Shown here: positions 1-64,000 of the stretch, one piece after another | Layout of the letters: every line of letters starts with the position of its first letter | Position numbering within the stretch: position 1 is the stretch's first letter | Source of the DNA: Microbacterium sp. Root53 | GTDB taxonomy: Bacteria > Actinomycetota > Actinomycetes > Actinomycetales > Microbacteriaceae | Assembly: GCF_001426925.1 (NCBI RefSeq) | Contig: NZ_LMFR01000004.1 | Location: 1 to 64,000 of the forward strand | Reading direction: 5' to 3' | DNA length: 64,000 nucleotides | Translations under genes and position numbers: made by a program | The notes under the pieces: model-generated | Told to the model about the DNA's origin: nothing | Database searches by the model: none | The model's input: the letters and a program-made list of their open reading frames with translations, nothing else

Positions 1-1
1 G

Positions 2-103
2 GCCTGGCTGCACTTCTACAATCACCACAGGCCCCACACCGCGATCGGGAAGCTCCCGCCCATCAGCCGGATCTCAAACAACCTGGCTGGGCAGTACATC
101 TAG
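2..103 (+). mobile_element. IS481-type transposase, C-terminal fragment
   Basis: The window opens inside an ORF that reads W-L-H-F-Y-N-H-H-R-P-H-T-A-I-G, then a P-P-I-S-R segment and stop. This is the usual end of IS481-family integrase-core transposases, where the final acidic residue of the DDE triad lies just upstream, outside the window. Only about 33 residues are visible, so I cannot say whether the element is intact. It abuts broken membrane-protein genes, which fits an insertion or deletion at this edge. I could not identify a terminal inverted repeat with confidence. Confidence 0.75.
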
Positions 104-553
104 GCGGCGTCGCCGCCCGCGGTCTCGATGTTATCGCTCGGCGCGGCCGGCACAGGGCCGGACGGCGGGAACAGGTGCCTTGCCACGACCATAAAGAGCG
201 CGAGTATCTGTGCTGCCCCGCGGCGAGCCAGGTGATGACCACGGGCATCTCTGGCGTCGGCCCCGCCGTTGCGTCGGGCTTGAAGAGCTCGAGGAGCATG
301 TAGAAGCTGAAGACGATGTAGCCGCAGACGACGGCGACGAACAGGACGAACGACCACCAGAACACGCCTTGCTGCCAGCCGCGGTAGCGCGCGTCGTAAT
401 CCGACGTTTAAGGGCTCATCCGGGCAAGAGGACGCCCATCCAGGTGCCGGCTAGAACCAGCACTGGGAGCAGAGCACCGAGCACTGCGAGCCCATACAGA
501 AACCAACGACGAACGCGTTCCGAATCCGCGGCCGTGGCGAGCTGAAGCGCCCG
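100..553 (-). pseudogene. frameshifted membrane-protein fragments
   Basis: No single frame is open here, but pieces of membrane protein can be read on the minus strand. One frame gives [14 protein letters not shown] and a hydrophobic run ending M-G-V-L-L-P-G-stop near 427. Next comes Y-R-G-W-Q-Q-G followed by a strong transmembrane segment (about 390-270). After a frame change near 215 the tail reads A-L-F-M-V-V-A-R-H-L-F-P-P and ends at 100. An ATG overlapping the first stop suggests two short genes that were once coupled. I do not recognise the family. The changes of frame imply decay or assembly errors. Confidence 0.45.
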
Positions 554-1019
554 ACGGCGTCAGGAAACCGCCGACCGCGACGAGCGAGCCGAACAGGAAC
601 AGCCAGAACGAGAGCGCGTTCAGCCGCGGGAACGCCACATCCGGAGCCCCGATCTGCAGCGGCATGATCGCGTTCGCGAAGCCCGCGAACAGCGGCGTCG
701 CGAACATCAGCAGCATGATCGTGCCGTGCATCGTAAACAGCTGGTTGTACTGCTCCTTGGTGGGGACCACCTGCATGCCCGGCTGGAAGAGTTCGGCGCG
801 GATGAGCAGCGCCATCACCCCGCCGAGCAGGAAGAACGGCAGCGCCGCGATCAGGTACATGTAGCCGATCGTCTTGTGGTCGGTGGAGGTGATCCACCGG
901 AGGAAGATGTTGCCCTTCTGCTCGGTGCGAGAGGCGCTCAGTAGCTCCGCCTGCCGGGGCGGAAGCACCGCCGCCCCCGCGCGTCCCGCCTGCCCCGCGC
1001 TGCCTTCTGCTGCGATCAC
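408..1019 (-). pseudogene. ctaD: cytochrome c oxidase subunit I, 5-prime fragment
   Basis: A GTG at 1019 preceded by GAGGAGG opens a protein with [22 protein letters not shown], and [15 protein letters not shown]. These are hallmark motifs of the first three helices of haem-copper oxidase subunit I. Homology stops after G-G-F-L-T-P-S-G-A (about 553) and the frame then runs through unrelated residues to a stop at 408. About 150 genuine residues remain of the usual 550-600. The binuclear centre helices are absent, so this copy cannot be functional. A complete ctaD presumably exists elsewhere. Confidence 0.8.
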
Positions 1020-1599
1020 TCCGGCCTCCTCGGTCTCCCTCGAGCGATCCCGTCCCGCGGCCCGTCGCGTGCGCGCGGCGACCCGGCTGGCGGCACGGTA
1101 GGACTGGCCGCGCGGCCAGCACATCCGCTTGCGTCGCCGCCCGCGGAGGCGTACAAGCCGCACCCGGCGAGCATCCCGTGGGCCCTCCGGCCCGGGCGAC
1201 CTCGTTCGGTGGGAAACGGCGCACCGGAGTGGGCGATTTGCTGGCATCCTGAGGGGACCGCGCGGGACGTCGGCGACCGACGTCCCGCGCGTTCGGCGCG
1301 GAGCAGGAGGCGGGATCGCCCGCACCCCATGCCGCGAAACGCGCGGGTAACCACGACCTCATCTGGGTCCCGGCCGTTTGTGCAGATAGCCGACGGGCGC
1401 GTCGACATTCCGGCGCCTGCACAGTATTCGAAAGCCTGCGCGGGCTCCAGAATGTGTCGCACGCGGCTTCACGGGGCGTTCCCCGAGCGTCCGCGATTCA
1501 CACCGCCGGTACCCGCCGGCGGTAGATCCCATCCCATGTCCGAGCCGGGCCCGGCGACTAGATCGCGGCTCGGTCCCGGCGGACACAACGGAGGTACCC
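1020..1599. other. intergenic gap with one long hairpin
   Basis: I see no convincing gene in these 580 bases. The left part is the leader of the broken ctaD gene and the right end carries the ribosome site of the permease (GGAGG at 1590-1594). In between is a perfect 14-base inverted repeat, 1260-1273 against 1277-1290, with a three-base loop. It could be a terminator stem without a T tract. A shorter GC palindrome lies near 1500-1523. Confidence 0.5.
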
Positions 1600-2994
1600 G
1601 TGAGTCTCAATCTCACCGGAAGCAACGACGACGTCGAGGCGACGGATGCTCTTGCCCGAGAAGGCAACGACGAAGACCAGATGAAGAAGGGACCGCTGCT
1701 GCTGGCCTGGTACGGCACGGCAAGCGCCTTCTTCTTCGTGTACATCGGCGCGGCCATGGCGCTCGCCTACGGCACCGTGCAGGCCCTCATCGGCCTGGTG
1801 CTGACCATCATCGCGTACGGCCTGATCAACGCCGTGCTGTCGAAGTACGCGATCAACAACCGCACCACCGTGGCGGAGTTCTCCCGCACGATCCTGGGTC
1901 GAGCGGGCTCGTCCATCGCGACCCTGATCTTCGCCCTGATCGCGATCTACTACGCGGTGTTCGAGGGATCCATCGTGGTCTACGCGTTCGCGGCCGCCTT
2001 CGGCGGTCCGCTGTGGCTGTGGAGCCTGATCGTCGTGATCTACTCCACGCCGCTCGTGATCGGCGGCGTCCGTCGCTTCCTCGACAAGCTCAACGGGTGG
2101 CTCATGCCGCTCTACATCGGCGGGCTCATCGCGGCGGTCATCTGGGCCGGCGCCGTGTACGGCTTCAGCGACACGTGGCTGACACAGGCCCCCGAGGCGC
2201 CGGCCACCCTCGCCAGCGGCGGTCCGGGGTGGCTCGCCACCTTCGCCGGGTACATGGGCATCTGGATCATGATGATGTTCACGATGGACTACGCGGCGCT
2301 CGGCAAGCGCAAGGACGTGCGTTTCCACCAGACGCTCACGTTCGGCCCGCTCTTCTACGTGCTGGCCTACGGCTTCTCCGCGTTCGTCGGCATCTTCCTC
2401 ACCTTCACGATCCCCGGCATCGAGGTCTCCGAGACCGGGCTTGCCGGCGGGGTCGTGAGCCTGATGGGGATCCTCGGCCTCATCGTGATCATCGCGTCGC
2501 AGACGCGCATCAACACGGCGAACTACTACCTCAGCTCCGCGAACCTGAAGGCGTTCGGCGAGCGCGTGCTGAAGATCCGGATCCCCAACATCGCCTGGGT
2601 GCTGATCTCCTCGGTGATCATCTTCCTGTGCATGCTGCTCCCCATCGTGCAGTACCTGCTCATCGCGCTCGCCTGGCAGGGCGTGCTGGTGACGGCCTGG
2701 GTGGCGATCGCGCTGGTGCACATCCTGCTGAACCGCGGGCAGAACGGCGAGCACGCCGCGATCGGCGATCACCACTACCGGACCTTCAACGCGAACGGCC
2801 TGATCGCGTGGATCGTCGCGACGGCCGTCGGCCTGGTGATGCTCCAGCTCGGCGTGATCAACCCGGACCTCGGCGGCATCGGCTCCACGTGGGGTCCGAT
2901 CCTCACGGCGGTGCTGGGCGGGGCGATCTACGCCATCCTCTGGCGCGTGAACCCGAACAGCCGCACCGGCCTGACCAAGGAGGTCCGCTCGTAA
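1600..2994 (+). CDS. NCS1-type cytosine/purine/hydantoin permease
   Basis: The 464-residue product has about twelve hydrophobic segments after a roughly 27-residue acidic N-terminus, matching the length and layout of nucleobase:cation symporter-1 carriers. The first membrane stretch (W-Y-G-T-A-S-A-F-F-F-V) and I-N-T-A-N-Y-Y-L-S-S-A-N-L in the middle fit this family. It should import a small cyclic nitrogen compound such as a pyrimidine, hydantoin or lactam. GTG is chosen as start because GGAGG lies six bases upstream. It converges with the PucR-type regulator and probably feeds the divergent Pxp-like operon. Substrate is inferred from context only. Confidence 0.85.
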   Translation: MSLNLTGSNDDVEATDALAREGNDEDQMKKGPLLLAWYGTASAFFFVYIGAAMALAYGTVQALIGLVLTIIAYGLINAVLSKYAINNRTTVAEFSRTILGRAGSSIATLIFALIAIYYAVFEGSIVVYAFAAAFGGPLWLWSLIVVIYSTPLVIGGVRRFLDKLNGWLMPLYIGGLIAAVIWAGAVYGFSDTWLTQAPEAPATLASGGPGWLATFAGYMGIWIMMMFTMDYAALGKRKDVRFHQTLTFGPLFYVLAYGFSAFVGIFLTFTIPGIEVSETGLAGGVVSLMGILGLIVIIASQTRINTANYYLSSANLKAFGERVLKIRIPNIAWVLISSVIIFLCMLLPIVQYLLIALAWQGVLVTAWVAIALVHILLNRGQNGEHAAIGDHHYRTFNANGLIAWIVATAVGLVMLQLGVINPDLGGIGSTWGPILTAVLGGAIYAILWRVNPNSRTGLTKEVRS

Positions 2995-3014
2995 CCACGG
3001 GCGCGCCGCACGCG

Positions 3015-3051
3015 AGGCGGGCCGTCGGGGGAAGACCCCGGCGGCCCGCCT
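3015..3051. terminator. hairpin terminator between permease and pucR-type gene
   Basis: AGGCGGGCCG at 3015-3024 pairs with CGGCCCGCCT at 3042-3051. The inner bases extend the stem to about 16 pairs around a GAAGA loop. It lies between two converging genes and can serve both. Confidence 0.8.
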
Positions 3052-3081
3052 TGCGTTGCGCGGGCAAGGGCCGCGCCGGAC

Positions 3082-4548
3082 TCAATACGGCTCCAGGTCG
3101 ACGAGTCTCAGGGCCATCAGGCAGGTGGACTTCCCCTCGAGGGTCTCGAGCGATACGCCCAAGACCTCCTCAATGCGTCGCAGTCGGTAGCTCAGCGAGT
3201 TCCGGTGGATGAAGAGCTCCTCGCAGGTCTTCGACGCCTGGGCGTTGTGACGGATCCACGCCCGAAGCGTCGGCAACAGCTCACTGCTGCGCTGATCGTC
3301 GTGCTCGAACAGCGGCGCCAGGAAGCGCTCCGCCGACTCTCGCGCCCCGCGGCCGGCGGCCGCCGCGACGACGGCGCTCAGGCCCAGGGCCGGCGCGATC
3401 ACCTGCACGGGCGTGTGGTTGACGAGATCGAGCGCGTGGACGAGCGCGATGCGCAGCTCGTCGATGGTGTGCACGGGTCCGCGATACACCAGCGGCAGCG
3501 CGGGCGTGAACCGCATCAGCGCCTCCGCGGCCGCGGGGAACCCGTCGCGGGGGAACTGCGCGATCGCGATCATCCGGTCGTCGATCTCGGCGACCCGGAC
3601 GTTGTGGAAGGCACGGTGCAGCGCGTCGCGGAGCTTCCACGCGGAGGCGGCGTGGTCGCCGCTCATGTCCGCGACGGCGAGCGCGGTCTCGGCCTGCCGG
3701 CTGAGGCCGAGCTCGTGGAAGGCGTTCGCGACGTCGCTGCGGGTGGACTCCGACCAGCCCACGCAGCGGTTCACGAAGCGGAGCATGTCCTGGTGGCTGC
3801 TGGCGTCCACGGCGACGGCGCGGTTGAGCTGCAGGGCGAGGATCGAGCTGACGGGGGCGAGGAGCGTCTGCAGCTCGAGCCCCGACTGGTGGACGCGCAC
3901 GGAGAGCTGGCACGGGTTGCTCAGACCCATCGGCAGGTTCACGTTCAGCACCTCCGGCCCCGAGGGGCGCGCCGGGCCCGTGCGCCACGTCGCGGTCTCC
4001 GGGTATTGCGCGATGAGCGAGTCGAACGCGTCGTAGACGGCGAGCGGCTCGTCGATGGAGGCGTGGATGGCGGCCAGGAGCGTGGTGATCTCGGCCCCCT
4101 GGCTGGCCAGCCGGGCGCATTCGTCCGCGATCAGCCAGCTCCGGTCGTACTGCTCGAGCCGTTCCGCCTGCAGCCACTCCTCGACGAACTGGTCGATCTT
4201 GTGCAGCGGGACCGTGGGGGGGACCTCCAGCAGCGGGACGTCGTACGCGGTGCACGCGTTCACGAGCCCGCGCGGCATCTGCCGGTGCGCCGCTCCGATG
4301 GAGAACGCGACGGCCGAGACCGGCACCCGCGCCAGGCGCTCGACGTACCCGTCCCAGATGCTCTGCTCGGTGAAGTTCATCCCGATGCCCGACGTCAGCA
4401 GCAGCACGTTCTCGTCCAGGAAGGGCGTGGGGTCGAGGTGCTCCATGGGCGCGCAGCGCGCCACCTCCTGCTGGAGGCGCTTCGTCCCGGTGGGCGTCTC
4501 GAGGCGAAGCTGGAGCGACGGGTCGGTCAACAGGTCTGCGACATGCAT
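3082..4548 (-). CDS. PucR-family transcriptional regulator
   Basis: The product is 488 residues. The first 120 or so (M-H-V-A-D-L-L, then T-S-G-I-G-M-N, and the N-A-C-T-A-Y-D-V-P-L-L-E-V segment) match the PucR sensory domain, which in PurR/PucR-like proteins responds to purine or related catabolites. The C-terminus (residues about 430-475, E-E-L-F-I-H-R-N-S-L-S-Y-R-L-R-R-I-E) is the PucR-type helix-turn-helix. ATG 4548 is preferred over an in-frame ATG at 4578 because AAGGAGG sits just upstream of it. It is divergent from pxpA with an 84-base gap, so it likely controls that operon and perhaps its own gene. Confidence 0.85.
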   Translation of the reverse strand: MHVADLLTDPSLQLRLETPTGTKRLQQEVARCAPMEHLDPTPFLDENVLLLTSGIGMNFTEQSIWDGYVERLARVPVSAVAFSIGAAHRQMPRGLVNACTAYDVPLLEVPPTVPLHKIDQFVEEWLQAERLEQYDRSWLIADECARLASQGAEITTLLAAIHASIDEPLAVYDAFDSLIAQYPETATWRTGPARPSGPEVLNVNLPMGLSNPCQLSVRVHQSGLELQTLLAPVSSILALQLNRAVAVDASSHQDMLRFVNRCVGWSESTRSDVANAFHELGLSRQAETALAVADMSGDHAASAWKLRDALHRAFHNVRVAEIDDRMIAIAQFPRDGFPAAAEALMRFTPALPLVYRGPVHTIDELRIALVHALDLVNHTPVQVIAPALGLSAVVAAAAGRGARESAERFLAPLFEHDDQRSSELLPTLRAWIRHNAQASKTCEELFIHRNSLSYRLRRIEEVLGVSLETLEGKSTCLMALRLVDLEPY

Positions 4549-4632
4549 GCTTTCCTCCTTGCTTGCGCCCAAAGACATGCGCGACTCTTTTGCGTTTGCA
4601 CAATCACCTGAACTCGAGTCGGAGCGTAGCGT

Positions 4633-5373
4633 ATGAGCATGACAGCGCAGCGCAGCGGAGACATCTCCCTGAACTCGGACATGGGCGAGGCCTTCGGCCT
4701 CCACACCTTCGGCAACGATGCCAACCTGATGTCGATCATCGACGTCGCGAATGTGGCGTGCGGTTTTCACTCGGGTGACCCGCAGACGCTCGAGGCGACC
4801 GTCGCACTCGCCAAGGCGAACGGGGTCCGCGTGGGAGCGCACCCCGGGCTGCCCGACCTGGTCGGCTTCGGTCGCCGCGAGATGAAGCTGACGCCCGAGG
4901 AGGTCGAGAGCCTCATCCGGTACCAGGTCGGCGCCCTGAGCGGCTTCCTGAAGAAGTACGACCTGCCGCTGAACCACATCAAGCCCCACGGCGCCCTCTA
5001 CGGCATGCTGGCGCGCGACGAGGAGCTCATGGCCGGGGCCACGCGCGTGGCGGCGGACTACGGCGTGCCGATCTTCGGCATCGCCGGATCCGCCCACCAG
5101 CGGGTGAGCGAACGCGAGGGCGTCGAGTTCGTGGGTGAGCTGTACGTCGACCTCGACTACAACGCCGACGGCGGCCTCATCATCCTGCGCCAGCCCCACG
5201 CGACGGATCCGGCGGCGGCGGCGGAGCGCACCCGCCGCGCCCTCGAGACGGGCTCGATCCTGTCGGTCGACGGCACCGAGATCCCGCTGCGCTTCGGCAG
5301 CGTCTGCGTGCACTCCGACACGCCCAACGCGGTGGAGGTCGCCGAGGCCGTCCGCGGGGCGCTCGCCGAGTAG
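4633..5373 (+). CDS. pxpA: LamB/YcsF family 5-oxoprolinase subunit A
   Basis: The 246-residue protein carries the family motifs in order: L-N-S-D-M-G-E near residue 15, N-V-A-C-G-F-H-S-G-D near 40, G-A-H-P-G-L-P-D near 70, and H-I-K-P-H-G-A-L-Y near 115. PxpA is the catalytic ring-opening subunit of the PxpABC 5-oxoprolinase, a cytosolic ATP-dependent lactamase. The known PxpABC has no biotin partners, but here pxpA heads an operon with a biotin carrier and biotin carboxylase, so the true substrate may differ from 5-oxoproline. GGAG lies about eight bases before the ATG. It is the first gene of a six-gene run. Confidence 0.88.
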   Translation: MSMTAQRSGDISLNSDMGEAFGLHTFGNDANLMSIIDVANVACGFHSGDPQTLEATVALAKANGVRVGAHPGLPDLVGFGRREMKLTPEEVESLIRYQVGALSGFLKKYDLPLNHIKPHGALYGMLARDEELMAGATRVAADYGVPIFGIAGSAHQRVSEREGVEFVGELYVDLDYNADGGLIILRQPHATDPAAAAERTRRALETGSILSVDGTEIPLRFGSVCVHSDTPNAVEVAEAVRGALAE

Positions 5374-5418
5374 CGGCGCCAGGCAACCAGTCCCCTTAAC
5401 CCATTGGAGAACACGCAC

Positions 5419-5655
5419 GTGAGCGCACAGGTAATCGCCCCCCTGCCCGGCATCTTCTACCGCCGGCCGGCCCCCGACAAGGCGCCGTTCGTCGAGGTCG
5501 GCGACGCCGTCGAGGCGGGGCAGACCATCGGCATCGTCGAGATCATGAAGCAGTTCAGCGAAGTCCGCACCGAGGTGGCGGGAGTCATCACCTCGTTCGA
5601 GGTCGAGGACAACGGAACCGTCGGTCCCGGCGACGTCATCGCCACGATCGACTGA
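5419..5655 (+). CDS. biotin carboxyl carrier protein (short)
   Basis: A 78-residue single lipoyl/biotinyl domain. The biotin attachment lysine is K44 in the motif E-I-M-K, where most acetyl-CoA carboxylase carriers have A-M-K-M. The first line (A-P-L-P-G-I-F-Y) and the last (G-D-V-I-A-T-I-D) are the paired beta hammerheads. It lacks the long N-terminal extension of AccB. GTG 5419 is chosen because GGAG is correctly spaced upstream; a TTG at 5404 would add five residues. It is cotranscribed with biotin carboxylase and presumably shuttles carboxyl groups to the PxpB/PxpC halves. Confidence 0.88.
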   Translation: MSAQVIAPLPGIFYRRPAPDKAPFVEVGDAVEAGQTIGIVEIMKQFSEVRTEVAGVITSFEVEDNGTVGPGDVIATID

Positions 5656-5694
5656 CCAGCGTCCGCCGCGGCAGCGGCAGAAGGAGCACCAGAG

Positions 5695-7050
5695 GTGAAG
5701 AAACTGCTCATCGCCAATCGCGGCGAGATAGCAATCCGCGTCATCCGCACGGCGAAGGAAATGGGAATCGCCACGGTCGCGGTGGTGAGCGAGGCGGATC
5801 GGGGGTCGAACGTCGAGCGCATCGCGGACGAGACCCACGTGATCGGCCCGGCGCCGGCCGGGTTGAGCTACCTGAACCAGGACGCGATCCTGCACGCCGC
5901 CGCCGTGAGCGGCGCCGACGCGATCCACCCGGGCTACGGCTTCCTCTCCGAGAACGCCGGATTCGCGCGACGGGTCCAGGAGGCCGGGCTGATCTGGGTC
6001 GGGCCCAGTCCCGAGTCGATCGAGCTGATGGGCGACAAGTCCCGCGCGCGCGAGGCCGCGAGCGCGGCCGGCGTGCCGGTCCTCGCGGGCACCGAGGGTC
6101 CGCTGGACACCGACGGCGACATCGAGGCGGTGGCCGACAGCATCGGCTACCCGCTCGTGGTCAAGGCGTCGGCGGGCGGCGGCGGGCGCGGCATCCGGCG
6201 CATCGACTCGCGCGAGGACGTCCGCGGCACCGTGGAGGTCGCGCAGGCCGAGGCTCTCGCGGCGTTCGGGTCCAGCGACGTGTACTTCGAGCGCTTCGTG
6301 ACCCGCGCCCGGCACGTCGAGGTCCAGCTCCTGGGCGACGGCGAGACGTGGCTGCACCTGGGCGACCGCGACTGCTCCATGCAGCGCCGGCAGCAGAAGG
6401 TGATCGAGGAGGCGCCCGCGCCGGGTCTGCCCGACGAGCTGCGCGCGCGCATGCGCGCCTCGTCGGTGGAGCTGGCTCGCCAGGCGAAGTACATCGGCGC
6501 GGGCACCGTCGAGTTCCTCTACGACCCGGAGCGCCAGGAGGTCGCGTTCATCGAGATGAACACGCGCCTGCAGGTCGAGCATCCGATCAGCGAGGCGATC
6601 ACCGGGATCGACCTGGTGCGCGAGCAGCTCCGCGTGGCCTCGGGCGAGAAGCTCGGGTACACGCAGGAGGACATCCGCTTCGACGGGCACGCGTTCGAGT
6701 TCCGCATCAACGCGGAGGATCCGGCGAACAACTTCATGCCCAGTCCCGGCCTGATCGAGAGCCTCCAGCTCTCGGGCGGCCCCGGCGTGCGGGCCGACTT
6801 CGGCTTCTCCGCGGGCCAGACCGTGATGCCGTTCTACGACTCCCTGCTCGGCAAGGTGATCGTGTGGGGCCCGGACCGGGCCCAGGCCCGGGCGCGGGCG
6901 GCGCGGGTCCTCGGCGAGACCGAGATCTCCGGCATCAAGACCACCGTCCCCCTGATGCGACGCCTCTTGGAGCTCGAGGACTTCGCCGCCGCCGAGCACT
7001 ACACGACCTATATCGAGTCCGTACCCGGCCTGTTGGGAGCAGACGCATGA
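5695..7050 (+). CDS. accC: biotin carboxylase subunit
   Basis: The 451-residue length is typical of stand-alone biotin carboxylase. Visible signatures are K-L-L-I-A-N-R-G-E-I-A at the N-terminus, the ATP-grasp glycine loop S-A-G-G-G-G-R-G near residue 160, and F-I-E-M-N-T-R-L-Q-V-E-H near 287, which holds the metal and catalytic residues. It uses ATP and bicarbonate to carboxylate the adjacent carrier protein. The GTG start follows AGAAGGAG. Its stop overlaps the next ATG (ATGA), showing translational coupling. The symbol reflects the family; this copy probably serves the dedicated operon rather than fatty acid synthesis. Confidence 0.88.
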   Translation: MKKLLIANRGEIAIRVIRTAKEMGIATVAVVSEADRGSNVERIADETHVIGPAPAGLSYLNQDAILHAAAVSGADAIHPGYGFLSENAGFARRVQEAGLIWVGPSPESIELMGDKSRAREAASAAGVPVLAGTEGPLDTDGDIEAVADSIGYPLVVKASAGGGGRGIRRIDSREDVRGTVEVAQAEALAAFGSSDVYFERFVTRARHVEVQLLGDGETWLHLGDRDCSMQRRQQKVIEEAPAPGLPDELRARMRASSVELARQAKYIGAGTVEFLYDPERQEVAFIEMNTRLQVEHPISEAITGIDLVREQLRVASGEKLGYTQEDIRFDGHAFEFRINAEDPANNFMPSPGLIESLQLSGGPGVRADFGFSAGQTVMPFYDSLLGKVIVWGPDRAQARARAARVLGETEISGIKTTVPLMRRLLELEDFAAAEHYTTYIESVPGLLGADA

Positions 7051-7940
7051 CACTTCCGGAGCGCGCCCGCTACACGTGGGGAGGCGACGAGTTCCTGCTC
7101 ATCGAGATCTCCCCGGACATGAGCCTGGAGGCGAACTTCGTCGCCACCGCCATGGCGCACGGGCTCGAGGAGGCGGCGCTGAACGGCATCGTCGACATCT
7201 GCCCCGCGAACGCGTCCCTGCTCATCCGCTTCAACCCGGACGAGCTCGCCTCCGCCGACCTGGAGGCCAAGGCGCGCGAACTCGAGACCGAGGTCCGCCG
7301 CGCGGCGGTGCAGGCGCTCGAGACGCGGATCATCGAGGTGCCCGTCTGGTACGACGACCCGTACACGCGAGAGGTCGCCGCGCGGTTCCGCGAGGGCTAC
7401 CACCAGAACCCGAACGGCTCGGACCTGGACTACGCGGCCGAGGTCAACGGCCTGGCGGACGCGGCCGAGTTCATCCGGCGCCACCACGAGACGCCGTGGC
7501 TGGTCTCGATGGTGGGCTTCGTGGCGGGCCTGCCGTTCCTGTTCCAGCTGGCGCCGCGCGAGCGGCAGCTCGAGGTGCCGAAGTACCTGAGCCCGCGCAC
7601 CGACACGCCCGCGCTCACGATCGGCTACGGCGGCTGCTTCACCGCGCACTACTCGGTGCGCGGCGCGGGCGGCTACCAGATGCTCGGCATCACGCCGACC
7701 CCCATCTACGACCCCGAGCAGCGGCTCGAGGACTTCTCGGACTTCATGGTGCTGTTCCGCACGGGCGACATCGTCAAGTACCGCCCGGTCGACGAGGCCG
7801 AGTACCGCCGGATCGAAGCCGAGGTCGCTGCCGGGACGTATCGCTACAAGCAGGCGCCCGTCACCTTCACGCTGGCCGACGCGCTGGCCGACCCCGCCGG
7901 GTACAACACCACCCTTCTGGAGGCCCTGGATGTCGCTTGA
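7047..7940 (+). CDS. pxpB: carboxyltransferase domain protein, PxpB/KipI-like
   Basis: A 297-residue member of the carboxyltransferase C/D subdomain family, which includes PxpB, KipI and the central part of urea amidolyase. Family sequence includes I-I-E-V-P-V-W-Y-D-D, G-F-V-A-G-L-P-F-L and G-I-T-P-T-P-I-Y-D-P. In urea amidolyase these domains transfer the carboxyl group from biotin to the substrate, which fits the adjacent carrier and carboxylase. It overlaps accC by four bases and pxpC by eleven. Length is at the upper end for PxpB. Role as the transfer half is inferred from context. Confidence 0.85.
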   Translation: MTLPERARYTWGGDEFLLIEISPDMSLEANFVATAMAHGLEEAALNGIVDICPANASLLIRFNPDELASADLEAKARELETEVRRAAVQALETRIIEVPVWYDDPYTREVAARFREGYHQNPNGSDLDYAAEVNGLADAAEFIRRHHETPWLVSMVGFVAGLPFLFQLAPRERQLEVPKYLSPRTDTPALTIGYGGCFTAHYSVRGAGGYQMLGITPTPIYDPEQRLEDFSDFMVLFRTGDIVKYRPVDEAEYRRIEAEVAAGTYRYKQAPVTFTLADALADPAGYNTTLLEALDVA

Positions 7941-8895
7941 GATTCTCACCCCGGGACTGGCGACCACGGTGCAGGACCGCGGCCGCTTCGGCTACTACCG
8001 CTTCGGGATCCCCCAGGGCGGCGCCATGGACCAGTACGCGGCCGCCCTCGCGAACCGCCTCGTCGGCAACACCGAAAAAGAGGCGGTGCTGGAGTGCACC
8101 TACCTGGGTCCCAAGCTCCGCGTGGACGCGGACACCGTGCTCGCCGTGACGGGCTCCCCCGTCGACGTGCTCGTCAACGGCGAGCGCCGGACCGGATACA
8201 CCCGTCTCGAGCTCGCCGCGGGCGATGAGGTGTCCTTCGGCGTGCTGAAGGGCGGCGCGAAGTACTTCATCGCCGTGGCCGGCGGCATCGACGTGCCCGA
8301 GGTGCTCGGGTCGCGCTCCACGTACCCGATCGGCCGCCTGGGTGGTGTCCAGGGGCGCGCCGTGCAGGCCGGTGACACGCTGCCCGTCGGTGCGCCGCCG
8401 CAGGCCACGCTGCCGCGCATGGACGAGGTCCCCGAAGACCTGCTGCCCGACTACGGGCGCGAGTTCACCGTGCGGATCATGCTGGGCCTGTACGACCACA
8501 AGCTCACCGAGCAGGGGCTGCGCAACCTCACCGAGGCCGAATGGACCCTGACGCCCGTGGCAGACCGCATGGGGCTGCGCTTCGACGGCCCGGGCGCCGA
8601 GTGGAAGCAGGAGGAGCAGCCCTTCGGCGCGGGCCAGGACCCCTCCAACATCACGGATGCCGGCTACGCGGTCGGCTCGATCCAGATCCCCGGCGGCACG
8701 CAGCCCATCGTCCTGCACTGCGACGCGGTGTCCGGCGGCGGCTACGCGCAGGCCGCGACCGTCATCAGCGCGGACATGGACCTGTTCGCCCGGATGGGCC
8801 CGGGCGCGAAGGTCCGATTCGTCCCGGTCACGATGGAGCAGGCACTCGACGCTCGCGCGGAGCGCAAGGCCCGCTTCGCGCGCGTCTGGTCGTAG
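7930..8895 (+). CDS. pxpC: carboxyltransferase domain protein, PxpC/KipA-like
   Basis: A 321-residue protein of the carboxyltransferase A/B subdomain family. It starts L-E-I-L-T-P-G-L-A-T-T-V-Q-D-R-G-R, then G-I-P-Q-G-G-A-M-D, both hallmarks of PxpC/KipA and of the equivalent urea amidolyase segment. With PxpB it should form the carboxyltransferase heterodimer that works with PxpA. The start lies inside the 3-prime end of pxpB, so the two are coupled. Nothing is truncated. Confidence 0.87.
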   Translation: MSLEILTPGLATTVQDRGRFGYYRFGIPQGGAMDQYAAALANRLVGNTEKEAVLECTYLGPKLRVDADTVLAVTGSPVDVLVNGERRTGYTRLELAAGDEVSFGVLKGGAKYFIAVAGGIDVPEVLGSRSTYPIGRLGGVQGRAVQAGDTLPVGAPPQATLPRMDEVPEDLLPDYGREFTVRIMLGLYDHKLTEQGLRNLTEAEWTLTPVADRMGLRFDGPGAEWKQEEQPFGAGQDPSNITDAGYAVGSIQIPGGTQPIVLHCDAVSGGGYAQAATVISADMDLFARMGPGAKVRFVPVTMEQALDARAERKARFARVWS

Positions 8896-8910
8896 GGAAG
8901 GGAGCGGGCG

Positions 8911-9105
8911 ATGCCCCTCGTCACCGTGAAGCTGTTCGAACACCGCCTCCAGCAGGACCCCGAGCTCGCCCGGCGGCTCGCGGTGGCCATCGACGAGGTC
9001 GTGGCGGAGCACTGCACCGCGCCAGGCGGGCGCCGGCCCGACACCTGGGTCACGGTCGAGGGCATCCCCCGCGAGCAGTGGACCTTCAACGGGGAGACCC
9101 GGTAG
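8911..9105 (+). CDS. 4-oxalocrotonate tautomerase family protein
   Basis: Only 64 residues, the classical size of 4-oxalocrotonate tautomerase subunits. After methionine removal the mature protein would begin with proline (M-P-L-V-T-V), the catalytic general base of the superfamily. R-R-P-D-T-W-V-T-V-E in the middle fits the second beta strand. It starts 15 bases after pxpC with AGGGAGCGGGCG upstream, so it belongs to the operon. Family members tautomerise enols or isomerise unsaturated acids; here it could act on an unsaturated ring-opened product or ring tautomer. The exact reaction cannot be read from the sequence. Confidence 0.8.
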   Translation: MPLVTVKLFEHRLQQDPELARRLAVAIDEVVAEHCTAPGGRRPDTWVTVEGIPREQWTFNGETR

Positions 9106-9114
9106 GAGACGCGG

Positions 9115-9140
9115 GGGGTGGCGCCGGACGGCGCCACCCC
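9115..9140 (+). terminator. terminator of the pxp operon
   Basis: GGGGTGGCGCC (9115-9125) pairs perfectly with GGCGCCACCCC (9130-9140) around a four-base loop, ten bases after the tautomerase stop. Confidence 0.8.
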
Positions 9141-9172
9141 GCCCGGTACCGGCGGCACCCCTGGGCAGCCGG

Positions 9173-9784
9173 TCAGGACGCCGTCATCGCCGCGGCACCG
9201 ATCGCGTCCGAAAGCCGGGCGGCGACGTCGAGGGCCAGGAGGTCCTCGCCGTGACGAGCGACGATCTGCACGCCGATCGGGAGGCCGGCGGGCCCGAACG
9301 CGACGGGTACCGTCACGACGGGGTTGCCCAGCATTGACCACGGCCGGCAGAACAGCGGGTCGCCGGTGCCGTCCTCCGCGAACGGCGCCTCACCGATGAC
9401 GGCGGGCGCGACGAGCACATCGACGTCCTCGAACAGCGCGCTCGTTGCGGTGCGGACCCGGTCGGCGACGCGCACGGCGGCGCGATACGCGCCGGGCGCC
9501 GTCCGCAGACCCTCCCCCAGGCGCTCCCGCAGCTGATCGGTGAGCATCTCCGGATGTGCGCGATACTCCGGCAGCAGGGCGTGGCTGGTGTCGGTCATGG
9601 CGATCAGGTCGTGTGCGGAGACGATGTCGTCGAAGGCCGGGGGCAGCTCGACGGCGGCGGCGCCGAGCGCGGCAGCGGCCGACTCGGTCGCGGCGCGGCT
9701 GGCCGGTTCCGCCTGCGCCCACCAGGGGGTGCGCACGAATCCGATCCGCGCGCCGGCGGCCCCCGCCGCGCGCGGCCCGCGCAC
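9173..9784 (-). pseudogene. amidase, C-terminal fragment
   Basis: About 200 residues match the C-terminal half of amidase-signature enzymes: I-G-F-V-R-T-P-W-W, D-V-L-V-A-P-A-V-I-G-E-A-P, then S-M-L-G-N-P-V-V-T-V-P-V and L-P-I-G-V-Q-I-V-A-R. The N-terminal half, with the catalytic Lys and the Ser-cisSer-rich loop, is absent and the upstream sequence turns unrelated near 9840. It faces the pxp operon tail to tail. An amidase would suit a cyclic-amide pathway, so it may be a relic of the same gene set. Confidence 0.75.
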
Positions 9785-9943
9785 CCCCGGGGGGCGCGTG
9801 CAGCACGCGCCACGCTAGCGCCAGGCCCGCGGCCCTCATCTGATTGGAAAATCTGCGCACGAAGCCTGTAACGGGCTCGTGGAGGCCTCCCGGGGCCCAA
9901 GTGGCTGTAGGGCTGGCTCAAAGTGCAAACCACCTCACAGCGA

Positions 9944-9979
9944 CGAAGAACGGGCTCCCGGATGGGGGCCCGTTCTTCG
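9944..9979 (-). terminator. terminator after the small lipoprotein gene
   Basis: CGAAGAACGGGC and GCCCGTTCTTCG form a long stem just downstream (minus strand) of the lipoprotein stop at 9992. Confidence 0.8.
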
Positions 9980-9991
9980 TTCCCGGGCCGA

Positions 9992-10615
9992 TCAGCCGGC
10001 CTGCTCCTGGGCCGCGAGGAGGGCGTCCGACGTCTCGGCGAGGAGGTCGGCCAGCGCGCCGCCCAGCTCGAGCTGCTCCCCGGCGAAGCGCGCCCGGGCG
10101 GCGTGGTCGTCCTCCAGGTTCAGGCCCTCGCGCCAGGCGTCGTACAGCGGTCCGCCCGCGTCTAGATGCACGCGCAGGGCGAGCGCGTGGCGCACGCCCG
10201 CCGGCTCTGCGCCCGTGACGCCGAGCGCCGCGAGCAGCTCGCCCGCATCGGCGATCGCCTCCGCGTCCGGAGGAGTGCGGGCCTCGAGGAATCCGCCGAC
10301 CGCCTCGGCCACGGGGGCCTGCTCGTCCGCGGACGCGTCGGCGGGGACGTCCGGGAAGGCCCAGTCGAGCACCTCTCGGCGCTCGCCCGCCGGAAGGTCG
10401 GACAGCACGCACGCGAGCGCGGCCGGGTCGCTCAGCTCCTCGCGCTCCCGCTCCCGGGTCCACGACGCCATGCGGGAGATGTCGACGCCGGCCTGCTGCA
10501 GGCACGCGGTGAACGGCGTGCCCGCGTGGGACGACAGACCGCCGCCGCAGCCGGCGAGCACCAGCGCGAGCGCGACGGCCGTGCCGGAGGCGGCGGCGCG
10601 GCGGGGGAGTCTCAT
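9992..10615 (-). CDS. putative lipoprotein of unknown function
   Basis: The product is 207 residues. It begins M-R-L-P-R-R-A-A-A-S-G, has a hydrophobic segment and then the lipobox L-V-L-A-G-C, so it should be lipid-anchored on the outer face of the membrane. The mature part is alanine- and glutamate-rich and looks mainly helical. I recognise no domain. ATG 10615 is preferred to upstream in-frame starts because it places the signal peptide at the N-terminus. The gene is monocistronic and ends at a clear terminator. Confidence 0.75.
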   Translation of the reverse strand: MRLPRRAAASGTAVALALVLAGCGGGLSSHAGTPFTACLQQAGVDISRMASWTREREREELSDPAALACVLSDLPAGERREVLDWAFPDVPADASADEQAPVAEAVGGFLEARTPPDAEAIADAGELLAALGVTGAEPAGVRHALALRVHLDAGGPLYDAWREGLNLEDDHAARARFAGEQLELGGALADLLAETSDALLAAQEQAG

Positions 10616-10678
10616 GGGTCCATGGTCGGCGGGCCCGCCGCGCCGGGCAACTCGGCGCAGCTCTGTCCTCCGAACGGG

Positions 10679-10917
10679 GGACAAAAGGTCAGATCGTCCT
10701 ATACACTGGTCGGGACAACCTCGGTCGTCCGGCCCTCACCGATTCCCCCCATTGGTGAGGGCCGCCGTGGTCTTCGCCCGACGCCCCGCAGTCCCGGCAG
10801 GCGGCGCAACCGGGCGTCATTATCGCTCAAGCCCTATCTCTTCACGGGTTACTCCGTTAGCGTGACTGTGTCGGCACGATGTTCGCGCCGGCTTCATCAC
10901 AGATAGAACGGCAGTAA
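10679..10917 (+). promoter_or_regulatory. cspA promoter and long structured leader
   Basis: GGACAA (10679-10684), a 17-base spacer and TACACT (10702-10707) resemble a housekeeping promoter. Transcription from about 10714 would give a leader of roughly 200 bases before the ATG at 10918. It contains a perfect ten-base stem, GGCCCTCACC (10731-10740) with GGTGAGGGCC (10754-10763). Long leaders that refold with temperature are known for cold-shock mRNAs; here that role is inference. Confidence 0.55.
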
Positions 10918-11124
10918 ATGGCTACGCAGGGCACCGTCAAGTGGTTCAACTCGGAGAAGGGCTTCGGCTTCATCTCTCCCGACGAGGGCGGCTCTGACGT
11001 CTTCGCGCACTACACCGCGATCGAGGCTTCGGGTTACCGCTCGCTGGAGGAGAACCAGCGAGTCGAGTTCGAGATCGCTCAGGGCCCCAAGGGCCTCCAG
11101 GCGGAGAACATCCGCCCCCTCTGA
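10918..11124 (+). CDS. cspA: cold shock protein
   Basis: A 68-residue CspA-type protein with the two RNA-binding motifs K-G-F-G-F-I and D-V-F-A-H-Y and the start T-V-K-W-F-N-S-E. It is a single-stranded nucleic-acid chaperone of the cytoplasm. The second motif has H-Y in place of the common H-F/H-W. The gene is monocistronic, with a long leader upstream and a strong terminator downstream. Confidence 0.95.
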
Positions 11125-11168
11125 GTCGGATCTCCAACGGTCGGCCGCGTCACGCGGCGTGACTACCC

Positions 11169-11200
11169 AGGGCCCGGCGGCTTCGGCCGCCGGGCCCTTT
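11169..11200. terminator. terminator with UUCG loop after cspA
   Basis: AGGGCCCGGCGGC and GCCGCCGGGCCCT form a 13-base perfect stem around a TTCG loop, followed by a short T run. It lies between converging genes (cspA and the coiled-coil protein). Confidence 0.92.
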
Positions 11201-11217
11201 CTCCTGCCCCGGCGGCG

Positions 11218-12489
11218 TCACTCGCCGGCGCTGGCGAGGCGGTGGTGATCGGCGAGGGCCTTGGCGTCCTCCGCGTGGCGGATCGCGCGCCGCGCCGCGT
11301 CGAGCGCCTCGACCGGATCCTGGGTCTGGCGCGCTGCGGCAAGCTCGCGGCGCGCCGCGTCGAGCCGCACGCGGGCGTCCAGCCCGGCGGTGTGCTCGGG
11401 GATCGCCGCCTCGGCATGGCCGATCGCGCTGCGTGCCGCGGCGAGCGTTCCCGGCAGCGCCGTGCGCGCGCCGTGCAGCCGCTGCTGCGCCGTGTGCGCG
11501 TCCGCGAGCGCCATGTCCAGGCGGTCGCGCACCCGCGCGATGGCCTCGTTGGCCGACACGGGGCGCCGCGCGGCGGTGGGCTCGATGCGGTCGAGCTGCT
11601 GATCCGCCCAGCGGATCTCGTCGCCCAGGCGCTCGGCCTGATCGGCCGGCAGCGCGGCCCGGATCGACGTGGCGGAACGGACCGCCGAGCGCGCGGCGGC
11701 GATCTCGTCGCTCACCGCGAGACCGGCCTGGGTCACGAGGCGGTGGGTCTCCTCGAGCGTGCGCGAGGCGGCATCTGCGCGGCGCAGCGCGCGCTCCGCC
11801 CCGGCGAGGTCCTCCAGCGCCGAGCGGGTCGGGTGGGCCGCGATCTCGCGTGCCGCCGCGATGCGTCGCTCGGCCTCGGCCACGGCGGAGCGCGCGTCGT
11901 CGACCGCGCGGGCCGCGTCCGTCCACTCCTCGGGGTCTGCACGCTGCTCGAGCTCCCGCAGCAGCGCCCCCGGGTCGCCCATCCGCGCCCGCAGCTCCGC
12001 GAGTCGGCGCTCGGCGCCGGCGACCTGCTCGGAGGCGCCGACGTTCGCCTGGATCCAGTCCCGGTGCTCGCGCCGCGCGGCCTCGATCGTGGCGAGCTCG
12101 CGCTCGATCCGGCGGTGCAGATCGCGGGCCGCGCGCGCCGCGTCAGCCGGGACCACGCGCGGGTCGCCGGCGTCGCGGTAGGCGACGAACGCCTCGTCCC
12201 GCGCGTGCTGCGCGGTCATCCGGGCCCGGCGCAGCGACGGCGGGGCGCCGCCCCCGTAGAGCGCCCCCGACAGCCCGACCTCGAGATCCAGCTCGTCGAC
12301 CGCGTCGTCCAGCTGCACGAGCGCCGCCCCGGCGGTGCCGAGCTCGGCGGCGGCCCGGCGACGCGCGGCGGGAGCGCGCCGGGCGAAGCGCACGGCCAGC
12401 ACCACCACGACCACGAGGACGGCGGCCGACCCGAAGACGACCGCGGCGGGGACCAGCCACGCCAGCAGGTCGACTTCGGTGAGGTCCAT
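11218..12489 (-). CDS. membrane-anchored coiled-coil protein
   Basis: The 423-residue product has one N-terminal membrane segment (residues about 9-33), a short arginine-rich stretch, then a long alanine/arginine/glutamate-rich region with heptad-like spacing to the end, suggesting an extended coiled coil. Similar regions follow TPM domains in other actinobacterial proteins, but no TPM domain is present here. It begins one base after the stop of the HAD phosphatase gene, so the two are probably cotranscribed. Function unknown. Confidence 0.7.
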   Translation of the reverse strand: MDLTEVDLLAWLVPAAVVFGSAAVLVVVVVLAVRFARRAPAARRRAAAELGTAGAALVQLDDAVDELDLEVGLSGALYGGGAPPSLRRARMTAQHARDEAFVAYRDAGDPRVVPADAARAARDLHRRIERELATIEAARREHRDWIQANVGASEQVAGAERRLAELRARMGDPGALLRELEQRADPEEWTDAARAVDDARSAVAEAERRIAAAREIAAHPTRSALEDLAGAERALRRADAASRTLEETHRLVTQAGLAVSDEIAAARSAVRSATSIRAALPADQAERLGDEIRWADQQLDRIEPTAARRPVSANEAIARVRDRLDMALADAHTAQQRLHGARTALPGTLAAARSAIGHAEAAIPEHTAGLDARVRLDAARRELAAARQTQDPVEALDAARRAIRHAEDAKALADHHRLASAGE

Positions 12490-12490
12490 G

Positions 12491-13162
12491 TCAGTCCCGG
12501 CTGAGCACCAGCTCGCGCAGCTGCGCGTGGTCGTCGACCACGGCTTGCGCGCCCTCTTCCTCGCCCGGGTTCCCGAAGCCCCAGCGCACGAACACGACCG
12601 GGACCCCGTACTCCGCGGCGCCCTCGACGTCGTGGTGGCGGTCGCCGATGAGCACGGGTCGCGACACGTCGACGCCCGCCGCGGCGAGGCCCTCGAGCGC
12701 GCGGCCCAGGACATCCGCCTTCGTGTCGAGCACGTCGGCCTCGGCCCGCGCTCCGACGATCGCCGTGAACGCGTCGTCCAGCGCGTAGTGCTCCAGGATC
12801 GCGCGCACCTGGTTCTGCGGCTTGGTGCTGGCGGTCGCCTGCGGCACACCCGCGGCGTGCACATCCCGGATCAGCTCGGCGACCCCCGGGTACAGCGCGA
12901 CCGACTTGGCGTAGCCGTCGCGAGACGCGAGCGCGCGGTACGCGGCGACCGCCGCGGTGGCCTCCTCGGGCGACAGCAGCGCCCGCTGCTGGAACGACTC
13001 GAGCATGGGCGGCCCGATCCAGTGACGCAGCTCGTCGGCGGGCGGCGCCACGCGGCCCATCGCCGTGAGCACCTCCGTGATGCGGGGCAGGATGCCGGCC
13101 GACGCATCGGCGACCGTCCCGTCCACGTCCCAGAGGATGCACGACCAGGGCGAAGACGTCAT
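12491..13162 (-). CDS. HAD-superfamily phosphatase (Gph-like)
   Basis: The 223-residue protein begins with the HAD motif I D-V-D-G-T-V near residue 12. Later it has T-A-S-T-K-P-Q near 112 (motif II/III region) and the G-D-R-H-H-D motif IV near 172. The helical cap between motifs I and II is the phosphoglycolate-phosphatase/beta-phosphoglucomutase type. Substrate cannot be assigned. It is followed at once by the coiled-coil membrane protein gene. Confidence 0.85.
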   Translation of the reverse strand: MTSSPWSCILWDVDGTVADASAGILPRITEVLTAMGRVAPPADELRHWIGPPMLESFQQRALLSPEEATAAVAAYRALASRDGYAKSVALYPGVAELIRDVHAAGVPQATASTKPQNQVRAILEHYALDDAFTAIVGARAEADVLDTKADVLGRALEGLAAAGVDVSRPVLIGDRHHDVEGAAEYGVPVVFVRWGFGNPGEEEGAQAVVDDHAQLRELVLSRD

Positions 13163-13182
13163 GGCATCAGCCTAGACGCGGC

Positions 13183-13254
13183 GTCGACTGGTCCCGGGCG
13201 ACGTCGACTGGTCCCGGGCGACGAGACTGGTCCCGCCGAGACCAGTCTCGTCGC
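13183..13254. repeat. tandem repeat plus hairpin (GACTGGTC word)
   Basis: A 20-base unit (GTCGACTGGTCCCGGGCGAC) occurs twice without a gap at 13183-13202 and 13203-13222. It runs into a perfect 15-base stem, 13218-13232 with 13240-13254, built from the same word. It lies between the nucS stop and the HAD gene start, where it can terminate nucS transcription. Confidence 0.8.
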
Positions 13255-13291
13255 CGAAGACCAGTCGAAGGGCGGATCGGGCGCCTCGGGG

Positions 13292-13987
13292 TCAGAACAG
13301 CCGCGGGGCGCCCGACTCGATGCCCTTCATGTCGTCGTAGTCGAGCACGAGGCAGCGGATGCCGCGGTCCTCGGCGAGCACGCGCGCCTGCGGCTTGATC
13401 TCCTGGGCGGCGAACACGCCCTGGATGCCCGTGAGCAGCGGATCGCGCCCGAGCAGGTCGAGGTAGCGGGTGAGCTGCTCGACGCCGTCGATGTCGCCGC
13501 GGCGCTTGACCTCGACCGCGATCGGCACGCCGCCGGCGTCGCGCACGAGGAGGTCGACCGGTCCGATGGCCGTCGGGTACTCGCGGCGCACGAGCGTCGC
13601 GCCCTCGGCGATCAGGTCGACCTGCTCGGCGAGCAGGCGCTGTAGGTCGGACTCCACGCCGTCCTTGATGAGACCGGGGTCGACGCCCAGATCGTGCTTC
13701 GACTCGTGGATCACCTCGTAGATGTGCACGGTCAGCGCATCGCCCGTCTTCTGGTGCGTCACGCGCCACAGCTCGGTCACGCCGGCCTCCGCGAGCTCCT
13801 CGCTCGGCTGCTCGACGTCGAGCCGGCACGGCGGGCTCATCCAGTTGAGCGGCTTGTACGAGCCGCCGTCGGAGTGCACGAGCAGGCTGCCGTCGCCCTT
13901 GTGCATCAGCACCCGGGTCGCGAGCGGCAGATGCGCGTTGAGACGGCCGGTGTAGTCCACGGAGCAGCGGGCGATGACGAGACGCAC
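13292..13987 (-). CDS. nucS: mismatch-specific endonuclease NucS/EndoMS
   Basis: The 231-residue product begins [12 protein letters not shown] and carries a C-terminal nuclease domain with D-L-L-V-R-D and [18 protein letters not shown], the PD-(D/E)xK active site. NucS performs non-canonical mismatch repair in actinobacteria that lack MutS/MutL. The protein ends G-A-P-R-L-F, consistent with the beta-clamp binding tail of the family. Length is as expected. The start is GTG. Confidence 0.93.
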
Positions 13988-14045
13988 CGGATGAGCCTAG
14001 CCGTCTCCCGCGGATGCTCTTGCCGCCCGCCTTTGGTTGCTCTAT

Positions 14046-14058
14046 GGTGACGGTTACC
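14046..14058. promoter_or_regulatory. possible ArsR-type operator
   Basis: GGTGACGGTTACC is a nearly perfect dyad (one mismatch) 23 bases upstream of the ArsR-family start. Autoregulation through such a site is common in this family but is inferred here. Confidence 0.4.
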
Positions 14059-14080
14059 GAAGAGGAACCGAAGGGATGCC

Positions 14081-14422
14081 ATGGATGCCGAAGCCGCGCT
14101 CGACGCGCTGGGGGACGCCACGCGGCGCCGGATCGTGGAGGCCCTGCGGGCGGGGCCCACGCCGGTGGGCGCCCTCGCCGAGGCGCTGCCGGTCGGCCGC
14201 CCTGCGGTGAGCAAGCACCTGCGCGTGCTCGAGGGCGCCGGCCTCGTCGAGCACCGCTCCGTCGGCACCCGCAACCTGTACGCCCTCGCGCCCGACGGGC
14301 TCGCGGCGGTGCAGACCTGGCTTGCGGGCCACTGGGACACCGCGCTCGCGGCTTTCGCCGAGCGCTCCGCGGCCGCGTCGGCGGACCGCGAGGCGGCCGC
14401 GTCCGAGCGGAGCGCGTCGTGA
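14081..14422 (+). CDS. ArsR-family helix-turn-helix repressor
   Basis: A 113-residue winged-helix protein: A-L-D-A-L-G-D-A-T-R-R-R-I-V-E-A-L, then V-G-R-P-A-V-S-K-H-L-R-V-L as the recognition helix near residues 42-55. There are no cysteine pairs for arsenite or metal binding. Proteins of this type are often paired with SRPBCC/AHSA1 partners. Its stop overlaps the GTG of the next gene (GTGA), so the pair is coupled. Confidence 0.88.
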   Translation: MDAEAALDALGDATRRRIVEALRAGPTPVGALAEALPVGRPAVSKHLRVLEGAGLVEHRSVGTRNLYALAPDGLAAVQTWLAGHWDTALAAFAERSAAASADREAAASERSAS

Positions 14423-14850
14423 GCGTCCCGCCGCTGCGGCGGCAGGTGCTCGTGGCGGCCGATCCCGCGACGGCGTACCGGGTCTTCGTCCACGACATCG
14501 GCGCGTGGTGGCCGATCGCGTCGCACGGGTGCTTCGGCGCCGAGGCGACCATCGCGTTCGACGGCGAGCGGTTCGTCGAGACGGCCCCGGATGGCCGCAC
14601 CGCCGTCTGGGGGACCGTCACCGAATCGCGTGAGCCGTCCCGTGTGGCGTTCACGTGGCATCCCGGACGCGACGCCGGCGCGGCCACCCACGTGGAGGTG
14701 ACCTTCGCTCCCGCGAGCGAGGGGACGCTCGTGACGCTCGTCCACACGGGCTGGGAGGCCTACGCCGATCCCGAGGCGGCGCGGAGCGACTACGGCCGGG
14801 GCTGGCCGAAGGTGCTGGGGCGGTTCGCGGCGGTGGTCAGCGGCGTGTGA
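14419..14850 (+). CDS. SRPBCC/AHSA1-family protein
   Basis: The 143-residue product has the START-like fold signature: V-A-A-D-P-A-T-A-Y-R-V-F near the N-terminus, W-G-T-V-T-E and F-T-W-H-P-G in the middle, and V-T-L-V-H-T-G-W-E-A-Y near the end. These proteins bind hydrophobic ligands. The link to an ArsR regulator suggests a small-molecule response unit, target unknown. Its 3-prime end overlaps the converging MFS gene by 14 bases. Confidence 0.85.
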   Translation: MSVPPLRRQVLVAADPATAYRVFVHDIGAWWPIASHGCFGAEATIAFDGERFVETAPDGRTAVWGTVTESREPSRVAFTWHPGRDAGAATHVEVTFAPASEGTLVTLVHTGWEAYADPEAARSDYGRGWPKVLGRFAAVVSGV

Positions 14851-16102
14851 CGTCGCCGGCGGGACCGTCCGCGACGCCGGGGGCGGACGGGTCCGACGAC
14901 AGCGGGCGAGCCGCGCCCGACGCGAGACCGGATGCGACCGTCAGGGCGACGATGATCCACAGCGTGTTGAGCAGGCCGATCGCCTCGCTGATCGCCCCCA
15001 GCACGGGCGGGCCCGCCAGGAACGCGACATAGCCGATGGTCGCCGCCGCGCTCACGCGCGCCGCGGCCCGCGCGGGGTCGTCCGCGGCCGCCGACATCCC
15101 GAGCGGGAAGCCGAGCGACGCGCCGACGCCCCACAGCGCCGCGCCGACGAGGACGAGGGGCAGGTTCGGCGCGAGGATGAACAGCAGCAGGCCGACCGCC
15201 GCGGTCGCCGAGAGCACGCGGAGCACCGTCACGCGGCCGACGCGGTCGACGAGCGGCCCGCCGAACACGCGCACCACGGTCATGGCGACCGAGAACACCG
15301 TGAGGCCGGCCGCGCCCAGCGCCTCGTCGCCGCCGTGTCCCTCGACGATGCCGAGCGCCAGCCAGTCGTTCGCGGCGCCCTCGGCGAACGCCATCCCGAG
15401 CATGATCACGCCGAGCGCGTAGGTGCGCGGCTCGCGCCAGACCTCGAGCGAGGCCATCAGGCGCTCCCGCCAGCCGCGGCCGTGCTCGGCGGGATCCGGA
15501 TCCACGGCCGCGCGGCGCGGCACGTTCGCGATCGCCGCGATCGCGATGGCCGCGATCGCGCCGGCGATGAACGCGGTGTGCCACAGCACGTCGACGCCCC
15601 AGCTCACGGCCACGGTGCCGATGGCCGCGCCGATCACGGTGCCGAAGCTGAAGAACGCGTGGAACAGCGGCAGGATCGTCTTGCTCTGGAGCTGCTCGAT
15701 GGCCGTGCCCTCGACGTTCATCATCACGTCGAGCGAGCCGTTGCCCAGGCCGAACAGGATGAGGCCCACGAGCACGAGCGGGAAGGACGCGAGCACGTCG
15801 GTCCCGATCCCGATCAGGAGCACGCCGAGCGCGAAGACGAACATCGACGCGAGCATGCCGCGGCGGGCGCCGAACCTCGCCAGAACGGGCGTGGAGAGCG
15901 ACAGGCCCAGGATGGACGCCACGCCGGCGCCCATGAGCAGCGCGCCGACGCCGATGTTGTCGACCCCGAGCGCGTCCTTGATCGCGGGCACACGCGAGGC
16001 CCACGTCGCGATGCTCAGGCCGCTGGTGAGGAAGATCGCGAAGATCGCGATCTTCCAGCGCAGGACGCGGGCGGGCGGGAGGGCGGTCTCCGGGGCCGTC
16101 AC
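14837..16102 (-). CDS. MFS transporter (YbjJ-like)
   Basis: A 421-residue major-facilitator protein with about twelve membrane segments. It has L-S-I-A-T-W-A-S-R-V-P-A-I-K-D in the first periplasmic loop, typical of the YbjJ/fucose-permease-like group, and a charged central loop (D-P-D-P-A-E-H-G-R-G-W) between helices 6 and 7. It probably exports a small molecule. GTG start; GTGA overlap with the HAD-IIA gene upstream shows coupling. Confidence 0.85.
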   Translation of the reverse strand: MTAPETALPPARVLRWKIAIFAIFLTSGLSIATWASRVPAIKDALGVDNIGVGALLMGAGVASILGLSLSTPVLARFGARRGMLASMFVFALGVLLIGIGTDVLASFPLVLVGLILFGLGNGSLDVMMNVEGTAIEQLQSKTILPLFHAFFSFGTVIGAAIGTVAVSWGVDVLWHTAFIAGAIAAIAIAAIANVPRRAAVDPDPAEHGRGWRERLMASLEVWREPRTYALGVIMLGMAFAEGAANDWLALGIVEGHGGDEALGAAGLTVFSVAMTVVRVFGGPLVDRVGRVTVLRVLSATAAVGLLLFILAPNLPLVLVGAALWGVGASLGFPLGMSAAADDPARAAARVSAAATIGYVAFLAGPPVLGAISEAIGLLNTLWIIVALTVASGLASGAARPLSSDPSAPGVADGPAGDVTRR

Positions 16103-16902
16103 TCCTCCACCTCGGTCGCCGGTGCGTCGGCCGTGGGCAGGAGCTCGGCGACCGACGAGAGCACCTCGTTCGGCCGGAACGGGTAGCGCTCGATCTCGCG
16201 CTGATCGCTGATGCCGGTCATCACGAGCACGGTGTGCAGGCCGGCCTCGATGCCCGCCACGATGTCGGTGTCCATCCGGTCGCCGATCATGCCGGTGTTC
16301 TCGGAGTGCGCGCCGATCCGGTTCAGCGCCGAGCGGAACATCATCGGGTTCGGCTTTCCGACCACGTACGGCTCGCGACCCGTCGCCTTGGTGATGAGGG
16401 CGGCGATGGCGCCGGTGGCGGGCAGCGGGCCCTCGGCGCTCGGGCCGGTCGCGTCGGGGTTCGTGACGATGAAGCGGGCGCCGCGGCCGATCAGGCGGAT
16501 CGCCTTGGTGATCGCCTCGAAGGAGTAGTTGCGCGTCTCGCCGACGACCACGTAGTCCGGGTCGGTCTCGGTCATGATGAACCCGGCCTCGTGCATCGCG
16601 GTCAGGATGCCGGCCTCGCCGATCACGAACGCGGATCCGCCGGGCGCCTGGGACTTCAGGAAGTCGGCGGTCGCGAGCGCGCTGGTCCAGATCCGGTCCT
16701 CGGGAACCTCGATGCCCGAGGCGCGCAGCCGCGCGGACAGGTCGCGCGGCGTGAAGATCGAGTTGTTCGTCAGCACGAGGAACGGCGTGCCGTCATCCCG
16801 CCACTTCGCCAGCAGCTCCGGCGCTCCGGGGATCGGCAGGTTCTCGTGGACGAGCACCCCGTCCATGTCGGTCAGCCAGCACTCGATCTCGTCGCGTCGC
16901 AT
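16099..16902 (-). CDS. HAD-IIA family phosphatase (NagD-like)
   Basis: The product of about 267 residues has motif I D-M-D-G-V-L near residue 12, L-T-N-N-S near 43 (motif II), V-V-G-K-P-N-P-M near 184, and G-D-R-M-D-T-D-I near 210. These define HAD subfamily IIA, which includes NagD and pyridoxal/phosphoglycolate phosphatases. ATG 16902 is preferred to the upstream GTG in the same frame because an AGGGA site precedes it. It is the first gene of a two-gene operon with the MFS transporter. Confidence 0.88.
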   Translation of the reverse strand: MRRDEIECWLTDMDGVLVHENLPIPGAPELLAKWRDDGTPFLVLTNNSIFTPRDLSARLRASGIEVPEDRIWTSALATADFLKSQAPGGSAFVIGEAGILTAMHEAGFIMTETDPDYVVVGETRNYSFEAITKAIRLIGRGARFIVTNPDATGPSAEGPLPATGAIAALITKATGREPYVVGKPNPMMFRSALNRIGAHSENTGMIGDRMDTDIVAGIEAGLHTVLVMTGISDQREIERYPFRPNEVLSSVAELLPTADAPATEVEE

Positions 16903-16952
16903 GGTCCCTATTCTCACGCCCCGCGATCGGCTCGGGCGGAATTTCTTTCAGA

Positions 16953-17006
16953 AGCGTCTCGCACGCTCGCGCCGACGTTCCGCGCCGGACACTCGCGAGC
17001 GAGGAA
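16953..17006. repeat. 54-base dispersed repeat, copy 1
   Basis: The segment from AGCGTCTCGCACGCTCGCGC to GCGAGCGAGGAA is repeated at 53681-53734 with one difference. It contains inverted GCTCGC/GCGAGC words that can fold. It lies between divergent genes. Confidence 0.85.
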
Positions 17007-17108
17007 ATCGAAACGGGCTGCGCGGGCGGAGCGAGTCGAAGCCGGTCGAAACGTCGCCGAGCCGGGGCGGGACCTGCGCGTATGGCGCTGCGGGGATATG
17101 TTCGGGGT

Positions 17109-18086
17109 GTGATCGCCCGAGCACCCTGGGATCCGGCCGCTCTGCCGGACCTGTCAGGACGGCAGTACCTGGTGACCGGGGCCAACGCCGGCCTCGGGTA
17201 CTTCGCGAGCGAGCAGCTCGCGGGCGCGGGCGCGCACGTCATCCTGAGCGGTCGCAGCCCGAACCGGCTCGCCGCCGCGCACGACGCGCTCGAAGCGCGC
17301 GTGCCCGGCGCCTCGGTGGAGACGCTGCTGATGGACGTCAGCAACCCCGGATCCATCCGGGCGGCGGCGGCGTCGCTCCGCGGCGGCCTCTTCTCCCGCT
17401 CGCGCCTCGACGGCGTGCTGCTGAACGCGGGCATCGTGCACACGCCGCGCAACCGCGAGCTGACGCGCGACGGCCGCGAGCTCGTGTTCGCGACCAACGC
17501 CCTCGGGCACTTCGTGCTGGCGGCCGAGCTGCTCACGACCCTCGCGAAGACCGCGTCGCGCCGCGAGCACACCCGGATGGTGTGGCTCGGCAGCATCTCG
17601 ACCCACCTCGGCGTCGCCGAGCCGATCGACATCCAGAGCGAGCGCCGCTACGACGCGTGGCACGCGTACGTGCAGTCGAAGCTCGTGGTGCACGCGCTCG
17701 GCATCGAGGCCGACGCCCGCCTGCGCGCGGCGGACGTGCCGGTCGACAGCGTCGTGGCGCACCCCGGCTACTCGATCGGCGGGCGGACGCCGACGGTGCA
17801 CGGCGTCAACGAGCCCGGAGCCTGGAAGCGCCTGCGAGACCGGCTGCAGCCCTTCGCGCAGAGCAAGGAGGCCGGTGCCGCGTCGCTCGTGCGTGCGCTG
17901 GTGGATCCGGATGTGCGGGGCGGCGAGTACTGGGGGCCGAAGCTGCGCACGCGCGGCGCGCCCGTGCGCCAGCGCCCCTCTCGCTGGGCCGCCGACCCGG
18001 ACGTGCGCCGCCGGGTCTGGGCGGAGTGCGAGCGCCTCACGGGCATGGAGTGGCCCTTCCAGCGCGCCGCGCGCGCGGCCCGCTGA
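17109..18086 (+). CDS. short-chain dehydrogenase/reductase
   Basis: A product of about 325 residues with the SDR signatures: cofactor loop V-T-G-A-N-A-G-L-G near residue 22, L-L-N-A-G-I near 105, and catalytic Y-V-Q-S-K near 187 with an upstream serine (W-L-G-S-I-S). The longer than usual C-terminal part places it with the protochlorophyllide-reductase-like/extended group. Two starts are possible: ATG 17082 or GTG 17109. I prefer GTG because TATGTT lies seven bases before it, as in leaderless actinobacterial transcripts. Substrate unknown. Confidence 0.8.
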   Translation: MIARAPWDPAALPDLSGRQYLVTGANAGLGYFASEQLAGAGAHVILSGRSPNRLAAAHDALEARVPGASVETLLMDVSNPGSIRAAAASLRGGLFSRSRLDGVLLNAGIVHTPRNRELTRDGRELVFATNALGHFVLAAELLTTLAKTASRREHTRMVWLGSISTHLGVAEPIDIQSERRYDAWHAYVQSKLVVHALGIEADARLRAADVPVDSVVAHPGYSIGGRTPTVHGVNEPGAWKRLRDRLQPFAQSKEAGAASLVRALVDPDVRGGEYWGPKLRTRGAPVRQRPSRWAADPDVRRRVWAECERLTGMEWPFQRAARAAR

Positions 18087-18102
18087 CACGGCATCCGGCC
18101 GT

Positions 18103-18169
18103 CGAGACCGCACGGGATCGGCGAGACCGCCGCCGACGGCGCCGGTCTCGCCGGCCGACCGCGGTCTCG
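18103..18169. terminator. nested palindrome between SDR and DtxR-type genes
   Basis: CGAGACCGC (18103-18111) pairs with GCGGTCTCG (18161-18169), and an inner CGGCGAGACCG (18119-18129) with CGGTCTCGCCG (18143-18153). It lies between converging genes and probably terminates both. The GAGACCG word is repeated four times in alternating orientation. Confidence 0.7.
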
Positions 18170-18173
18170 CGGA

Positions 18174-18806
18174 TCAGGCCGTCAGCCAGATGACCTCGGC
18201 GGCGCCGGCCGGGAGGGCGATGACCGCGCCGCCCGCCTCCACGCCGCCGCGCGCGACCCGCACGTCGAGGCCCACCGAGATGCCGGCCCGCTCGATGTCG
18301 CGCAGCAGCGCCGGATCCTGGTCGCTGACCCGCAGCACGCGGCCGGCGTGACCGACCGGCGCCTCCGTGAGGCGCACGAAGCCCTCGCGCTCGACCCGGC
18401 CGGAGGCATCCGGGATCGGATCGCCGTGCGGATCGAAGCGCGGGCGCCCGAGCCGCTCGTCGATCTTCTCGAGCAGGCGGTCGCTGATCGTGTGCTCGAG
18501 GACCTCGGCCTCCTCGTGCACCTCGTCCCACGCGTACCCGAACTCCTCGACCAGCCACGTCTCGATCAGCCGATGCCGGCGCACCATCTCGAGCGCGCGG
18601 CGCTCGCCGAGGGGCGTCAGCCGCACGGCCCGGTACGGCTCGTGCGCCACCAGGCCCTGCGCGCCGAGCTTCTTGACCATCTCGGTGACGCTCGACGGGG
18701 CGATCCCGAGCTTCGCCGCCAGCACGCTCGGCGTGATCGGGGCGTCCTGCCACTCGGTGTGGGCGTAGACCACCTTCAGGTAGTCGTCGATCGCGGGCGA
18801 GGGCAC
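18174..18806 (-). CDS. DtxR/MntR-family metalloregulator
   Basis: The 210-residue product has an N-terminal winged helix (I-D-D-Y-L-K-V-V-Y, then L-A-A-K-L-G-I-A-P-S-S-V-T-E-M-V-K-K-L, residues about 8-50). A dimerisation region with E-E-A-E-V-L-E-H-T-I-S-D follows, where the Glu/His residues are usual metal ligands. The C-terminal part is an SH3/FeoA-like domain. It senses iron or manganese in known relatives. The GTG start lies 51 bases from the divergent methyltransferase gene. Confidence 0.88.
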   Translation of the reverse strand: MPSPAIDDYLKVVYAHTEWQDAPITPSVLAAKLGIAPSSVTEMVKKLGAQGLVAHEPYRAVRLTPLGERRALEMVRRHRLIETWLVEEFGYAWDEVHEEAEVLEHTISDRLLEKIDERLGRPRFDPHGDPIPDASGRVEREGFVRLTEAPVGHAGRVLRVSDQDPALLRDIERAGISVGLDVRVARGGVEAGGAVIALPAGAAEVIWLTA

Positions 18807-18857
18807 GTCTCGATCGTAGGCGGGCGACGCCGCGAGATCCCGGGCTAGCCTTTCGGA

Positions 18858-19493
18858 GTGAGCGAACCGACCCCCGGCACCCCGATGGACGAGGTGCGCG
18901 GGCACGGCGTCGGGCCGTGGCCGGGGGAGTGGCCGACCGATCCCCGGTACGACCCCGAGCTGCTCACCCACGGCGACACCCGCAACGTGATCGACCGTTA
19001 CCGCTACTGGCGCATGGAGGCGATCGTCGCGGATCTCGACACGCGGCGGCACCCGTTCCACGTCGCGATCGAGAACTGGCAGCACGACATGAACATCGGA
19101 TCCATCGTGCGCAGCGCCAACGCGTTCCTCGCCGACACCGTGCACATCATCGGGAGGCGTCGGTGGAACCGGCGCGGCGCCATGGTGACCGACCGGTACC
19201 AGCACGTCGTGCACCATCCGGACATCGCGTCGTTCACGGCGTGGGCCGCGGGGGAGGGCATCCCGGTCCTGGCGATCGACAACGTCGGCGACGCGGTGCC
19301 CGTCGACCGCGCCGAGCTGCCCGCGCGGTGCGTGCTGCTGTTCGGTCAGGAGGGTCCCGGGCTGTCCGACGAGGCGCTCGCCGCGGCGTCCGGCCACATC
19401 GAGATCACCCAGTACGGCTCGACGCGCTCGATCAACGCCTCGGCGGCCGCCGCCATCGTGATGTACGAGTGGTGCCGGAGGCACGCGGGCTGA
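18858..19493 (+). CDS. TrmH/SpoU-type RNA 2-prime-O-methyltransferase
   Basis: A 211-residue SPOUT methylase. Motif 1 is N-I-G-S-I-V-R-S-A-N-A-F near residue 78, motif 2 is L-L-F-G-Q-E-G-P-G-L near 158, and motif 3 is G-S-T-R-S-I-N-A-S-A-A-A-A-I-V near 183, forming the AdoMet-binding knot. The substrate is tRNA or rRNA. A TAGCCT box seven bases before GTG suggests a leaderless message. Confidence 0.9.
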   Translation: MSEPTPGTPMDEVRGHGVGPWPGEWPTDPRYDPELLTHGDTRNVIDRYRYWRMEAIVADLDTRRHPFHVAIENWQHDMNIGSIVRSANAFLADTVHIIGRRRWNRRGAMVTDRYQHVVHHPDIASFTAWAAGEGIPVLAIDNVGDAVPVDRAELPARCVLLFGQEGPGLSDEALAAASGHIEITQYGSTRSINASAAAAIVMYEWCRRHAG

Positions 19494-19500
19494 CGCGCGC

Positions 19501-20898
19501 TCAGCCCGTGGGCGTCGGCGTCGGCGTCGGGGTCGGTGAGGGCGCGGGCTCCGGGGCGACGGTCTGCTCGGAGAGCGGATCGGTCGTCGGCACCGGTTCC
19601 GGCGCGGTCGTCACGAGCGGGGCCGGGGCCGTGGTCTGGACGGGCTCGGGGGCCGTGGTCTGTGTGGGTTCGGGGGCCGTGGTCTCCGTCGGCTCCGGCG
19701 CGGGTTGCTGCGTCGGGGTCGGTGTGGGCGTCGGGGTCGGTGTGGGTGTGGGGGTCGGCGTCGGTGTGGGTGTGGGTGTGGGTGTCGGCGTCGGTGTGGG
19801 TGTGGGGGTCGGCGTTGGCGTCGGCGTCGGCGTCGGGGACGGAGTGGGCTTCGGCGCGGGGCTCGGCTCGGGCTCGGCCGCGGGCTGGGGCTTGGGCGCG
19901 GGCTCGACCGAGGCGGTCGCGGGCTTGGCGGGCTCGGACGGCGGCGCGACCGGTGTGAGGGGAACCGGCTTGATCGACACGCGCCCGGTGAGGAACGGCA
20001 TCGGGTCGACCGCGCGCCCGTTCACCCGCACCTCGAAGTGCAGGTGGTTGCCGAAGCTGCGGCCCGTGTTGCCCACGTGGCCGATCACGTCGCCCGCCTC
20101 GACCCAGTCGCCGACCTCCACACGGCGGCTCCCATGGGACATGTGCCCGTAGAGGGTCTGGCGGCCGTCGGCGTGCTGGATGATCACGGCGACGCCGTAG
20201 CCGTAGTAGCCCTCGCTCGACAGGATGACGATCCCCGGGGCCGCGGCGCCGATCGGCGTGCCGGCCGGTGCGGCGAGGTCGATCCCCATGTGGCGCCCGC
20301 CGCGGGCGGCGAACAGGTCCGTCAGGGCGACGTTCGTGAGCGGCCAGGCGAGGCGGCCGGCCATGAGCCCGCGGTCTCCGAGCGCGGCGAGCTCGGAAAC
20401 GTCCACCGGGATGCCGGCGGCCAGGGCCGCGCGAACCAGCTTCGCGCGCTCCGCGCGGCGTCGCTCCTGCAGCTCGGCGGGCGTGCTCGCGGCGTACGCG
20501 CGAGGCTCCAGGGCGCCGTCGGCCGAGTAGGCCTCCATCGCCGCGAGGATCCCCGCCTCGCCGTCCGGGCGCACGCGGGAGTCCGCGCGGTGGAACGTCG
20601 TGAAGACCGGCCGCTCCGCCACCGGCGCCTGCCGGGGCTGGTAGCCGTGACCCGGGTCGATCGGCATGTCGTACTGCGTCTGCGCCACGTACGCCGCGGC
20701 CTGCACCGCCGGCTGCGCCACGCTCAGGCTGACGGTCTCGGGCGCCGGGGCCCCGATCGCGGCCACCGCGCCCGTGCCGGCGGTCGTCGCCGCCAGCATC
20801 GCGAGCGCGACGCTCGCACGCACCGCGCCCCGTGCGACCGCGCGGGATCCCCGCGCCACGGCGGCGCGGGGTCCGCGATCGGGTGTCTTGGGCTGCAT
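19501..20898 (-). CDS. M23-family peptidase with Pro-Thr repeat tail
   Basis: A 465-residue secreted or membrane-attached protein. An N-terminal hydrophobic segment ([15 protein letters not shown]) is preceded by many arginines. The LytM/M23 domain (about residues 190-300) has zinc motifs H-M-G-I-D, Y-G-H-M-S and H-L-H-F-E-V, as in peptidoglycan endopeptidases. The last 150 residues are a low-complexity tail: Pro-Ala-Glu-Lys, then a run of about 25 Pro-Thr pairs, then Thr-Thr-Ala-Pro-Glu-Pro repeats, probably a wall-spanning or glycosylated stalk. ATG 20898 has GAGGGA upstream; an in-frame ATG at 20925 is an alternative. Confidence 0.85.
19700..19845. repeat. Pro-Thr coding microsatellite-like repeat
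   Basis: About 145 bases made of hexamers GTCGGC, GTCGGT, GTGGGT and GTGGGC in mixed order encode the Pro-Thr run of the M23 protein on the opposite strand. Such tracts vary in length by slippage. Confidence 0.85.
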
Positions 20899-21038
20899 GG
20901 GTCCCTCGCGCCCATACTGGGACATCCGCCATGCCGGGCGGAAGGGGTCGGGCCGTCTTTCCCGGCCCGCGGGAGCCATCTCACCCCTCGTGTCACCCGG
21001 ACCGCCGGCGTAGCGTGGCCGGCGAAAAGGAGGCCGCA

Positions 21039-21506
21039 ATGATCACCGCACCCCTGATCCGCCCGTTCCTCTGGTTCGACGGCAACGCCCGGGAGGCCAT
21101 GCAGTACTACTGCGAGGTGTTCCCCGAGAGCCGCATCGACCGGATCGATGAGTACCCGGACGAGAGCATCGACCCGCACTTCGAGGGCATGGCCGGGAAG
21201 GTCATCAACGGCGAGTTCACCCTGGCGGGGACCGCGTTCGGCTGCCTGGACGGCGGCCCGTACTTCACGTTCAACGAGTCGATCTCGTTCGTCGTCGCGT
21301 GCCGCGACCAGGCCGAGATCGACTACTACTGGGAGCGCCTGTCGTCGGTTCCCGAGGCCGAGCAGTGCGGATGGTGCAAGGACCGCTTCGGCGTGAGCTG
21401 GCAGATCGTGCCCGTGGACTTCGACCGGTTCATGCGCACGCCCGAGCAGATCCAGGCGTTCATGAAGATGAAGAAGATCGTGATCGCCGAGCTCGAGGCC
21501 GCGTAG
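21039..21506 (+). CDS. VOC-fold protein (PhnB-like)
   Basis: The 155-residue protein begins [18 protein letters not shown] and contains [18 protein letters not shown], the pattern of the 3-demethylubiquinone-methyltransferase/PhnB group of vicinal-oxygen-chelate proteins. Function in this group is poorly defined despite the name. AAAAGGAGG lies eight bases before ATG. It converges with the cellulase gene. Confidence 0.88.
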
Positions 21507-21543
21507 ACGCGGGGCGGAGCGCGTCGTGCGCCCCGCCCCGCGT
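21507..21543. terminator. bidirectional terminator
   Basis: ACGCGGGGCGG (21507-21517) pairs with CCGCCCCGCGT (21533-21543). It separates the converging VOC and cellulase genes. Confidence 0.8.
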
Positions 21544-21550
21544 CCGCCGA

Positions 21551-22822
21551 TCAGAGCGCGGGCACCGCGTTCTCGATGAGCTCCCGCGCCATCTCCGGGA
21601 ACCAGCCGCCCGCGGCCGGCGCGACCATGCCGCGCGCCGGATCCTCGGGGCCGGCGGTGCCGCGCAGGCACTGTCCGTCGGACTCGCCGGGCACCTTGAT
21701 CCACAGATAGGCGTCGAGCAGGTCGTAGCCCGTGTCGGTCGAGGGGCGCAGGCCCAGACCCCGGTCGAGCGGGTTGCACCAGTCCTCGTAGCCGGCTGCG
21801 ACCTGCCAGGGGCCCTGGCCGTTGCGGCTCGTGTCGATCACGAAGTGGGTGGACGGCTCGATGTCGCCGAGCTGCGACGCGTAGCGGGAGTCGACGCCCG
21901 ACGTGTTCAGCGCCGGGTCCGCGGCGTCCGCCGACCACTCGCCGTACGGATCCATGGACACGCCGCTCCAGCCGTTGGCGGGCCCGCCGTTCCAGTACTG
22001 GCTGCCGCAGTCGCCGAACGCGCCGCCCGCCTCGGTCACGAGCGCGATGCACGACGAGATCCAGGTGCCGTACGCGGTGAGGTTGGCCGTGTACTGGTAG
22101 TTCGAGGCGTTGAGGAAGAAGCCGTCCGCCTGCTGCACCCCGGCCTTCAGGAGACGGTCGCTGATGTCGCCGACGCTGAGCCACGCGCTGTGCGTGCCGT
22201 CGAGGTAGACCGCCGTGTTCGGCAGCGCCGACAGGGTCTCGACCGCGTGGCGCAGCATCGTGAAGCGGTCCTCCGCGGCCGTGGCGGGGTCGAGCTCGGC
22301 CGGGCGGCACCACTCCTGTGTGCCCTCGATGGTCGTGTAGTGGGGGATGATCCCGAGTCCGTCGGGCTCGAGGACGACGACCGCGTCCTTGCCGCCGATC
22401 CCCTTGGCGAACCCGTCGATCCACGCGGTGTACTCGGCGACGCTGGTGGCTCCGCCCGCCGAGTACTGCGCGCAGTCGCGGAACGGCACGTTGTAGGCGA
22501 CGAGCACGGGGACCTCGCCCTCCGCGTGCGCGTGGACGACGACGTCCTTGACCTCCTGCTTCACCTCGACGGGCGATCCGCCCGTGAACCAGGAGGCCGT
22601 GGGGAAGGGCGCGAGCGCGAGCGCGTCCTCCCGCGCCTGGCCCGTGAGGCCCTCGGCGGCCCGGTACGTCGTGCTGTCGGGGTCGGAGTAGAGGGTGGTC
22701 GTCGGATCGATCACGTCGTTCGCGGCGAACGCCGGTGCGGCGCCGCCGAGGCAGACGAGGACGAGGGCGGAGGCGGCCGCGGTGGCCGCTCCGGCACGCC
22801 TCATCGTCGAGGCAGGGGACAT
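21551..22822 (-). CDS. secreted glycoside hydrolase family 6 cellulase
   Basis: The 423-residue product has a signal peptide (A-A-S-A-L-V-L-V-C-L-G-G-A-A-P-A-F-A-A, cleavage near residue 33) and a GH6 catalytic domain. Motifs include V-A-Y-N-V-P-F-R-D-C-A-Q-Y-S-A-G-G (catalytic Asp), V-V-V-L-E-P-D-G-L-G, and L-W-I-K-V-P-G-E-S-D-G-Q-C near the C-terminus. It hydrolyses cellulose by the inverting mechanism (endoglucanase or exocellulase). No cellulose-binding domain is present. AAGGAG lies seven bases before ATG. A perfect CebR box lies 77 bases upstream, so it is probably induced by cellobiose. Confidence 0.92.
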   Translation of the reverse strand: MSPASTMRRAGAATAAASALVLVCLGGAAPAFAANDVIDPTTTLYSDPDSTTYRAAEGLTGQAREDALALAPFPTASWFTGGSPVEVKQEVKDVVVHAHAEGEVPVLVAYNVPFRDCAQYSAGGATSVAEYTAWIDGFAKGIGGKDAVVVLEPDGLGIIPHYTTIEGTQEWCRPAELDPATAAEDRFTMLRHAVETLSALPNTAVYLDGTHSAWLSVGDISDRLLKAGVQQADGFFLNASNYQYTANLTAYGTWISSCIALVTEAGGAFGDCGSQYWNGGPANGWSGVSMDPYGEWSADAADPALNTSGVDSRYASQLGDIEPSTHFVIDTSRNGQGPWQVAAGYEDWCNPLDRGLGLRPSTDTGYDLLDAYLWIKVPGESDGQCLRGTAGPEDPARGMVAPAAGGWFPEMARELIENAVPAL

Positions 22823-22898
22823 CTGGGCTCCTTACGGTGCCGTCGGACCCGCCGACGGCGCTGTCGTGATGGGTCTGTGCAGAGCTGATCCCGATGTG

Positions 22899-22912
22899 TG
22901 GGAGCGCTCCCA
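22899..22912. promoter_or_regulatory. CebR/CelR operator
   Basis: TGGGAGCGCTCCCA is the exact 14-base palindrome known for the LacI-type cellulose-utilisation repressor CebR/CelR in Streptomyces and Thermobifida. It lies downstream of a TTGACA box (minus strand, 22959-22954), where a bound repressor would block transcription of the GH6 gene. Confidence 0.92.
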
Positions 22913-23096
22913 CGCTCGGGGTCAGATACCAACCTGGCGGGCGCGACGCGGCATGTCAAGGGGCGATCGGCGCGCCCGTGCGCCGCTCACAGGACGAGCG
23001 GCCCGCGCGCAGGCTCATCCGCCCCGGAACGCGACGGGAGCCACATCCGGCCTGTCAGCGGGCGCGCGGGGCGCGCCGAGAGGCCGGAGCCGTGGC

Positions 23097-24116
23097 TCAC
23101 TCGCGCCCGGCGGAGACCCAGGCCGGGCTGAACGACCGGTGTCCGTGCACGCGCGACGCGAGAGCGTCGAGGCGCGAGACCTGCGCGGGATCGAGCCGGA
23201 TGTCGGCGGCCGCGAGGTTCTCGTCGACCCGCTCCGGGAAGCGCGTCCCGGGGATCGGCACGACCGGCAGGCCGAGCGCGCGGCCCTTCTCGTACAGCCA
23301 CGCGAGCGCGAGCTGGGCGGGCGTCACGCCGGCCTCGGCGGCGGCGGCGAGGACCTCGTCGAGCACCGGCTGGTTCGCGGCGAGCGTGTCCGGGGCGAAG
23401 CGCGGGAACTTCGGCCGCCCGTCGTGCTCGCCGACCGCGGCCGGGTCGAACGCCCCCGTGAGCCACTGGCGGCTGAGGGGGGAGTACGGGACGAAGCCGA
23501 TGCCCAGCTCGCGCGCGGCCGGCACGACGTGCGCCTCGACGTCGCGGCTCACGATGCTCCACTCGCTCTGCACGGCCGCGATCGGGTGCACCGATGCGGC
23601 GCGGCGCAGCTCGTCGCCCGTGGCCTCGGAGATGCCGATGTGCCGGATCTTCCCCTCGGCCACGAGCTCGGCGAGGGCGCCGACGGTCTCCTCGATCGGC
23701 ACGTCCGGGTCCACGCGGTGCTGGTAGTAGAGGTCTAGATGGTCCGTGCCGAGGCGCTTCAGGCTCAGCTCGAGCTGCTCGCGCACGTACGCGCCGTCGC
23801 CGCGGATCCCGCGCCTGCCGACTCCGCCGCCCCCGACGATCCCGAACTTCGATGCGAGCTGCACCTCGCCGCGGCGCGTGCGCAGGAGGCGCGAGATGAT
23901 GCGCTCGCTGCGGCCGTCGCCGTAGATGTTCGCGGTGTCGATGAACGTCACGCCCGCATCCACCGCGTGAGTGAGCGTGCGCAGCGCGTCGTCGTCGCTC
24001 ACGGGACCGTAGATGTCGCTCAGCGACATGCCGCCGTAGCCCTGGCGCGGCACCTCGAGGCCGTCGCCGAGGGTGATCAGGTCGGCAGGGCTGGGGGAGG
24101 TCCGTGTCGCGCTCAC
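23097..24116 (-). CDS. aldo/keto reductase
   Basis: The 339-residue NADPH-dependent oxidoreductase has the TIM-barrel signatures G-V-T-F-I-D-T-A-N-I-Y-G-D-G near residue 55 and L-A-S-K-F-G-I near 87. These give the catalytic Asp, Tyr and Lys. The histidine is in L-D-L-Y-Y-Q-H-R-V-D, and V-P-I-P-G-T-R near the C-terminus is the cofactor loop. It belongs to the YhdN/AKR13-like group. GTG start. Substrate unknown. Confidence 0.88.
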   Translation of the reverse strand: MSATRTSPSPADLITLGDGLEVPRQGYGGMSLSDIYGPVSDDDALRTLTHAVDAGVTFIDTANIYGDGRSERIISRLLRTRRGEVQLASKFGIVGGGGVGRRGIRGDGAYVREQLELSLKRLGTDHLDLYYQHRVDPDVPIEETVGALAELVAEGKIRHIGISEATGDELRRAASVHPIAAVQSEWSIVSRDVEAHVVPAARELGIGFVPYSPLSRQWLTGAFDPAAVGEHDGRPKFPRFAPDTLAANQPVLDEVLAAAAEAGVTPAQLALAWLYEKGRALGLPVVPIPGTRFPERVDENLAAADIRLDPAQVSRLDALASRVHGHRSFSPAWVSAGRE

Positions 24117-24170
24117 GCGTTCGAGCCTAGGGCGCTCCCTGATGCCGCGGGCCGCCCGCGATCGCGTGCG

Positions 24171-25496
24171 TCACGCGCGAGCGTGCATCCACGCGCCGCC
24201 GCGGACCCGCGTGCCGAGCGTGACCAGCCGCGCGCCCATGAACACCAGGAAGAACGCGGCCGACAGCCACGCGAGGCCGCCCCATCCGGTCGGCGCGAGC
24301 CACGCGATCGCGCCGAGCGAGGGCAGGAACGGCGCGAGGTTCAGGACCCCCGCGATCGCGAGGTAGCGCGCGTCGCCCGCGCCCATCAGCACGCCATCGA
24401 GCACGTAGACGACGCCCGCGAGGGGCTGCGTCAGCGCCATCAGCAGGAGGGCGGGCTGGATGACGGCCGCCAGCTCGGGGTCGCCCGTGAAGGCCAGGCC
24501 GAGCACGCCGGAGAGCGCAGCGAAGAGCAGTCCGATCGCGAGCCCGAACCACGCGCCCCAGGCGGTCGTCCGTCGCAGCACGAAGCGCACGGCCTCGAGG
24601 TCCCCGGCCCCGAGGCTCTTGCCGATCAGCGCCTGAGCCGCGATCGCGAGCGCATCCAGGGCGAACGCGGCGGTCGATGAGATCGTGAAGACGATCTGCC
24701 ATCCGGCGAGCTCCTGCGTGCCCAGGGCCGTGGCGACCGCGACCGTGAGGAGCAGCGCCAGGCGCAGGCTCACGGTGCGCAGGAACAGCCAGCCTCCCGC
24801 CCGCGCCGATCCGCGGATGCCCGCGCGCTGCGGCCGCACCTGCGCGTCGTGGCGCCGCGCGAGCCGCCCCGCGACGACGGCGTAGGCCGCGACCATGCCC
24901 CACTGCGCGACCACGGTGCCGACGGCCGAGCCCGCGATGCCCCAGCCGAACCCGTAGATGAACAGCGCGTTCAGCGCGGCGTTCGCGACGAAGCCGAGCC
25001 CCGCGATCCACAGCGGTGTCACGGTGTCCTGCAGGCCGCGCAGCAGCCCGGTCGCGGCGAACACGATCAGCATCGCGGGAAGGCCCCACATCGAGATGCC
25101 GAGGTAGACGCCGGCCTCCGCGGCGACGTCCGGGCTCGCGCCGAACGCCGCGACGAGCGCGGGCGTCGCGAACCATCCGGCCACGGCGAGCACCGCGCCC
25201 ATCCCGAGCGCCAGCCACATCCCGTCGATGCCGACCGAGACGGCGCCGCCGGCGTCGCCCGCGCCGAACCGCCGCGCGACGGCGGGCGTCGTGGCGTACG
25301 CGAGGAACACCATGAGCCCGACGATCGTGCTCAGCACGGCGCTCGCGATGCCGAGGCCCGCGAGCGGCACGACGCCGAGATGGCCCACGAGCGCGGCGTC
25401 CACCATGAGGAACAGCGGCTCGGCGACCAGCGACCCGAGCGCCGGGATCGCCAGCCGCAGGATGTCGCGGTTCAGCGTCGCCGTGCGGGTCGTCAC
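24171..25496 (-). CDS. MATE-family efflux transporter (DinF-like)
   Basis: A 441-residue polytopic protein with twelve predicted helices in two related halves. The N-terminus D-I-L-R-L-A-I-P-A-L-G-S-L-V-A-E-P-L-F and the D-A-A-L-V-G-H-L-G segment are typical of the DinF branch of MATE exporters. It probably extrudes cationic drugs or toxins with Na+ or H+. GTG start. No operon partner. Confidence 0.9.
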   Translation of the reverse strand: MTTRTATLNRDILRLAIPALGSLVAEPLFLMVDAALVGHLGVVPLAGLGIASAVLSTIVGLMVFLAYATTPAVARRFGAGDAGGAVSVGIDGMWLALGMGAVLAVAGWFATPALVAAFGASPDVAAEAGVYLGISMWGLPAMLIVFAATGLLRGLQDTVTPLWIAGLGFVANAALNALFIYGFGWGIAGSAVGTVVAQWGMVAAYAVVAGRLARRHDAQVRPQRAGIRGSARAGGWLFLRTVSLRLALLLTVAVATALGTQELAGWQIVFTISSTAAFALDALAIAAQALIGKSLGAGDLEAVRFVLRRTTAWGAWFGLAIGLLFAALSGVLGLAFTGDPELAAVIQPALLLMALTQPLAGVVYVLDGVLMGAGDARYLAIAGVLNLAPFLPSLGAIAWLAPTGWGGLAWLSAAFFLVFMGARLVTLGTRVRGGAWMHARA

Positions 25497-25538
25497 CCCT
25501 CGAGCGTAGGACGGGCCGCCGACGCGCCGCGCGCCGCC

Positions 25539-25624
25539 GATGTCACATGCCGTGCGCCGAGATCACCCGCGCTCGGCGAGATCATATGCGGTTGCGGGTG
25601 ATCTCGCCGCGCGGATGTGATGTC
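25539..25624. terminator. long palindrome (GGTGATCTC word)
   Basis: CGAGATCACCCGC (25558-25570) and GCGGGTGATCTCG (25594-25606) form a 13-base stem. The flanking GATGTCACAT and ATGTGATGTC extend it imperfectly. It lies between the MATE gene start and the gene fragments that follow. Confidence 0.65.
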
Positions 25625-25734
25625 GGTTCAGGCGGGGCCGGAGCCTCGTCCACAGGGGCGGATCGGCGCGGGTTTGCGCGGGATGGCCGGGGGTGGCCGC
25701 GTGCGGGGGCGGCGGGGTGTCCAGAGTGGCGGGC

Positions 25735-25850
25735 ATGGAGAAGGTCAGGCTGCTCACCCTCGCCGAGCTCGACGCGCGGGGGCGGGCCGAAGCCGCCGTG
25801 CGGGCGGATGTCGCAGCGGGGCGGCTCGTGCGCATCCGGCTCCGCCAGGA
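25735..25850 (+). pseudogene. N-terminal fragment, AbiEi/DUF559-like
   Basis: An ATG opens M-E-K-V-R-L-L-T-L-A-E-L-D-A-R-G, then A-A-V-R-A-D-V-A-A-G-R-L-V-R-I-R. This resembles the small winged-helix N-terminal domain in front of many actinobacterial DUF559 nucleases and type IV antitoxins. After about 38 residues the sequence switches to the tail of another gene in a different frame. The match is short and the call tentative. Confidence 0.4.
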
Positions 25851-26005
25851 GCTCGCCGATCCGCGACCACACGGGCCGCGTGACCCACGGCCTGTCGATC
25901 TCGTCGATCGCGCTCGAGCACCCCGGCCGCTCGATCGAGGAGATGGCGCCGCAGGCGATCGCGGCCGCGAACGAGATCTCGCGCCTGCTCGGCGCCGCGG
26001 TCTGA
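25845..26005 (+). pseudogene. IclR-family regulator, C-terminal fragment
   Basis: In a second frame the sequence reads P-I-R-D-H-T-G-R-V, G-L-S-I-S-S-I-A-L-E, then A-I-A-A-A-N-E-I-S-R-L-L-G-A before a stop. This is the end of the IclR effector-binding domain. No DNA-binding half is present. The fragment is joined directly to the AbiEi-like piece, so two genes have been deleted into each other. Confidence 0.6.
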
Positions 26006-26156
26006 CCTCGCCCCCGTCCGTGTGGTCGTGGTTCATGACGTGCCACGGCTCCAGCCGCGACCCGCCGCGCGCCCGGCCGAACCCCGGATCGGAGAATCGG
26101 GTCCGGATCATCCGGTCATCGCGCGCGCCGCGGCACGCCGTGCTTAGGGTGGACCC

Positions 26157-28136
26157 ATGACCGACGCCGCTCCCACGACCGCCCTCCGCTCCGGCATCGC
26201 CATCGAGGAGCTGAGCGACGAGATCCGCCCGCAGGACGACCTCTACCGCCACGTGAACGGCGCGTGGATCGAGCGCACCGAGATCCCCGGCGACAAGGCC
26301 CGGTGGGGCTCGTTCCACCTGCTCGCCGAGCAGGCAGAGAAGGACGTGCGCGCGATCATCGAGGAGTCGCAGCAGGCAGAGCCCGGCACCGAGGCCCGCA
26401 AGGTCGGCGACCTCTACGCCAGCTTCATGGACGAGCAGCGCATCGCCGAGCTGGGCGCCGCGCCCCTCGCGGAGCCCCTCGCCCAGGCCGACGCCGTGAC
26501 CGACGTGGCCTCCTTCCTCGGCACGGTCGGATCGCTCGACCGCCAGGGCGTCGCGAACGTCATCGGCGTCTTCGTCGAGCCCGACCCCGGCAACCCCACC
26601 CGCTACGTCCCCTTCCTGGTGCAGTCCGGGCTGTCGCTCCCCGAGGAGAGCTACTACCGCCTCGAGTCCTTCGCCGAGGTGCGCACGCAGTTCCGCGCGC
26701 ACGTCGAGCGGATGCTGGCGCTCGCCGGCATCGCGGACGCCGCCGGCCAGGCCGACCGGATCGTCGCGCTCGAGACCGAGATCGCCTCGCACCACTGGGA
26801 CAACGTGCGCAGCCGCGACGCGGTCGCCACCTACAACCTGAAGACGTGGGACGAGATCCAGGCGCTCACCGGTCTGGACCTGACCCCGTGGCTCGAGGGC
26901 GTCGCGCCCGGCCGGCCCGAGGCGTTCGCCGAGGTCGTGGCGTACCAGCCGTCGTTCCTCGAGGGCCTCGGCACGCTGCTCACGGACGAGCGGATCGAGG
27001 ACTGGAAGGCGTGGCTGCGGTTCAAGATCGTGCGGGCCGCGGCGCCGTACCTGTCCGACGACTTCGTGAACGAGAACTTCGACTTCACCGGCACGACCCT
27101 CACGGGCGTGCCCGAGATCCGCGAGCGCTGGAAGCGCGGCGTCGCGCTCGCCGAGGGCGCGCTGGGCGAAGCCGTCGGCAAGGTCTACGTCGAGCGGCAC
27201 TTCCCGCCGGCCGCCAAGGCCGCGATGGACGACCTGGTCGCCAACCTGATCGAGGCGTACCGGCAGAGCATCACGACGCTCGAGTGGATGGGTCCCGAGA
27301 CGCGCGAGCGCGCGCTGAAGAAGCTCGACTCGTTCACGCCGAAGATCGGCTACCCCGTGACCTGGAAGGACTACGGCGCACTCGAGATCGACGCGACCGA
27401 CCTGCTCGGCAACGTCCGCCGCGCGAGCGCGTTCGAGCACGACCGCCAGATCGGCAAGGTCGGCAAGCCGATCGACCGCGACGAGTGGTTCATGACGCCG
27501 CAGACCGTCAACGCGTACTACAACCCGCTGATGAACGAGATCGTGTTCCCGGCGGCCATCCTGCAGTATCCGTTCTTCGATCCGGAGCGCGACGACGCCG
27601 CGAACTACGGCGGGATCGGCGCCGTGATCGGCCACGAGATCGGCCACGGGTTCGACGACCAGGGCAGCCGCTACGACGCCGACGGCAGCCTGACCGACTG
27701 GTGGACGGACGCCGACCGCGCCGCGTTCGAGGAGCGCACCAAGGCGCTCATCGCCCAGTACGACGCGCTCACGCCCCTCGGCCTGGACGAGTCGTACAAG
27801 GTGAACGGCGCCCTCACGATCGGCGAGAACATCGGCGACCTCGGCGGCCTCGGCATCGCGCTCAAGGCCTATCAGCTCTCGCTCGGGGGCGAGCCGGCGC
27901 CCGAGATCGACGGGTACACCGGCGTGCAGCGCCTGTTCCTGTCGTGGGCGCAGGTGTGGCAGCAGAAGGGCCGCGAGGCCGAGACCATCCGCCTGCTGAC
28001 GATCGACCCGCACTCGCCCAACGAGTTCCGGTGCAACCAGATCGTCCGCAACATCGACGCGTTCTACGACGCGTTCGGCGTGACCGAGGCGGATGCGCTC
28101 TGGCTGCCGGAGGAGCAGCGCGTCACCATCTGGTGA
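26157..28136 (+). CDS. M13-family zinc metallopeptidase (neprilysin/PepO-like)
   Basis: A 659-residue protein of the usual bacterial M13 length. The N-terminal P-Q-D-D-L-Y-R-H-V-N-G-A-W opens the family. The zinc site is G-H-E-I-G-H-G-F-D-D near residue 495, with the third ligand in E-N-I-G-D-L-G-G near 560, and the substrate motif N-A-Y-Y-N near 457. There is no signal peptide, so it acts in the cytoplasm on oligopeptides unless exported otherwise. A TTAGGGT box shortly before ATG may be its -10 region. Part of its 3-prime end is repeated, diverged, 0.9 kb downstream. Confidence 0.93.
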   Translation: MTDAAPTTALRSGIAIEELSDEIRPQDDLYRHVNGAWIERTEIPGDKARWGSFHLLAEQAEKDVRAIIEESQQAEPGTEARKVGDLYASFMDEQRIAELGAAPLAEPLAQADAVTDVASFLGTVGSLDRQGVANVIGVFVEPDPGNPTRYVPFLVQSGLSLPEESYYRLESFAEVRTQFRAHVERMLALAGIADAAGQADRIVALETEIASHHWDNVRSRDAVATYNLKTWDEIQALTGLDLTPWLEGVAPGRPEAFAEVVAYQPSFLEGLGTLLTDERIEDWKAWLRFKIVRAAAPYLSDDFVNENFDFTGTTLTGVPEIRERWKRGVALAEGALGEAVGKVYVERHFPPAAKAAMDDLVANLIEAYRQSITTLEWMGPETRERALKKLDSFTPKIGYPVTWKDYGALEIDATDLLGNVRRASAFEHDRQIGKVGKPIDRDEWFMTPQTVNAYYNPLMNEIVFPAAILQYPFFDPERDDAANYGGIGAVIGHEIGHGFDDQGSRYDADGSLTDWWTDADRAAFEERTKALIAQYDALTPLGLDESYKVNGALTIGENIGDLGGLGIALKAYQLSLGGEPAPEIDGYTGVQRLFLSWAQVWQQKGREAETIRLLTIDPHSPNEFRCNQIVRNIDAFYDAFGVTEADALWLPEEQRVTIW

Positions 28137-28321
28137 GGCTCAGGAGCGCCGAATGTCCGCGTGCTGACCGTTACGAAAGTGCGCGGGTCAGGAGTGAGCA
28201 CGGTCAAGGCGTGACACTGCGAGCGCCGTAGATCTGTATGTCCCCAAAAAGGCTACATGCCCGCGCGATTCTATTGTGAGACGATCCCATTGATTCGACA
28301 CCAAAAGAAAGTGGGTTCCCG

Positions 28322-28648
28322 ATGAAGCGGCTGAAGACTGCAGGAATTGTCGCGCTAGCCGTGCTGGTCTCGCCGTTGCTAATGGGAGCCGCAGATAAAG
28401 ATTCGAAACCACCGAAGGATGAAGAATTCTACATCCTTCATGTCGCTTCCGGGGAACGGATCAACTCGTCCGAGATCCAGGATCTCATCCCCGAGCCGCG
28501 CTCGTCAGAGCCCGGCGCGAGCCCGTATCTGATAAATGACCCGGCCGCCTGGACCGCATGCTTTGGCCCCACCTTCAATGCGAACTACCCCCTTCGTTAT
28601 CCCACAACCAGTCAAGACTGCAGCAGGCAAGCAGCATGGGCATTTTGA
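28322..28648 (+). CDS. small secreted protein of unknown function
   Basis: The 108-residue product has a clear signal peptide (M-K-R-L-K-T-A-G-I-V-A-L-A-V-L-V-S-P-L-L, cleavage near the A-A-D). A short mature part with two cysteines follows. I recognise no family. The gene lies in a stretch with much lower GC and different codon use than its neighbours, which suggests acquisition. Its 3-prime end overlaps the next ORF by 13 bases. Confidence 0.6.
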   Translation: MKRLKTAGIVALAVLVSPLLMGAADKDSKPPKDEEFYILHVASGERINSSEIQDLIPEPRSSEPGASPYLINDPAAWTACFGPTFNANYPLRYPTTSQDCSRQAAWAF

Positions 28649-29190
28649 CTGTGGACCTCGGAGTGCCGTACAGCGGCTGGCCACTCCGCCTCGGAGGCGA
28701 CTACCAGTTCGGTATCGGCCAGCTCGATCCTAAACTCGTACGGGAACTCCAAGACTGGGCGGCAGAATTCAACGCCAATTTTGACGAAGAATCCGGATGG
28801 TCATCACCGAGCCAAAGAGAAGAGCATGCTCGAATAGGATTCGAGTTGCTCCAGAAAGTGCAGGATCAACTCGGGTCGGATTACGATGTTGTGCTTGATC
28901 CGATTGGTGGCGGCCTCACGCCGTGGCAGTCCTCGGACCGACCCGCACTCGCCCAACGAGTTCCGGCGCAAGCAGATCGTGTGCAACATCGATGCGTTCT
29001 ACTACGCGCTCGGCGTGACGAGGCAGATGCGCGCTGGTCTCCGAGGGGTTTCGCGCGAGAAGGCTCACATGATTTCCCCTCGAAGGAGCCGCGCCCGCCA
29101 GTGGCCGAGGGAGGTCACCGCGCGGGCCGAAGTGCCACGCCCGAGTGGGCGACTGCCGCGTGCAGTACCGGATTGAAGACGGTTGGCTAA
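28636..29190 (+). CDS. hypothetical protein, truncated by gene junction
   Basis: Starting at ATG 28636, about 100 residues look genuine: V-D-L-G-V-P-Y-S-G-W-P-L, then L-V-R-E-L-Q-D-W-A-A-E-F-N-A-N-F-D, G-W-S-S-P-S-Q-R-E-E-H, and L-G-S-D-Y-D-V-V. This resembles small acidic orphan proteins common in actinobacteria, some near toxin genes. From about 28935 the same frame runs through a decayed piece of an M13 peptidase gene, so the C-terminal 85 residues are probably meaningless. Low GC, as for the preceding gene. Confidence 0.5.
   Translation: MGILTVDLGVPYSGWPLRLGGDYQFGIGQLDPKLVRELQDWAAEFNANFDEESGWSSPSQREEHARIGFELLQKVQDQLGSDYDVVLDPIGGGLTPWQSSDRPALAQRVPAQADRVQHRCVLLRARRDEADARWSPRGFAREGSHDFPSKEPRPPVAEGGHRAGRSATPEWATAACSTGLKTVG
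28937..29045 (+). pseudogene. M13 peptidase, 3-prime fragment
   Basis: D-P-H-S-P-N-E-F-R-R-K-Q-I-V, then N-I-D-A-F-Y-Y-A-L-G-V-T, matches the end of the complete M13 peptidase, where the same region reads F-R-C-N-Q-I-V and N-I-D-A-F-Y-D-A-F-G-V-T. A frameshift follows. The nucleotide match is diverged, so it is not a fresh duplication. The 225 bases after it hold nothing I recognise before the helicase gene. Confidence 0.75.
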
Positions 29191-29271
29191 TCGTGGTCAT
29201 CGTGCACGCGGGTCGCCGCCGCGAGGCGCACGACCATCGGCGGTGTCGGGCGTCCCGCTTAGGCTCGGGGG

Positions 29272-32200
29272 GTGCCGTTCGTGCTGAGCCCCGCGGACCT
29301 CCCGCGGATCCTGCCCGTGTGGATGGTTCAGCACGGTGCGCACCTCGCCGAGCAGGGCGTGGCGCGCATCGTCGAGCGGTACGACCTGGGCGGCACCACC
29401 TCGTACGAGGGGCGCGTCGCGCGGTGGACCGTCTACGTCGACCTGGATGAGCGCACCGGCCCGCGGATGGACTGCACGGAGTGCGGCGCCGTCGGATGCG
29501 TGCACGCGGCGGCCGTCCTGCACCTGATCGCGCACGGTGCGACGTCCGGGGCGACGCTCGCACGCGGCCCGGGCGCGGGCGCCGGAACCGGCACCGGCCT
29601 CGTCGAGCCGTGGCGGCGCGCACTCGAGCGCGCGCTCGACGAGGGCCACCACAGCGAGACGGTGGACGTCGCCCTGCTGATCGGGCTGGATCGCGACGGG
29701 GTGCAGATCCGCCCGGCGCTGCGCGGCACGCGCGGCACGTGGATCCGCACCGGCATCGGCTGGCGCGACCTCGACGGCAAGGGCCTCACGGCGGATCAGC
29801 GTCGCGCGCTCGGCGAGCTCGAGGCGCTGTTCGAGGCGCGCGAGCACTTCCCTGGCGCCGCAGCCGACCACCGCCCGGTGCACCGCAGCCGCTGGGGGTC
29901 GTACGACCGCGCGCCGCAGTGGATCCGCCTCGACGAGCTCCCGAGCCGCGGCCTGTGGGACGTGCTCGTCGAGCTGCGCGACGCCGGCGTGCATCTCGTC
30001 GCCGACACCAGGGCGCAGCCGGCCGTGACGCTGCGGGCCGAGCCGGCGGCGCACTTCCTCGCGCTCGACCGCCGCGACGACGCGCTGCACGTGCAGCCCG
30101 TGATCGACCTGGCCGACGCCGCGGATGCGCGCATCCTGCCGGTCGGCGTGCCCGTGGCCGCCATGGCGCTGACCGACGACGAGCGCGTGCGCGAGCTGGT
30201 GCCGCTGCGCGAGCCCCTGGCCGACTCCTTCACCCGGCTGATGCAGGGCGAGCCGTTCGCGGTCCCCGCCGAGGCCGTCCCGGACTTCGAGCGCGAGTAC
30301 CTGCCGAAGCTCCGGGGCATCGCGGCGCTGCGATCGCCCGGCGGCACGTACGACATCCCGGCTCCGCCGCGGCCGGCGCTCATCCTGACCGTCGCGCACG
30401 ACGAGGCGCGTGCGCGGCTCGCGTGGCGGTGGGACCTGCCGCCCGGGTCGCCGCGGGTCCCCGCCGAGGAGCGCCGCATCGGCGACGCGGTCGCGGATGC
30501 GGCGGGTGAGCGCGCCGACCTGCTCGGCGTGCGACAGGGCACCGGGTTCGGGGCCGCGTGGCTGACGCGCGACGAGACGGTCGAGTTCCTCGCGGCCGTG
30601 CTGCCGGCGCTGCGCGGGGTCGAGGGGCTCCGGATCGAGGAGACCGACCAGCTCCCCGAGTACCGCTTCGCGGGAGAGCTGCCCGTCGTGCACGTGTCGG
30701 CCCAGCCGCACGGCAACGACTGGTTCGACCTCGAGGTCAGCGTCGACGTCGGCGGCGAGCCCGTGCCGCTCGGCATGCTGCTCGCGGCCCTGGTGGCACG
30801 CGACCGCTATCTCGTGCTGCCGAGCGGCGCGGTGTTCACGCTGCGCTCGGAGCGCTTCGAGCCGCTGCGGCAGCTGCTCGACGAGGCCCGCGGGCTGCAG
30901 GATCGCGCGACCGGGCCGCTGCGGATCAGCCGCCTTCAGGTCGACCTGTGGACCGAGCTCGTGCAGACCGGCGTGGTCGAGGCGCAGGAGCAGGAGTGGC
31001 TGCAGTCTCTCCGCGCGCTGTCGGACGCCGACCGCCTCGAGCCCGTCGCGGCGCCGGAGGGCTTCCGCGCCACGCTGCGCGAGTACCAGAAGGTCGGGCT
31101 CGCGTGGCTGGACTTCCTGCGCGTGCACCGGCTGGGCGGCATCCTGGCCGACGACATGGGCCTCGGCAAGACCGTGCAGGTGCTCGCCGCGCTCGAGCGG
31201 GCGCGCGCGGATGAGCCGGATGCGCGGTTCCTCGTCGTCACGCCGACGAGCGTCGTGGGGCACTGGGTGTCGGAGTCGGAGCGCTTCGCGCCCGGGCTGC
31301 GAGCGGTCGGCATCGAGGAGACGTCGGGCAAGCGCGGCACGCCGCTCGCCGAGGTCGCGGCCGCCGCGCGCCTCGTGGTCACGAGCTACGCGCTGTTCCG
31401 CCTCGACTTCGCGGAGTACGAGGCGCTCGGCTTCCGCGTGCTCGTGCTCGACGAGGCGCAGCAGATCAAGAACCACCGGTCGCAGGGCTACCGGTGCGCG
31501 CGGCTGCTCAGCGCGCCGACCAAGTTCGCCATCACGGGCACGCCGCTCGAGAACAACCTGCTCGAGCTGTGGGCGCTCGTCTCGCTCACCGCGCCCGGCC
31601 TGCTGGGCGGCGAGAAGTCCTTCACGGACCACTACCGCAAGCCGATCGAGCGGGAGCGCGACGGCGCCCGGCTCGCGCGGCTGCGGCGGCGCATCCGGCC
31701 GTTCCTGCTGCGGCGCACCAAGGACCGGGTCGCGGCCGACCTCCCGGAGAAGACCGAGCAGCTGCTCGAGGTCGAGCTGCACGGCGCGCACCAGCGGATC
31801 TACCAGGTGCGGCTGCAGCGCGAGCGGCAGAAGGTCATGGGGCTGCTCGACGACGTCAAGGCCAACCGGATGGAGATCCTGCGCTCGCTCACGACGCTGC
31901 GGATGCTGGCCCTCGATCCGGAGCTGGTCGGGGAGGCGCCCGCGCCGTCCGCCAAGCTCGAGAAGCTCGGCGACCTGCTAGACGAGATCGTCGGCGACGG
32001 GCACAGCGCGCTGGTGTTCAGCCAGTTCACGACCTTCCTCGGCCGCGCCGCGGGCGTGGCTGAGCGCCGCGGCATCCCGTTCGCGTATCTCGACGGATCC
32101 GTCACCGCGCCGCAGCGGCGCCGGATGATCGACCGCTTCACGTCGGGCGACGTGCCGGTCTTCTTCATCTCGCTCAAGGCCGGCGGGTTCGGGCTCAACC

Positions 32201-32463
32201 TCACCCAGGCGGACTACTGCATCCTGCTCGACCCGTGGTGGAATCCTGCCGCCGAGCTGCAGGCCACCGACCGCGCGCACCGCATCGGCCAGACGCGTCC
32301 CGTGGTGGTCTACCGGCTGATCTCGAAGGGCACGATCGAGTCGAAGGTCGTCGCGATGCAGGAGAAGAAGTCGCGGCTGTTCCGGGATGTGCTCGCGGGC
32401 GACGAGGATCCGGCCGCGATCGGCGGGCTCACGGCCGACGACTTCCGCGCCCTGGTGCAGTAG
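29272..32463 (+). CDS. SNF2-family helicase with SWIM finger
   Basis: A 1063-residue protein. A SWIM-type zinc finger (C-T-E-C-G-A-V-G-C-V-H) lies near residue 67. The SNF2 ATPase starts at about 600, with Walker A A-D-D-M-G-L-G-K-T near 627 and the DEAH-like V-L-D-E-A-Q-Q near 725. The C-terminal helicase lobe ends with Q-A-T-D-R-A-H-R-I-G-Q near 1002. It is an ATP-dependent DNA or protein-DNA remodeller, as in RapA/HepA relatives. The start is GTG, with TTAGGCT six to seven bases before it, suggesting a leaderless message. No restriction or defence partner is adjacent. Confidence 0.92.
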   Translation: MPFVLSPADLPRILPVWMVQHGAHLAEQGVARIVERYDLGGTTSYEGRVARWTVYVDLDERTGPRMDCTECGAVGCVHAAAVLHLIAHGATSGATLARGPGAGAGTGTGLVEPWRRALERALDEGHHSETVDVALLIGLDRDGVQIRPALRGTRGTWIRTGIGWRDLDGKGLTADQRRALGELEALFEAREHFPGAAADHRPVHRSRWGSYDRAPQWIRLDELPSRGLWDVLVELRDAGVHLVADTRAQPAVTLRAEPAAHFLALDRRDDALHVQPVIDLADAADARILPVGVPVAAMALTDDERVRELVPLREPLADSFTRLMQGEPFAVPAEAVPDFEREYLPKLRGIAALRSPGGTYDIPAPPRPALILTVAHDEARARLAWRWDLPPGSPRVPAEERRIGDAVADAAGERADLLGVRQGTGFGAAWLTRDETVEFLAAVLPALRGVEGLRIEETDQLPEYRFAGELPVVHVSAQPHGNDWFDLEVSVDVGGEPVPLGMLLAALVARDRYLVLPSGAVFTLRSERFEPLRQLLDEARGLQDRATGPLRISRLQVDLWTELVQTGVVEAQEQEWLQSLRALSDADRLEPVAAPEGFRATLREYQKVGLAWLDFLRVHRLGGILADDMGLGKTVQVLAALERARADEPDARFLVVTPTSVVGHWVSESERFAPGLRAVGIEETSGKRGTPLAEVAAAARLVVTSYALFRLDFAEYEALGFRVLVLDEAQQIKNHRSQGYRCARLLSAPTKFAITGTPLENNLLELWALVSLTAPGLLGGEKSFTDHYRKPIERERDGARLARLRRRIRPFLLRRTKDRVAADLPEKTEQLLEVELHGAHQRIYQVRLQRERQKVMGLLDDVKANRMEILRSLTTLRMLALDPELVGEAPAPSAKLEKLGDLLDEIVGDGHSALVFSQFTTFLGRAAGVAERRGIPFAYLDGSVTAPQRRRMIDRFTSGDVPVFFISLKAGGFGLNLTQADYCILLDPWWNPAAELQATDRAHRIGQTRPVVVYRLISKGTIESKVVAMQEKKSRLFRDVLAGDEDPAAIGGLTADDFRALVQ

Positions 32464-32481
32464 GCCGCCGGCGGCTTGGGG

Positions 32482-32671
32482 CGTTTCGACTCCGCTCGCT
32501 GGCGCTCGCTCCGCTCAACGACCGGCGGGCCGCGCCGGGGGCTTCACGCGTTTCGACTCGCTTCGCTCGCTCAACGAGCATTCCCCCTTGCTCGTTGAGC
32601 GACCGAGCGAAGCGAGGGAGTCGAAACGGCCCGAGCCTCCCCTCGAGGCCCGGCTCCGCTCAACGACCGGC
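32482..32671. repeat. GTTTCGACTC palindromic repeats downstream of helicase
   Basis: Three units of the dispersed family: 32482-32525, a nearly perfect palindrome at 32549-32628 with a short loop, and a partial unit at 32651-32671. The last supplies the stop codon of the kinase gene (TTGA in GGTCGTTGAGCGG). It sits between converging genes and can act as terminator. Confidence 0.85.
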
Positions 32672-33256
32672 GAGGATGCGGCGGATGGCGCGCACCGACG
32701 CCGGGCGGCAGCCCGCCTCCGTGAGTCGGCCCACGATGACGGGCTCGAGCCGCGCGAGCATCAGGCCGCGGCGCACCAGGAAGGCCGGGGCCTTGCGGCG
32801 CTCGCGCAGGTCGCGCGTGAGGCGCAGGCCCATCGTCAGCCAGCGCGAGCGGCGCACGCACAGCGCGTCGGCCAGGATGCCGCGGCGCCGCGCCTCGGCC
32901 ACGACCTCGCCCACGAACACGCCCTCCGCGACGAACCGCGTGGCGCCGCCGAGCTCGATCGTGCGCGTGCCGACCGGGTCGTTCGCCGCGATGTCGTAGA
33001 CGGGGACCTCGGTGCGCCCGGTGCGGGCCAGCTCCTCGAGGGCCGCGATCGCGCGATCGGCGTGCCAGGACGCGGGGTGGTCCCAGTCGACCTCGCCCGT
33101 GGCGAGGCGCGGCAGGGCGGGGTCGTCCCCCGAGCGGTAGAAGTCGTCGAGGCGCAGCAGCGGAAGGCCCGAGGCCTCGGCCAGGCGGGACTTGCCGGAT
33201 CCGCTCGCTCCGCCGATCAGCACGACCTGCGCGAGTGGCGGGACGTCGGAGGGCAT
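32660..33256 (-). CDS. P-loop uridine kinase-like protein
   Basis: The 198-residue protein has Walker A G-G-A-S-G-S-G-K-S near residue 14, then L-R-L-D-D-F-Y-R-S-G-D-D near 35, as in uridine kinases and related nucleoside/small-molecule kinases. V-D-W-D-H-P-A-S-W lies near 55. An F-V-A-E-G-V-F motif near 107 fits the family. The last codons run into the GTTTCGACTC repeat, which provides the stop. Substrate not proven. Confidence 0.82.
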   Translation of the reverse strand: MPSDVPPLAQVVLIGGASGSGKSRLAEASGLPLLRLDDFYRSGDDPALPRLATGEVDWDHPASWHADRAIAALEELARTGRTEVPVYDIAANDPVGTRTIELGGATRFVAEGVFVGEVVAEARRRGILADALCVRRSRWLTMGLRLTRDLRERRKAPAFLVRRGLMLARLEPVIVGRLTEAGCRPASVRAIRRILAGR

Positions 33257-33416
33257 GGGGAAGATTCTGCCCGAGCGGGGCTGGGACGACGATGAACCCC
33301 GGGCCCGCCGTGCCGGCATCGATTCTTCACCGATCCGTTGCCTGATCGACCGCGGCGGGACCGCCGCGGTGAGGCACAATCGAGGAGGGGGAGTCTTCGG
33401 AGGATCGACGATCGAC

Positions 33417-34322
33417 GTGCCCGCACATCCCTCACACCGCGCAGACCTGCGCGCCGCCGCTCCCGCGACCCGCGGCGGCCGCGCGCGGTCGAGCACGCGC
33501 CGGTTCCGCTCGACGGTGGAGGCGCTCGAGGCCCTGTCGCTCGAGGGCGCCCGCGTCTCGGTGCACGTGATCGAGCTCGACCGCGGCGAGGCCGTGCTGG
33601 CCGGCGACGACCACATGCCGCTGCCGGTCGGCGGGCTCGGCGTCGTGCCGCTGCTCGTCGAGGTGGCCGCGCAGTTCGACGCCGGCATGCTCGACCCGTT
33701 CGAGCTCTCCGATCGCTCCGACCTCGACGACGCGGGCGCCTCCGGCGTCTGGCGCCTGCTCGCCGCGCCGACCCTGCCGCTCGCCGACCTGGCCGTGCTG
33801 GCCTCGTCGTCGGGCGACGCGCTCGCCGCGAACGCGCTGCTCGACCGTGTGGGGCACGAGCAGGTCACGCGCCGGCTGGTGTCGCTCGGGATGCCTCGCT
33901 CGGCGCTGCTCGACCGCTTCCGCGAGGAGCGCGGGCCGGATGACGCCCCGCACGTCGCGCTCGGCACCGCGCGCGAGTACGCCGCGCTGTTCGCCGCGCT
34001 CGCGGCGCGCACCGTGGTCAGCCGCGACGTCAGCACGCGTGTCACCGACTGGCTCACGCCGTCGGCCGACGCGGGCCTGGTGGGCGCGATGCTCGGGCTC
34101 GACCCGCTCTCGCACGGTGAGGACGAGCACGGCCTGGTGCACTTCGGGCGCACGGGCCGTGAGCCCGGCGCCCGCGCCGAGGCCGGCGTCATCGCGGGCC
34201 GCCGCGCGGCGTTCGCGTACGCCATGATCATCGCGTTCGACGACCTGTCGCCCCTGCACCGGCACCGGGCGCACAGCGCGTTCCACGCGCTCGGCAACGA
34301 CCTCATGGAGTACGCGGTCTGA
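33417..34322 (+). CDS. class A beta-lactamase-fold protein, apparently inactive
   Basis: The 301-residue protein has the layout of a class A serine hydrolase: a domain around V-S-V-H-V-I-E-L-D-R-G, a central helix, an S-S-G-D-A-L-A-A-N-A-L-L-D-R-V-G helix and a C-terminal strand F-G-R-T-G. The S-x-x-K active-site motif is missing (L-P-V-G-G-L-G-V-V-P), the S-D-N motif reads S-G-D, and K-T-G reads R-T-G. No signal peptide is seen. It may be a binding or regulatory pseudoenzyme. GTG start, with GGAGG twelve bases upstream. Confidence 0.75.
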   Translation: MPAHPSHRADLRAAAPATRGGRARSSTRRFRSTVEALEALSLEGARVSVHVIELDRGEAVLAGDDHMPLPVGGLGVVPLLVEVAAQFDAGMLDPFELSDRSDLDDAGASGVWRLLAAPTLPLADLAVLASSSGDALAANALLDRVGHEQVTRRLVSLGMPRSALLDRFREERGPDDAPHVALGTAREYAALFAALAARTVVSRDVSTRVTDWLTPSADAGLVGAMLGLDPLSHGEDEHGLVHFGRTGREPGARAEAGVIAGRRAAFAYAMIIAFDDLSPLHRHRAHSAFHALGNDLMEYAV

Positions 34323-34353
34323 GCCGCGCGCCGGCCGCCGGTACGCTCGTGCC

Positions 34354-34662
34354 ATGGCCTACGCGAACGTCACGCTGGATCCCGCCGCGAACATCTACTT
34401 CGACGGCAGGTGCGTGAGCCACACCTTCTTCCTGGCCGACGGCACGCGCAAGTCGGCGGGCGTCATCCTGCCCTCCGAGCTGACGTTCGGCACCGGCGCC
34501 CCCGAGGTCATGGAGCTCCACACCGGGTCGTGCCGCGTGCGCCTCGCCGGCTCGGAGGAGTGGACCGCCTACGGCGCGGGCGACTCGTTCGAGGTCCCCG
34601 GCGACTCGTCGTTCGACATCGTGGTGACCGAGCCCGTCTCGTACGTCTGCCACTACGGCTGA
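34354..34662 (+). CDS. ppnP: pyrimidine/purine nucleoside phosphorylase
   Basis: The 102-residue protein matches the PpnP (DUF1255) cupin: G-R-C-V-S-H-T-F near residue 19, A-D-G-T-R-K-S-A-G-V-I-L-P near 30, and F-E-V-P-G-D-S-S-F near 79. Family members cleave nucleosides with phosphate to free base and ribose 1-phosphate. Length is normal. Converges with padR. Confidence 0.9.
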   Translation: MAYANVTLDPAANIYFDGRCVSHTFFLADGTRKSAGVILPSELTFGTGAPEVMELHTGSCRVRLAGSEEWTAYGAGDSFEVPGDSSFDIVVTEPVSYVCHYG

Positions 34663-34687
34663 CCGGGCGCCCTCCAGAGGGCCCCGC

Positions 34688-35293
34688 TCAGGACGCCGAG
34701 TGCGCGTCCTCGGGGCCGTAGAGGTCGTCCAGCAGCGCGAGGCCGCGCTCGGCCCACGCGATCTCGGTGCGCGCGCGGTCGACCAGCCCCTCGTAGCCGA
34801 AGCGCTTGAACGCGACCGTGCGGTCGTGGTCGTGCTCCGGCATGGCGGCGAGGCGGCGCACGAGCATGGGGTTGATGCGCGCGTCGATGCGGCCGAGCTC
34901 GGCCTCCCACTGCTCCAGCTCGCCGCGCCAGTGCCGGATGTGGTCCTCGAGGAACGCGCGCGCGGCGTCCGGTGAGGCGGCCTCCAGGTAGGCGGCCTTC
35001 AGGTTCGCGGGCTCGCGCACGCGGGCGTAGGGGAGCGGCTCCTCCATCCAGCGGATGTAGGCCCGGTCGCCCTCCGCGGTGAGGTGATAGACGCGGCGCG
35101 TGCCGCGCTCGCCGCGGGTCTGGTCCTCGCCGACCACGAGGCCCTCGGCCTCCATCTTGCGCAGCTCGGGGTAGATCTGGCTGTCGGGCGCGTGCCAGAG
35201 ATGGCCCACCGACACCTGGAACTGCTTCTGCAGGTCGTAACCCGACAGCGGTCCGACGCGCAGAAGCGCCATCAGCGCGTATCGAAGGCTCAT
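34688..35293 (-). CDS. PadR-family regulator
   Basis: The 201-residue product has the PadR winged helix (L-R-Y-A-L-M-A-L-L, L-S-G-Y-D-L-Q-K-Q-F, D-S-Q-I-Y-P-E-L-R-K-M-E) and the alpha-helical Vir_act_alpha_C dimerisation domain. PadR proteins classically respond to phenolic acids. It lies immediately upstream (in transcription order, downstream on the map) of the O-demethylase operon, with a terminator between, so it could sense methoxylated aromatics, but no operator is visible. Confidence 0.88.
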   Translation of the reverse strand: MSLRYALMALLRVGPLSGYDLQKQFQVSVGHLWHAPDSQIYPELRKMEAEGLVVGEDQTRGERGTRRVYHLTAEGDRAYIRWMEEPLPYARVREPANLKAAYLEAASPDAARAFLEDHIRHWRGELEQWEAELGRIDARINPMLVRRLAAMPEHDHDRTVAFKRFGYEGLVDRARTEIAWAERGLALLDDLYGPEDAHSAS

Positions 35294-35332
35294 GCGTTCA
35301 TCCCCCTGTCGTGTCCTCCCGTTGTATCGGAC

Positions 35333-35366
35333 GCGGGGCCCGGTCGGCGAACCGACCGGGCCCCGC
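35333..35366 (-). terminator. terminator of the O-demethylase operon
   Basis: A 15-base perfect stem, 35333-35347 with 35352-35366, around a CGAA loop. It lies just past the ligM-like stop on the minus strand. Confidence 0.88.
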
Positions 35367-35374
35367 GCGACGGA

Positions 35375-38561
<3,187 letters not shown>

Positions 38562-38671
38562 GGGATCGGTCCTTCCGCTCCGGTGCGCGCCATCGCGCAT
38601 CCGTGACGGACTTTACCTATGGCGATAGGGAATGTCCATAGGTCGTCTCGCCGCCTGAGTGCGACGGCGCG

Positions 38672-39877
38672 TCAGCGCTCGAAGACGCGGCGGTCGCGAC
38701 CGACCAGGATGCCCAGGATCGCCTGGGTCGCCAGGATCGCGGCGAGGAACAGCATCGGAGCGGTCCAGCCGCCCGTCGCCGTGTGGAGCAGGCCGAAGGC
38801 GATGGGCGGGAGAGCGGCGAAGGCGTAGCCGACCGACTGCGCCATGCCCGACAGGGCCGACGCGGTGTGGTGGTCCCGCGAGCGCGAGGCCATGAGCGTG
38901 AACGACATCGCGAGGGACGCGCCGCTCGTGAGGCCGGCGAGCACGCTCCACGCGAGGATGCCGTCCGGCGCCAGCAGGAACCCCGCGACGCCGACGATCG
39001 CCAGGGCGGGAAGCAGCGCCGGCGCCCACCGCTCGAGGCGTCCGCGCAGGGCGAGCGGCAGCGCGAGCGAGCTGACCACGCCGGCGAGCTGGTAGACCAT
39101 GACGTCCACGCCGGACTGGGCCTCGCCACGGCCGATCGACAGCGCGAACGGCGCGAGCCACGTCAGCAGCACGTAGAAGTGCGAGGCCTGGACCCCGAAG
39201 TACATCCCGACCTGCCACGCGACGCGATCGCGCCAGACCGTCTCTCGACGGGCGTCGTGCGGGCGCGCCGCGGCGGCGCCGTGCCCGGCGCGGCGGTGGT
39301 GGGCGAGCCAGAGACCGAGCGCGATGGGCAGCGTCGCGCACACCGCGATCAGCGCGACCCGCCAGCCCCACGGCTCGGCGCCGGTGCGGACGTGCGAGAT
39401 CGGCACGACCACGCCGGACGCGAGCGCGCCGCACCCGGCGAGCAGGGCCGTGTAGAGCCCGGTCACCGCCGGGACGCGCGTGCCGAAGGCGCGCTTCACG
39501 ATCGCGGGGACGAGCACGTTGACGGCGGCGAGGGCGACGCCGATCACGGCCGAGCCGATCCAGAGGCCCGCGAGCGGGCCGGGCAGAGACCGGATGACGG
39601 TGCCCGCCGCGAGCAGCGTCAGCGCGAGCGTCATGACGCGGTTGATGCCGAACCGCTGCGAGGCGGAGTGGGCCAGCGGCGAGCACAGCGCCCACGCGAT
39701 CAGCGGCACCGAGGTGAGGCCGCTCAGCGGCGCGATCGGCACGCCGGTGTCGGCGGTCATCTGCTCGAGCAGCGGGCCGATGCCCGTGATCGTGGAGCGC
39801 ATGTTCACCGCGACCAGGCAGAGCGTGAGCAGCAGGAACCCGGTCCGGACCCCTCGAACCCGCGCGTCGACGCTCAC
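38672..39877 (-). CDS. MFS transporter, CynX/NimT-like
   Basis: A protein of about 400 residues with twelve helices. The first membrane segment (F-L-L-L-T-L-C-L-V-A-V-N-M-R-S-T-I-T-G-I-G-P-L-L) with N-M-R is characteristic of the cyanate/nitroimidazole branch of the major facilitator superfamily. GTG 39877 lies eight bases after TAGAGT and suits a leaderless start; an ATG at 39904 abuts a dispersed repeat and lacks a ribosome site. Its position inside the demethylation region suggests aromatic-acid traffic, but that is only contextual. Confidence 0.8.
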   Translation of the reverse strand: MSVDARVRGVRTGFLLLTLCLVAVNMRSTITGIGPLLEQMTADTGVPIAPLSGLTSVPLIAWALCSPLAHSASQRFGINRVMTLALTLLAAGTVIRSLPGPLAGLWIGSAVIGVALAAVNVLVPAIVKRAFGTRVPAVTGLYTALLAGCGALASGVVVPISHVRTGAEPWGWRVALIAVCATLPIALGLWLAHHRRAGHGAAAARPHDARRETVWRDRVAWQVGMYFGVQASHFYVLLTWLAPFALSIGRGEAQSGVDVMVYQLAGVVSSLALPLALRGRLERWAPALLPALAIVGVAGFLLAPDGILAWSVLAGLTSGASLAMSFTLMASRSRDHHTASALSGMAQSVGYAFAALPPIAFGLLHTATGGWTAPMLFLAAILATQAILGILVGRDRRVFER

Positions 39878-39906
39878 GAGGCGTGACTCTATCGCGGTGC
39901 CCATCG

Positions 39907-40065
39907 GCTTCGGCTCGCTCCGCTCGCTCAGCGACCGAGAGCAACCCCCCGGTCGTTGAGCGGAGGCGAGGAACGAGCCGGAGTCGAAGCGCGGCCGGAT
40001 CATCCCGGCCGGCCGGGGAGGATCAGCCCGTTTCGACTCCGCTTCGCTCCGCTCAACGACCGGCA
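39907..40065. repeat. GTTTCGACTC repeat cluster
   Basis: Two arms of the dispersed family: 39907-39989 (CGCTCGCTCAGCGACCGAG ... GGTCGTTGAGCGGAGGCGAG) and 40029-40065 (TTTCGACTCCGCTTCGCTCC). They lie between the MFS start and the second purU stop. Confidence 0.85.
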
Positions 40066-40108
40066 GCAACCATGGTCACCGACCGTCGTGCGAGGGAAGC
40101 GACCGCTC

Positions 40109-40978
<870 letters not shown>

Positions 40979-41132
40979 CCGACGATGGTATCGCCGCGGG
41001 GCGTCCGATCCGTGCCGTGGATACCCCGCCCCCGTTCCTGGGAATCTCCCGAAGGCTGGGACCTTCTTGCGTGACTTCCGCGGAAAGTCAAGACCCTGTG
41101 GTCCGCTCGCGACGGTTGGCTACGTTTGGGCC

Positions 41133-41927
41133 ATGTCAACCGCAACCATTCGCGAGATCGCCCCGACCACCGTGGACGCCGACGGAATGCTGTCGCGGAC
41201 CATGCGCATCCTGGGCTGCTTCACGGCCGATGAGCCGGAGTTGTCCGCGTCCCGGCTGGGCGTGCTGACGGGGCTGTCCTCGTCCACGCTGCACCGGATC
41301 CTGGCCCAGATGCTCGAGCTCGGGCTGCTCGCCCGCACGCCCGGTCGCCGCTACGCGATCGGCGCGCGCCTGTGGGAGCTCGGGGAGCTCTCGCCCCTGG
41401 CCCTGCGGCTGCGCGAGACCGCGCTGCCGTTCATGTCGCGCCTGTACGAGGTGACCGGCGAGAACGTGCACCTCGCGGTGCTGGACGGCCCGTCGCCGGA
41501 GCGCGCGACGGCGCTGTACGTCGGGCGCCTCACCGGCCGCACTTCGATCCCGACGCTGAGCCGGATGGGCGGCCGCCAGCCGCTGCACACCACCGGCGTC
41601 GGCAAGGCGCTGCTGGCCACGCAGAGCCGGGAGTGGCTCGACCGCTTCCTGTCGCGCCCGCTGGATCGCGAGACCACCCACTCGATCACGGACCCCGAGG
41701 CGGTCCGCGCCGAGATCGACCGCGCGCGGATGCGCGGCTACGCCACGACGCGCGAGGAGATGACGCTGGGCAACGTCTCGGTCGCGGCCCCCGTGGGCAC
41801 GGTGGCGGGGCTGCCGCCCACCGCGATCGGCGTCGTGACGCGCATCGAGGGCGCCGACGTGCGCCGCCTGGGCGCGCTCGTCGTGCAGACGGCGTCGGAG
41901 CTCGGACGCGCGCTCCGCGCGGCGTGA
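41133..41927 (+). CDS. IclR-family regulator of the pca operon
   Basis: The 264-residue product has an N-terminal winged helix (L-S-R-T-M-R-I-L-G-C-F, S-S-S-T-L-H-R-I-L-A-Q-M-L-E, residues about 20-65). The IclR ligand-binding domain has L-H-T-T-G-V-G-K-A-L-L-A near 150 and A-A-P-V-G-T-V-A-G near 220. PcaR/PcaU-type IclR proteins control protocatechuate genes in response to protocatechuate or 3-oxoadipate. TACGTT lies seven bases before ATG, suggesting a leaderless transcript. It is followed by a perfect palindrome and pcaH. Confidence 0.87.
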   Translation: MSTATIREIAPTTVDADGMLSRTMRILGCFTADEPELSASRLGVLTGLSSSTLHRILAQMLELGLLARTPGRRYAIGARLWELGELSPLALRLRETALPFMSRLYEVTGENVHLAVLDGPSPERATALYVGRLTGRTSIPTLSRMGGRQPLHTTGVGKALLATQSREWLDRFLSRPLDRETTHSITDPEAVRAEIDRARMRGYATTREEMTLGNVSVAAPVGTVAGLPPTAIGVVTRIEGADVRRLGALVVQTASELGRALRAA

Positions 41928-41938
41928 GGGGCTTTAAT

Positions 41939-41953
41939 TCTCACTGAGTGAGA
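41939..41953. promoter_or_regulatory. palindromic operator upstream of pcaH
   Basis: TCTCACTGAGTGAGA is a perfect 15-base palindrome between the IclR-type gene stop and pcaH. Size and position fit an IclR-family operator, although it differs in sequence from the one upstream of pcaI. Confidence 0.6.
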
Positions 41954-42018
41954 GAACCGGGCGCCGTGCTCCGCGCCCGGTGTCAGCCTGGTGACTCCCG
42001 CACGTCGAAGGAGACGCC

Positions 42019-42840
42019 ATGACCGACACCGCCCCGCAGGCGGCCGCTCCGGAGTCGCTTCTCAGGTCGCACGACTTCCCGCCCCAGTCGCAGATCACCG
42101 CCGAGATCGAGCAGCTGCACGCCGAGTACGCGCAGCGCGTCGCGGGCGGCGAGGACCTGCCGCGCACCGTCCGCGACTTCGCCCCGTACCGCTCGAGCAT
42201 CCTGCGCCACCCCACGAAGAACCCGCGCCTGGTCGACCCGGAGACGATCGAGCTGCACTCGCCGGCGTTCGGCCAGCGCGACGTCGCGGCGATCGAGTCG
42301 GACCTGACCCTGCAGCACAGCGGCGAGCCGCTGGGCGAGCGGATGACCGTCACCGGACGGCTGCTCGACGGCTGGGGCCGCCCCATCCGCAACCAGCTGA
42401 TCGAGATCTGGCAGGCCAACGCCGCGGGCCGGTACATCCACCAGCGCGATCAGCACCCGGCGCCGCTGGACCCGAACTTCACGGGCGCGGGCCGCACGAT
42501 CACGAACGACGCGGGCGAGTACACCTTCACGACGATCAAGCCGGGCGCCTACCCGTGGAAGAACCACGTCAACGCGTGGCGCCCCGCCCACATCCACTTC
42601 TCGGTGTTCGGCTCGGGCTTCACGCAGCGCATCATCACACAGATGTACTTCCCGGGCGACCCGCTGTTCCCGCTCGATCCGATCTACAACTCGATCCGCG
42701 ACCAGAAGGACCGCGACCGCCTGATCGCCACGTACGACCACGACCTCACGGTGCCCGAGTTCTCGATGGGCTACCGCTGGGACATCGTGGTGGACGGCCC
42801 GGATGCGACCTGGTTCGAGCCCGAGGAGGGGGAGCACTGA
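42019..42840 (+). CDS. pcaH: protocatechuate 3,4-dioxygenase beta subunit
   Basis: The 273-residue intradiol dioxygenase subunit carries the iron-binding region: R-N-Q-L-I-E-I-W-Q-A-N-A-A-G-R-Y near residue 120, Y-P-W-K-N near 178, and W-R-P-A-H-I-H-F-S-V near 188, holding Tyr and His ligands. It opens the protocatechuate ring between the hydroxyls to give 3-carboxymuconate. GAAGGAG lies six bases before ATG. First gene of pcaHGBDC; TGATG coupling with pcaG. Confidence 0.95.
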   Translation: MTDTAPQAAAPESLLRSHDFPPQSQITAEIEQLHAEYAQRVAGGEDLPRTVRDFAPYRSSILRHPTKNPRLVDPETIELHSPAFGQRDVAAIESDLTLQHSGEPLGERMTVTGRLLDGWGRPIRNQLIEIWQANAAGRYIHQRDQHPAPLDPNFTGAGRTITNDAGEYTFTTIKPGAYPWKNHVNAWRPAHIHFSVFGSGFTQRIITQMYFPGDPLFPLDPIYNSIRDQKDRDRLIATYDHDLTVPEFSMGYRWDIVVDGPDATWFEPEEGEH

Positions 42841-43400
42841 TGCGCGGCGACAAGACGCTGGAGCCGACCGCGGGCCAGACGATCGGCCCGTTCTTCAAGT
42901 TCGGGCTCGAGTACGAGCGGATGAACGAGGTCGCGTTCCCGCACAGCCCGGGCGCGATCGTCCTGTCCGGAGCCGTGTACGACGGCGCGGGCGCGCCGAT
43001 CCCGGATGCCGTGGTCGAGATCTTCGGCGCGGATGCCGACGGCACGGTCCCGAACGCGCGCGGCACGCTGCACCGCGACGGGTACTCGTTCACGGGCTTC
43101 GGGCGCGCCATGACGACCGACGACGGGCGCTTCCACTTCTGGACGCGCGACCCCGGCCCCGTCGACGGCAAGGCGCCGTTCTTCGCCGCGATCGTCTACG
43201 CGCGCGGGCTGCCGGACAAGCTGCACACCCGCATCTACCTGCCGGAGCACGAGGAGCTGCGGGCCGCGGATCCGTTCCTGTCGGGGCTGACCGAGACCGA
43301 GCGCGCGTCGCTCATCGCGGAGCGCACACCCGAGGGATACCTTCGCCACGACATCCACCTGCAGGGCGACAAGGAGACCGCCTTCATTGCCTTCGGATAG
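42840..43400 (+). CDS. pcaG: protocatechuate 3,4-dioxygenase alpha subunit
   Basis: The 186-residue subunit has T-A-G-Q-T-I-G-P-F-F near the N-terminus and the G-A-P-I-P-D-A-V-V-E-I-F-G-A-D motif near residue 48. F-F-A-A-I-V-Y-A-R-G-L-P-D-K-L-H-T-R-I-Y lies near 125. It lacks the full iron site, as expected of the alpha chain, and forms the heterodimer with PcaH. Overlaps pcaH by one base. Confidence 0.95.
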   Translation: MRGDKTLEPTAGQTIGPFFKFGLEYERMNEVAFPHSPGAIVLSGAVYDGAGAPIPDAVVEIFGADADGTVPNARGTLHRDGYSFTGFGRAMTTDDGRFHFWTRDPGPVDGKAPFFAAIVYARGLPDKLHTRIYLPEHEELRAADPFLSGLTETERASLIAERTPEGYLRHDIHLQGDKETAFIAFG

Positions 43401-43407
43401 GAGTGCA

Positions 43408-44931
43408 TTGCCTTCTGACGCGTCGGGGTTCGATCTCGGGCTGCTGTCGCCGGTGACCGCCGGCCATGAGGGGCCGGTGTCGGACGATGCGGTGCTGGCC
43501 GCGCTGGTGGAAGCCGAGGCGGCGCTGGTCGAGGCGTACGGCGCGGTCGGCGGGCTGGACGACGTGCCCGATCGCGGCGCCGTGCTGACCGAGGTGCGGG
43601 CTCTGGGCGCCGCCCCGATGGACGTCCGGGAGCTCGCGCTCGCCGGGGTGGCGGGAGGCAACCCCGTCATCCCGCTCGTGAAGCGGCTCAGGGCCGTCGC
43701 CGGGCCGGCCGTGCGCCCGTGGGTGCATCGCGGCGCGACGAGTCAGGACATCCTGGACACCGCGCTGATGATCGTCGCGAAGGATGCCGTCGGCACCGTG
43801 CTGGGGCGGCTGGACGTCGCGATCGACGCGCTCGGTCGCTTCGCCCGGGAGCACCGCGACGAGGTCGCCGCCGCGCGCACGCTCACGCAGCACGCCGTTC
43901 CGACCACGGTCGGACTGCGCGCGGCCACCTGGCAGCGCGGCGTGCGTCGCGCCCGGGCGCGCCTCGCCGACGCGCGCGACGCGCTGCCCGCGCAGCTCGG
44001 CGGGGCGGGCGGCACGCTGGCGTCGTTCGTCCAGATCCTCGGCGCGGAGCGCGCCGCGCGGCTCCCGGCCGCCTACGCCGACGCCACCGGGCTCGCCGCG
44101 CCGGACGCCCCGTGGCACACGACCCGCTGGCCCGTCACGGAGCTCGGCGACGCGCTCGTCCAGACGCTGGACGCCCTGGGCGTGCTCTCGGCGGACGTCG
44201 CGACCCTGTCGCGCACCGAGATCGGCGAGCTCGCCGAGGGCACGGGCGGCGGATCCTCCGCCATGCCGCAGAAGCAGAACCCCGCACGCTCCGTCCTGAT
44301 CCGGTCGGCCGGGATGCGTGCGCCGCACCTGGGAGCGACGCTGCACACCGCGGCGGCGCTCGCCGTGGACGAGCGCCCCGACGGCGCCTGGCACGCCGAG
44401 TGGCCCGCGCTGCGCGAGCTGCTGCGCCTCGCGGTCGGCGCGTCCGCGCACGCCGCCGACCTGGCCGAGGGCCTGCGCGCGGACGCGACCGCGGTCGCGC
44501 GCAACCTCGCCGCCACGCGCGGCCTGATCGTCTCCGAGCGGCTGTCGATCGTGCTCGGACCGATCCTCGGCGCCGAGAAGGTGGCCGAGATCGTGCGCGC
44601 CGCCGGGCTCGGCGGCGACCTCGGACTGCTCGTCCACGGCGCCCTCGAGGCCGCGGACGCCACCGTGCCCGAGGGGCTCGACGACCTGCTGGACCCCGCG
44701 GGCTACACGGGCCTCGCGGGCCGCCTCGTCGACGGCGGGCCGGGTCACGCGGCGGCGCACGACGCGCCTCACGCCGCCCCGCCCCTGGACCCGGCCGCCG
44801 AGGTGCCGGGACCGTACGATCCGTTCGACGACGGGTCGCGCCTGCCCGAGCCGCGCGACACGAAGCGCGGATTCGATCCGTTCGATGAGCTGTTCGGCGA
44901 CGCCTCGCGCGCCGGAGAGGACGACCGATGA
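43408..44931 (+). CDS. pcaB: 3-carboxy-cis,cis-muconate cycloisomerase
   Basis: A 507-residue member of the fumarase/adenylosuccinate lyase superfamily, with W-V-H-R-G-A-T-S-Q-D-I-L-D-T near residue 105 and the signature G-G-G-S-S-A-M-P-Q-K-Q-N-P near 285. It lactonises 3-carboxymuconate to 4-carboxymuconolactone. The C-terminal 50 residues (D-P-F-D-D-G...) are longer than in most relatives. TTG 43408 is chosen because AGGAG lies six bases upstream, right after the pcaG stop. ATGA overlap with pcaD. Confidence 0.92.
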   Translation: MPSDASGFDLGLLSPVTAGHEGPVSDDAVLAALVEAEAALVEAYGAVGGLDDVPDRGAVLTEVRALGAAPMDVRELALAGVAGGNPVIPLVKRLRAVAGPAVRPWVHRGATSQDILDTALMIVAKDAVGTVLGRLDVAIDALGRFAREHRDEVAAARTLTQHAVPTTVGLRAATWQRGVRRARARLADARDALPAQLGGAGGTLASFVQILGAERAARLPAAYADATGLAAPDAPWHTTRWPVTELGDALVQTLDALGVLSADVATLSRTEIGELAEGTGGGSSAMPQKQNPARSVLIRSAGMRAPHLGATLHTAAALAVDERPDGAWHAEWPALRELLRLAVGASAHAADLAEGLRADATAVARNLAATRGLIVSERLSIVLGPILGAEKVAEIVRAAGLGGDLGLLVHGALEAADATVPEGLDDLLDPAGYTGLAGRLVDGGPGHAAAHDAPHAAPPLDPAAEVPGPYDPFDDGSRLPEPRDTKRGFDPFDELFGDASRAGEDDR

Positions 44932-45701
44932 CCCAGCCCGCTCTGACCTTCACCGCGCCCGCCGGGCCCGACGGCGCGCCCCTGCTCGTGCTGGGGCCCT
45001 CGCTCGGCACGTCGGGCATCCTGTGGGAGGACGTGATCCCCCACCTGACCGCCCGCTTCCGCGTCACCTGCTGGGACCTGCCCGGCCACGGCGCGTCGAG
45101 GCCGGCGACCGAGCCGTTCACGGTCGGCGAGCTGGCCGACGCAGTGGCCGACGGCATCCGGGAGTTCGGCGCCCCCGCGCTCTACGCCGGGGTCTCGCTC
45201 GGCGGCGCGACCGGTCTCGAGCTGCTGGTGCGCCATCCGGACGTCGTGAGCGCCGCCGCCATCGTGTGCGCCTCGCCGAAGTTCGGGGAGCCCGAGATGT
45301 GGGCCGAGCGCGCGGCGCAGGTGCGCGCGCAGGGCACCGCATCGCTCGTGGTCGGCGCGGCGCAGCGCTGGTTCGCGCCCGGCTCGATCGAGCGCCGCCC
45401 GGTGCTCACGGGACGCCTGCTCCACAGCTTGCGCGACGCGGACGACGGCAGCTACGCGCTGTGCTGCGACGCGATCGCGCAGTACGACGTGTCCTCGCGG
45501 CTGGGGGAGATCGCGACTCCGGTCCTCGCCGTCTACGGCGAGCACGACGGCGTCTCGCCGGAGGAGCACGCGCGCACGATCGCCGACGGCGTCCAGGACG
45601 GGCGGATGATCCGGATCGACGACGCGTCGCACCTGGCGCCGGCCGAGCGCCCCGACGAGGTCGCGCTCGTGCTGAACGACTTCTTCGGGGGGAACGCATG
45701 A
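44928..45701 (+). CDS. pcaD: 3-oxoadipate enol-lactonase
   Basis: A 257-residue alpha/beta hydrolase. The nucleophile elbow is G-V-S-L-G-G near residue 89, the acid is in Y-G-E-H-D-G-V near 206, and the histidine is in D-D-A-S-H-L near 234. It hydrolyses the enol-lactone to 3-oxoadipate. In many actinobacteria this domain is fused to PcaC as PcaL; here the two are separate but overlapping (ATGA). Confidence 0.9.
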   Translation: MTQPALTFTAPAGPDGAPLLVLGPSLGTSGILWEDVIPHLTARFRVTCWDLPGHGASRPATEPFTVGELADAVADGIREFGAPALYAGVSLGGATGLELLVRHPDVVSAAAIVCASPKFGEPEMWAERAAQVRAQGTASLVVGAAQRWFAPGSIERRPVLTGRLLHSLRDADDGSYALCCDAIAQYDVSSRLGEIATPVLAVYGEHDGVSPEEHARTIADGVQDGRMIRIDDASHLAPAERPDEVALVLNDFFGGNA

Positions 45702-46099
45702 GCCGGCCGATGGGCGAGGGCCTCAGCGACGGGGAGCGCTACGACCAGGGCATGACCGTGCGGCGCGAGGTGCTGTCGGACGCGCACGTCGACCGCGCCA
45801 CGGCGAACCAGACCGAGCTCAGCGCGGACTTCCAGGACTTCATCACCCGGGTCGCATGGGGCGACGTGTGGTCGCGCCCCGGCCTCGACCGTCGCTCCCG
45901 CTCGGTCGCCGTGCTGTCGTCCCTGATCGCGCACGGTCACCACGAGGAGCTCGCGATGCACCTGCGCGCGGCCATCCGCAACGGCCTCACGGTCGACGAG
46001 ATCCGCGAGGTCATCCTGCAGTCCGCCGTCTACTCGGGCGTCCCGGCGGCCAACACGGCCTTCCGCATCGCGAACGAGGTGTTCGGCCCCGAGGCCTGA
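45698..46099 (+). CDS. pcaC: 4-carboxymuconolactone decarboxylase
   Basis: The 133-residue protein has the CMD signatures F-Q-D-F-I-T-R-V-A-W-G-D-V-W near residue 45 and E-L-A-M-H-L-R-A-A-I-R-N-G-L-T near 85. E-V-I-L-Q-S-A-V-Y-S-G-V-P near 105 holds the catalytic Glu/His region. It decarboxylates 4-carboxymuconolactone to the enol-lactone. Last gene of the operon; a terminator follows. Confidence 0.93.
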   Translation: MSRPMGEGLSDGERYDQGMTVRREVLSDAHVDRATANQTELSADFQDFITRVAWGDVWSRPGLDRRSRSVAVLSSLIAHGHHEELAMHLRAAIRNGLTVDEIREVILQSAVYSGVPAANTAFRIANEVFGPEA

Positions 46100-46108
46100 C
46101 GGTACGAC

Positions 46109-46140
46109 GCGGCGGCCGGAGGGAGCACCCCGGCCGCCGC
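46109..46140 (+). terminator. terminator of the pca operon
   Basis: GCGGCGGCCGG (46109-46119) pairs with CCGGCCGCCGC (46130-46140), ten bases after the pcaC stop. Confidence 0.85.
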
Positions 46141-46150
46141 GCGTGTCCGA

Positions 46151-46265
46151 TCAGTACCCGACGGGGATGACGCCCGTGTCGGTCTGGTAGCCGGTGACCG
46201 GGGCGTGAGGACCGCGAGCGTCGAGTCGACGCCGTAGGGCTCGTTGCCGTGGATGCGACCCTGCA
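46151..46265 (-). pseudogene. small remnant, possibly an M14-type peptidase
   Basis: Minus-strand frames read R-I-H-G-N-E-P-Y-G-V-D-S-T-L and, after a shift, T-G-Y-Q-T-D-T-G-V-I-P-V-G-Y-stop. I-H-G-N-E-P resembles the zinc motif of M14-like deacylases or carboxypeptidases. The remnant is too short and broken for a firm call. Confidence 0.3.
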
Positions 46266-46353
46266 GTCCGGTTCCTCGGCGGGTCAAGATTTCGATATGC
46301 CGCAGAATGCGCGGACGAGCGTCGATTCTGCTGACGATCGGACGGAACCTGCG

Positions 46354-49300
46354 TCAGGCGCCGAGCGGGATCGCCGCGTCGCCGGGCGCGACGTCGGCGG
46401 CGCGGTGGGAGACCAGCAGCACGATGCGGTCCTCGGTCGCGCGGCGGACGTCCGCCATCACGGCGGCGGCGGTCGGGGCGTCGAGGTGGGCCGTCGGCTC
46501 GTCCAGCAGGATGACGTCCGCGCGCGTCAGCAGGGTGCGCGCGATCGCGAGGCGCTGACGCTCGCCGCCCGAGAGCGCCGCGCCGCAGGGGCCGACCCGG
46601 GTGTCGAGCCCCTCGGGGAGCCGGCGCAGCAGCGCGCCCAGTCCCGAGCGCTCCAGCACGGCGCGCATCTCGCCGTCCGTGGGAGCGTCGTCCCGGCCGC
46701 GCGCGAGGAGGAGGTTGGCGCGCAGCGTCGAGTCGAACACGTACGCGTCCTGCGGGCACCACGCCACCCGCTCGCGCCAGGCCGCCAGGTCGAGCTCCGT
46801 GAGCGGCACGCCGTCGATCCGCACGGCGCCCGCCGCAGCGGGCAGCGCGCCCATCACGACCGACAGCAGGGTGGACTTGCCGGAGCCGCTCGGGCCGCCG
46901 ACCGCGAGCCACTGGCCCGTGCGCACCGCGCCGTCGATTGGCGCGAAGACCGGCGCGGCGGCGCCCGGGTAGCGGGCGGCGACGCCGTCCAGCCGGAGCT
47001 CCCACACCGGCGAGGCCGGAGTCGCGGTGCCGGTCGAGACCGGCGCGGGCTCTGCGAGCACGGGCGCGAGGCGGTGGCGCACTTCGGTGAGGGCGGGCAG
47101 CCGGTGGGCGGCCGCGACGAGGTCGGTCAGCGGCTCGGCCGCCGCGAGCGACAGCAGCGCGATCACGCACGCGAGCTCGGCCGGAGCCCCCGGCGCCCAG
47201 ACCGGGACGAGGAACGCGAGCGCCGAGCACGCCAGCACCACCGCCGCGGTGCCAGCGCCGGATGCCCAGGCCACGCGGCGCTCGGCGTCCGCCAGGCGCG
47301 CGTCGGCCTCGGCCAGCACGCTCAGCGCCGCGTCGGCGGCCGCGTTCGCGCGCAGGTCGTCCGCGGCCGCGGCGAGCGAGGCCGTCCCGCGCACGAGCGC
47401 GGACCGTTCCCGGATGCGTGCCCGCTGTGCCGCGCGCGACGTGGTGATCGCCAGCAGGGAGCCGATCGCGACCGCGGAGACGACGACGAGCAGCACCCGT
47501 CCCGCCACCTCGGGGAGCACGAGCGCGGCCGTGACGCCGATGCCGGCCACCGTGAGCACGCCCGAAGCCAGCGGAGGGATGACGCGGGGCAGCAGGTCGC
47601 GCAGCTCGCCCGAGAGCGTCACGAGGTAGTCGACGGGGGAGCCGCCCTCCAGCAGGCGGCGGGATCCCGCGCCCCGTGCCGCGATCGCCCGCCAGAGCCG
47701 CAGGCGCAGCGCATCGACCACGCGGAACGCCGCCTCATGCGTCGCGAGCCGCTCCGCGTAGCGCGCGACCGACCGGCCGATGCCGAAGAAGCGCACCCCG
47801 ACGATCGCCACGAGGAGGTACATGATGTGCTCCTCGACGCTCGCCCGCACGATCAGCCATCCCGATACGGCGCTCAGCGCCAGGCCGAGCGCGACCGCGG
47901 CGAATGCGAGCGCGATCCCGGCGACCCAGGGGCGGGCGGGGGAGGCGGGGGCAGGCGCCGTGGGCGCCACCGCCGTGGGGCGCTTCGGCTCGTTTCGTCT
48001 CCGCTCGCTGGCGCTCGCTCCGCTCGACGACCGGGGCGCGGGGCCGGACGAACCCCCGGCGCCGCCGACCTCGATGCGCGTCCCGGCGAGCGCGAGGGTC
48101 TCGGGCTCGTGGGCAGCGAGCACGACCGTGGCGCGCTCGGCGCGCGCGAGGATCGCAGCGCGGACGCGATCGGCCGACGTGCGGTCCAGGTGCGCGGTCG
48201 GCTCGTCGAGCACGAGCAGCGGCGCGCCCTGGTCGACGCGCGCCAGCGCCCGCGCGACCGCGAGGCGGCGCAGCTCGCCCGGGCTGAGTTCGGCGACCTG
48301 CGCGTCCGCGACGTGCTTCAGGCCCAGCTCCGCGAGCGCGGCGGCGGGATCCGCCGCACCGTGAAGCGCGAGCTCCTCGCGCGGGGTCGCGGCGAACGCC
48401 CGGGGCGCCTGCGCGGCGTAGGCCACGCCATCCGGGGCGACGCCGCGGATCGTCCCCGACACGTCGGCGTCGGCGGGCAGGACGCCCGCGAGCGCCGCGA
48501 GCAGCGTCGACTTGCCCGCGCCGCTCGGGCCCGTGACCGCCACGATCCCCGCGACGTCCGCGTCGAGGCCGTCGACCGTGGGCGTCTCCCGGCCCGCGTA
48601 TCGCACGGTGAGGTCGCGGAGGGAGAGTCGTCCCGCGGGGGAGGCACCGCGGACGTCCGCGCGCCGCGGACGGGCGAGGATCCCGCGCACGCGCTGCAGC
48701 GCCGACAGGCCGTCCTGCGACGCGTGGAACGCGGTGCCCACGTCGCGCAGCACCGCGTAGCACTCGGGCGCGAGGATCAGCACGAGCAGGGCGGCCTCGA
48801 GCCCGACGGAGCCCTGCATGAGCCGCAGCCCGAGGAACACGGCGACCACGGCGACCGAGATGGTCGCGATCAGTTCGAGCGCGAGCGACGAGAGGAACGC
48901 CCACCGCAGGGTCTCCTGGGTGCGGGCACGGTACGCGCGCTGGATGCCGTCGAGCGCCCGGGACTGCTCGTCGACCCGGTTCAGGCCGACCAGCACCGGC
49001 AGGCCGCGCGCGAGCTCGGTGAGGTGGTCGGCCAGCCGCGCGAGCGCGCCGAGCGCCTCGTCGGTGCGGGCCTGCGTGTGCCGCCCGATCAGCACCATGA
49101 AGAACGGGACGAGGGGCACGGTCACGACCACGACGAGCGCGCTGACCCAGTCCGCGCCCAGGATGCGCAGCCCCACCACGGCCGGCACGACGACCGCCGC
49201 GATCATCGCCGGCAGGCTGCGCACGTAATAGTCGTCCAGGTCCTCCAGCCCGTCGGTGGCCAGCACGGCTACCGAGCCGTCGCGCCCCGCGTCGCCGTCG

Positions 49301-49734
49301 GCGATCCGGCGCCACAGTCGCGAGCGGAGCGTGCTCTTCACCGTGATCGCGAGCCGCCGGGCGACCGCGTCGACCGCCCATCCGGAGCCGGCGCGCAGGA
49401 CGGCTCCGAGCGCGCCCAGCAGGACGATGGACCGCCCGTCGAGCGTCCCGGCCTGCAGCCCCGCGACGCCCGCGGCAACGGCACCGGCGACCAGCACGAG
49501 CCCGAGCGCACGCAGCGCCGCGAGCAGGCCGAGGGCGAGGATCGCGCCCGGCCCGACCGGGCCGAGCTCGGGGCGCTGCGCGGGCGCCTTCGGGCGCGCG
49601 GCCTCGAGGAGCCAGGGGTCGAGGTCGCGGGGAGGCTCGGTCGGTTTCGACTCCCTCGCTTCGCTCGGTCGCTCAACCACCACAGTGGTGCTGGTTGAGC
49701 GAGCGAAGCGAGTCGAAACCCCTGAAGCGGTCAC
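46354..49734 (-). CDS. cydDC: fused CydDC ABC exporter for cytochrome bd assembly
   Basis: One 1126-residue ORF holds both halves of the cysteine/glutathione-type exporter needed for cytochrome bd. The CydD half (about 40-560) has six helices, Walker A G-P-S-G-A-G-K-S-T, a degenerate signature L-S-P-G-E-L-R-R and D-E-P-T-A-H. The CydC half (about 600-1120) has G-P-S-G-S-G-K-S-T, L-S-G-G-E-R-Q-R and D-E-P-T-A-H-L-D. The linker near 560-590 (R-S-S-S-G-A-S-A-S-E-R-R-R-N-E-P-K-R) and residues 5-32 are translations of the dispersed GTTTCGACTC repeat. GTG 49734 is in the right place after cydB, but a start beyond the repeat is possible. Confidence 0.85.
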   Translation of the reverse strand: MTASGVSTRFARSTSTTVVVERPSEARESKPTEPPRDLDPWLLEAARPKAPAQRPELGPVGPGAILALGLLAALRALGLVLVAGAVAAGVAGLQAGTLDGRSIVLLGALGAVLRAGSGWAVDAVARRLAITVKSTLRSRLWRRIADGDAGRDGSVAVLATDGLEDLDDYYVRSLPAMIAAVVVPAVVGLRILGADWVSALVVVVTVPLVPFFMVLIGRHTQARTDEALGALARLADHLTELARGLPVLVGLNRVDEQSRALDGIQRAYRARTQETLRWAFLSSLALELIATISVAVVAVFLGLRLMQGSVGLEAALLVLILAPECYAVLRDVGTAFHASQDGLSALQRVRGILARPRRADVRGASPAGRLSLRDLTVRYAGRETPTVDGLDADVAGIVAVTGPSGAGKSTLLAALAGVLPADADVSGTIRGVAPDGVAYAAQAPRAFAATPREELALHGAADPAAALAELGLKHVADAQVAELSPGELRRLAVARALARVDQGAPLLVLDEPTAHLDRTSADRVRAAILARAERATVVLAAHEPETLALAGTRIEVGGAGGSSGPAPRSSSGASASERRRNEPKRPTAVAPTAPAPASPARPWVAGIALAFAAVALGLALSAVSGWLIVRASVEEHIMYLLVAIVGVRFFGIGRSVARYAERLATHEAAFRVVDALRLRLWRAIAARGAGSRRLLEGGSPVDYLVTLSGELRDLLPRVIPPLASGVLTVAGIGVTAALVLPEVAGRVLLVVVSAVAIGSLLAITTSRAAQRARIRERSALVRGTASLAAAADDLRANAAADAALSVLAEADARLADAERRVAWASGAGTAAVVLACSALAFLVPVWAPGAPAELACVIALLSLAAAEPLTDLVAAAHRLPALTEVRHRLAPVLAEPAPVSTGTATPASPVWELRLDGVAARYPGAAAPVFAPIDGAVRTGQWLAVGGPSGSGKSTLLSVVMGALPAAAGAVRIDGVPLTELDLAAWRERVAWCPQDAYVFDSTLRANLLLARGRDDAPTDGEMRAVLERSGLGALLRRLPEGLDTRVGPCGAALSGGERQRLAIARTLLTRADVILLDEPTAHLDAPTAAAVMADVRRATEDRIVLLVSHRAADVAPGDAAIPLGA
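47988..48033. repeat. GTTTCGACTC repeat inside the cydDC linker
   Basis: A unit of the dispersed family (CGTCTCCGCTCGCTGGCGCT...CTCGACGACCGG) lies in frame between the CydD and CydC halves. Confidence 0.8.
49640..49722. repeat. GTTTCGACTC palindrome at the 5-prime end of cydDC
   Basis: GGTTTCGACTC...GGTCGCTCAACCACCAC pairs with GTGGTGCTGGTTGAGC...GAGTCGAAACC around a single base, giving a stem of more than 30 pairs with small mismatches. It lies just inside the annotated cydDC start, so it could hinder translation or attenuate expression. Confidence 0.85.
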
Positions 49735-49739
49735 CGGCG

Positions 49740-50795
49740 TCAGTCCTTCGCCCGGAGGATGGCGGGCACGAAGCCGTGGGCGTCGGGGATGGCGCCCGGA
49801 GTGATGCGTCTGCGGAAGATCCAGTAGGACCACGCCTGGTACGCGATCACGAGCGGCAGTCCGAAGGCCGCGACGACCGTCATGACCGTGAGCGTGTAGG
49901 TGCCGCTCGCGGCGTTCCACACCGTGAGGCTGTGCGCGGGGTCGAGCGTGGAGGGCAGGACGTTCGGGAACATGGCCGCGAAGATCGCGCCCGCGCCGCC
50001 GACCAGGAAGGTCGCGAAGCCGACGAACGCGAGGCGCTCGCGCCGCCCCCGGGCGCTGATCCAGCCGATCGCCGCGCCCGCGACGGCCAGCGCGACGAGC
50101 GACCACGACAGCGCCGTCCCGCCCTGCGCGAACTGCACCCACAGGGCCCACACGGCGGCGGGGGCCAGGCACAGCGGGGCCCATGTCGCGGCGAATCGGC
50201 CGGCGCGCTCGCGCACCGGCCCGTCGCTCTTCAGCGCCAGGAACGTCGCGCCGTGCACGAGCGCGAACCCGACGACCGCGAGCCCGCCGATGACCGCCGG
50301 GGGCGTCAGCCACACGAACGGGTGCCCGACCCGGTCGCCGTTGGCGTCGATCGGCAGGCCCGTCGACGTGATCGCGAGCGCGGCGCCGATGCAGAACGCG
50401 ACCACGAGCGATCCGACGCCCAGGGCCCACGTCCAGAACGCCGCCCAGCGCGGATCCGCCATCTTGCCGCGGTACTCGATGCTCACGGCACGCGCGATGA
50501 GCGCCAGCAGCGTGATCGTGAGCGGCACGTAGAGCGCCGAGAACAGCGAGGCGTACCACATCGGGAACGCCGCGAAGAGGGCGGCGCCGGCCGTGATCAG
50601 CCACACCTCGTTGCCGTCCCAGACCGGGCCGATCGTGTTGAGCATCACGCGGCGGTCGTTCTCCTTCGCGGCGCGGTCGCCCCGGGCGCTGAGGAGCATG
50701 TGCATGCCGACCCCGAGGTCGAAGCCCTCGAGCAGCAGGAAGCCGATCCAGAGCACGGCGATCGCGACGAACCAGACGATGGGGAGGGTCTCCAT
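49740..50795 (-). CDS. cydB: cytochrome bd quinol oxidase subunit II
   Basis: A 351-residue membrane protein with nine or so helices. Features are V-L-W-I-G-F-L-L-L-E-G-F-D-L-G-V-G near residue 15, N-T-I-G-P-V-W-D-G-N-E-V-W-L near 52, and a final R-R-I-T-P-G-A-I-P tail. It stabilises the haem-bearing subunit I in the plasma membrane. It begins 18 bases after cydA, and the cydDC start is six bases from its stop. Length is typical. Confidence 0.95.
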   Translation of the reverse strand: METLPIVWFVAIAVLWIGFLLLEGFDLGVGMHMLLSARGDRAAKENDRRVMLNTIGPVWDGNEVWLITAGAALFAAFPMWYASLFSALYVPLTITLLALIARAVSIEYRGKMADPRWAAFWTWALGVGSLVVAFCIGAALAITSTGLPIDANGDRVGHPFVWLTPPAVIGGLAVVGFALVHGATFLALKSDGPVRERAGRFAATWAPLCLAPAAVWALWVQFAQGGTALSWSLVALAVAGAAIGWISARGRRERLAFVGFATFLVGGAGAIFAAMFPNVLPSTLDPAHSLTVWNAASGTYTLTVMTVVAAFGLPLVIAYQAWSYWIFRRRITPGAIPDAHGFVPAILRAKD

Positions 50796-50812
50796 GGCGC
50801 TGTCCTTCGGTC

Positions 50813-52399
50813 TCAGTAGGCGAACGCGAGCACGTCGTCGCGCTTGTCCGGGTCGTCGTCGCCGGGGGCGTCCGCGTCGTGCCGGTGCGCCAGCTCGGGC
50901 ATCGCGCTCACGGTGCCGCCGCGCACGTACTTCACGAGCAGGAACACCTCGATCACGAGCAGCACGGCGTAGATCGCGGTGAGCGAGATGACCGAGAACA
51001 GCAGCTCGCCGACCGTGGCCCCCGGCGAGACCGCGGCGGCCGTGAACATGAACACGCCGTCGATGCCGCTCGGGTCGGGGTTCGGCGCCACGACGAACGG
51101 CTGCCGTCCCATCTCGGTGAAGATCCAGCCCGCGATGTTCGCGGCGAACGGGGCCGTGATGCCGAGCACGGCGAGGCGCATGATCCAGATCGACCGCGGC
51201 ACGGTGCCCTTGCGCGTGAGCCAGAGCGCCACGACCGCCGCTCCGGCCGGGATCGCGCCCAGGCCGATCATGAGGCGGAAGCCCCAGTAGGTGATCCACA
51301 TCACGGGCACGTACGTGATCTCGGCGCCCGCGCGCTCGCCGTAGAGGGCGTCGTCGGGCAGCGTGGCGCCGTACGCGTCGACATACTGCGGCTCGAGGTC
51401 GTGGATGCCGGGCATCTCGGCGCCGAAGTCGCCCTTGGCGAGCCAGCCGAGCACGCCCGGCACCTCGACCAGCGTGACCACCGAGTCGCAGTCGGTCGCC
51501 CCGGGGTCGCCGATCGACAACACCGAGAACGACGACCCCGTGTGGCAGGCGGCCTCCGCGGCGGCCATCTTCATGGGCTGCTGCTCGTACATGAGCTTGC
51601 CCTGGATGTCGCCGGTCCCCGCGACGGCGAGGAAGCCCACGACCGCGGCGACCGCGCCGATGCGCAGCGAGCGGAGCCACACGCCGTGGTCCTTCTCGTC
51701 GCGGCCGGCGACATCCGGGTGGGAGCCGACGACCACGCGCCCGGAGGCGTCCACCGTGTCGATGCCGTCGGCGCGCCGGCGCCACAGGTGGTGCCAGCTG
51801 ATGCCGAGCAGGAACATGCCCGCGACCATGACGGCGCCCGCGATCGCGTGCGAGAACGCGGCGATCGCCGTGTTGTTGGTGAGCACCGCCCAGATGTCCG
51901 TCATGACGGGCCGCCCGTCCGGTCCGAGCTCGACGCCCACCGGGTGCTGCATCCAGGAGTTGGCGACGATGATGAAGTACGCCGAGACCCAGCTCGCCAT
52001 GGCCGCCAGCCACAGCGCCGCCAGGTGCACGCCCTTGCGCAGGCGGCCCCAGCCGAAGATCCAGACGCCGAGGAAGGTCGACTCGACGAAGAAGGCGAGC
52101 AGGCCCTCGAGCGCGAGCGGGGCGCCGAACACGTCGCCGACGAAGCGGGAGTACTCGCTCCAGGCCATGCCGAACTGGAACTCCTGCACCAGGCCGGTCG
52201 CGACGCCGACGATGAAGTTGATCAGGTAGAGCTTTCCCCAGAACTTCGTCATGCGCAGCCAGCGCTCGTCGCCCGTGCGCACCCACGCGGTCTGCAGGAT
52301 CGCGACCGCCGGGCCCAGGCCGAGCGTGAGCGGCACCATGAGGAAGTGGTAGACGGTCGTGATGCCGAACTGCCAGCGGGCGATGTCGAGGGGGTCCAC
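50813..52399 (-). CDS. cydA: cytochrome bd quinol oxidase subunit I
   Basis: A 528-residue protein: D-I-A-R-W-Q-F-G-I-T-T-V-Y-H-F at the N-terminus with the haem His, F-V-E-S-T-F-L-G-V-W near 97, and N-S-W-M-Q-H-P-V-G near 148. G-I-H-D-L-E-P and the quinol loop follow, and G-R-Q-P-F-V-V lies near 390. Subunit I holds haems b558, b595 and d and reduces oxygen with high affinity. GTG start. It is the first gene of cydA-cydB-cydDC, reading away from the BlaI operators. Confidence 0.95.
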   Translation of the reverse strand: MDPLDIARWQFGITTVYHFLMVPLTLGLGPAVAILQTAWVRTGDERWLRMTKFWGKLYLINFIVGVATGLVQEFQFGMAWSEYSRFVGDVFGAPLALEGLLAFFVESTFLGVWIFGWGRLRKGVHLAALWLAAMASWVSAYFIIVANSWMQHPVGVELGPDGRPVMTDIWAVLTNNTAIAAFSHAIAGAVMVAGMFLLGISWHHLWRRRADGIDTVDASGRVVVGSHPDVAGRDEKDHGVWLRSLRIGAVAAVVGFLAVAGTGDIQGKLMYEQQPMKMAAAEAACHTGSSFSVLSIGDPGATDCDSVVTLVEVPGVLGWLAKGDFGAEMPGIHDLEPQYVDAYGATLPDDALYGERAGAEITYVPVMWITYWGFRLMIGLGAIPAGAAVVALWLTRKGTVPRSIWIMRLAVLGITAPFAANIAGWIFTEMGRQPFVVAPNPDPSGIDGVFMFTAAAVSPGATVGELLFSVISLTAIYAVLLVIEVFLLVKYVRGGTVSAMPELAHRHDADAPGDDDPDKRDDVLAFAY

Positions 52400-52407
52400 G
52401 TGAGGGA

Positions 52408-52476
52408 TTCTACGAGTCGTAGAAGTAGTTCTACAGGGGATCGAATTATTTCTCCTCGACGTCGAAGTAGTTCTAC
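52408..52476. promoter_or_regulatory. triple BlaI-type operator between cydA and blaI
   Basis: Three related dyads lie in the 134-base gap: TTCTACGAGTCGTAGAA (52408-52424, perfect), GTAGAAGTAGTTCTAC (52419-52434, perfect arms, overlapping the first), and GTCGAAGTAGTTCTAC (52461-52476, one mismatch). The TAC/GTA core is close to known BlaI/MecI boxes. They can control both divergent units. Confidence 0.75.
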
Positions 52477-52533
52477 GCGCCTGCGAACTCGCGTACCCTG
52501 GAGGCAGAGGGATGCGCGCGGAGGAGGTGCAGG

Positions 52534-52896
52534 ATGGGCAGTCTGGGTGAACTGGAGCGCTCCGTGATGGACGTGCTGTGGGATGCCGACGAGGTCGCGC
52601 TCACCGCATACGACGTGCAGGAGCACCTGGAGCGCGAGCAGGGCCGCCAGCTCGCGGCGACGACCCTGCTGACCGTGCTGTCGCGCCTCGAGAAGAAGGG
52701 CTTCGTCGCGTCCGACCGCTCGGCCCGGCCGCACCGCTATCGGGCGACCGCGAGCCGCGTCGACCACGTCGCGGAGCTCATGCACGAGGTGCTCGGCGAC
52801 GCGGGCGACCGCAGCGCCGTGCTCGCCCGGTTCGTGGGCGGCGTGTCCGCCGAGGACGCCGAGGTGCTGCGCCGTCTCCTCGCCGGCGCCGCCTGA
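52534..52896 (+). CDS. blaI: BlaI/MecI-family repressor
   Basis: The 120-residue winged-helix protein reads G-E-L-E-R-S-V-M-D-V-L-W-D near the start, A-A-T-T-L-L-T-V-L-S-R-L-E-K-K-G as recognition helix near 45, and E-D-A-E-V-L-R-R-L-L at the end. BlaI proteins repress until cleaved through an M56 sensor. Here it precedes such a sensor by 24 bases and is divergent from cytochrome bd genes, so respiration is a likely target. GGAGGAGG lies before ATG. Confidence 0.9.
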   Translation: MGSLGELERSVMDVLWDADEVALTAYDVQEHLEREQGRQLAATTLLTVLSRLEKKGFVASDRSARPHRYRATASRVDHVAELMHEVLGDAGDRSAVLARFVGGVSAEDAEVLRRLLAGAA

Positions 52897-52920
52897 CGCC
52901 ATGCGCCCCGCTCGGGTCCG

Positions 52921-53679
52921 ATGACGCTGGCCGAGCTCGCCGCGGCCGCGGCGCTGATCCTCGTCGCCGTGCTGCTCGCGTGGCCGGTGCCGATCCTGCT
53001 GTCGCGCGCCGCCTGGCCGGCGCGCGCGCCCGGATGGGCCCTGCTGCTGTGGCAGCTGATCGCCGTCGCGGGCGGCTTCTCGATGATCGGCGCGCTGTGG
53101 CTCGTCGGCCTCGCCCTGCTGCCGCAGTGGCCTCTGCTCGCCGCACTTCCCGCGGCCGCGCTCGCCGCGTACCTCCTGGTGCACCTCGGCATCACGATCG
53201 TGCAGTTCGAGCGGCAGCGCCGCCGCCACCTGGCGCTCCTGCAGCTGCTGTCCGCGCCCCATCCGACCCATGCCCGCACGCGCGTGCTCGACGACGCCGC
53301 CCCGGTCGCCTACTGCCTGCCGCGCGGCATCGGGTCGGTGACCGTCCTGTCGCAGGGGCTGCTCGACGGCCTCGATCAGGATGAGCTCGCGGCCGTGATC
53401 GCGCACGAGCGCGCGCACGTGGAGCAGCGTCACGAGGTGCTGCTGGTCGCCTTCAAGGCCTGGCGCGACGCGCTGCCGTGGTTCCCCATCGCGGCGCGCG
53501 CCGAGAGCGAGGTCGCCGCGCTCGTCGAGATGCGCGCCGACGACAGCGCGCGCCGCACGACGCGCGACGAGGTGCTCGCGCGCGCCATCCTGCGCGTCGC
53601 CGGCCCCGCGGGCCCGGCCGAGCACGCCTCGTCGCGCCGCGACCGCCACCGTGACCGCTTCCTGCGGCTGTCTTTCTAG
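52921..53679 (+). CDS. M56-family membrane metallopeptidase
   Basis: The 252-residue product has three membrane segments in the first 105 residues, then the zinc motif A-V-I-A-H-E-R-A-H (HExxH) near 164 and E-M-R-A-D-D near 205 as the third ligand. It is a BlaR1-like sensor-protease without the extracellular penicillin-binding domain, as in many actinobacterial M56 proteins. It is presumed to inactivate BlaI upon an unknown signal. The 3-prime end is followed by a repeat-rich spacer. Confidence 0.88.
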   Translation: MTLAELAAAAALILVAVLLAWPVPILLSRAAWPARAPGWALLLWQLIAVAGGFSMIGALWLVGLALLPQWPLLAALPAAALAAYLLVHLGITIVQFERQRRRHLALLQLLSAPHPTHARTRVLDDAAPVAYCLPRGIGSVTVLSQGLLDGLDQDELAAVIAHERAHVEQRHEVLLVAFKAWRDALPWFPIAARAESEVAALVEMRADDSARRTTRDEVLARAILRVAGPAGPAEHASSRRDRHRDRFLRLSF

Positions 53680-53680
53680 G

Positions 53681-53734
53681 AGCGTCTCGCACGCTCGCGC
53701 CGACGCTCCGCGCCGGACACTCGCGAGCGAGGAA
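53681..53734. repeat. 54-base dispersed repeat, copy 2
   Basis: Matches 16953-17006 at all but one base. Here it starts right after the M56 gene stop. Confidence 0.85.
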
Positions 53735-53791
53735 CGTCGCTTCGCGCCGTTCGGCAGCGCTTCGCGCTGCGGTGTTCGCTTCGCTCAACGC

Positions 53792-53921
53792 TCGCTTCGC
53801 TCGCACGACGGTAGAGCTGGGCGTTGCTCTCGGTCGCTTCGCTCGCACGACGGTAGAGCTGGCGGCTTCCTCTCGGTCGTTGAGCGGAGGCGACGGAGGA
53901 GCCGGAGTCGAAACGGGTCGA
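53792..53921. repeat. direct repeats and GTTTCGACTC unit
   Basis: A 29-base unit (TCGCTTCGCTCGCACGACGG then TAGAGCTGG) occurs at 53792-53820 and 53834-53862. It is followed at 53877-53921 by a GGTCGTTGAGCGGAGGCGAC...GAGTCGAAAC unit. No gene lies in this spacer. Confidence 0.8.
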
Positions 53922-53960
53922 AGCCTGCCGGGCGACCCGTCGGGATAGGGTGGCGACACG

Positions 53961-55358
53961 ATGGGCATCTCGCGACGCACCCTGCTCGTCGGCGCCGGAG
54001 CCGGCGCCGTCGCCGTGCTGCTCGCCTCGTGCACGGGCGACCCGCAGCCGCGGCCGACCACGGCGGGACCGACCCCCACGTCGACGCCCGCCTCGCCGAC
54101 CGCGAGCCCTGTTCCGGGTGCGCCCCGGCCCGCGGCGTTCCGGCGCAGCGCGTGGGCGACCGATCCCTTCTCGCGCGGCGCCGCGAGCTTCACCCCGCCG
54201 GGCGCCGCCCCCGCACAGCGCGAGGCGCTCGCGCAGCCGATCGGCGGACGGGTGTTCCTGGCGGGCGAGGCGACCGACCCCGACCGGCCCGGGACGCTGG
54301 CCGGCGCCCTGCGGTCCGGTCAGCGCGCGGCGCGCGAGGTCGTCGACGCGGCGGCCGGTCCGGACGAGCGGATCGCCGTCGTCGGGGCGGGCCTCGCCGG
54401 CGCGACCGCCGCGCGGCGCCTCGCCGAAGCCGGATTCGACGTGACCGTGATCGAGGCCAGGGACCGGATCGGCGGGCGCGTGCACGCCGTCGCGGACGAT
54501 GAGTGGCCGGTCGCCCCCCAGCTCGGCGCCTGGCTGCTCACCGAAGAGGACGCCGAGATCGAGGCCCGGCTCGATGCGTTCGGGATCGAGCGCGAGCGGC
54601 TCGAGGGCGCCATCGCGCTCTCGAGCGAGGGCGAGGTCGACGTCCCCGGCGCCGAGCGGATCGCCGCGGCCATCGAGTGGGCCGCCGCGCGGCCCGCAGA
54701 CGTCCCGCTCGCAGAGGCGCTCGCCGAGTCGGGCGCCGACCCGGAGGATCCGGCGCTCGCGGCCGCTGTGGCCGAGCTCGTCGCGCTCGCCGGCGCCGAC
54801 CCCGATCGGCTGTCGAGCTGGTATCCGCCGCTCCTGCCCGGCACCGCCCTCACGGCCGCGCTCGGCGACCTGTCGGACCTGACCGCCCGGCCGCTCGAGG
54901 AGTTCCGGGTCAACCTCTCCACGGCCGTGGTCGGCGTCGCGTACGACGACACGGGCGTGTCCCTGCGCCTCGGCACGGGGGAGGCGCTGTCGGTCGACCG
55001 CGTCGTCCTGACCGTGCCGCTCGGGGTGCTGCAGGACGAGGGCGTCGAGTTCGAGCCTCCGCTTCCGTTCGCGCACCGCGGCGCGATCGCCGAGCTCGGG
55101 ATGGGCCACCTCGAGACCGTCTGGCTGCGCTACGACGAGCCGTTCTGGCGCACGGATGCGGTGCTGTGGCACGTGGTCGGCGGCGACGCGCCCATCCGGA
55201 CCTGGATCAACCTCGAGCCCCTCACGGGCGAGCCGGTGCTGGTCGGCCGGATCGGCGGCGAGGCCGCGCGCGCGTTCGCCGAGCTCGATGACGCCGCCGC
55301 CGTGGAGCGCGCGCTCGCGTCGCTCACGCCGTTCGTCGCCGCGGGCGACGCCGACTGA
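53961..55358 (+). CDS. circularly permuted flavin amine oxidase, Tat-like lipoprotein
   Basis: The 465-residue protein starts M-G-I-S-R-R-T-L-L-V-G-A-G, with a lipobox L-A-S-C, so it is exported and lipid-anchored. Residues about 60-128 (W-A-T-D-P-F-S-R-G-A-A-S-F, G-G-R-V-F-L-A-G-E-A-T, G-A-L-R-S-G-Q-R-A-A) are what normally forms the C-terminus of monoamine-oxidase-type enzymes. The FAD-binding N-terminus (A-V-V-G-A-G-L-A-G-A-T-A-A-R-R-L, E-A-R-D-R-I-G-G-R-V-H) only comes at 137. The protein ends where that displaced block would start. FAD-dependent oxidation of an amine is inferred. Confidence 0.88.
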   Translation: MGISRRTLLVGAGAGAVAVLLASCTGDPQPRPTTAGPTPTSTPASPTASPVPGAPRPAAFRRSAWATDPFSRGAASFTPPGAAPAQREALAQPIGGRVFLAGEATDPDRPGTLAGALRSGQRAAREVVDAAAGPDERIAVVGAGLAGATAARRLAEAGFDVTVIEARDRIGGRVHAVADDEWPVAPQLGAWLLTEEDAEIEARLDAFGIERERLEGAIALSSEGEVDVPGAERIAAAIEWAAARPADVPLAEALAESGADPEDPALAAAVAELVALAGADPDRLSSWYPPLLPGTALTAALGDLSDLTARPLEEFRVNLSTAVVGVAYDDTGVSLRLGTGEALSVDRVVLTVPLGVLQDEGVEFEPPLPFAHRGAIAELGMGHLETVWLRYDEPFWRTDAVLWHVVGGDAPIRTWINLEPLTGEPVLVGRIGGEAARAFAELDDAAAVERALASLTPFVAAGDAD

Positions 55359-55379
55359 CGCGGCGCCCCGTCCGCGCCG

Positions 55380-56105
55380 TCAGCGCCGGGGCGCGGTGAT
55401 CCGCCTCCGGCTCAGCCAGATCAGCCCGGCCGACACCAGCGCGAACACCGCGAGCGCCGCGCAGCTGGTCAGCAGGAACTCCGCCGGCCCGCTCACCTGC
55501 CGCAGATCCAGGAAGTAGTACGGGTACCAGCCGATCAGCGAGCCGCGCCACATCGTGAAGGCGCCCCAGACCACCGGGTAGGCCAGCACGATCGACACGA
55601 CGCGCCACGGCGCCGGTCGCCGCCCGGCCGCGAAGGCCCAGTCGACCAGCGCGAGCGCGGGCACCCAGAAGTGCAGCAGCTGATCCGACCACGGCACGTC
55701 GATCCGGATCGCGCGCTCGCCCGCCTGCCACACGAGGAAGCCGAACACGATGCCCGCCGTGGTCGTCCAGCTCAGCGCCACGGTGCGGGCGGAGGTCAGC
55801 CAGGGCGGGTCGGTCATCCGATGCAGCGCGTCGAACCCCGAGATCGCCCACACGCACGCGAACAGGATGTTCGACTGCATCGTCAGATACGCCAGGAAGT
55901 TCGACCCGGCGATGGTGTTCGAGCTGAGACCCCACAGCAGCCGGTGCACGAGCGCCACGACGCAGACGCCGACCACGGCCAGCCGCATCCATCCGGTGAC
56001 GGCCGGATGCCACCAGTCGAGCGCAGCCAGGCGCTGCCACCTGCGTGCGGAGCGCGATGTCACCGTTGGGGCGCTCTCCCATCCGACGCGACCGTCGCGC
56101 GCCAT
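55380..56105 (-). CDS. Pr6Pr-family membrane protein
   Basis: A 241-residue protein with six hydrophobic segments. N-F-L-A-Y-L-T-M-Q-S-N-I-L-F near residue 69, L-L-H-F-W-V-P-A-L-A near 143, and Y-P-Y-Y-F-L-D near 195 are typical of the Pr6Pr/FAR-17a/AIG1-like membrane family. Function unknown. It converges with the amine oxidase. Confidence 0.82.
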   Translation of the reverse strand: MARDGRVGWESAPTVTSRSARRWQRLAALDWWHPAVTGWMRLAVVGVCVVALVHRLLWGLSSNTIAGSNFLAYLTMQSNILFACVWAISGFDALHRMTDPPWLTSARTVALSWTTTAGIVFGFLVWQAGERAIRIDVPWSDQLLHFWVPALALVDWAFAAGRRPAPWRVVSIVLAYPVVWGAFTMWRGSLIGWYPYYFLDLRQVSGPAEFLLTSCAALAVFALVSAGLIWLSRRRITAPRR

Positions 56106-56225
56106 CCGCCCGAGTCTACGAGCGGCCGTGCGGCGTCAGAGCGACGCGGCGGTCGCTCGCGCGTCGGTGAGACGCAGGTTCAGCACGTTGCCGGTCCGGG
56201 GATCGCGTGAAGCCGAAGGGACGGC

Positions 56226-57914
56226 TCAGGACGCCTGGTCCTGCGCCTCCAGCACGCGGAGGGCGAGGTGGGTCTCCAGGCGCCGGGGCGAGACGTCCCA
56301 GCCGGGGCCGAGCAGCGCGCCGATCCGCTCGAGGCGCTGGCGGACGGTGTTGCGGTGCAGGTGCAGCACGTCCGCGACCCGCGCGACGCTGCCGTCGCTC
56401 TCGAGGTACACCGACGCGGTGCGGACGAGGTCGGTGTCGCGCATGCGGTCGTACGCGCGCAGCGGGTCGATCGCGGCCGTGAGACTCACCGGCAGCTCGC
56501 CGCGGCGCGCCAGGTCGAGCAGCGCGCCGAGGAGCCCGAGCTCCGCGCCGTCGAGCACGCCCTCGCGTCCGAGCGCGACGAGCGAACCGAGCGCGAGCTG
56601 CGCGCGGCGATGCGCGTCGCCGAGCTTGCGCAGATCCTCGACCGGCCCACCGATCCCGACACGCAGGGTCCACCCGCGCGACGCGAACAGCGCGCGCAGG
56701 GGCTCCTCCCAGCGGGCCTCGGGCGTGACCATGCACACGTGGTCGTGGTGCGTCGCCATCATGACCGAGCGCAGTCCGAGCGCGCGCACGGCCTGCATGC
56801 GCCGGCGCCGATCGGCCTCGGGCGCGTCGATCACGAGCGTGCGCAGCGGCTCGCCGGGCTGCAGGCCCCAGCGCTGCAGCAGGCGCTCGAGCCGCTCGCG
56901 CGACACGTCCGGGCGCTCGAGCAGGTCGTCGATCGCCTCGGACTGCAACCGCAGATCCGCGTCCTCCTCGGCGCGGGCGAACAGCAGCGCGAGCGCCGCG
57001 TGCACCGCCACCCGCTCGAGCAGGGCGGTCTCGGGCGCGTCGAGCCCGCGGCCGGCCACGATGCGGCCGAGCGGCTCGCCCGCGGCGGCGACCGGGACGA
57101 CCGCGATCGGCACGGATCCGGCGTGCGGATCCGCGGGATCCTCCGTGGTCGCGGCGATCGGCGCCCCGTCCGGATCCTGCAGCCACAGCTCGCACGCCAG
57201 CACGCCGCTCCCGATCTCTAGCACGCGGCGCACGTCGGGCATCCCCATCACCGCGTCCATGAGGCGCTCGTCCAGCTCGAGCACGCGCGTGATGACGGAC
57301 AGCTCCTCCGCGCTGCGCCGCTGCTGCGTCACGAGGTCCTCGACGAGCCGGCTCATCGCCTCGAAGCGCATGGAGTTGTCGAGCGCGACCGCCGCGTGCC
57401 GGCCCAGCGAGTCGACGACCGTGATCTCGTCCGGGCTGAAGACCCGTGGGCTGCGCTCGGCGACGACCAGGGCGCCGAGCACCCTGCCGCCCACGGTCAG
57501 TGGGACGCCCATGATCGCCCGCACGCCCTCCGCGCGCACGATCTCGTCGATCTCCGGCACATGCGTCAGCGTCGGATCCGAGAGGTAGTCGGAGGTCTGG
57601 TAGGGCGCGAGCCCCCGGCCCACCTGCCCCAGCACGCCGGTCCCGAGCGGCTGGCGCAGCGTGCGGTACGCCAGGGTCGCGACGCCAGCCGACTGGCGGA
57701 TCTCGGTCTCGCCGCGGTCCAGGTCCGTGAAGCTGAGGTAGGCCATGTCGGTGCCCAGCAGGGCGCGCGTGCGGCGCACGATCGCCTGCAGCACGGCCTC
57801 CACGTCGCGCAGCGCCGTGATGTCGGTCGCGGTGTCGAGCAGCACCCGAAGCAGCTCCTCGCGTGGACGGCCGGCGACCGGCGGACGGGGCATGCGTGTG
57901 TGCTCCATAGACAT
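56226..57914 (-). CDS. GAF-domain PucR/CdaR-type regulator
   Basis: A protein of about 562 residues. A GAF domain (residues about 20-170: L-L-G-T-D-M-A-Y-L-S-F-T, G-V-P-L-T-V-G-G-R-V-L-G-A-L-V-V-A-E) is followed by a central region and a C-terminal helix-turn-helix (D-V-L-H-L-H-R-N-T-V-R-Q-R-L-E-R-I). It likely senses an aromatic or other small ligand and controls the divergent dehydrogenase. Several closely spaced starts exist (GTG 57920, ATG 57914, ATG 57908); none has a strong ribosome site. Confidence 0.85.
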   Translation of the reverse strand: MSMEHTRMPRPPVAGRPREELLRVLLDTATDITALRDVEAVLQAIVRRTRALLGTDMAYLSFTDLDRGETEIRQSAGVATLAYRTLRQPLGTGVLGQVGRGLAPYQTSDYLSDPTLTHVPEIDEIVRAEGVRAIMGVPLTVGGRVLGALVVAERSPRVFSPDEITVVDSLGRHAAVALDNSMRFEAMSRLVEDLVTQQRRSAEELSVITRVLELDERLMDAVMGMPDVRRVLEIGSGVLACELWLQDPDGAPIAATTEDPADPHAGSVPIAVVPVAAAGEPLGRIVAGRGLDAPETALLERVAVHAALALLFARAEEDADLRLQSEAIDDLLERPDVSRERLERLLQRWGLQPGEPLRTLVIDAPEADRRRRMQAVRALGLRSVMMATHHDHVCMVTPEARWEEPLRALFASRGWTLRVGIGGPVEDLRKLGDAHRRAQLALGSLVALGREGVLDGAELGLLGALLDLARRGELPVSLTAAIDPLRAYDRMRDTDLVRTASVYLESDGSVARVADVLHLHRNTVRQRLERIGALLGPGWDVSPRRLETHLALRVLEAQDQAS

Positions 57915-57917
57915 ATT

Positions 57918-57968
57918 CACTCACACTCGATGTGCGATCGCACGTGAGTGTCCGCCGAGCGGGCGGAC
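57918..57968. promoter_or_regulatory. nested palindromic operator region
   Basis: GTGCGATCGCAC (57932-57943) is a perfect dyad framed by CACTCAC (57918-57924) and GTGAGTG (57944-57950). A GTCCGCC/GGCGGAC hairpin follows. It lies in the gap between the divergent regulator and alcohol dehydrogenase. Confidence 0.6.
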
Positions 57969-58054
57969 TAGTCTCGTCACGCCGCGCCCGTGCCGCGGCA
58001 CCCGACGAAGACGTCTCACATCGAGTCCAATGTCGGGCACAGAGAGGACAAGCC

Positions 58055-59167
58055 ATGCGGATCACCGGAGCAGTGCTCGAGGAGATCGGGCGCCCGCGCC
58101 CCTTCGCCGAGTCGACGCCGATCAACGTCAGCGAGCTCGAGCTGACCGACCCGGGCCCCACCGAGGTGCTCGTGAAGATCGAGGCCGCGGGCCTGTGCCA
58201 CTCCGACCTCTCGGTCGTCGACGGCAACCGCGTCCGCCCCACGCCCATGCTGCTCGGACACGAGGCCGCGGGCGTCGTCGTGTCCACGGGCGACGAGGTC
58301 TCCGACCTCGAGCCCGGCCAGCGCGTCGTCATGGCGTTCCTGCCGCGCTGCGAGGACTGCGCCGGCTGCGCCACGGGCGGCCGCCTCCCCTGCATCAACG
58401 GCACGAAGTCGAACAACGCCGGCACGCTGCTGCGCGGCACGCGCCACCTGTCGCGCGACGGCGAGGAGGTCTTCCACCACCTCGGCGTCTCCGGCTTCGC
58501 GACCCACGCGGTCGTCGACCGCGCCTCGCTCGTGCCGGTGGACTCGGACGTCCCGCCCGAGATCGCGGCCGTGCTCGGCTGCGCGGTCCTCACCGGCGGC
58601 GGCGCGCTCCTCAACGCCGTGCAGCCGGAGGAGGGCGACACGATCATGATCGTCGGCCTCGGCGGCGTCGGCATGTCGGCGCTCATCGCCGCCATCGCGG
58701 AGGGCAAGGGCGACGTCATCGCGGTCGACAACCTCGCCGACAAGCTCGAGCTCGCCCGCCAGCTGGGTGCCGCGGCGGCGTACACGCCGGCCGAGGTGGC
58801 CGAGCAGGGCATCAAGGCCGACCACGTCATGGAGTGCGCCGGCCACCCGCGCGCCTTCGAGACCGCGTTCGAGGCCACCAGGCCCGGCGGACGCACCGTC
58901 ACGGTCGGCCTGCCCGATCCGTCCGCCCGCGCATCGATCTCGCCGCTGACCATCACTGGCGAGGCGCGCACGATCATCGGCAGCTACCTCGGATCGGCCG
59001 TGCCGGCCCGCGACATCCCGCGCTTCGCCGAGTGGTGGCGCGCCGGCCGCCTGCCGGTCGAGAAGCTGATCACCCGCAAGATCACGCTCGACGATATCAA
59101 CCAGGCCATGGACGAGCTGGCCGAGGGCCGCGCCGTGCGCCAGGTGATCGTCTTCGACGGCGAGTGA
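58055..59167 (+). CDS. zinc-dependent alcohol dehydrogenase
   Basis: The 370-residue medium-chain dehydrogenase has catalytic zinc ligands in G-L-C-H-S-D near residue 47 and G-H-E-A-A-G near 69. Structural zinc cysteines lie in C-E-D-C-A-G-C-A-T-G-G-R-L-P-C near 102-116, and the nucleotide loop is G-L-G-G-V-G near 206. It belongs to the class III/benzyl-alcohol-type group. AGAGAGGA precedes the ATG. It is followed by a permease in the same direction, so an alcohol or aldehyde taken up by that permease is a plausible substrate. Confidence 0.88.
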   Translation: MRITGAVLEEIGRPRPFAESTPINVSELELTDPGPTEVLVKIEAAGLCHSDLSVVDGNRVRPTPMLLGHEAAGVVVSTGDEVSDLEPGQRVVMAFLPRCEDCAGCATGGRLPCINGTKSNNAGTLLRGTRHLSRDGEEVFHHLGVSGFATHAVVDRASLVPVDSDVPPEIAAVLGCAVLTGGGALLNAVQPEEGDTIMIVGLGGVGMSALIAAIAEGKGDVIAVDNLADKLELARQLGAAAAYTPAEVAEQGIKADHVMECAGHPRAFETAFEATRPGGRTVTVGLPDPSARASISPLTITGEARTIIGSYLGSAVPARDIPRFAEWWRAGRLPVEKLITRKITLDDINQAMDELAEGRAVRQVIVFDGE

Positions 59168-59184
59168 TCCGCCCCTGAACCCCA

Positions 59185-59211
59185 CCCGCCCCGCGCATCG
59201 CACGGGGCGGG
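59185..59211 (+). terminator. hairpin between adh and permease genes
   Basis: CCCGCCCCG (59185-59193) pairs with CGGGGCGGG (59203-59211) in the 92-base gap. It could terminate or attenuate. Confidence 0.6.
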
Positions 59212-59259
59212 ACCCTGATCCGGACGGCGCCGCAGCCGCCCCCGAACCGAGGACAACGA

Positions 59260-60651
59260 ATGTCTCGCTCCTACGCCAAGCCCTGGAAGGCGGGTCCCTT
59301 CGACATCCGCCTGCCGTTCCTGCACTACCGCCTGGAGTGGCAGGACTACACGCAGGGCCTCGTCATGTGCGCCGTCGACCTGTCGGCGATCCCGCTCATG
59401 ACCGAGCTCCTGGGCATGCCCTTCGAGGCGGCCCTGGCGATCGTCGTGCTGAACGGCCTGCTCTACCTCCTGCACCATCTGCTCGGCGACCCGGTGATCC
59501 CGGGCTGGATCACCCCGGCGATCCCGCTGCTGATGCTCTACGTGCAGGAGTTCCCGGAGGACCAGAGGGTGCACGCTCTCATCGCGTTCCAGCTGCTGCT
59601 GGGAGTGTTCTCGATCGTGCTCGGCGCGACCGGGCTCGCCGCCAAGGTGGTCAGGATCATCCCCAACGCGCTGCGCGCCGGCATCGTCGTGGGCGCCGGC
59701 TTCGCGGCGATCCAGGGCGTCTTCGCCGCGGGCGGGCGCTTCGACGCCTTCCCGTGGACGATCACGATCTGCGTGGGCCTGGCGTTCTTCCTGCTCTACT
59801 CGAAGGTCTTCCAGCGGGCCACGCACCGCAACCGCTTCCTCGGCTTCATCGGGAACCTGGGCATCCTGCCCTGCATCCTGCTCGCCGTGGTCGTCGCGCC
59901 GCTGTTCGGCGAGGCGCCCTGGCCGACGATCGAGTGGGGCCTCTCGACGCCCGACTTCGTGACGATGTTCTCGCAGTACACCGTGTTCGGCGTGGGCCTG
60001 CCGCCCGCCATGATGTTCGTCACGGCGATCCCGACCGTGCTCGCGGCGTACATCGTCGTCTTCGGCGACGTGCTGCAGTCGAAGGCCGTGCTGCACGAGG
60101 CGGCGGTCGTCCGCACCGACGAGAACGTGGTCTACAACCCGAACCGCGCCCACCTCATCTTCGGCGGACGCAACGCCGTGATGAGCGTCTTCGGCCCCGA
60201 CACCACCATGTGCGGCCCGCTGTGGGCGGCCATGCACGTCGTCACGAGCGAGCGGTACAAGAAGGGCCCGAAGGCGATGCAGTCGATCTTCAGCGGTGCC
60301 GGATCCTTCCGCTGGGGCACCAACACGGGCCTGTTCCTGCTGCCGATCGTCTCGCTCGTCGAGCCGATCCTGGGTGTCGCCCTCGCGCTGACGCTGCTCG
60401 TGCAGGGCTTCGTGTCGATCAAGGTCGGCATCCTCGAGGCCCGCAGCAAGACCGAGCTCGGCGTCGCCGGCGTGATCGCCGCGATCCTCGCCCTCAAGGG
60501 CGCCGCGTGGGGCTTCGCCGCCGGCGTGATCCTGGTGGCCCTGGTCTACACGATCGACTTCTTCAAGGGAGAGGACGACGGCACCTTCGCGCCCGAGGCC
60601 CACCAGGCCGAGGACGAGGCCATCGACGAGCTGGAGCACCCTGCTCGCTGA
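59260..60651 (+). CDS. NCS2/SLC23-like permease
   Basis: A 463-residue membrane protein with about 12 helices. Features include W-I-T-P-A-I-P-L-L, I-I-P-N-A-L-R-A-G-I-V-V-G-A-G-F-A-A-I and G-L-P-P-A-M-M-F-V-T-A-I-P-T-V-L. G-P-D-T-T-M-C-G-P-L-W-A-A is in the second half. This arrangement resembles xanthine/uracil permeases, but the match is not close and the substrate is open. GAGGACAACGA precedes ATG. Confidence 0.65.
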   Translation: MSRSYAKPWKAGPFDIRLPFLHYRLEWQDYTQGLVMCAVDLSAIPLMTELLGMPFEAALAIVVLNGLLYLLHHLLGDPVIPGWITPAIPLLMLYVQEFPEDQRVHALIAFQLLLGVFSIVLGATGLAAKVVRIIPNALRAGIVVGAGFAAIQGVFAAGGRFDAFPWTITICVGLAFFLLYSKVFQRATHRNRFLGFIGNLGILPCILLAVVVAPLFGEAPWPTIEWGLSTPDFVTMFSQYTVFGVGLPPAMMFVTAIPTVLAAYIVVFGDVLQSKAVLHEAAVVRTDENVVYNPNRAHLIFGGRNAVMSVFGPDTTMCGPLWAAMHVVTSERYKKGPKAMQSIFSGAGSFRWGTNTGLFLLPIVSLVEPILGVALALTLLVQGFVSIKVGILEARSKTELGVAGVIAAILALKGAAWGFAAGVILVALVYTIDFFKGEDDGTFAPEAHQAEDEAIDELEHPAR

Positions 60652-60659
60652 GCCGTCGT

Positions 60660-60757
60660 CCGACACGACGCAGGACCGCTGCGGCGTCCCGGGGGTGTTC
60701 CGGCTGTCCCGCGGGTGGACACGCCGGTCGGGATCCGGAAGTCCTGCGTTGTGTCGG
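60660..60757. repeat. hairpin repeat, ACGCAGGAC word, left copy
   Basis: CCGACACGACGCAGGAC (60660-60676) pairs with GTCCTGCGTTGTGTCGG (60741-60757) over 17 bases with one G-T pair. A related hairpin lies at 62012-62100, on the other side of the dehydrogenase gene. Confidence 0.8.
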
Positions 60758-60794
60758 AGGGGATAATCCGGCTCCGTGCTCGGCGGCCTCCCTC

Positions 60795-61832
60795 TCAGCG
60801 CATCGGGTCGATCATCGTCATGCCGGCGCTGCGCGACCGGTCCATGACGGGGAGCAGGGCGGCGGCCTCCTCGAGGCCGACCACGCGTTCGATGAGCTTC
60901 TGCGGCTCGAGCGTGCCCGCCTCGATGAGCGCGAGCATGCCGGGGTAGTCGGCCGCCGCCATGCCGTGGCTGCCGAGCAGGTCGAGCTCCCAGCCGATCA
61001 CGCGGTCCATGGGGAGGCGCGGGTGGCCCTCGCTCGCGGGAAGCAGGCCGATCTGCACGTGGCGGCCCCGACGGCGCAGGCTGCGGATCGCGTCCGCGGC
61101 GGTCGACTCGAGGCCGACGGCGTCGACGGCCACGTGGCTGCCGCCGCCCGTGATCTCGTGCACCCGCGCCGGGACGGCGGCGCCGTCCGAGAGGACGCCG
61201 TGGTCGGCGCCGAGCCGCTGCGCGAGCTCGAGCGCGGCGGGGTTGCGGTCGACCGCGATCACGCGCGCGCCCAGCGCGTGCGCGATCATGACGGCGCTGA
61301 GCCCCACCCCTCCCGCGCCGACGACCGTGACCCACTCGCCGGCCTGCACCTTCGCGCGCGCGGCGAGGCCACGGTACGCGGTGGCGAAGCGGCAGCCGAG
61401 GCTCGCGGCGGCCTCGAAGGAGATGCCGTCGGGGATCGCGACGAGATTGGTGTCGGCGGCGTGCAGCGCGACGTGCTCGCCGAAGGATCCCCAGTGCGTG
61501 AATCCGGGCTGCCGCTGGTCGGGGCACACCTGCGCATCGCCCTGCAGGCACCACTCGCACACGCCGCAGCCGCACACGAACGGCACGGTCACGCGGTCGC
61601 CGACGCGCCACCTCGCGACGCCCTCGCCGACGGCCGAGACGACGCCGGCGAGCTCGTGGCCGGGCACGTGCGGCAGTGCGATCTCGTCGTGGCCCGCCCA
61701 CGCGTGCCAGTCGCTGCGGCACAGGCCGGTCGCGTGCACGCGCACGACGACGCCTCCGGCGGGGGCGACGGGGACCGGGACCTCGCGCACCTCGGGCGCG
61801 GCTCGGATCTCGTCGAAGATCACAGCTCGCAT
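60795..61832 (-). CDS. zinc-dependent alcohol dehydrogenase, second
   Basis: The 345-residue product has G-L-C-R-S-D-W-H near residue 37, P-G-H-E-L-A-G near 58, structural cysteines in C-G-C-G-V-C-E-W-C-L-Q-G-D-A-Q-V-C near 87-103, and G-A-G-G-V-G near 171. Sequence and length fit the Zn-dependent alcohol dehydrogenases acting on aliphatic or aryl alcohols. GGGAGGGG lies before ATG. It reads opposite to its neighbour and is flanked on both sides by the ACGCAGGAC hairpins. Confidence 0.88.
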   Translation of the reverse strand: MRAVIFDEIRAAPEVREVPVPVAPAGGVVVRVHATGLCRSDWHAWAGHDEIALPHVPGHELAGVVSAVGEGVARWRVGDRVTVPFVCGCGVCEWCLQGDAQVCPDQRQPGFTHWGSFGEHVALHAADTNLVAIPDGISFEAAASLGCRFATAYRGLAARAKVQAGEWVTVVGAGGVGLSAVMIAHALGARVIAVDRNPAALELAQRLGADHGVLSDGAAVPARVHEITGGGSHVAVDAVGLESTAADAIRSLRRRGRHVQIGLLPASEGHPRLPMDRVIGWELDLLGSHGMAAADYPGMLALIEAGTLEPQKLIERVVGLEEAAALLPVMDRSRSAGMTMIDPMR

Positions 61833-62011
61833 GGAAGGCCCCTCCCGGCGATGCGCTCGGGTCGCGTGCCGCTCATCCGTCCATTGTCCGGCAGGGGACG
61901 CCGGGATCTCTCTGAACGGGGCCAGGGGATCGGAGATCCGAACGTTGCCGCGGACGAGGGCCCGGTCGTCTCGGCCGGCCGCGTCGAGCTGCTGGCGTTC
62001 CCGGCGCGCCC

Positions 62012-62100
62012 CCGCCACAACGCAGGACCTCCTCCGCCGTCACGGCGTGCCTTCTCCCCGGCGCGCCGCCACGGTGCCGGAGGTCCTGCGTTGTGTCCGG
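62012..62100. repeat. hairpin repeat, ACGCAGGAC word, right copy
   Basis: ACAACGCAGGACCTCC (62017-62032) pairs with GGAGGTCCTGCGTTGT (62079-62094), extended at the ends by CCGCC/CCGG. It shares the AACGCAGGAC word and layout with 60660-60757. The gap 61833-62011 holds nothing else I recognise. Confidence 0.8.
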
Positions 62101-62111
62101 ACGGGGGCGCG

Positions 62112-62936
62112 TCAGACGCGGCGCCAGTCGTCCGACTCCAGGGCGGCGCCCGCCATCGGGCCCATCTGCAGCATCCCGCCGTCGACGGGCCAGGACGCAC
62201 CGGTGACGTAGGACGACGCGGGCGAGGCCAGGAAGGCGATCACGGCGGCGACCTCCTCGGGCACCCCGGGGCGGCCGATCGGGATGCCGGGCCGCCGCGT
62301 CTCGGGCGCGTCGGCGGGGTCGATGCCGGTCATGGGCGTCGCGATCAGGCCCGGGGCCACGGCGTTCACGGTGATGCCGTGCTCGGCCAGCTCGATGGCC
62401 ATGGTCTTCAGCAGCCCGCCGAGGCCGTGCTTGGCGGCGTCGTACGCGCCCGATCCGGTCTTCGGCTGGTGCTCGTGCACGCTCGTGACGCCGATGATCC
62501 GGCCGCCGCGCCCGGCGGCGACCATCCGGCGGGCCGCGCGCTGCATCACGACGAAGGCCCCGTCGAGGTCGGTCATCATGACGCGGCGCCAGCCCTCGAG
62601 GTCGACGTCCAGGAACGGCACGCTCTCGCCCGTGCCGGCGTTGTTGACGAACACGTCCACGCCGCCCAGGTCGTCAGCGAGGCCGTCGATCACGTCGCCG
62701 CAGCCGACGAGATCCGTCACGTCCAGGCGGGCGACGACCGCGCGGCGGCCCTCGGCCTCCACGAGGCGCGCCGTCTCGCGGGCGCCCTCCTCGTCGGAGT
62801 GCCACGTGACGCCGACGTCGAGGCCGTTCCTTGCGAGCGCGACGGCCGTGGCGCGGCCCATCCCCGAATCCGAGGCGGTGACGATGGCGGTGGCGGGCTG
62901 GAAGCTCTGGGGGTGAAGCATCTGGGTCTCGGTCAT
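62112..62936 (-). CDS. short-chain dehydrogenase/reductase
   Basis: The 274-residue SDR has the cofactor loop T-A-S-D-S-G-M-G near residue 20 (a serine/alanine variant of the T-G-x3-G-x-G loop), V-N-N-A-G-T-G near 96, and catalytic Y-D-A-A-K near 167 with Ser in G-V-T-S-V. The C-terminal G-G-M-L-Q tail is present. NAD(P)-dependent oxidation or reduction of an alcohol or ketone is expected. Divergent from pcaI. Confidence 0.87.
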   Translation of the reverse strand: MTETQMLHPQSFQPATAIVTASDSGMGRATAVALARNGLDVGVTWHSDEEGARETARLVEAEGRRAVVARLDVTDLVGCGDVIDGLADDLGGVDVFVNNAGTGESVPFLDVDLEGWRRVMMTDLDGAFVVMQRAARRMVAAGRGGRIIGVTSVHEHQPKTGSGAYDAAKHGLGGLLKTMAIELAEHGITVNAVAPGLIATPMTGIDPADAPETRRPGIPIGRPGVPEEVAAVIAFLASPASSYVTGASWPVDGGMLQMGPMAGAALESDDWRRV

Positions 62937-62996
62937 GGGGGCAGTCCACCCGGCGCAGCCGCTCCACGGAACTCCCTTGACAGCGGCGCCGGGCGG

Positions 62997-63060
62997 TTGT
63001 CCCGCGGCCCCGTCCCGCGGTACAGTATTCGCAGAACGAACAAACGTTCGCACAGCGAAC
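62997..63060 (+). promoter_or_regulatory. pcaIJ promoter with palindromic operators
   Basis: TTGTCC (62997-63002), an 18-base spacer and TACAGT (63021-63026) form a good promoter. Overlapping dyads follow at and beyond the start point: CGAACAAACGTTCG and GTTCGCACAGCGAAC (63046-63060, perfect arms), with an extra half site TTCGCAGAACGAA. Clustered GTTCGC-type repeats resemble IclR-family PcaR/PcaU sites. Confidence 0.65.
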
Positions 63061-63102
63061 ACGCGAGATCCCCGGATCCGCGGATGCCAGCGAGGAGGCC
63101 GG

Positions 63103-63852
63103 ATGATCGACAAGACCGTCGCGAGCGTCGAGGACGCCGTGGCCGGGATCGAGGACGGCGCGACGATCATGATCGGCGGCTTCGGCCGCGCCGGGCAGCC
63201 GGTCGAGCTGATCGACGCGCTCATCGCGCAGGGCGCGAGCGGACTCACGATCGTGAACAACAACGCCGGCAACGGCGACACGGGCCTCGCCGCGCTTCTC
63301 GCGGCCAAGCGCGTGCGCAAGATCATCTGCTCCTTCCCGCGCCAGAGCGACTCGTGGGTGTTCGACGGCCTGTACCGCGCGGGGGAGCTCGAGCTCGAGC
63401 TCGTCCCGCAGGGCAACCTCGCCGAGCGCATCCGCGCGGCGGGCGCCGGCATCGGCGCCTTCTTCTCGCCCACGGGCGTCGGCACGCAGCTGGCGGAGGG
63501 CAAGGAGGAGCGTGAGATCGACGGGCGCCGCTACGTGCTCGAGTACCCCATCAAGGCCGACTTCGCGCTGATCAGCGCCCTCAAGGGCGACCGCTGGGGC
63601 AACCTCGTCTACCGCGAGACCGCGCGCAACTTCGGGCCGATCATGGCCACGGCCGCCACGACGACGATCGTCCAGGTCGACGAGACCGTCGAGCTCGGGT
63701 CGCTGGACCCCGAGACGGTCGTGACGCCCGGCATCTTCGTGGACCGCGTCGTCGCGGTCGGGCAGCGCGCCTGGCTGCGCGACGGCGAGTTCGTCGGCGG
63801 CGTCGACATCGAGGGCCGCCCGCTCGCGGCGGCCGAGGGAGAGAGCGCATGA
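63103..63852 (+). CDS. pcaI: 3-oxoadipate CoA-transferase subunit A
   Basis: The 249-residue CoA-transferase alpha subunit has I-M-I-G-G-F-G-R-A-G-Q-P near residue 22 and N-N-N-A-G-N-G near 57. I-C-S-F-P-R-Q and E-L-V-P-Q-G-N-L-A-E-R-I lie near 80 and 105. It moves CoA from succinyl-CoA to 3-oxoadipate. GAGGAGG lies before ATG. ATGA overlap with the next gene. It completes the pathway begun by pcaHGBDC 17 kb to the left. Confidence 0.92.
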   Translation: MIDKTVASVEDAVAGIEDGATIMIGGFGRAGQPVELIDALIAQGASGLTIVNNNAGNGDTGLAALLAAKRVRKIICSFPRQSDSWVFDGLYRAGELELELVPQGNLAERIRAAGAGIGAFFSPTGVGTQLAEGKEEREIDGRRYVLEYPIKADFALISALKGDRWGNLVYRETARNFGPIMATAATTTIVQVDETVELGSLDPETVVTPGIFVDRVVAVGQRAWLRDGEFVGGVDIEGRPLAAAEGESA

Positions 63853-64000
63853 GCACCCGCATCAGCCGCGACGACCTCGCGGCCCGCATCGCCGCAGACA
63901 TCCCCGAGGGCTCCTACGTGAACCTCGGCATCGGCGCGCCCACCCTGGTCGCCAACTTCCTGCCGGCCGATCAGGAGATCATCCTGCACACCGAGAACGG
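63849..64000 (+). CDS. pcaJ: 3-oxoadipate CoA-transferase subunit B, partial
   Basis: Starts with ATG overlapping the pcaI stop and runs off the window after 50 residues. L-A-A-R-I-A-A-D-I-P-E-G-S-Y-V-N-L-G-I-G-A-P-T is the N-terminal signature of CoA-transferase beta subunits; the catalytic glutamate motif begins in the last visible residues (H-T-E-N-G). Confidence 0.92.
   Translation, partial: MSTRISRDDLAARIAADIPEGSYVNLGIGAPTLVANFLPADQEIILHTEN

Follow-up and report, generated by a model that had tools for sequence, protein, structure and literature searches.

A circularly permuted, putatively exported flavoprotein of the LSD1/polyamine oxidase fold in Microbacterium and other Actinomycetota

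The 465-residue protein encoded with an ATG start at 53961-55358 (plus strand) of Microbacterium sp. Root53, in a window of 64,000 nucleotides (the whole stretch of DNA that was analysed), is very probably an exported flavoprotein of the LSD1/polyamine oxidase fold whose chain has been circularly permuted, a judgement that takes permutation, fold family and export jointly. Its blocks run C–N–middle where the canonical order of the Pfam family PF01593 is N–middle–C. Sequence homology links it to the LSD1/polyamine oxidase (PAO) branch of PF01593, and its mode of action is probably a related one; it is filed here as a permuted variant rather than as an amine oxidase because it departs from that class both in block order and in the lysine near flavin N5. 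A sequence-only reading of this DNA had proposed the permutation; the replacement of the N5 lysine, the phylum-wide occurrence and the cut at one hinge go beyond that reading. To our knowledge, there are few natural circular permutations inside a large and much-studied enzyme fold with a two-part cofactor site.

Layout of the gene

PF01593 (Amino_oxidase) matches the protein at 170.1 bits against a curated cut-off of 19.8, divided among three stretches. The features of the gene and its convergent neighbour are as follows.

53961..54032, plus strand: signal peptide (residues 1-24) with twin arginine R5R6 and lipobox LASC, of which Cys24 is the last residue, read from the sequence
54033..54119, plus strand: Pro/Thr-rich linker (residues 25-53), read from the sequence, with pLDDT below 50 over residues 1-39 and 41-50
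54120..54353, plus strand: C block (residues 54-131), from phmmer matches to spermine oxidase (SMOX) and LSD2, canonical profile positions 354-428 of 429, and the block HMM
54354..54365, plus strand: join of the old C-terminus to the old N-terminus, about 4 residues, the gap between block matches
54366..54533, plus strand: N block (residues 136-191) with GAGLAG and R-x-G-G-R, from NAD_binding_8 and the block HMM
54534..55328, plus strand: middle (substrate) domain (residues 192-456), from the best Amino_oxidase stretch (304-458) and the LSD1 fold match
55116..55118, plus strand: Thr386, the site of the flavin-N5 lysine, from alignment column counts
55329..55358, plus strand: tail of 9 residues and stop codon, which is the cut; the C block comes here in canonical proteins
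55380..56105, minus strand: gene for a Pr6Pr family membrane protein, convergent and separate from the enzyme (NF038065 at 108.8 bits, cut-off 30)

The C block carries W-x-x-D-P-F, VFLAGEAT and GALRSGQRAA, motifs that normally end canonical amine oxidases. The block HMM finds it at E 7e-37, a value that serves to locate the block only, the training alignment having included the 465-residue protein itself. Pfam NAD_binding_8 matches the N block (5.2e-13, residues 140-183), and the FAD motif residues G142, G144, G147, R169, G171, G172 and R173 are invariant among 15 aligned permuted proteins.

Block order and rotation

The earlier reading held that a C-terminal block stands ahead of the FAD-binding loop and that the protein stops where this block should begin, and both statements are borne out. 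In phmmer searches against the PDB, residues 52-129 match spermine oxidase 403-481 and residues 54-127 match LSD2 700-773, in each case the C-terminal end of the solved protein, while residues 133-190 match spermine oxidase 2-58 and residues 313-456 match LSD2 542-692. The stop codon falls 9 residues past the middle block.

Against a profile of 429 positions made from 22 canonical proteins only, the native order gives two partial matches, one of 183.7 bits (profile 5-346) and one of 86.3 bits (354-428); the latter score disposes of the concern that the N-terminal block might be a spurious match. Rotation of the protein at the junction yields a single match of 279.7 bits that covers profile positions 7-428, and the junction cut was the top-scoring one among 19 control cuts placed at 20-residue steps. 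The effect is general: 45 of 48 permuted open reading frames (ORFs) score higher in their best match once rotated, and over the set the median best-domain score rises from 189.6 to 275.75 bits and the median profile coverage from 0.80 to 0.98; the three that do not gain have an insertion that splits the match (L029), a long C-terminal tail (L111) or an incomplete middle block (L118). Rotation had been proposed at about 130 residues, and of that proposal the rotation stands and the size does not: the piece that moved is about 80 residues long (54-134), since signal peptide and Pro/Thr-rich linker take up residues 1-53.

Relatives with the same order, which the earlier reading had called for, are numerous. 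Three block profiles (C, N and middle) were built from 15 permuted proteins and used to scan ORFs of at least 100 residues at 201 loci, which gave 171 distinct three-block ORFs, 85 of them C–N–middle and 86 N–middle–C. Besides these there were 17 ORFs with N and middle blocks, 8 with N, 4 with middle, 3 with C and N, 3 with middle and C and 2 with C only, and 11 duplicate ORFs were dropped; the duplicate loci L026, L073, L074, L077, L106 and L107 are left out of the cut and join, lysine, rotation and signal counts. Chance or a frameshift artefact as the source of the arrangement was considered and ruled out, given 85 distinct ORFs with the same order.

It might also be supposed that unrelated pieces were fused, or that a tandem pair was truncated, so that the protein is a broken enzyme with an N-terminal block left over from a second amine oxidase gene. 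The end of the 465-residue protein carries no C block, as such a truncation would have it, and at one locus (L085) a canonical fragment does lie head to tail about 1 kb ahead of a complete canonical ORF. A second copy of the C block at the end of the protein, named by the sequence-only reading as the finding that would overturn the permutation, is however the very thing that is missing, and not one of the 171 distinct three-block ORFs has a C block at both ends. Each block is present once, the arrangement is complete and it recurs in 85 distinct ORFs; moreover dN/dS lies at about 0.09-0.32, well below 1, in 13 hand-picked pairs (our own Nei-Gojobori script), pairs without the N5 lysine among them. 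A broken fusion is thus highly improbable, and circular permutation, to which block order, rotation, recurrence and constraint all point, is the reading carried forward.

Predicted structure and known relatives

An AlphaFold2 model of the Root53 protein built from 15 permuted sequences has a pLDDT of 83.8 and a pTM of 0.81, and a model of the permuted protein L030 built from 13 sequences has a pLDDT of 83.6 and a pTM of 0.84. Ten-residue mean pLDDT in the moved block ranges from 76 to 97 in the former and from 68 to 97 in the latter. Residues 134-463 of the Root53 model align with LSD1 277-739 (Z 25.0, rmsd 2.5 over 317 residues, 27% identity), and residues 115-450 of L030 align with LSD1 277-736 (Z 29.4, rmsd 1.9 over 331 residues, 35% identity); the top Foldseek matches are LSD2 chains, with a TM-score of about 0.62 by query length.

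Among the 50 alignments to solved structures listed for each model, none begins before residue 125 (Root53) or residue 108 (L030). The moved block thus falls outside these alignments, which is what an aligner bound to chain order would be expected to give for a permutant; by homology the block is predicted to occupy its canonical place in three dimensions. The new N-terminus would, on the earlier reading, lie near the FAD. In a search of the permuted profile against the PDB, no best stretch among the 60 best of 140 sequences begins before profile position 125, and so none of these spans the C block through the join.

The closest folds are the amine-oxidase domains of LSD1 and LSD2 (KDM1A and KDM1B), from which the Root53 protein differs in being rotated, in being an exported lipoprotein of 465 residues by its signal, and in having threonine for the N5 lysine. 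LSD1 carries SWIRM and tower additions and the Root53 protein is without them. Maize PAO (Z 24.3) and SMOX have the same three blocks, but the Root53 protein is rotated relative to them and is without the lysine that one study reports as strictly conserved in the polyamine oxidase clades it examined (PMC7576179). Nearer home, canonical-order amine-oxidase-like proteins of Actinomycetota (L083, L085 and L123, for example) share both the blocks and the Tat-lipoprotein signal, and differ in their N–middle–C order and in keeping the lysine.

Engineered permutants of Old Yellow Enzyme exist. No natural circular permutant of the present flavoenzyme family appeared among the matches listed in searches on permutation in the PMC library, which is made up mostly of papers outside subscription journals. 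The best 25 NCBIfam families for each of three proteins (of 51, 44 and 34 matching) include none at its cut-off. Routine annotation can hide a permutation of this kind, as it takes no account of the order in which profile hits fall along the protein.

Distribution of the permuted order

Within the genus, 15 of 35 genomes, that of Root53 among them, carry the permuted order; across the phylum 10 of 396 do, and one fragment was found besides. Within Microbacteriaceae, end-to-end matches to the permuted profile occur in 79 of 249 genomes (a hand count of rows that start at profile position 1-3 and reach 454 or beyond), one more genome matches partially from position 1, and block order was checked directly in 54 distinct ORFs of the family. 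Permuted members come from Microbacterium, Agromyces, Herbiconiux, an Acidimicrobiia and a Thermoleophilia bacterium, with others in 14 family codes.

The permuted order thus occurs across Actinomycetota, and the members found are all from that phylum, other phyla being undersampled, with only one scan, a single plasmid search and searches of the PDB reaching them. Five three-block matches from other phyla (L037, L039, L043, L044 and L052) have the canonical order, and in the plasmid search seven records matched, none covering 80% of the query. Canonical-order relatives live in the same genus (L016-L020) and even in the same genomes as permuted ones (G820 and G921). The permuted form is no oddity of a single genome but is met with across the phylum, and with canonical relatives so close at hand it becomes testable where it came from, how it affects folding and the loading of FAD, and whether it recurs at one hinge. 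As a separate observation, in five genomes of the family coded f75 (L114-L118) a canonical-order amine-oxidase ORF adjoins the permuted one on the opposite strand.

A common hinge and a route by duplication

The middle domain of many canonical relatives closes on an R-L-Y-G-D-like sequence, after which come V-P-x-P and the C block, and the permuted chains are cut at this same hinge. Of 48 permuted ORFs, 46 terminate no more than 18 residues beyond the middle block, the exceptions being L111 and L118, which continue further. A-Y-G or A-F-G is the end of several (L091, L103, L114, L116 and L117), and V-P-x-P is the start of the folded part in many. In all 48, a join of just 0-5 residues connects the old ends.

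This pattern of cut and join fits the model of permutation by duplication, in which, according to the available text of PMC2096629, a gene duplicates, fuses with its copy and afterwards acquires a start and a stop at other positions. The DNA methyltransferases that serve there as the tested example are likewise made of the same blocks rotated, with the old ends joined. In the present protein the old C-terminal block, which completes the FAD site, has been joined ahead of the old N-terminus and the chain opened at the hinge between middle domain and C block; the simplest route to this would be duplication in tandem, followed by fusion and by loss of the two outer parts. The head-to-tail fragment at L085 (positions 1-567, middle and C blocks) represents the kind of layout from which the duplication model starts and from which a permutant could arise.

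Single or repeated permutation

Five IQ-TREE trees were made from re-ordered sequences, with 60 of 77 rows, 64 of 120, 56 from the same 120, 66 of 171 and 29 of those 66; distant or near-identical rows were removed by hand, and the groups of the 29-row tree were picked after the 66-row tree had been viewed. In none of the five do the permuted rows form one side of a branch, nor do they in any of the 200 bootstrap trees of each (0%), and a FastTree tree of 77 rows also mixes permuted and canonical. At least two changes of order are forced by starred branches in two of the five trees, and holding the permuted group together makes the trees 13-37 log units worse.

The trees and tests together speak against a single origin without clearly rejecting it. 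AU tests of one permuted clade gave p values of 0.141, 0.0458, 0.0556, 0.0731 and 0.0932 for the five sets, and 0.153 when the f75 group was removed, so that one of the six falls below 0.05 and the other five do not reject the clade at that level. The same hinge cut in 46 of 48 ORFs also suits a permutation that arose once, the mixing in the trees being noise. Weighing this against the absence of a single permuted group from every bootstrap tree, the forced changes of order and the cost of the constraint, we lean only slightly towards one origin.

Export signal

The N-terminus SRRTLLVGAGAGAVAVLLASC has the twin arginine, the hydrophobic stretch and the lipobox cysteine of a Tat-lipoprotein motif, and R5, R6 and C24 are invariant in the 15 aligned permuted proteins. 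The earlier reading had taken these two motifs as showing export; both are indeed present, but the Pfam model TAT_signal (PF10518) scores 15.0 bits against a cut-off of 22.7. As that model is only 21 positions long, the miss is weak counter-evidence. A signal of the Tat lipoprotein type suggests that the protein would fold with its FAD in the cytoplasm, be exported and then be tethered on the outer face of the membrane.

A strict pattern from twin arginine to lipobox is found in 32 of 48 permuted ORFs (16 miss it) and in 15 of 72 canonical ones; the idea that the lipoprotein signal is special to the permuted form was set aside on account of those 15.

The flavin-N5 position and possible function

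The column of Thr386 is that of LSD1 Lys661, a lysine bonded to flavin N5 by way of a water molecule. Of 86 canonical ORFs 82 keep lysine there and 4 have arginine; among the permuted ORFs from outside Microbacteriaceae 30 of 31 keep it and 1 has histidine. The permuted ORFs of Microbacteriaceae have lysine in 10 of 54, a fraction that is not an unbiased estimate because the 26 added loci were the new ones that scored highest among 102 matching genomes, and otherwise have threonine (30), glutamine (4), valine (3), leucine (2), arginine (2), asparagine (1), serine (1) or alanine (1). None of the 22 distinct ORFs of the genus Microbacterium has lysine, and the Root53 protein, with threonine, departs from the lysine that marks O2-using amine oxidases of the fold. 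An initial impression that Microbacteriaceae were without the lysine throughout (0 of 28) was overturned by the wider sample. The aromatic-cage column, presumably that of LSD1 Tyr761, varies in both block orders and is uninformative.

The consequences of losing this lysine have been studied in human monoamine oxidase (MAO) A, where the equivalent residue is Lys305. In the part of PMC8009472 available, K305M lowers kcat about 200-fold and K305S about 100-fold; the K305M enzyme is reduced normally by substrate but is reoxidised slowly by O2, and quinones can reoxidise it. K305Q is still active and K305R inactive (PMC8009472), so the effect of Thr386 cannot be read directly from MAO A. The N5 lysine is described as critical for the reaction with O2 in several oxidases of the fold (PMC12272882, available text).

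For the Root53 protein the residue change, the sequence conservation and the motifs are observed, while FAD binding, export, substrate and acceptor are inferred. Taken with the literature on MAO A and other oxidases, these observations make a membrane-tethered dehydrogenase, which would pass electrons to an acceptor other than O2, the likeliest single reading of the Microbacterium protein, though one held at somewhat less than even odds.

That the Root53 protein is still an H2O2-producing amine oxidase, another residue standing in for the lysine, would agree with its intact FAD motifs, with the lysine kept in most permuted ORFs outside Microbacteriaceae and in some inside, and with the activity of MAO A K305Q (PMC8009472). 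The residue is threonine, though, the similar K305S substitution costs most of the kcat of MAO A, and not a single Microbacterium ORF has the lysine, which together render a working oxidase rather doubtful.

It is also conceivable that the protein is no longer an enzyme and serves as an FAD-holding, surface-tethered structural or sensing protein beside the Pr6Pr membrane protein. In favour of this, 44 of 54 Microbacteriaceae ORFs have T, Q, V, L, R, N, S or A in place of the lysine and the convergent Pr6Pr neighbour is present in 52 of 54 loci; yet convergent genes form no operon, and the conserved FAD motifs and middle domain fit an enzyme, so a purely non-catalytic role seems unlikely. The natural series of lysine, glutamine, arginine, threonine and other residues at flavin N5 offers a ready set in which to study the choice between O2 and other acceptors.

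A broader scenario would have the fold permuted more than once in Actinomycetota, always at the same hinge (or permuted and reverted), the hinge then being a repeatable break point, after which one Microbacteriaceae lineage would have repeatedly dropped the O2-activating lysine and so become a membrane-tethered, O2-independent dehydrogenase. Taken as a whole this is speculative and improbable as it stands.

Gene neighbourhood

Neighbour counts cover only about 1.5 to 3 kb of flank per locus. Within these flanks a Pr6Pr homologue stands on the opposite strand at 52 of 54 permuted loci of Microbacteriaceae (absent from L021 and L195) and at 0 of 31 other permuted loci. Upstream of the permuted gene in Root53 lie a penicillinase-repressor-like gene, an M48/M56-like peptidase gene and a gene for cytochrome bd subunit I (PF01654 at 50813-52399, minus strand), and these upstream genes recur, within the flanks, only in L021 and L022, in both of which cydA is near the permuted gene. 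Genes that resemble cydB and CydDC, judged by eye from the ORFs, are also present on the minus strand in the stretch 46354-52399. The intergenic stretch ahead of the permuted gene (53690-53930) forms part of a dispersed repeat with 73 matches in its own genome, itself included, and about two tandem copies of 42 nt lie within it at 53792-53879.
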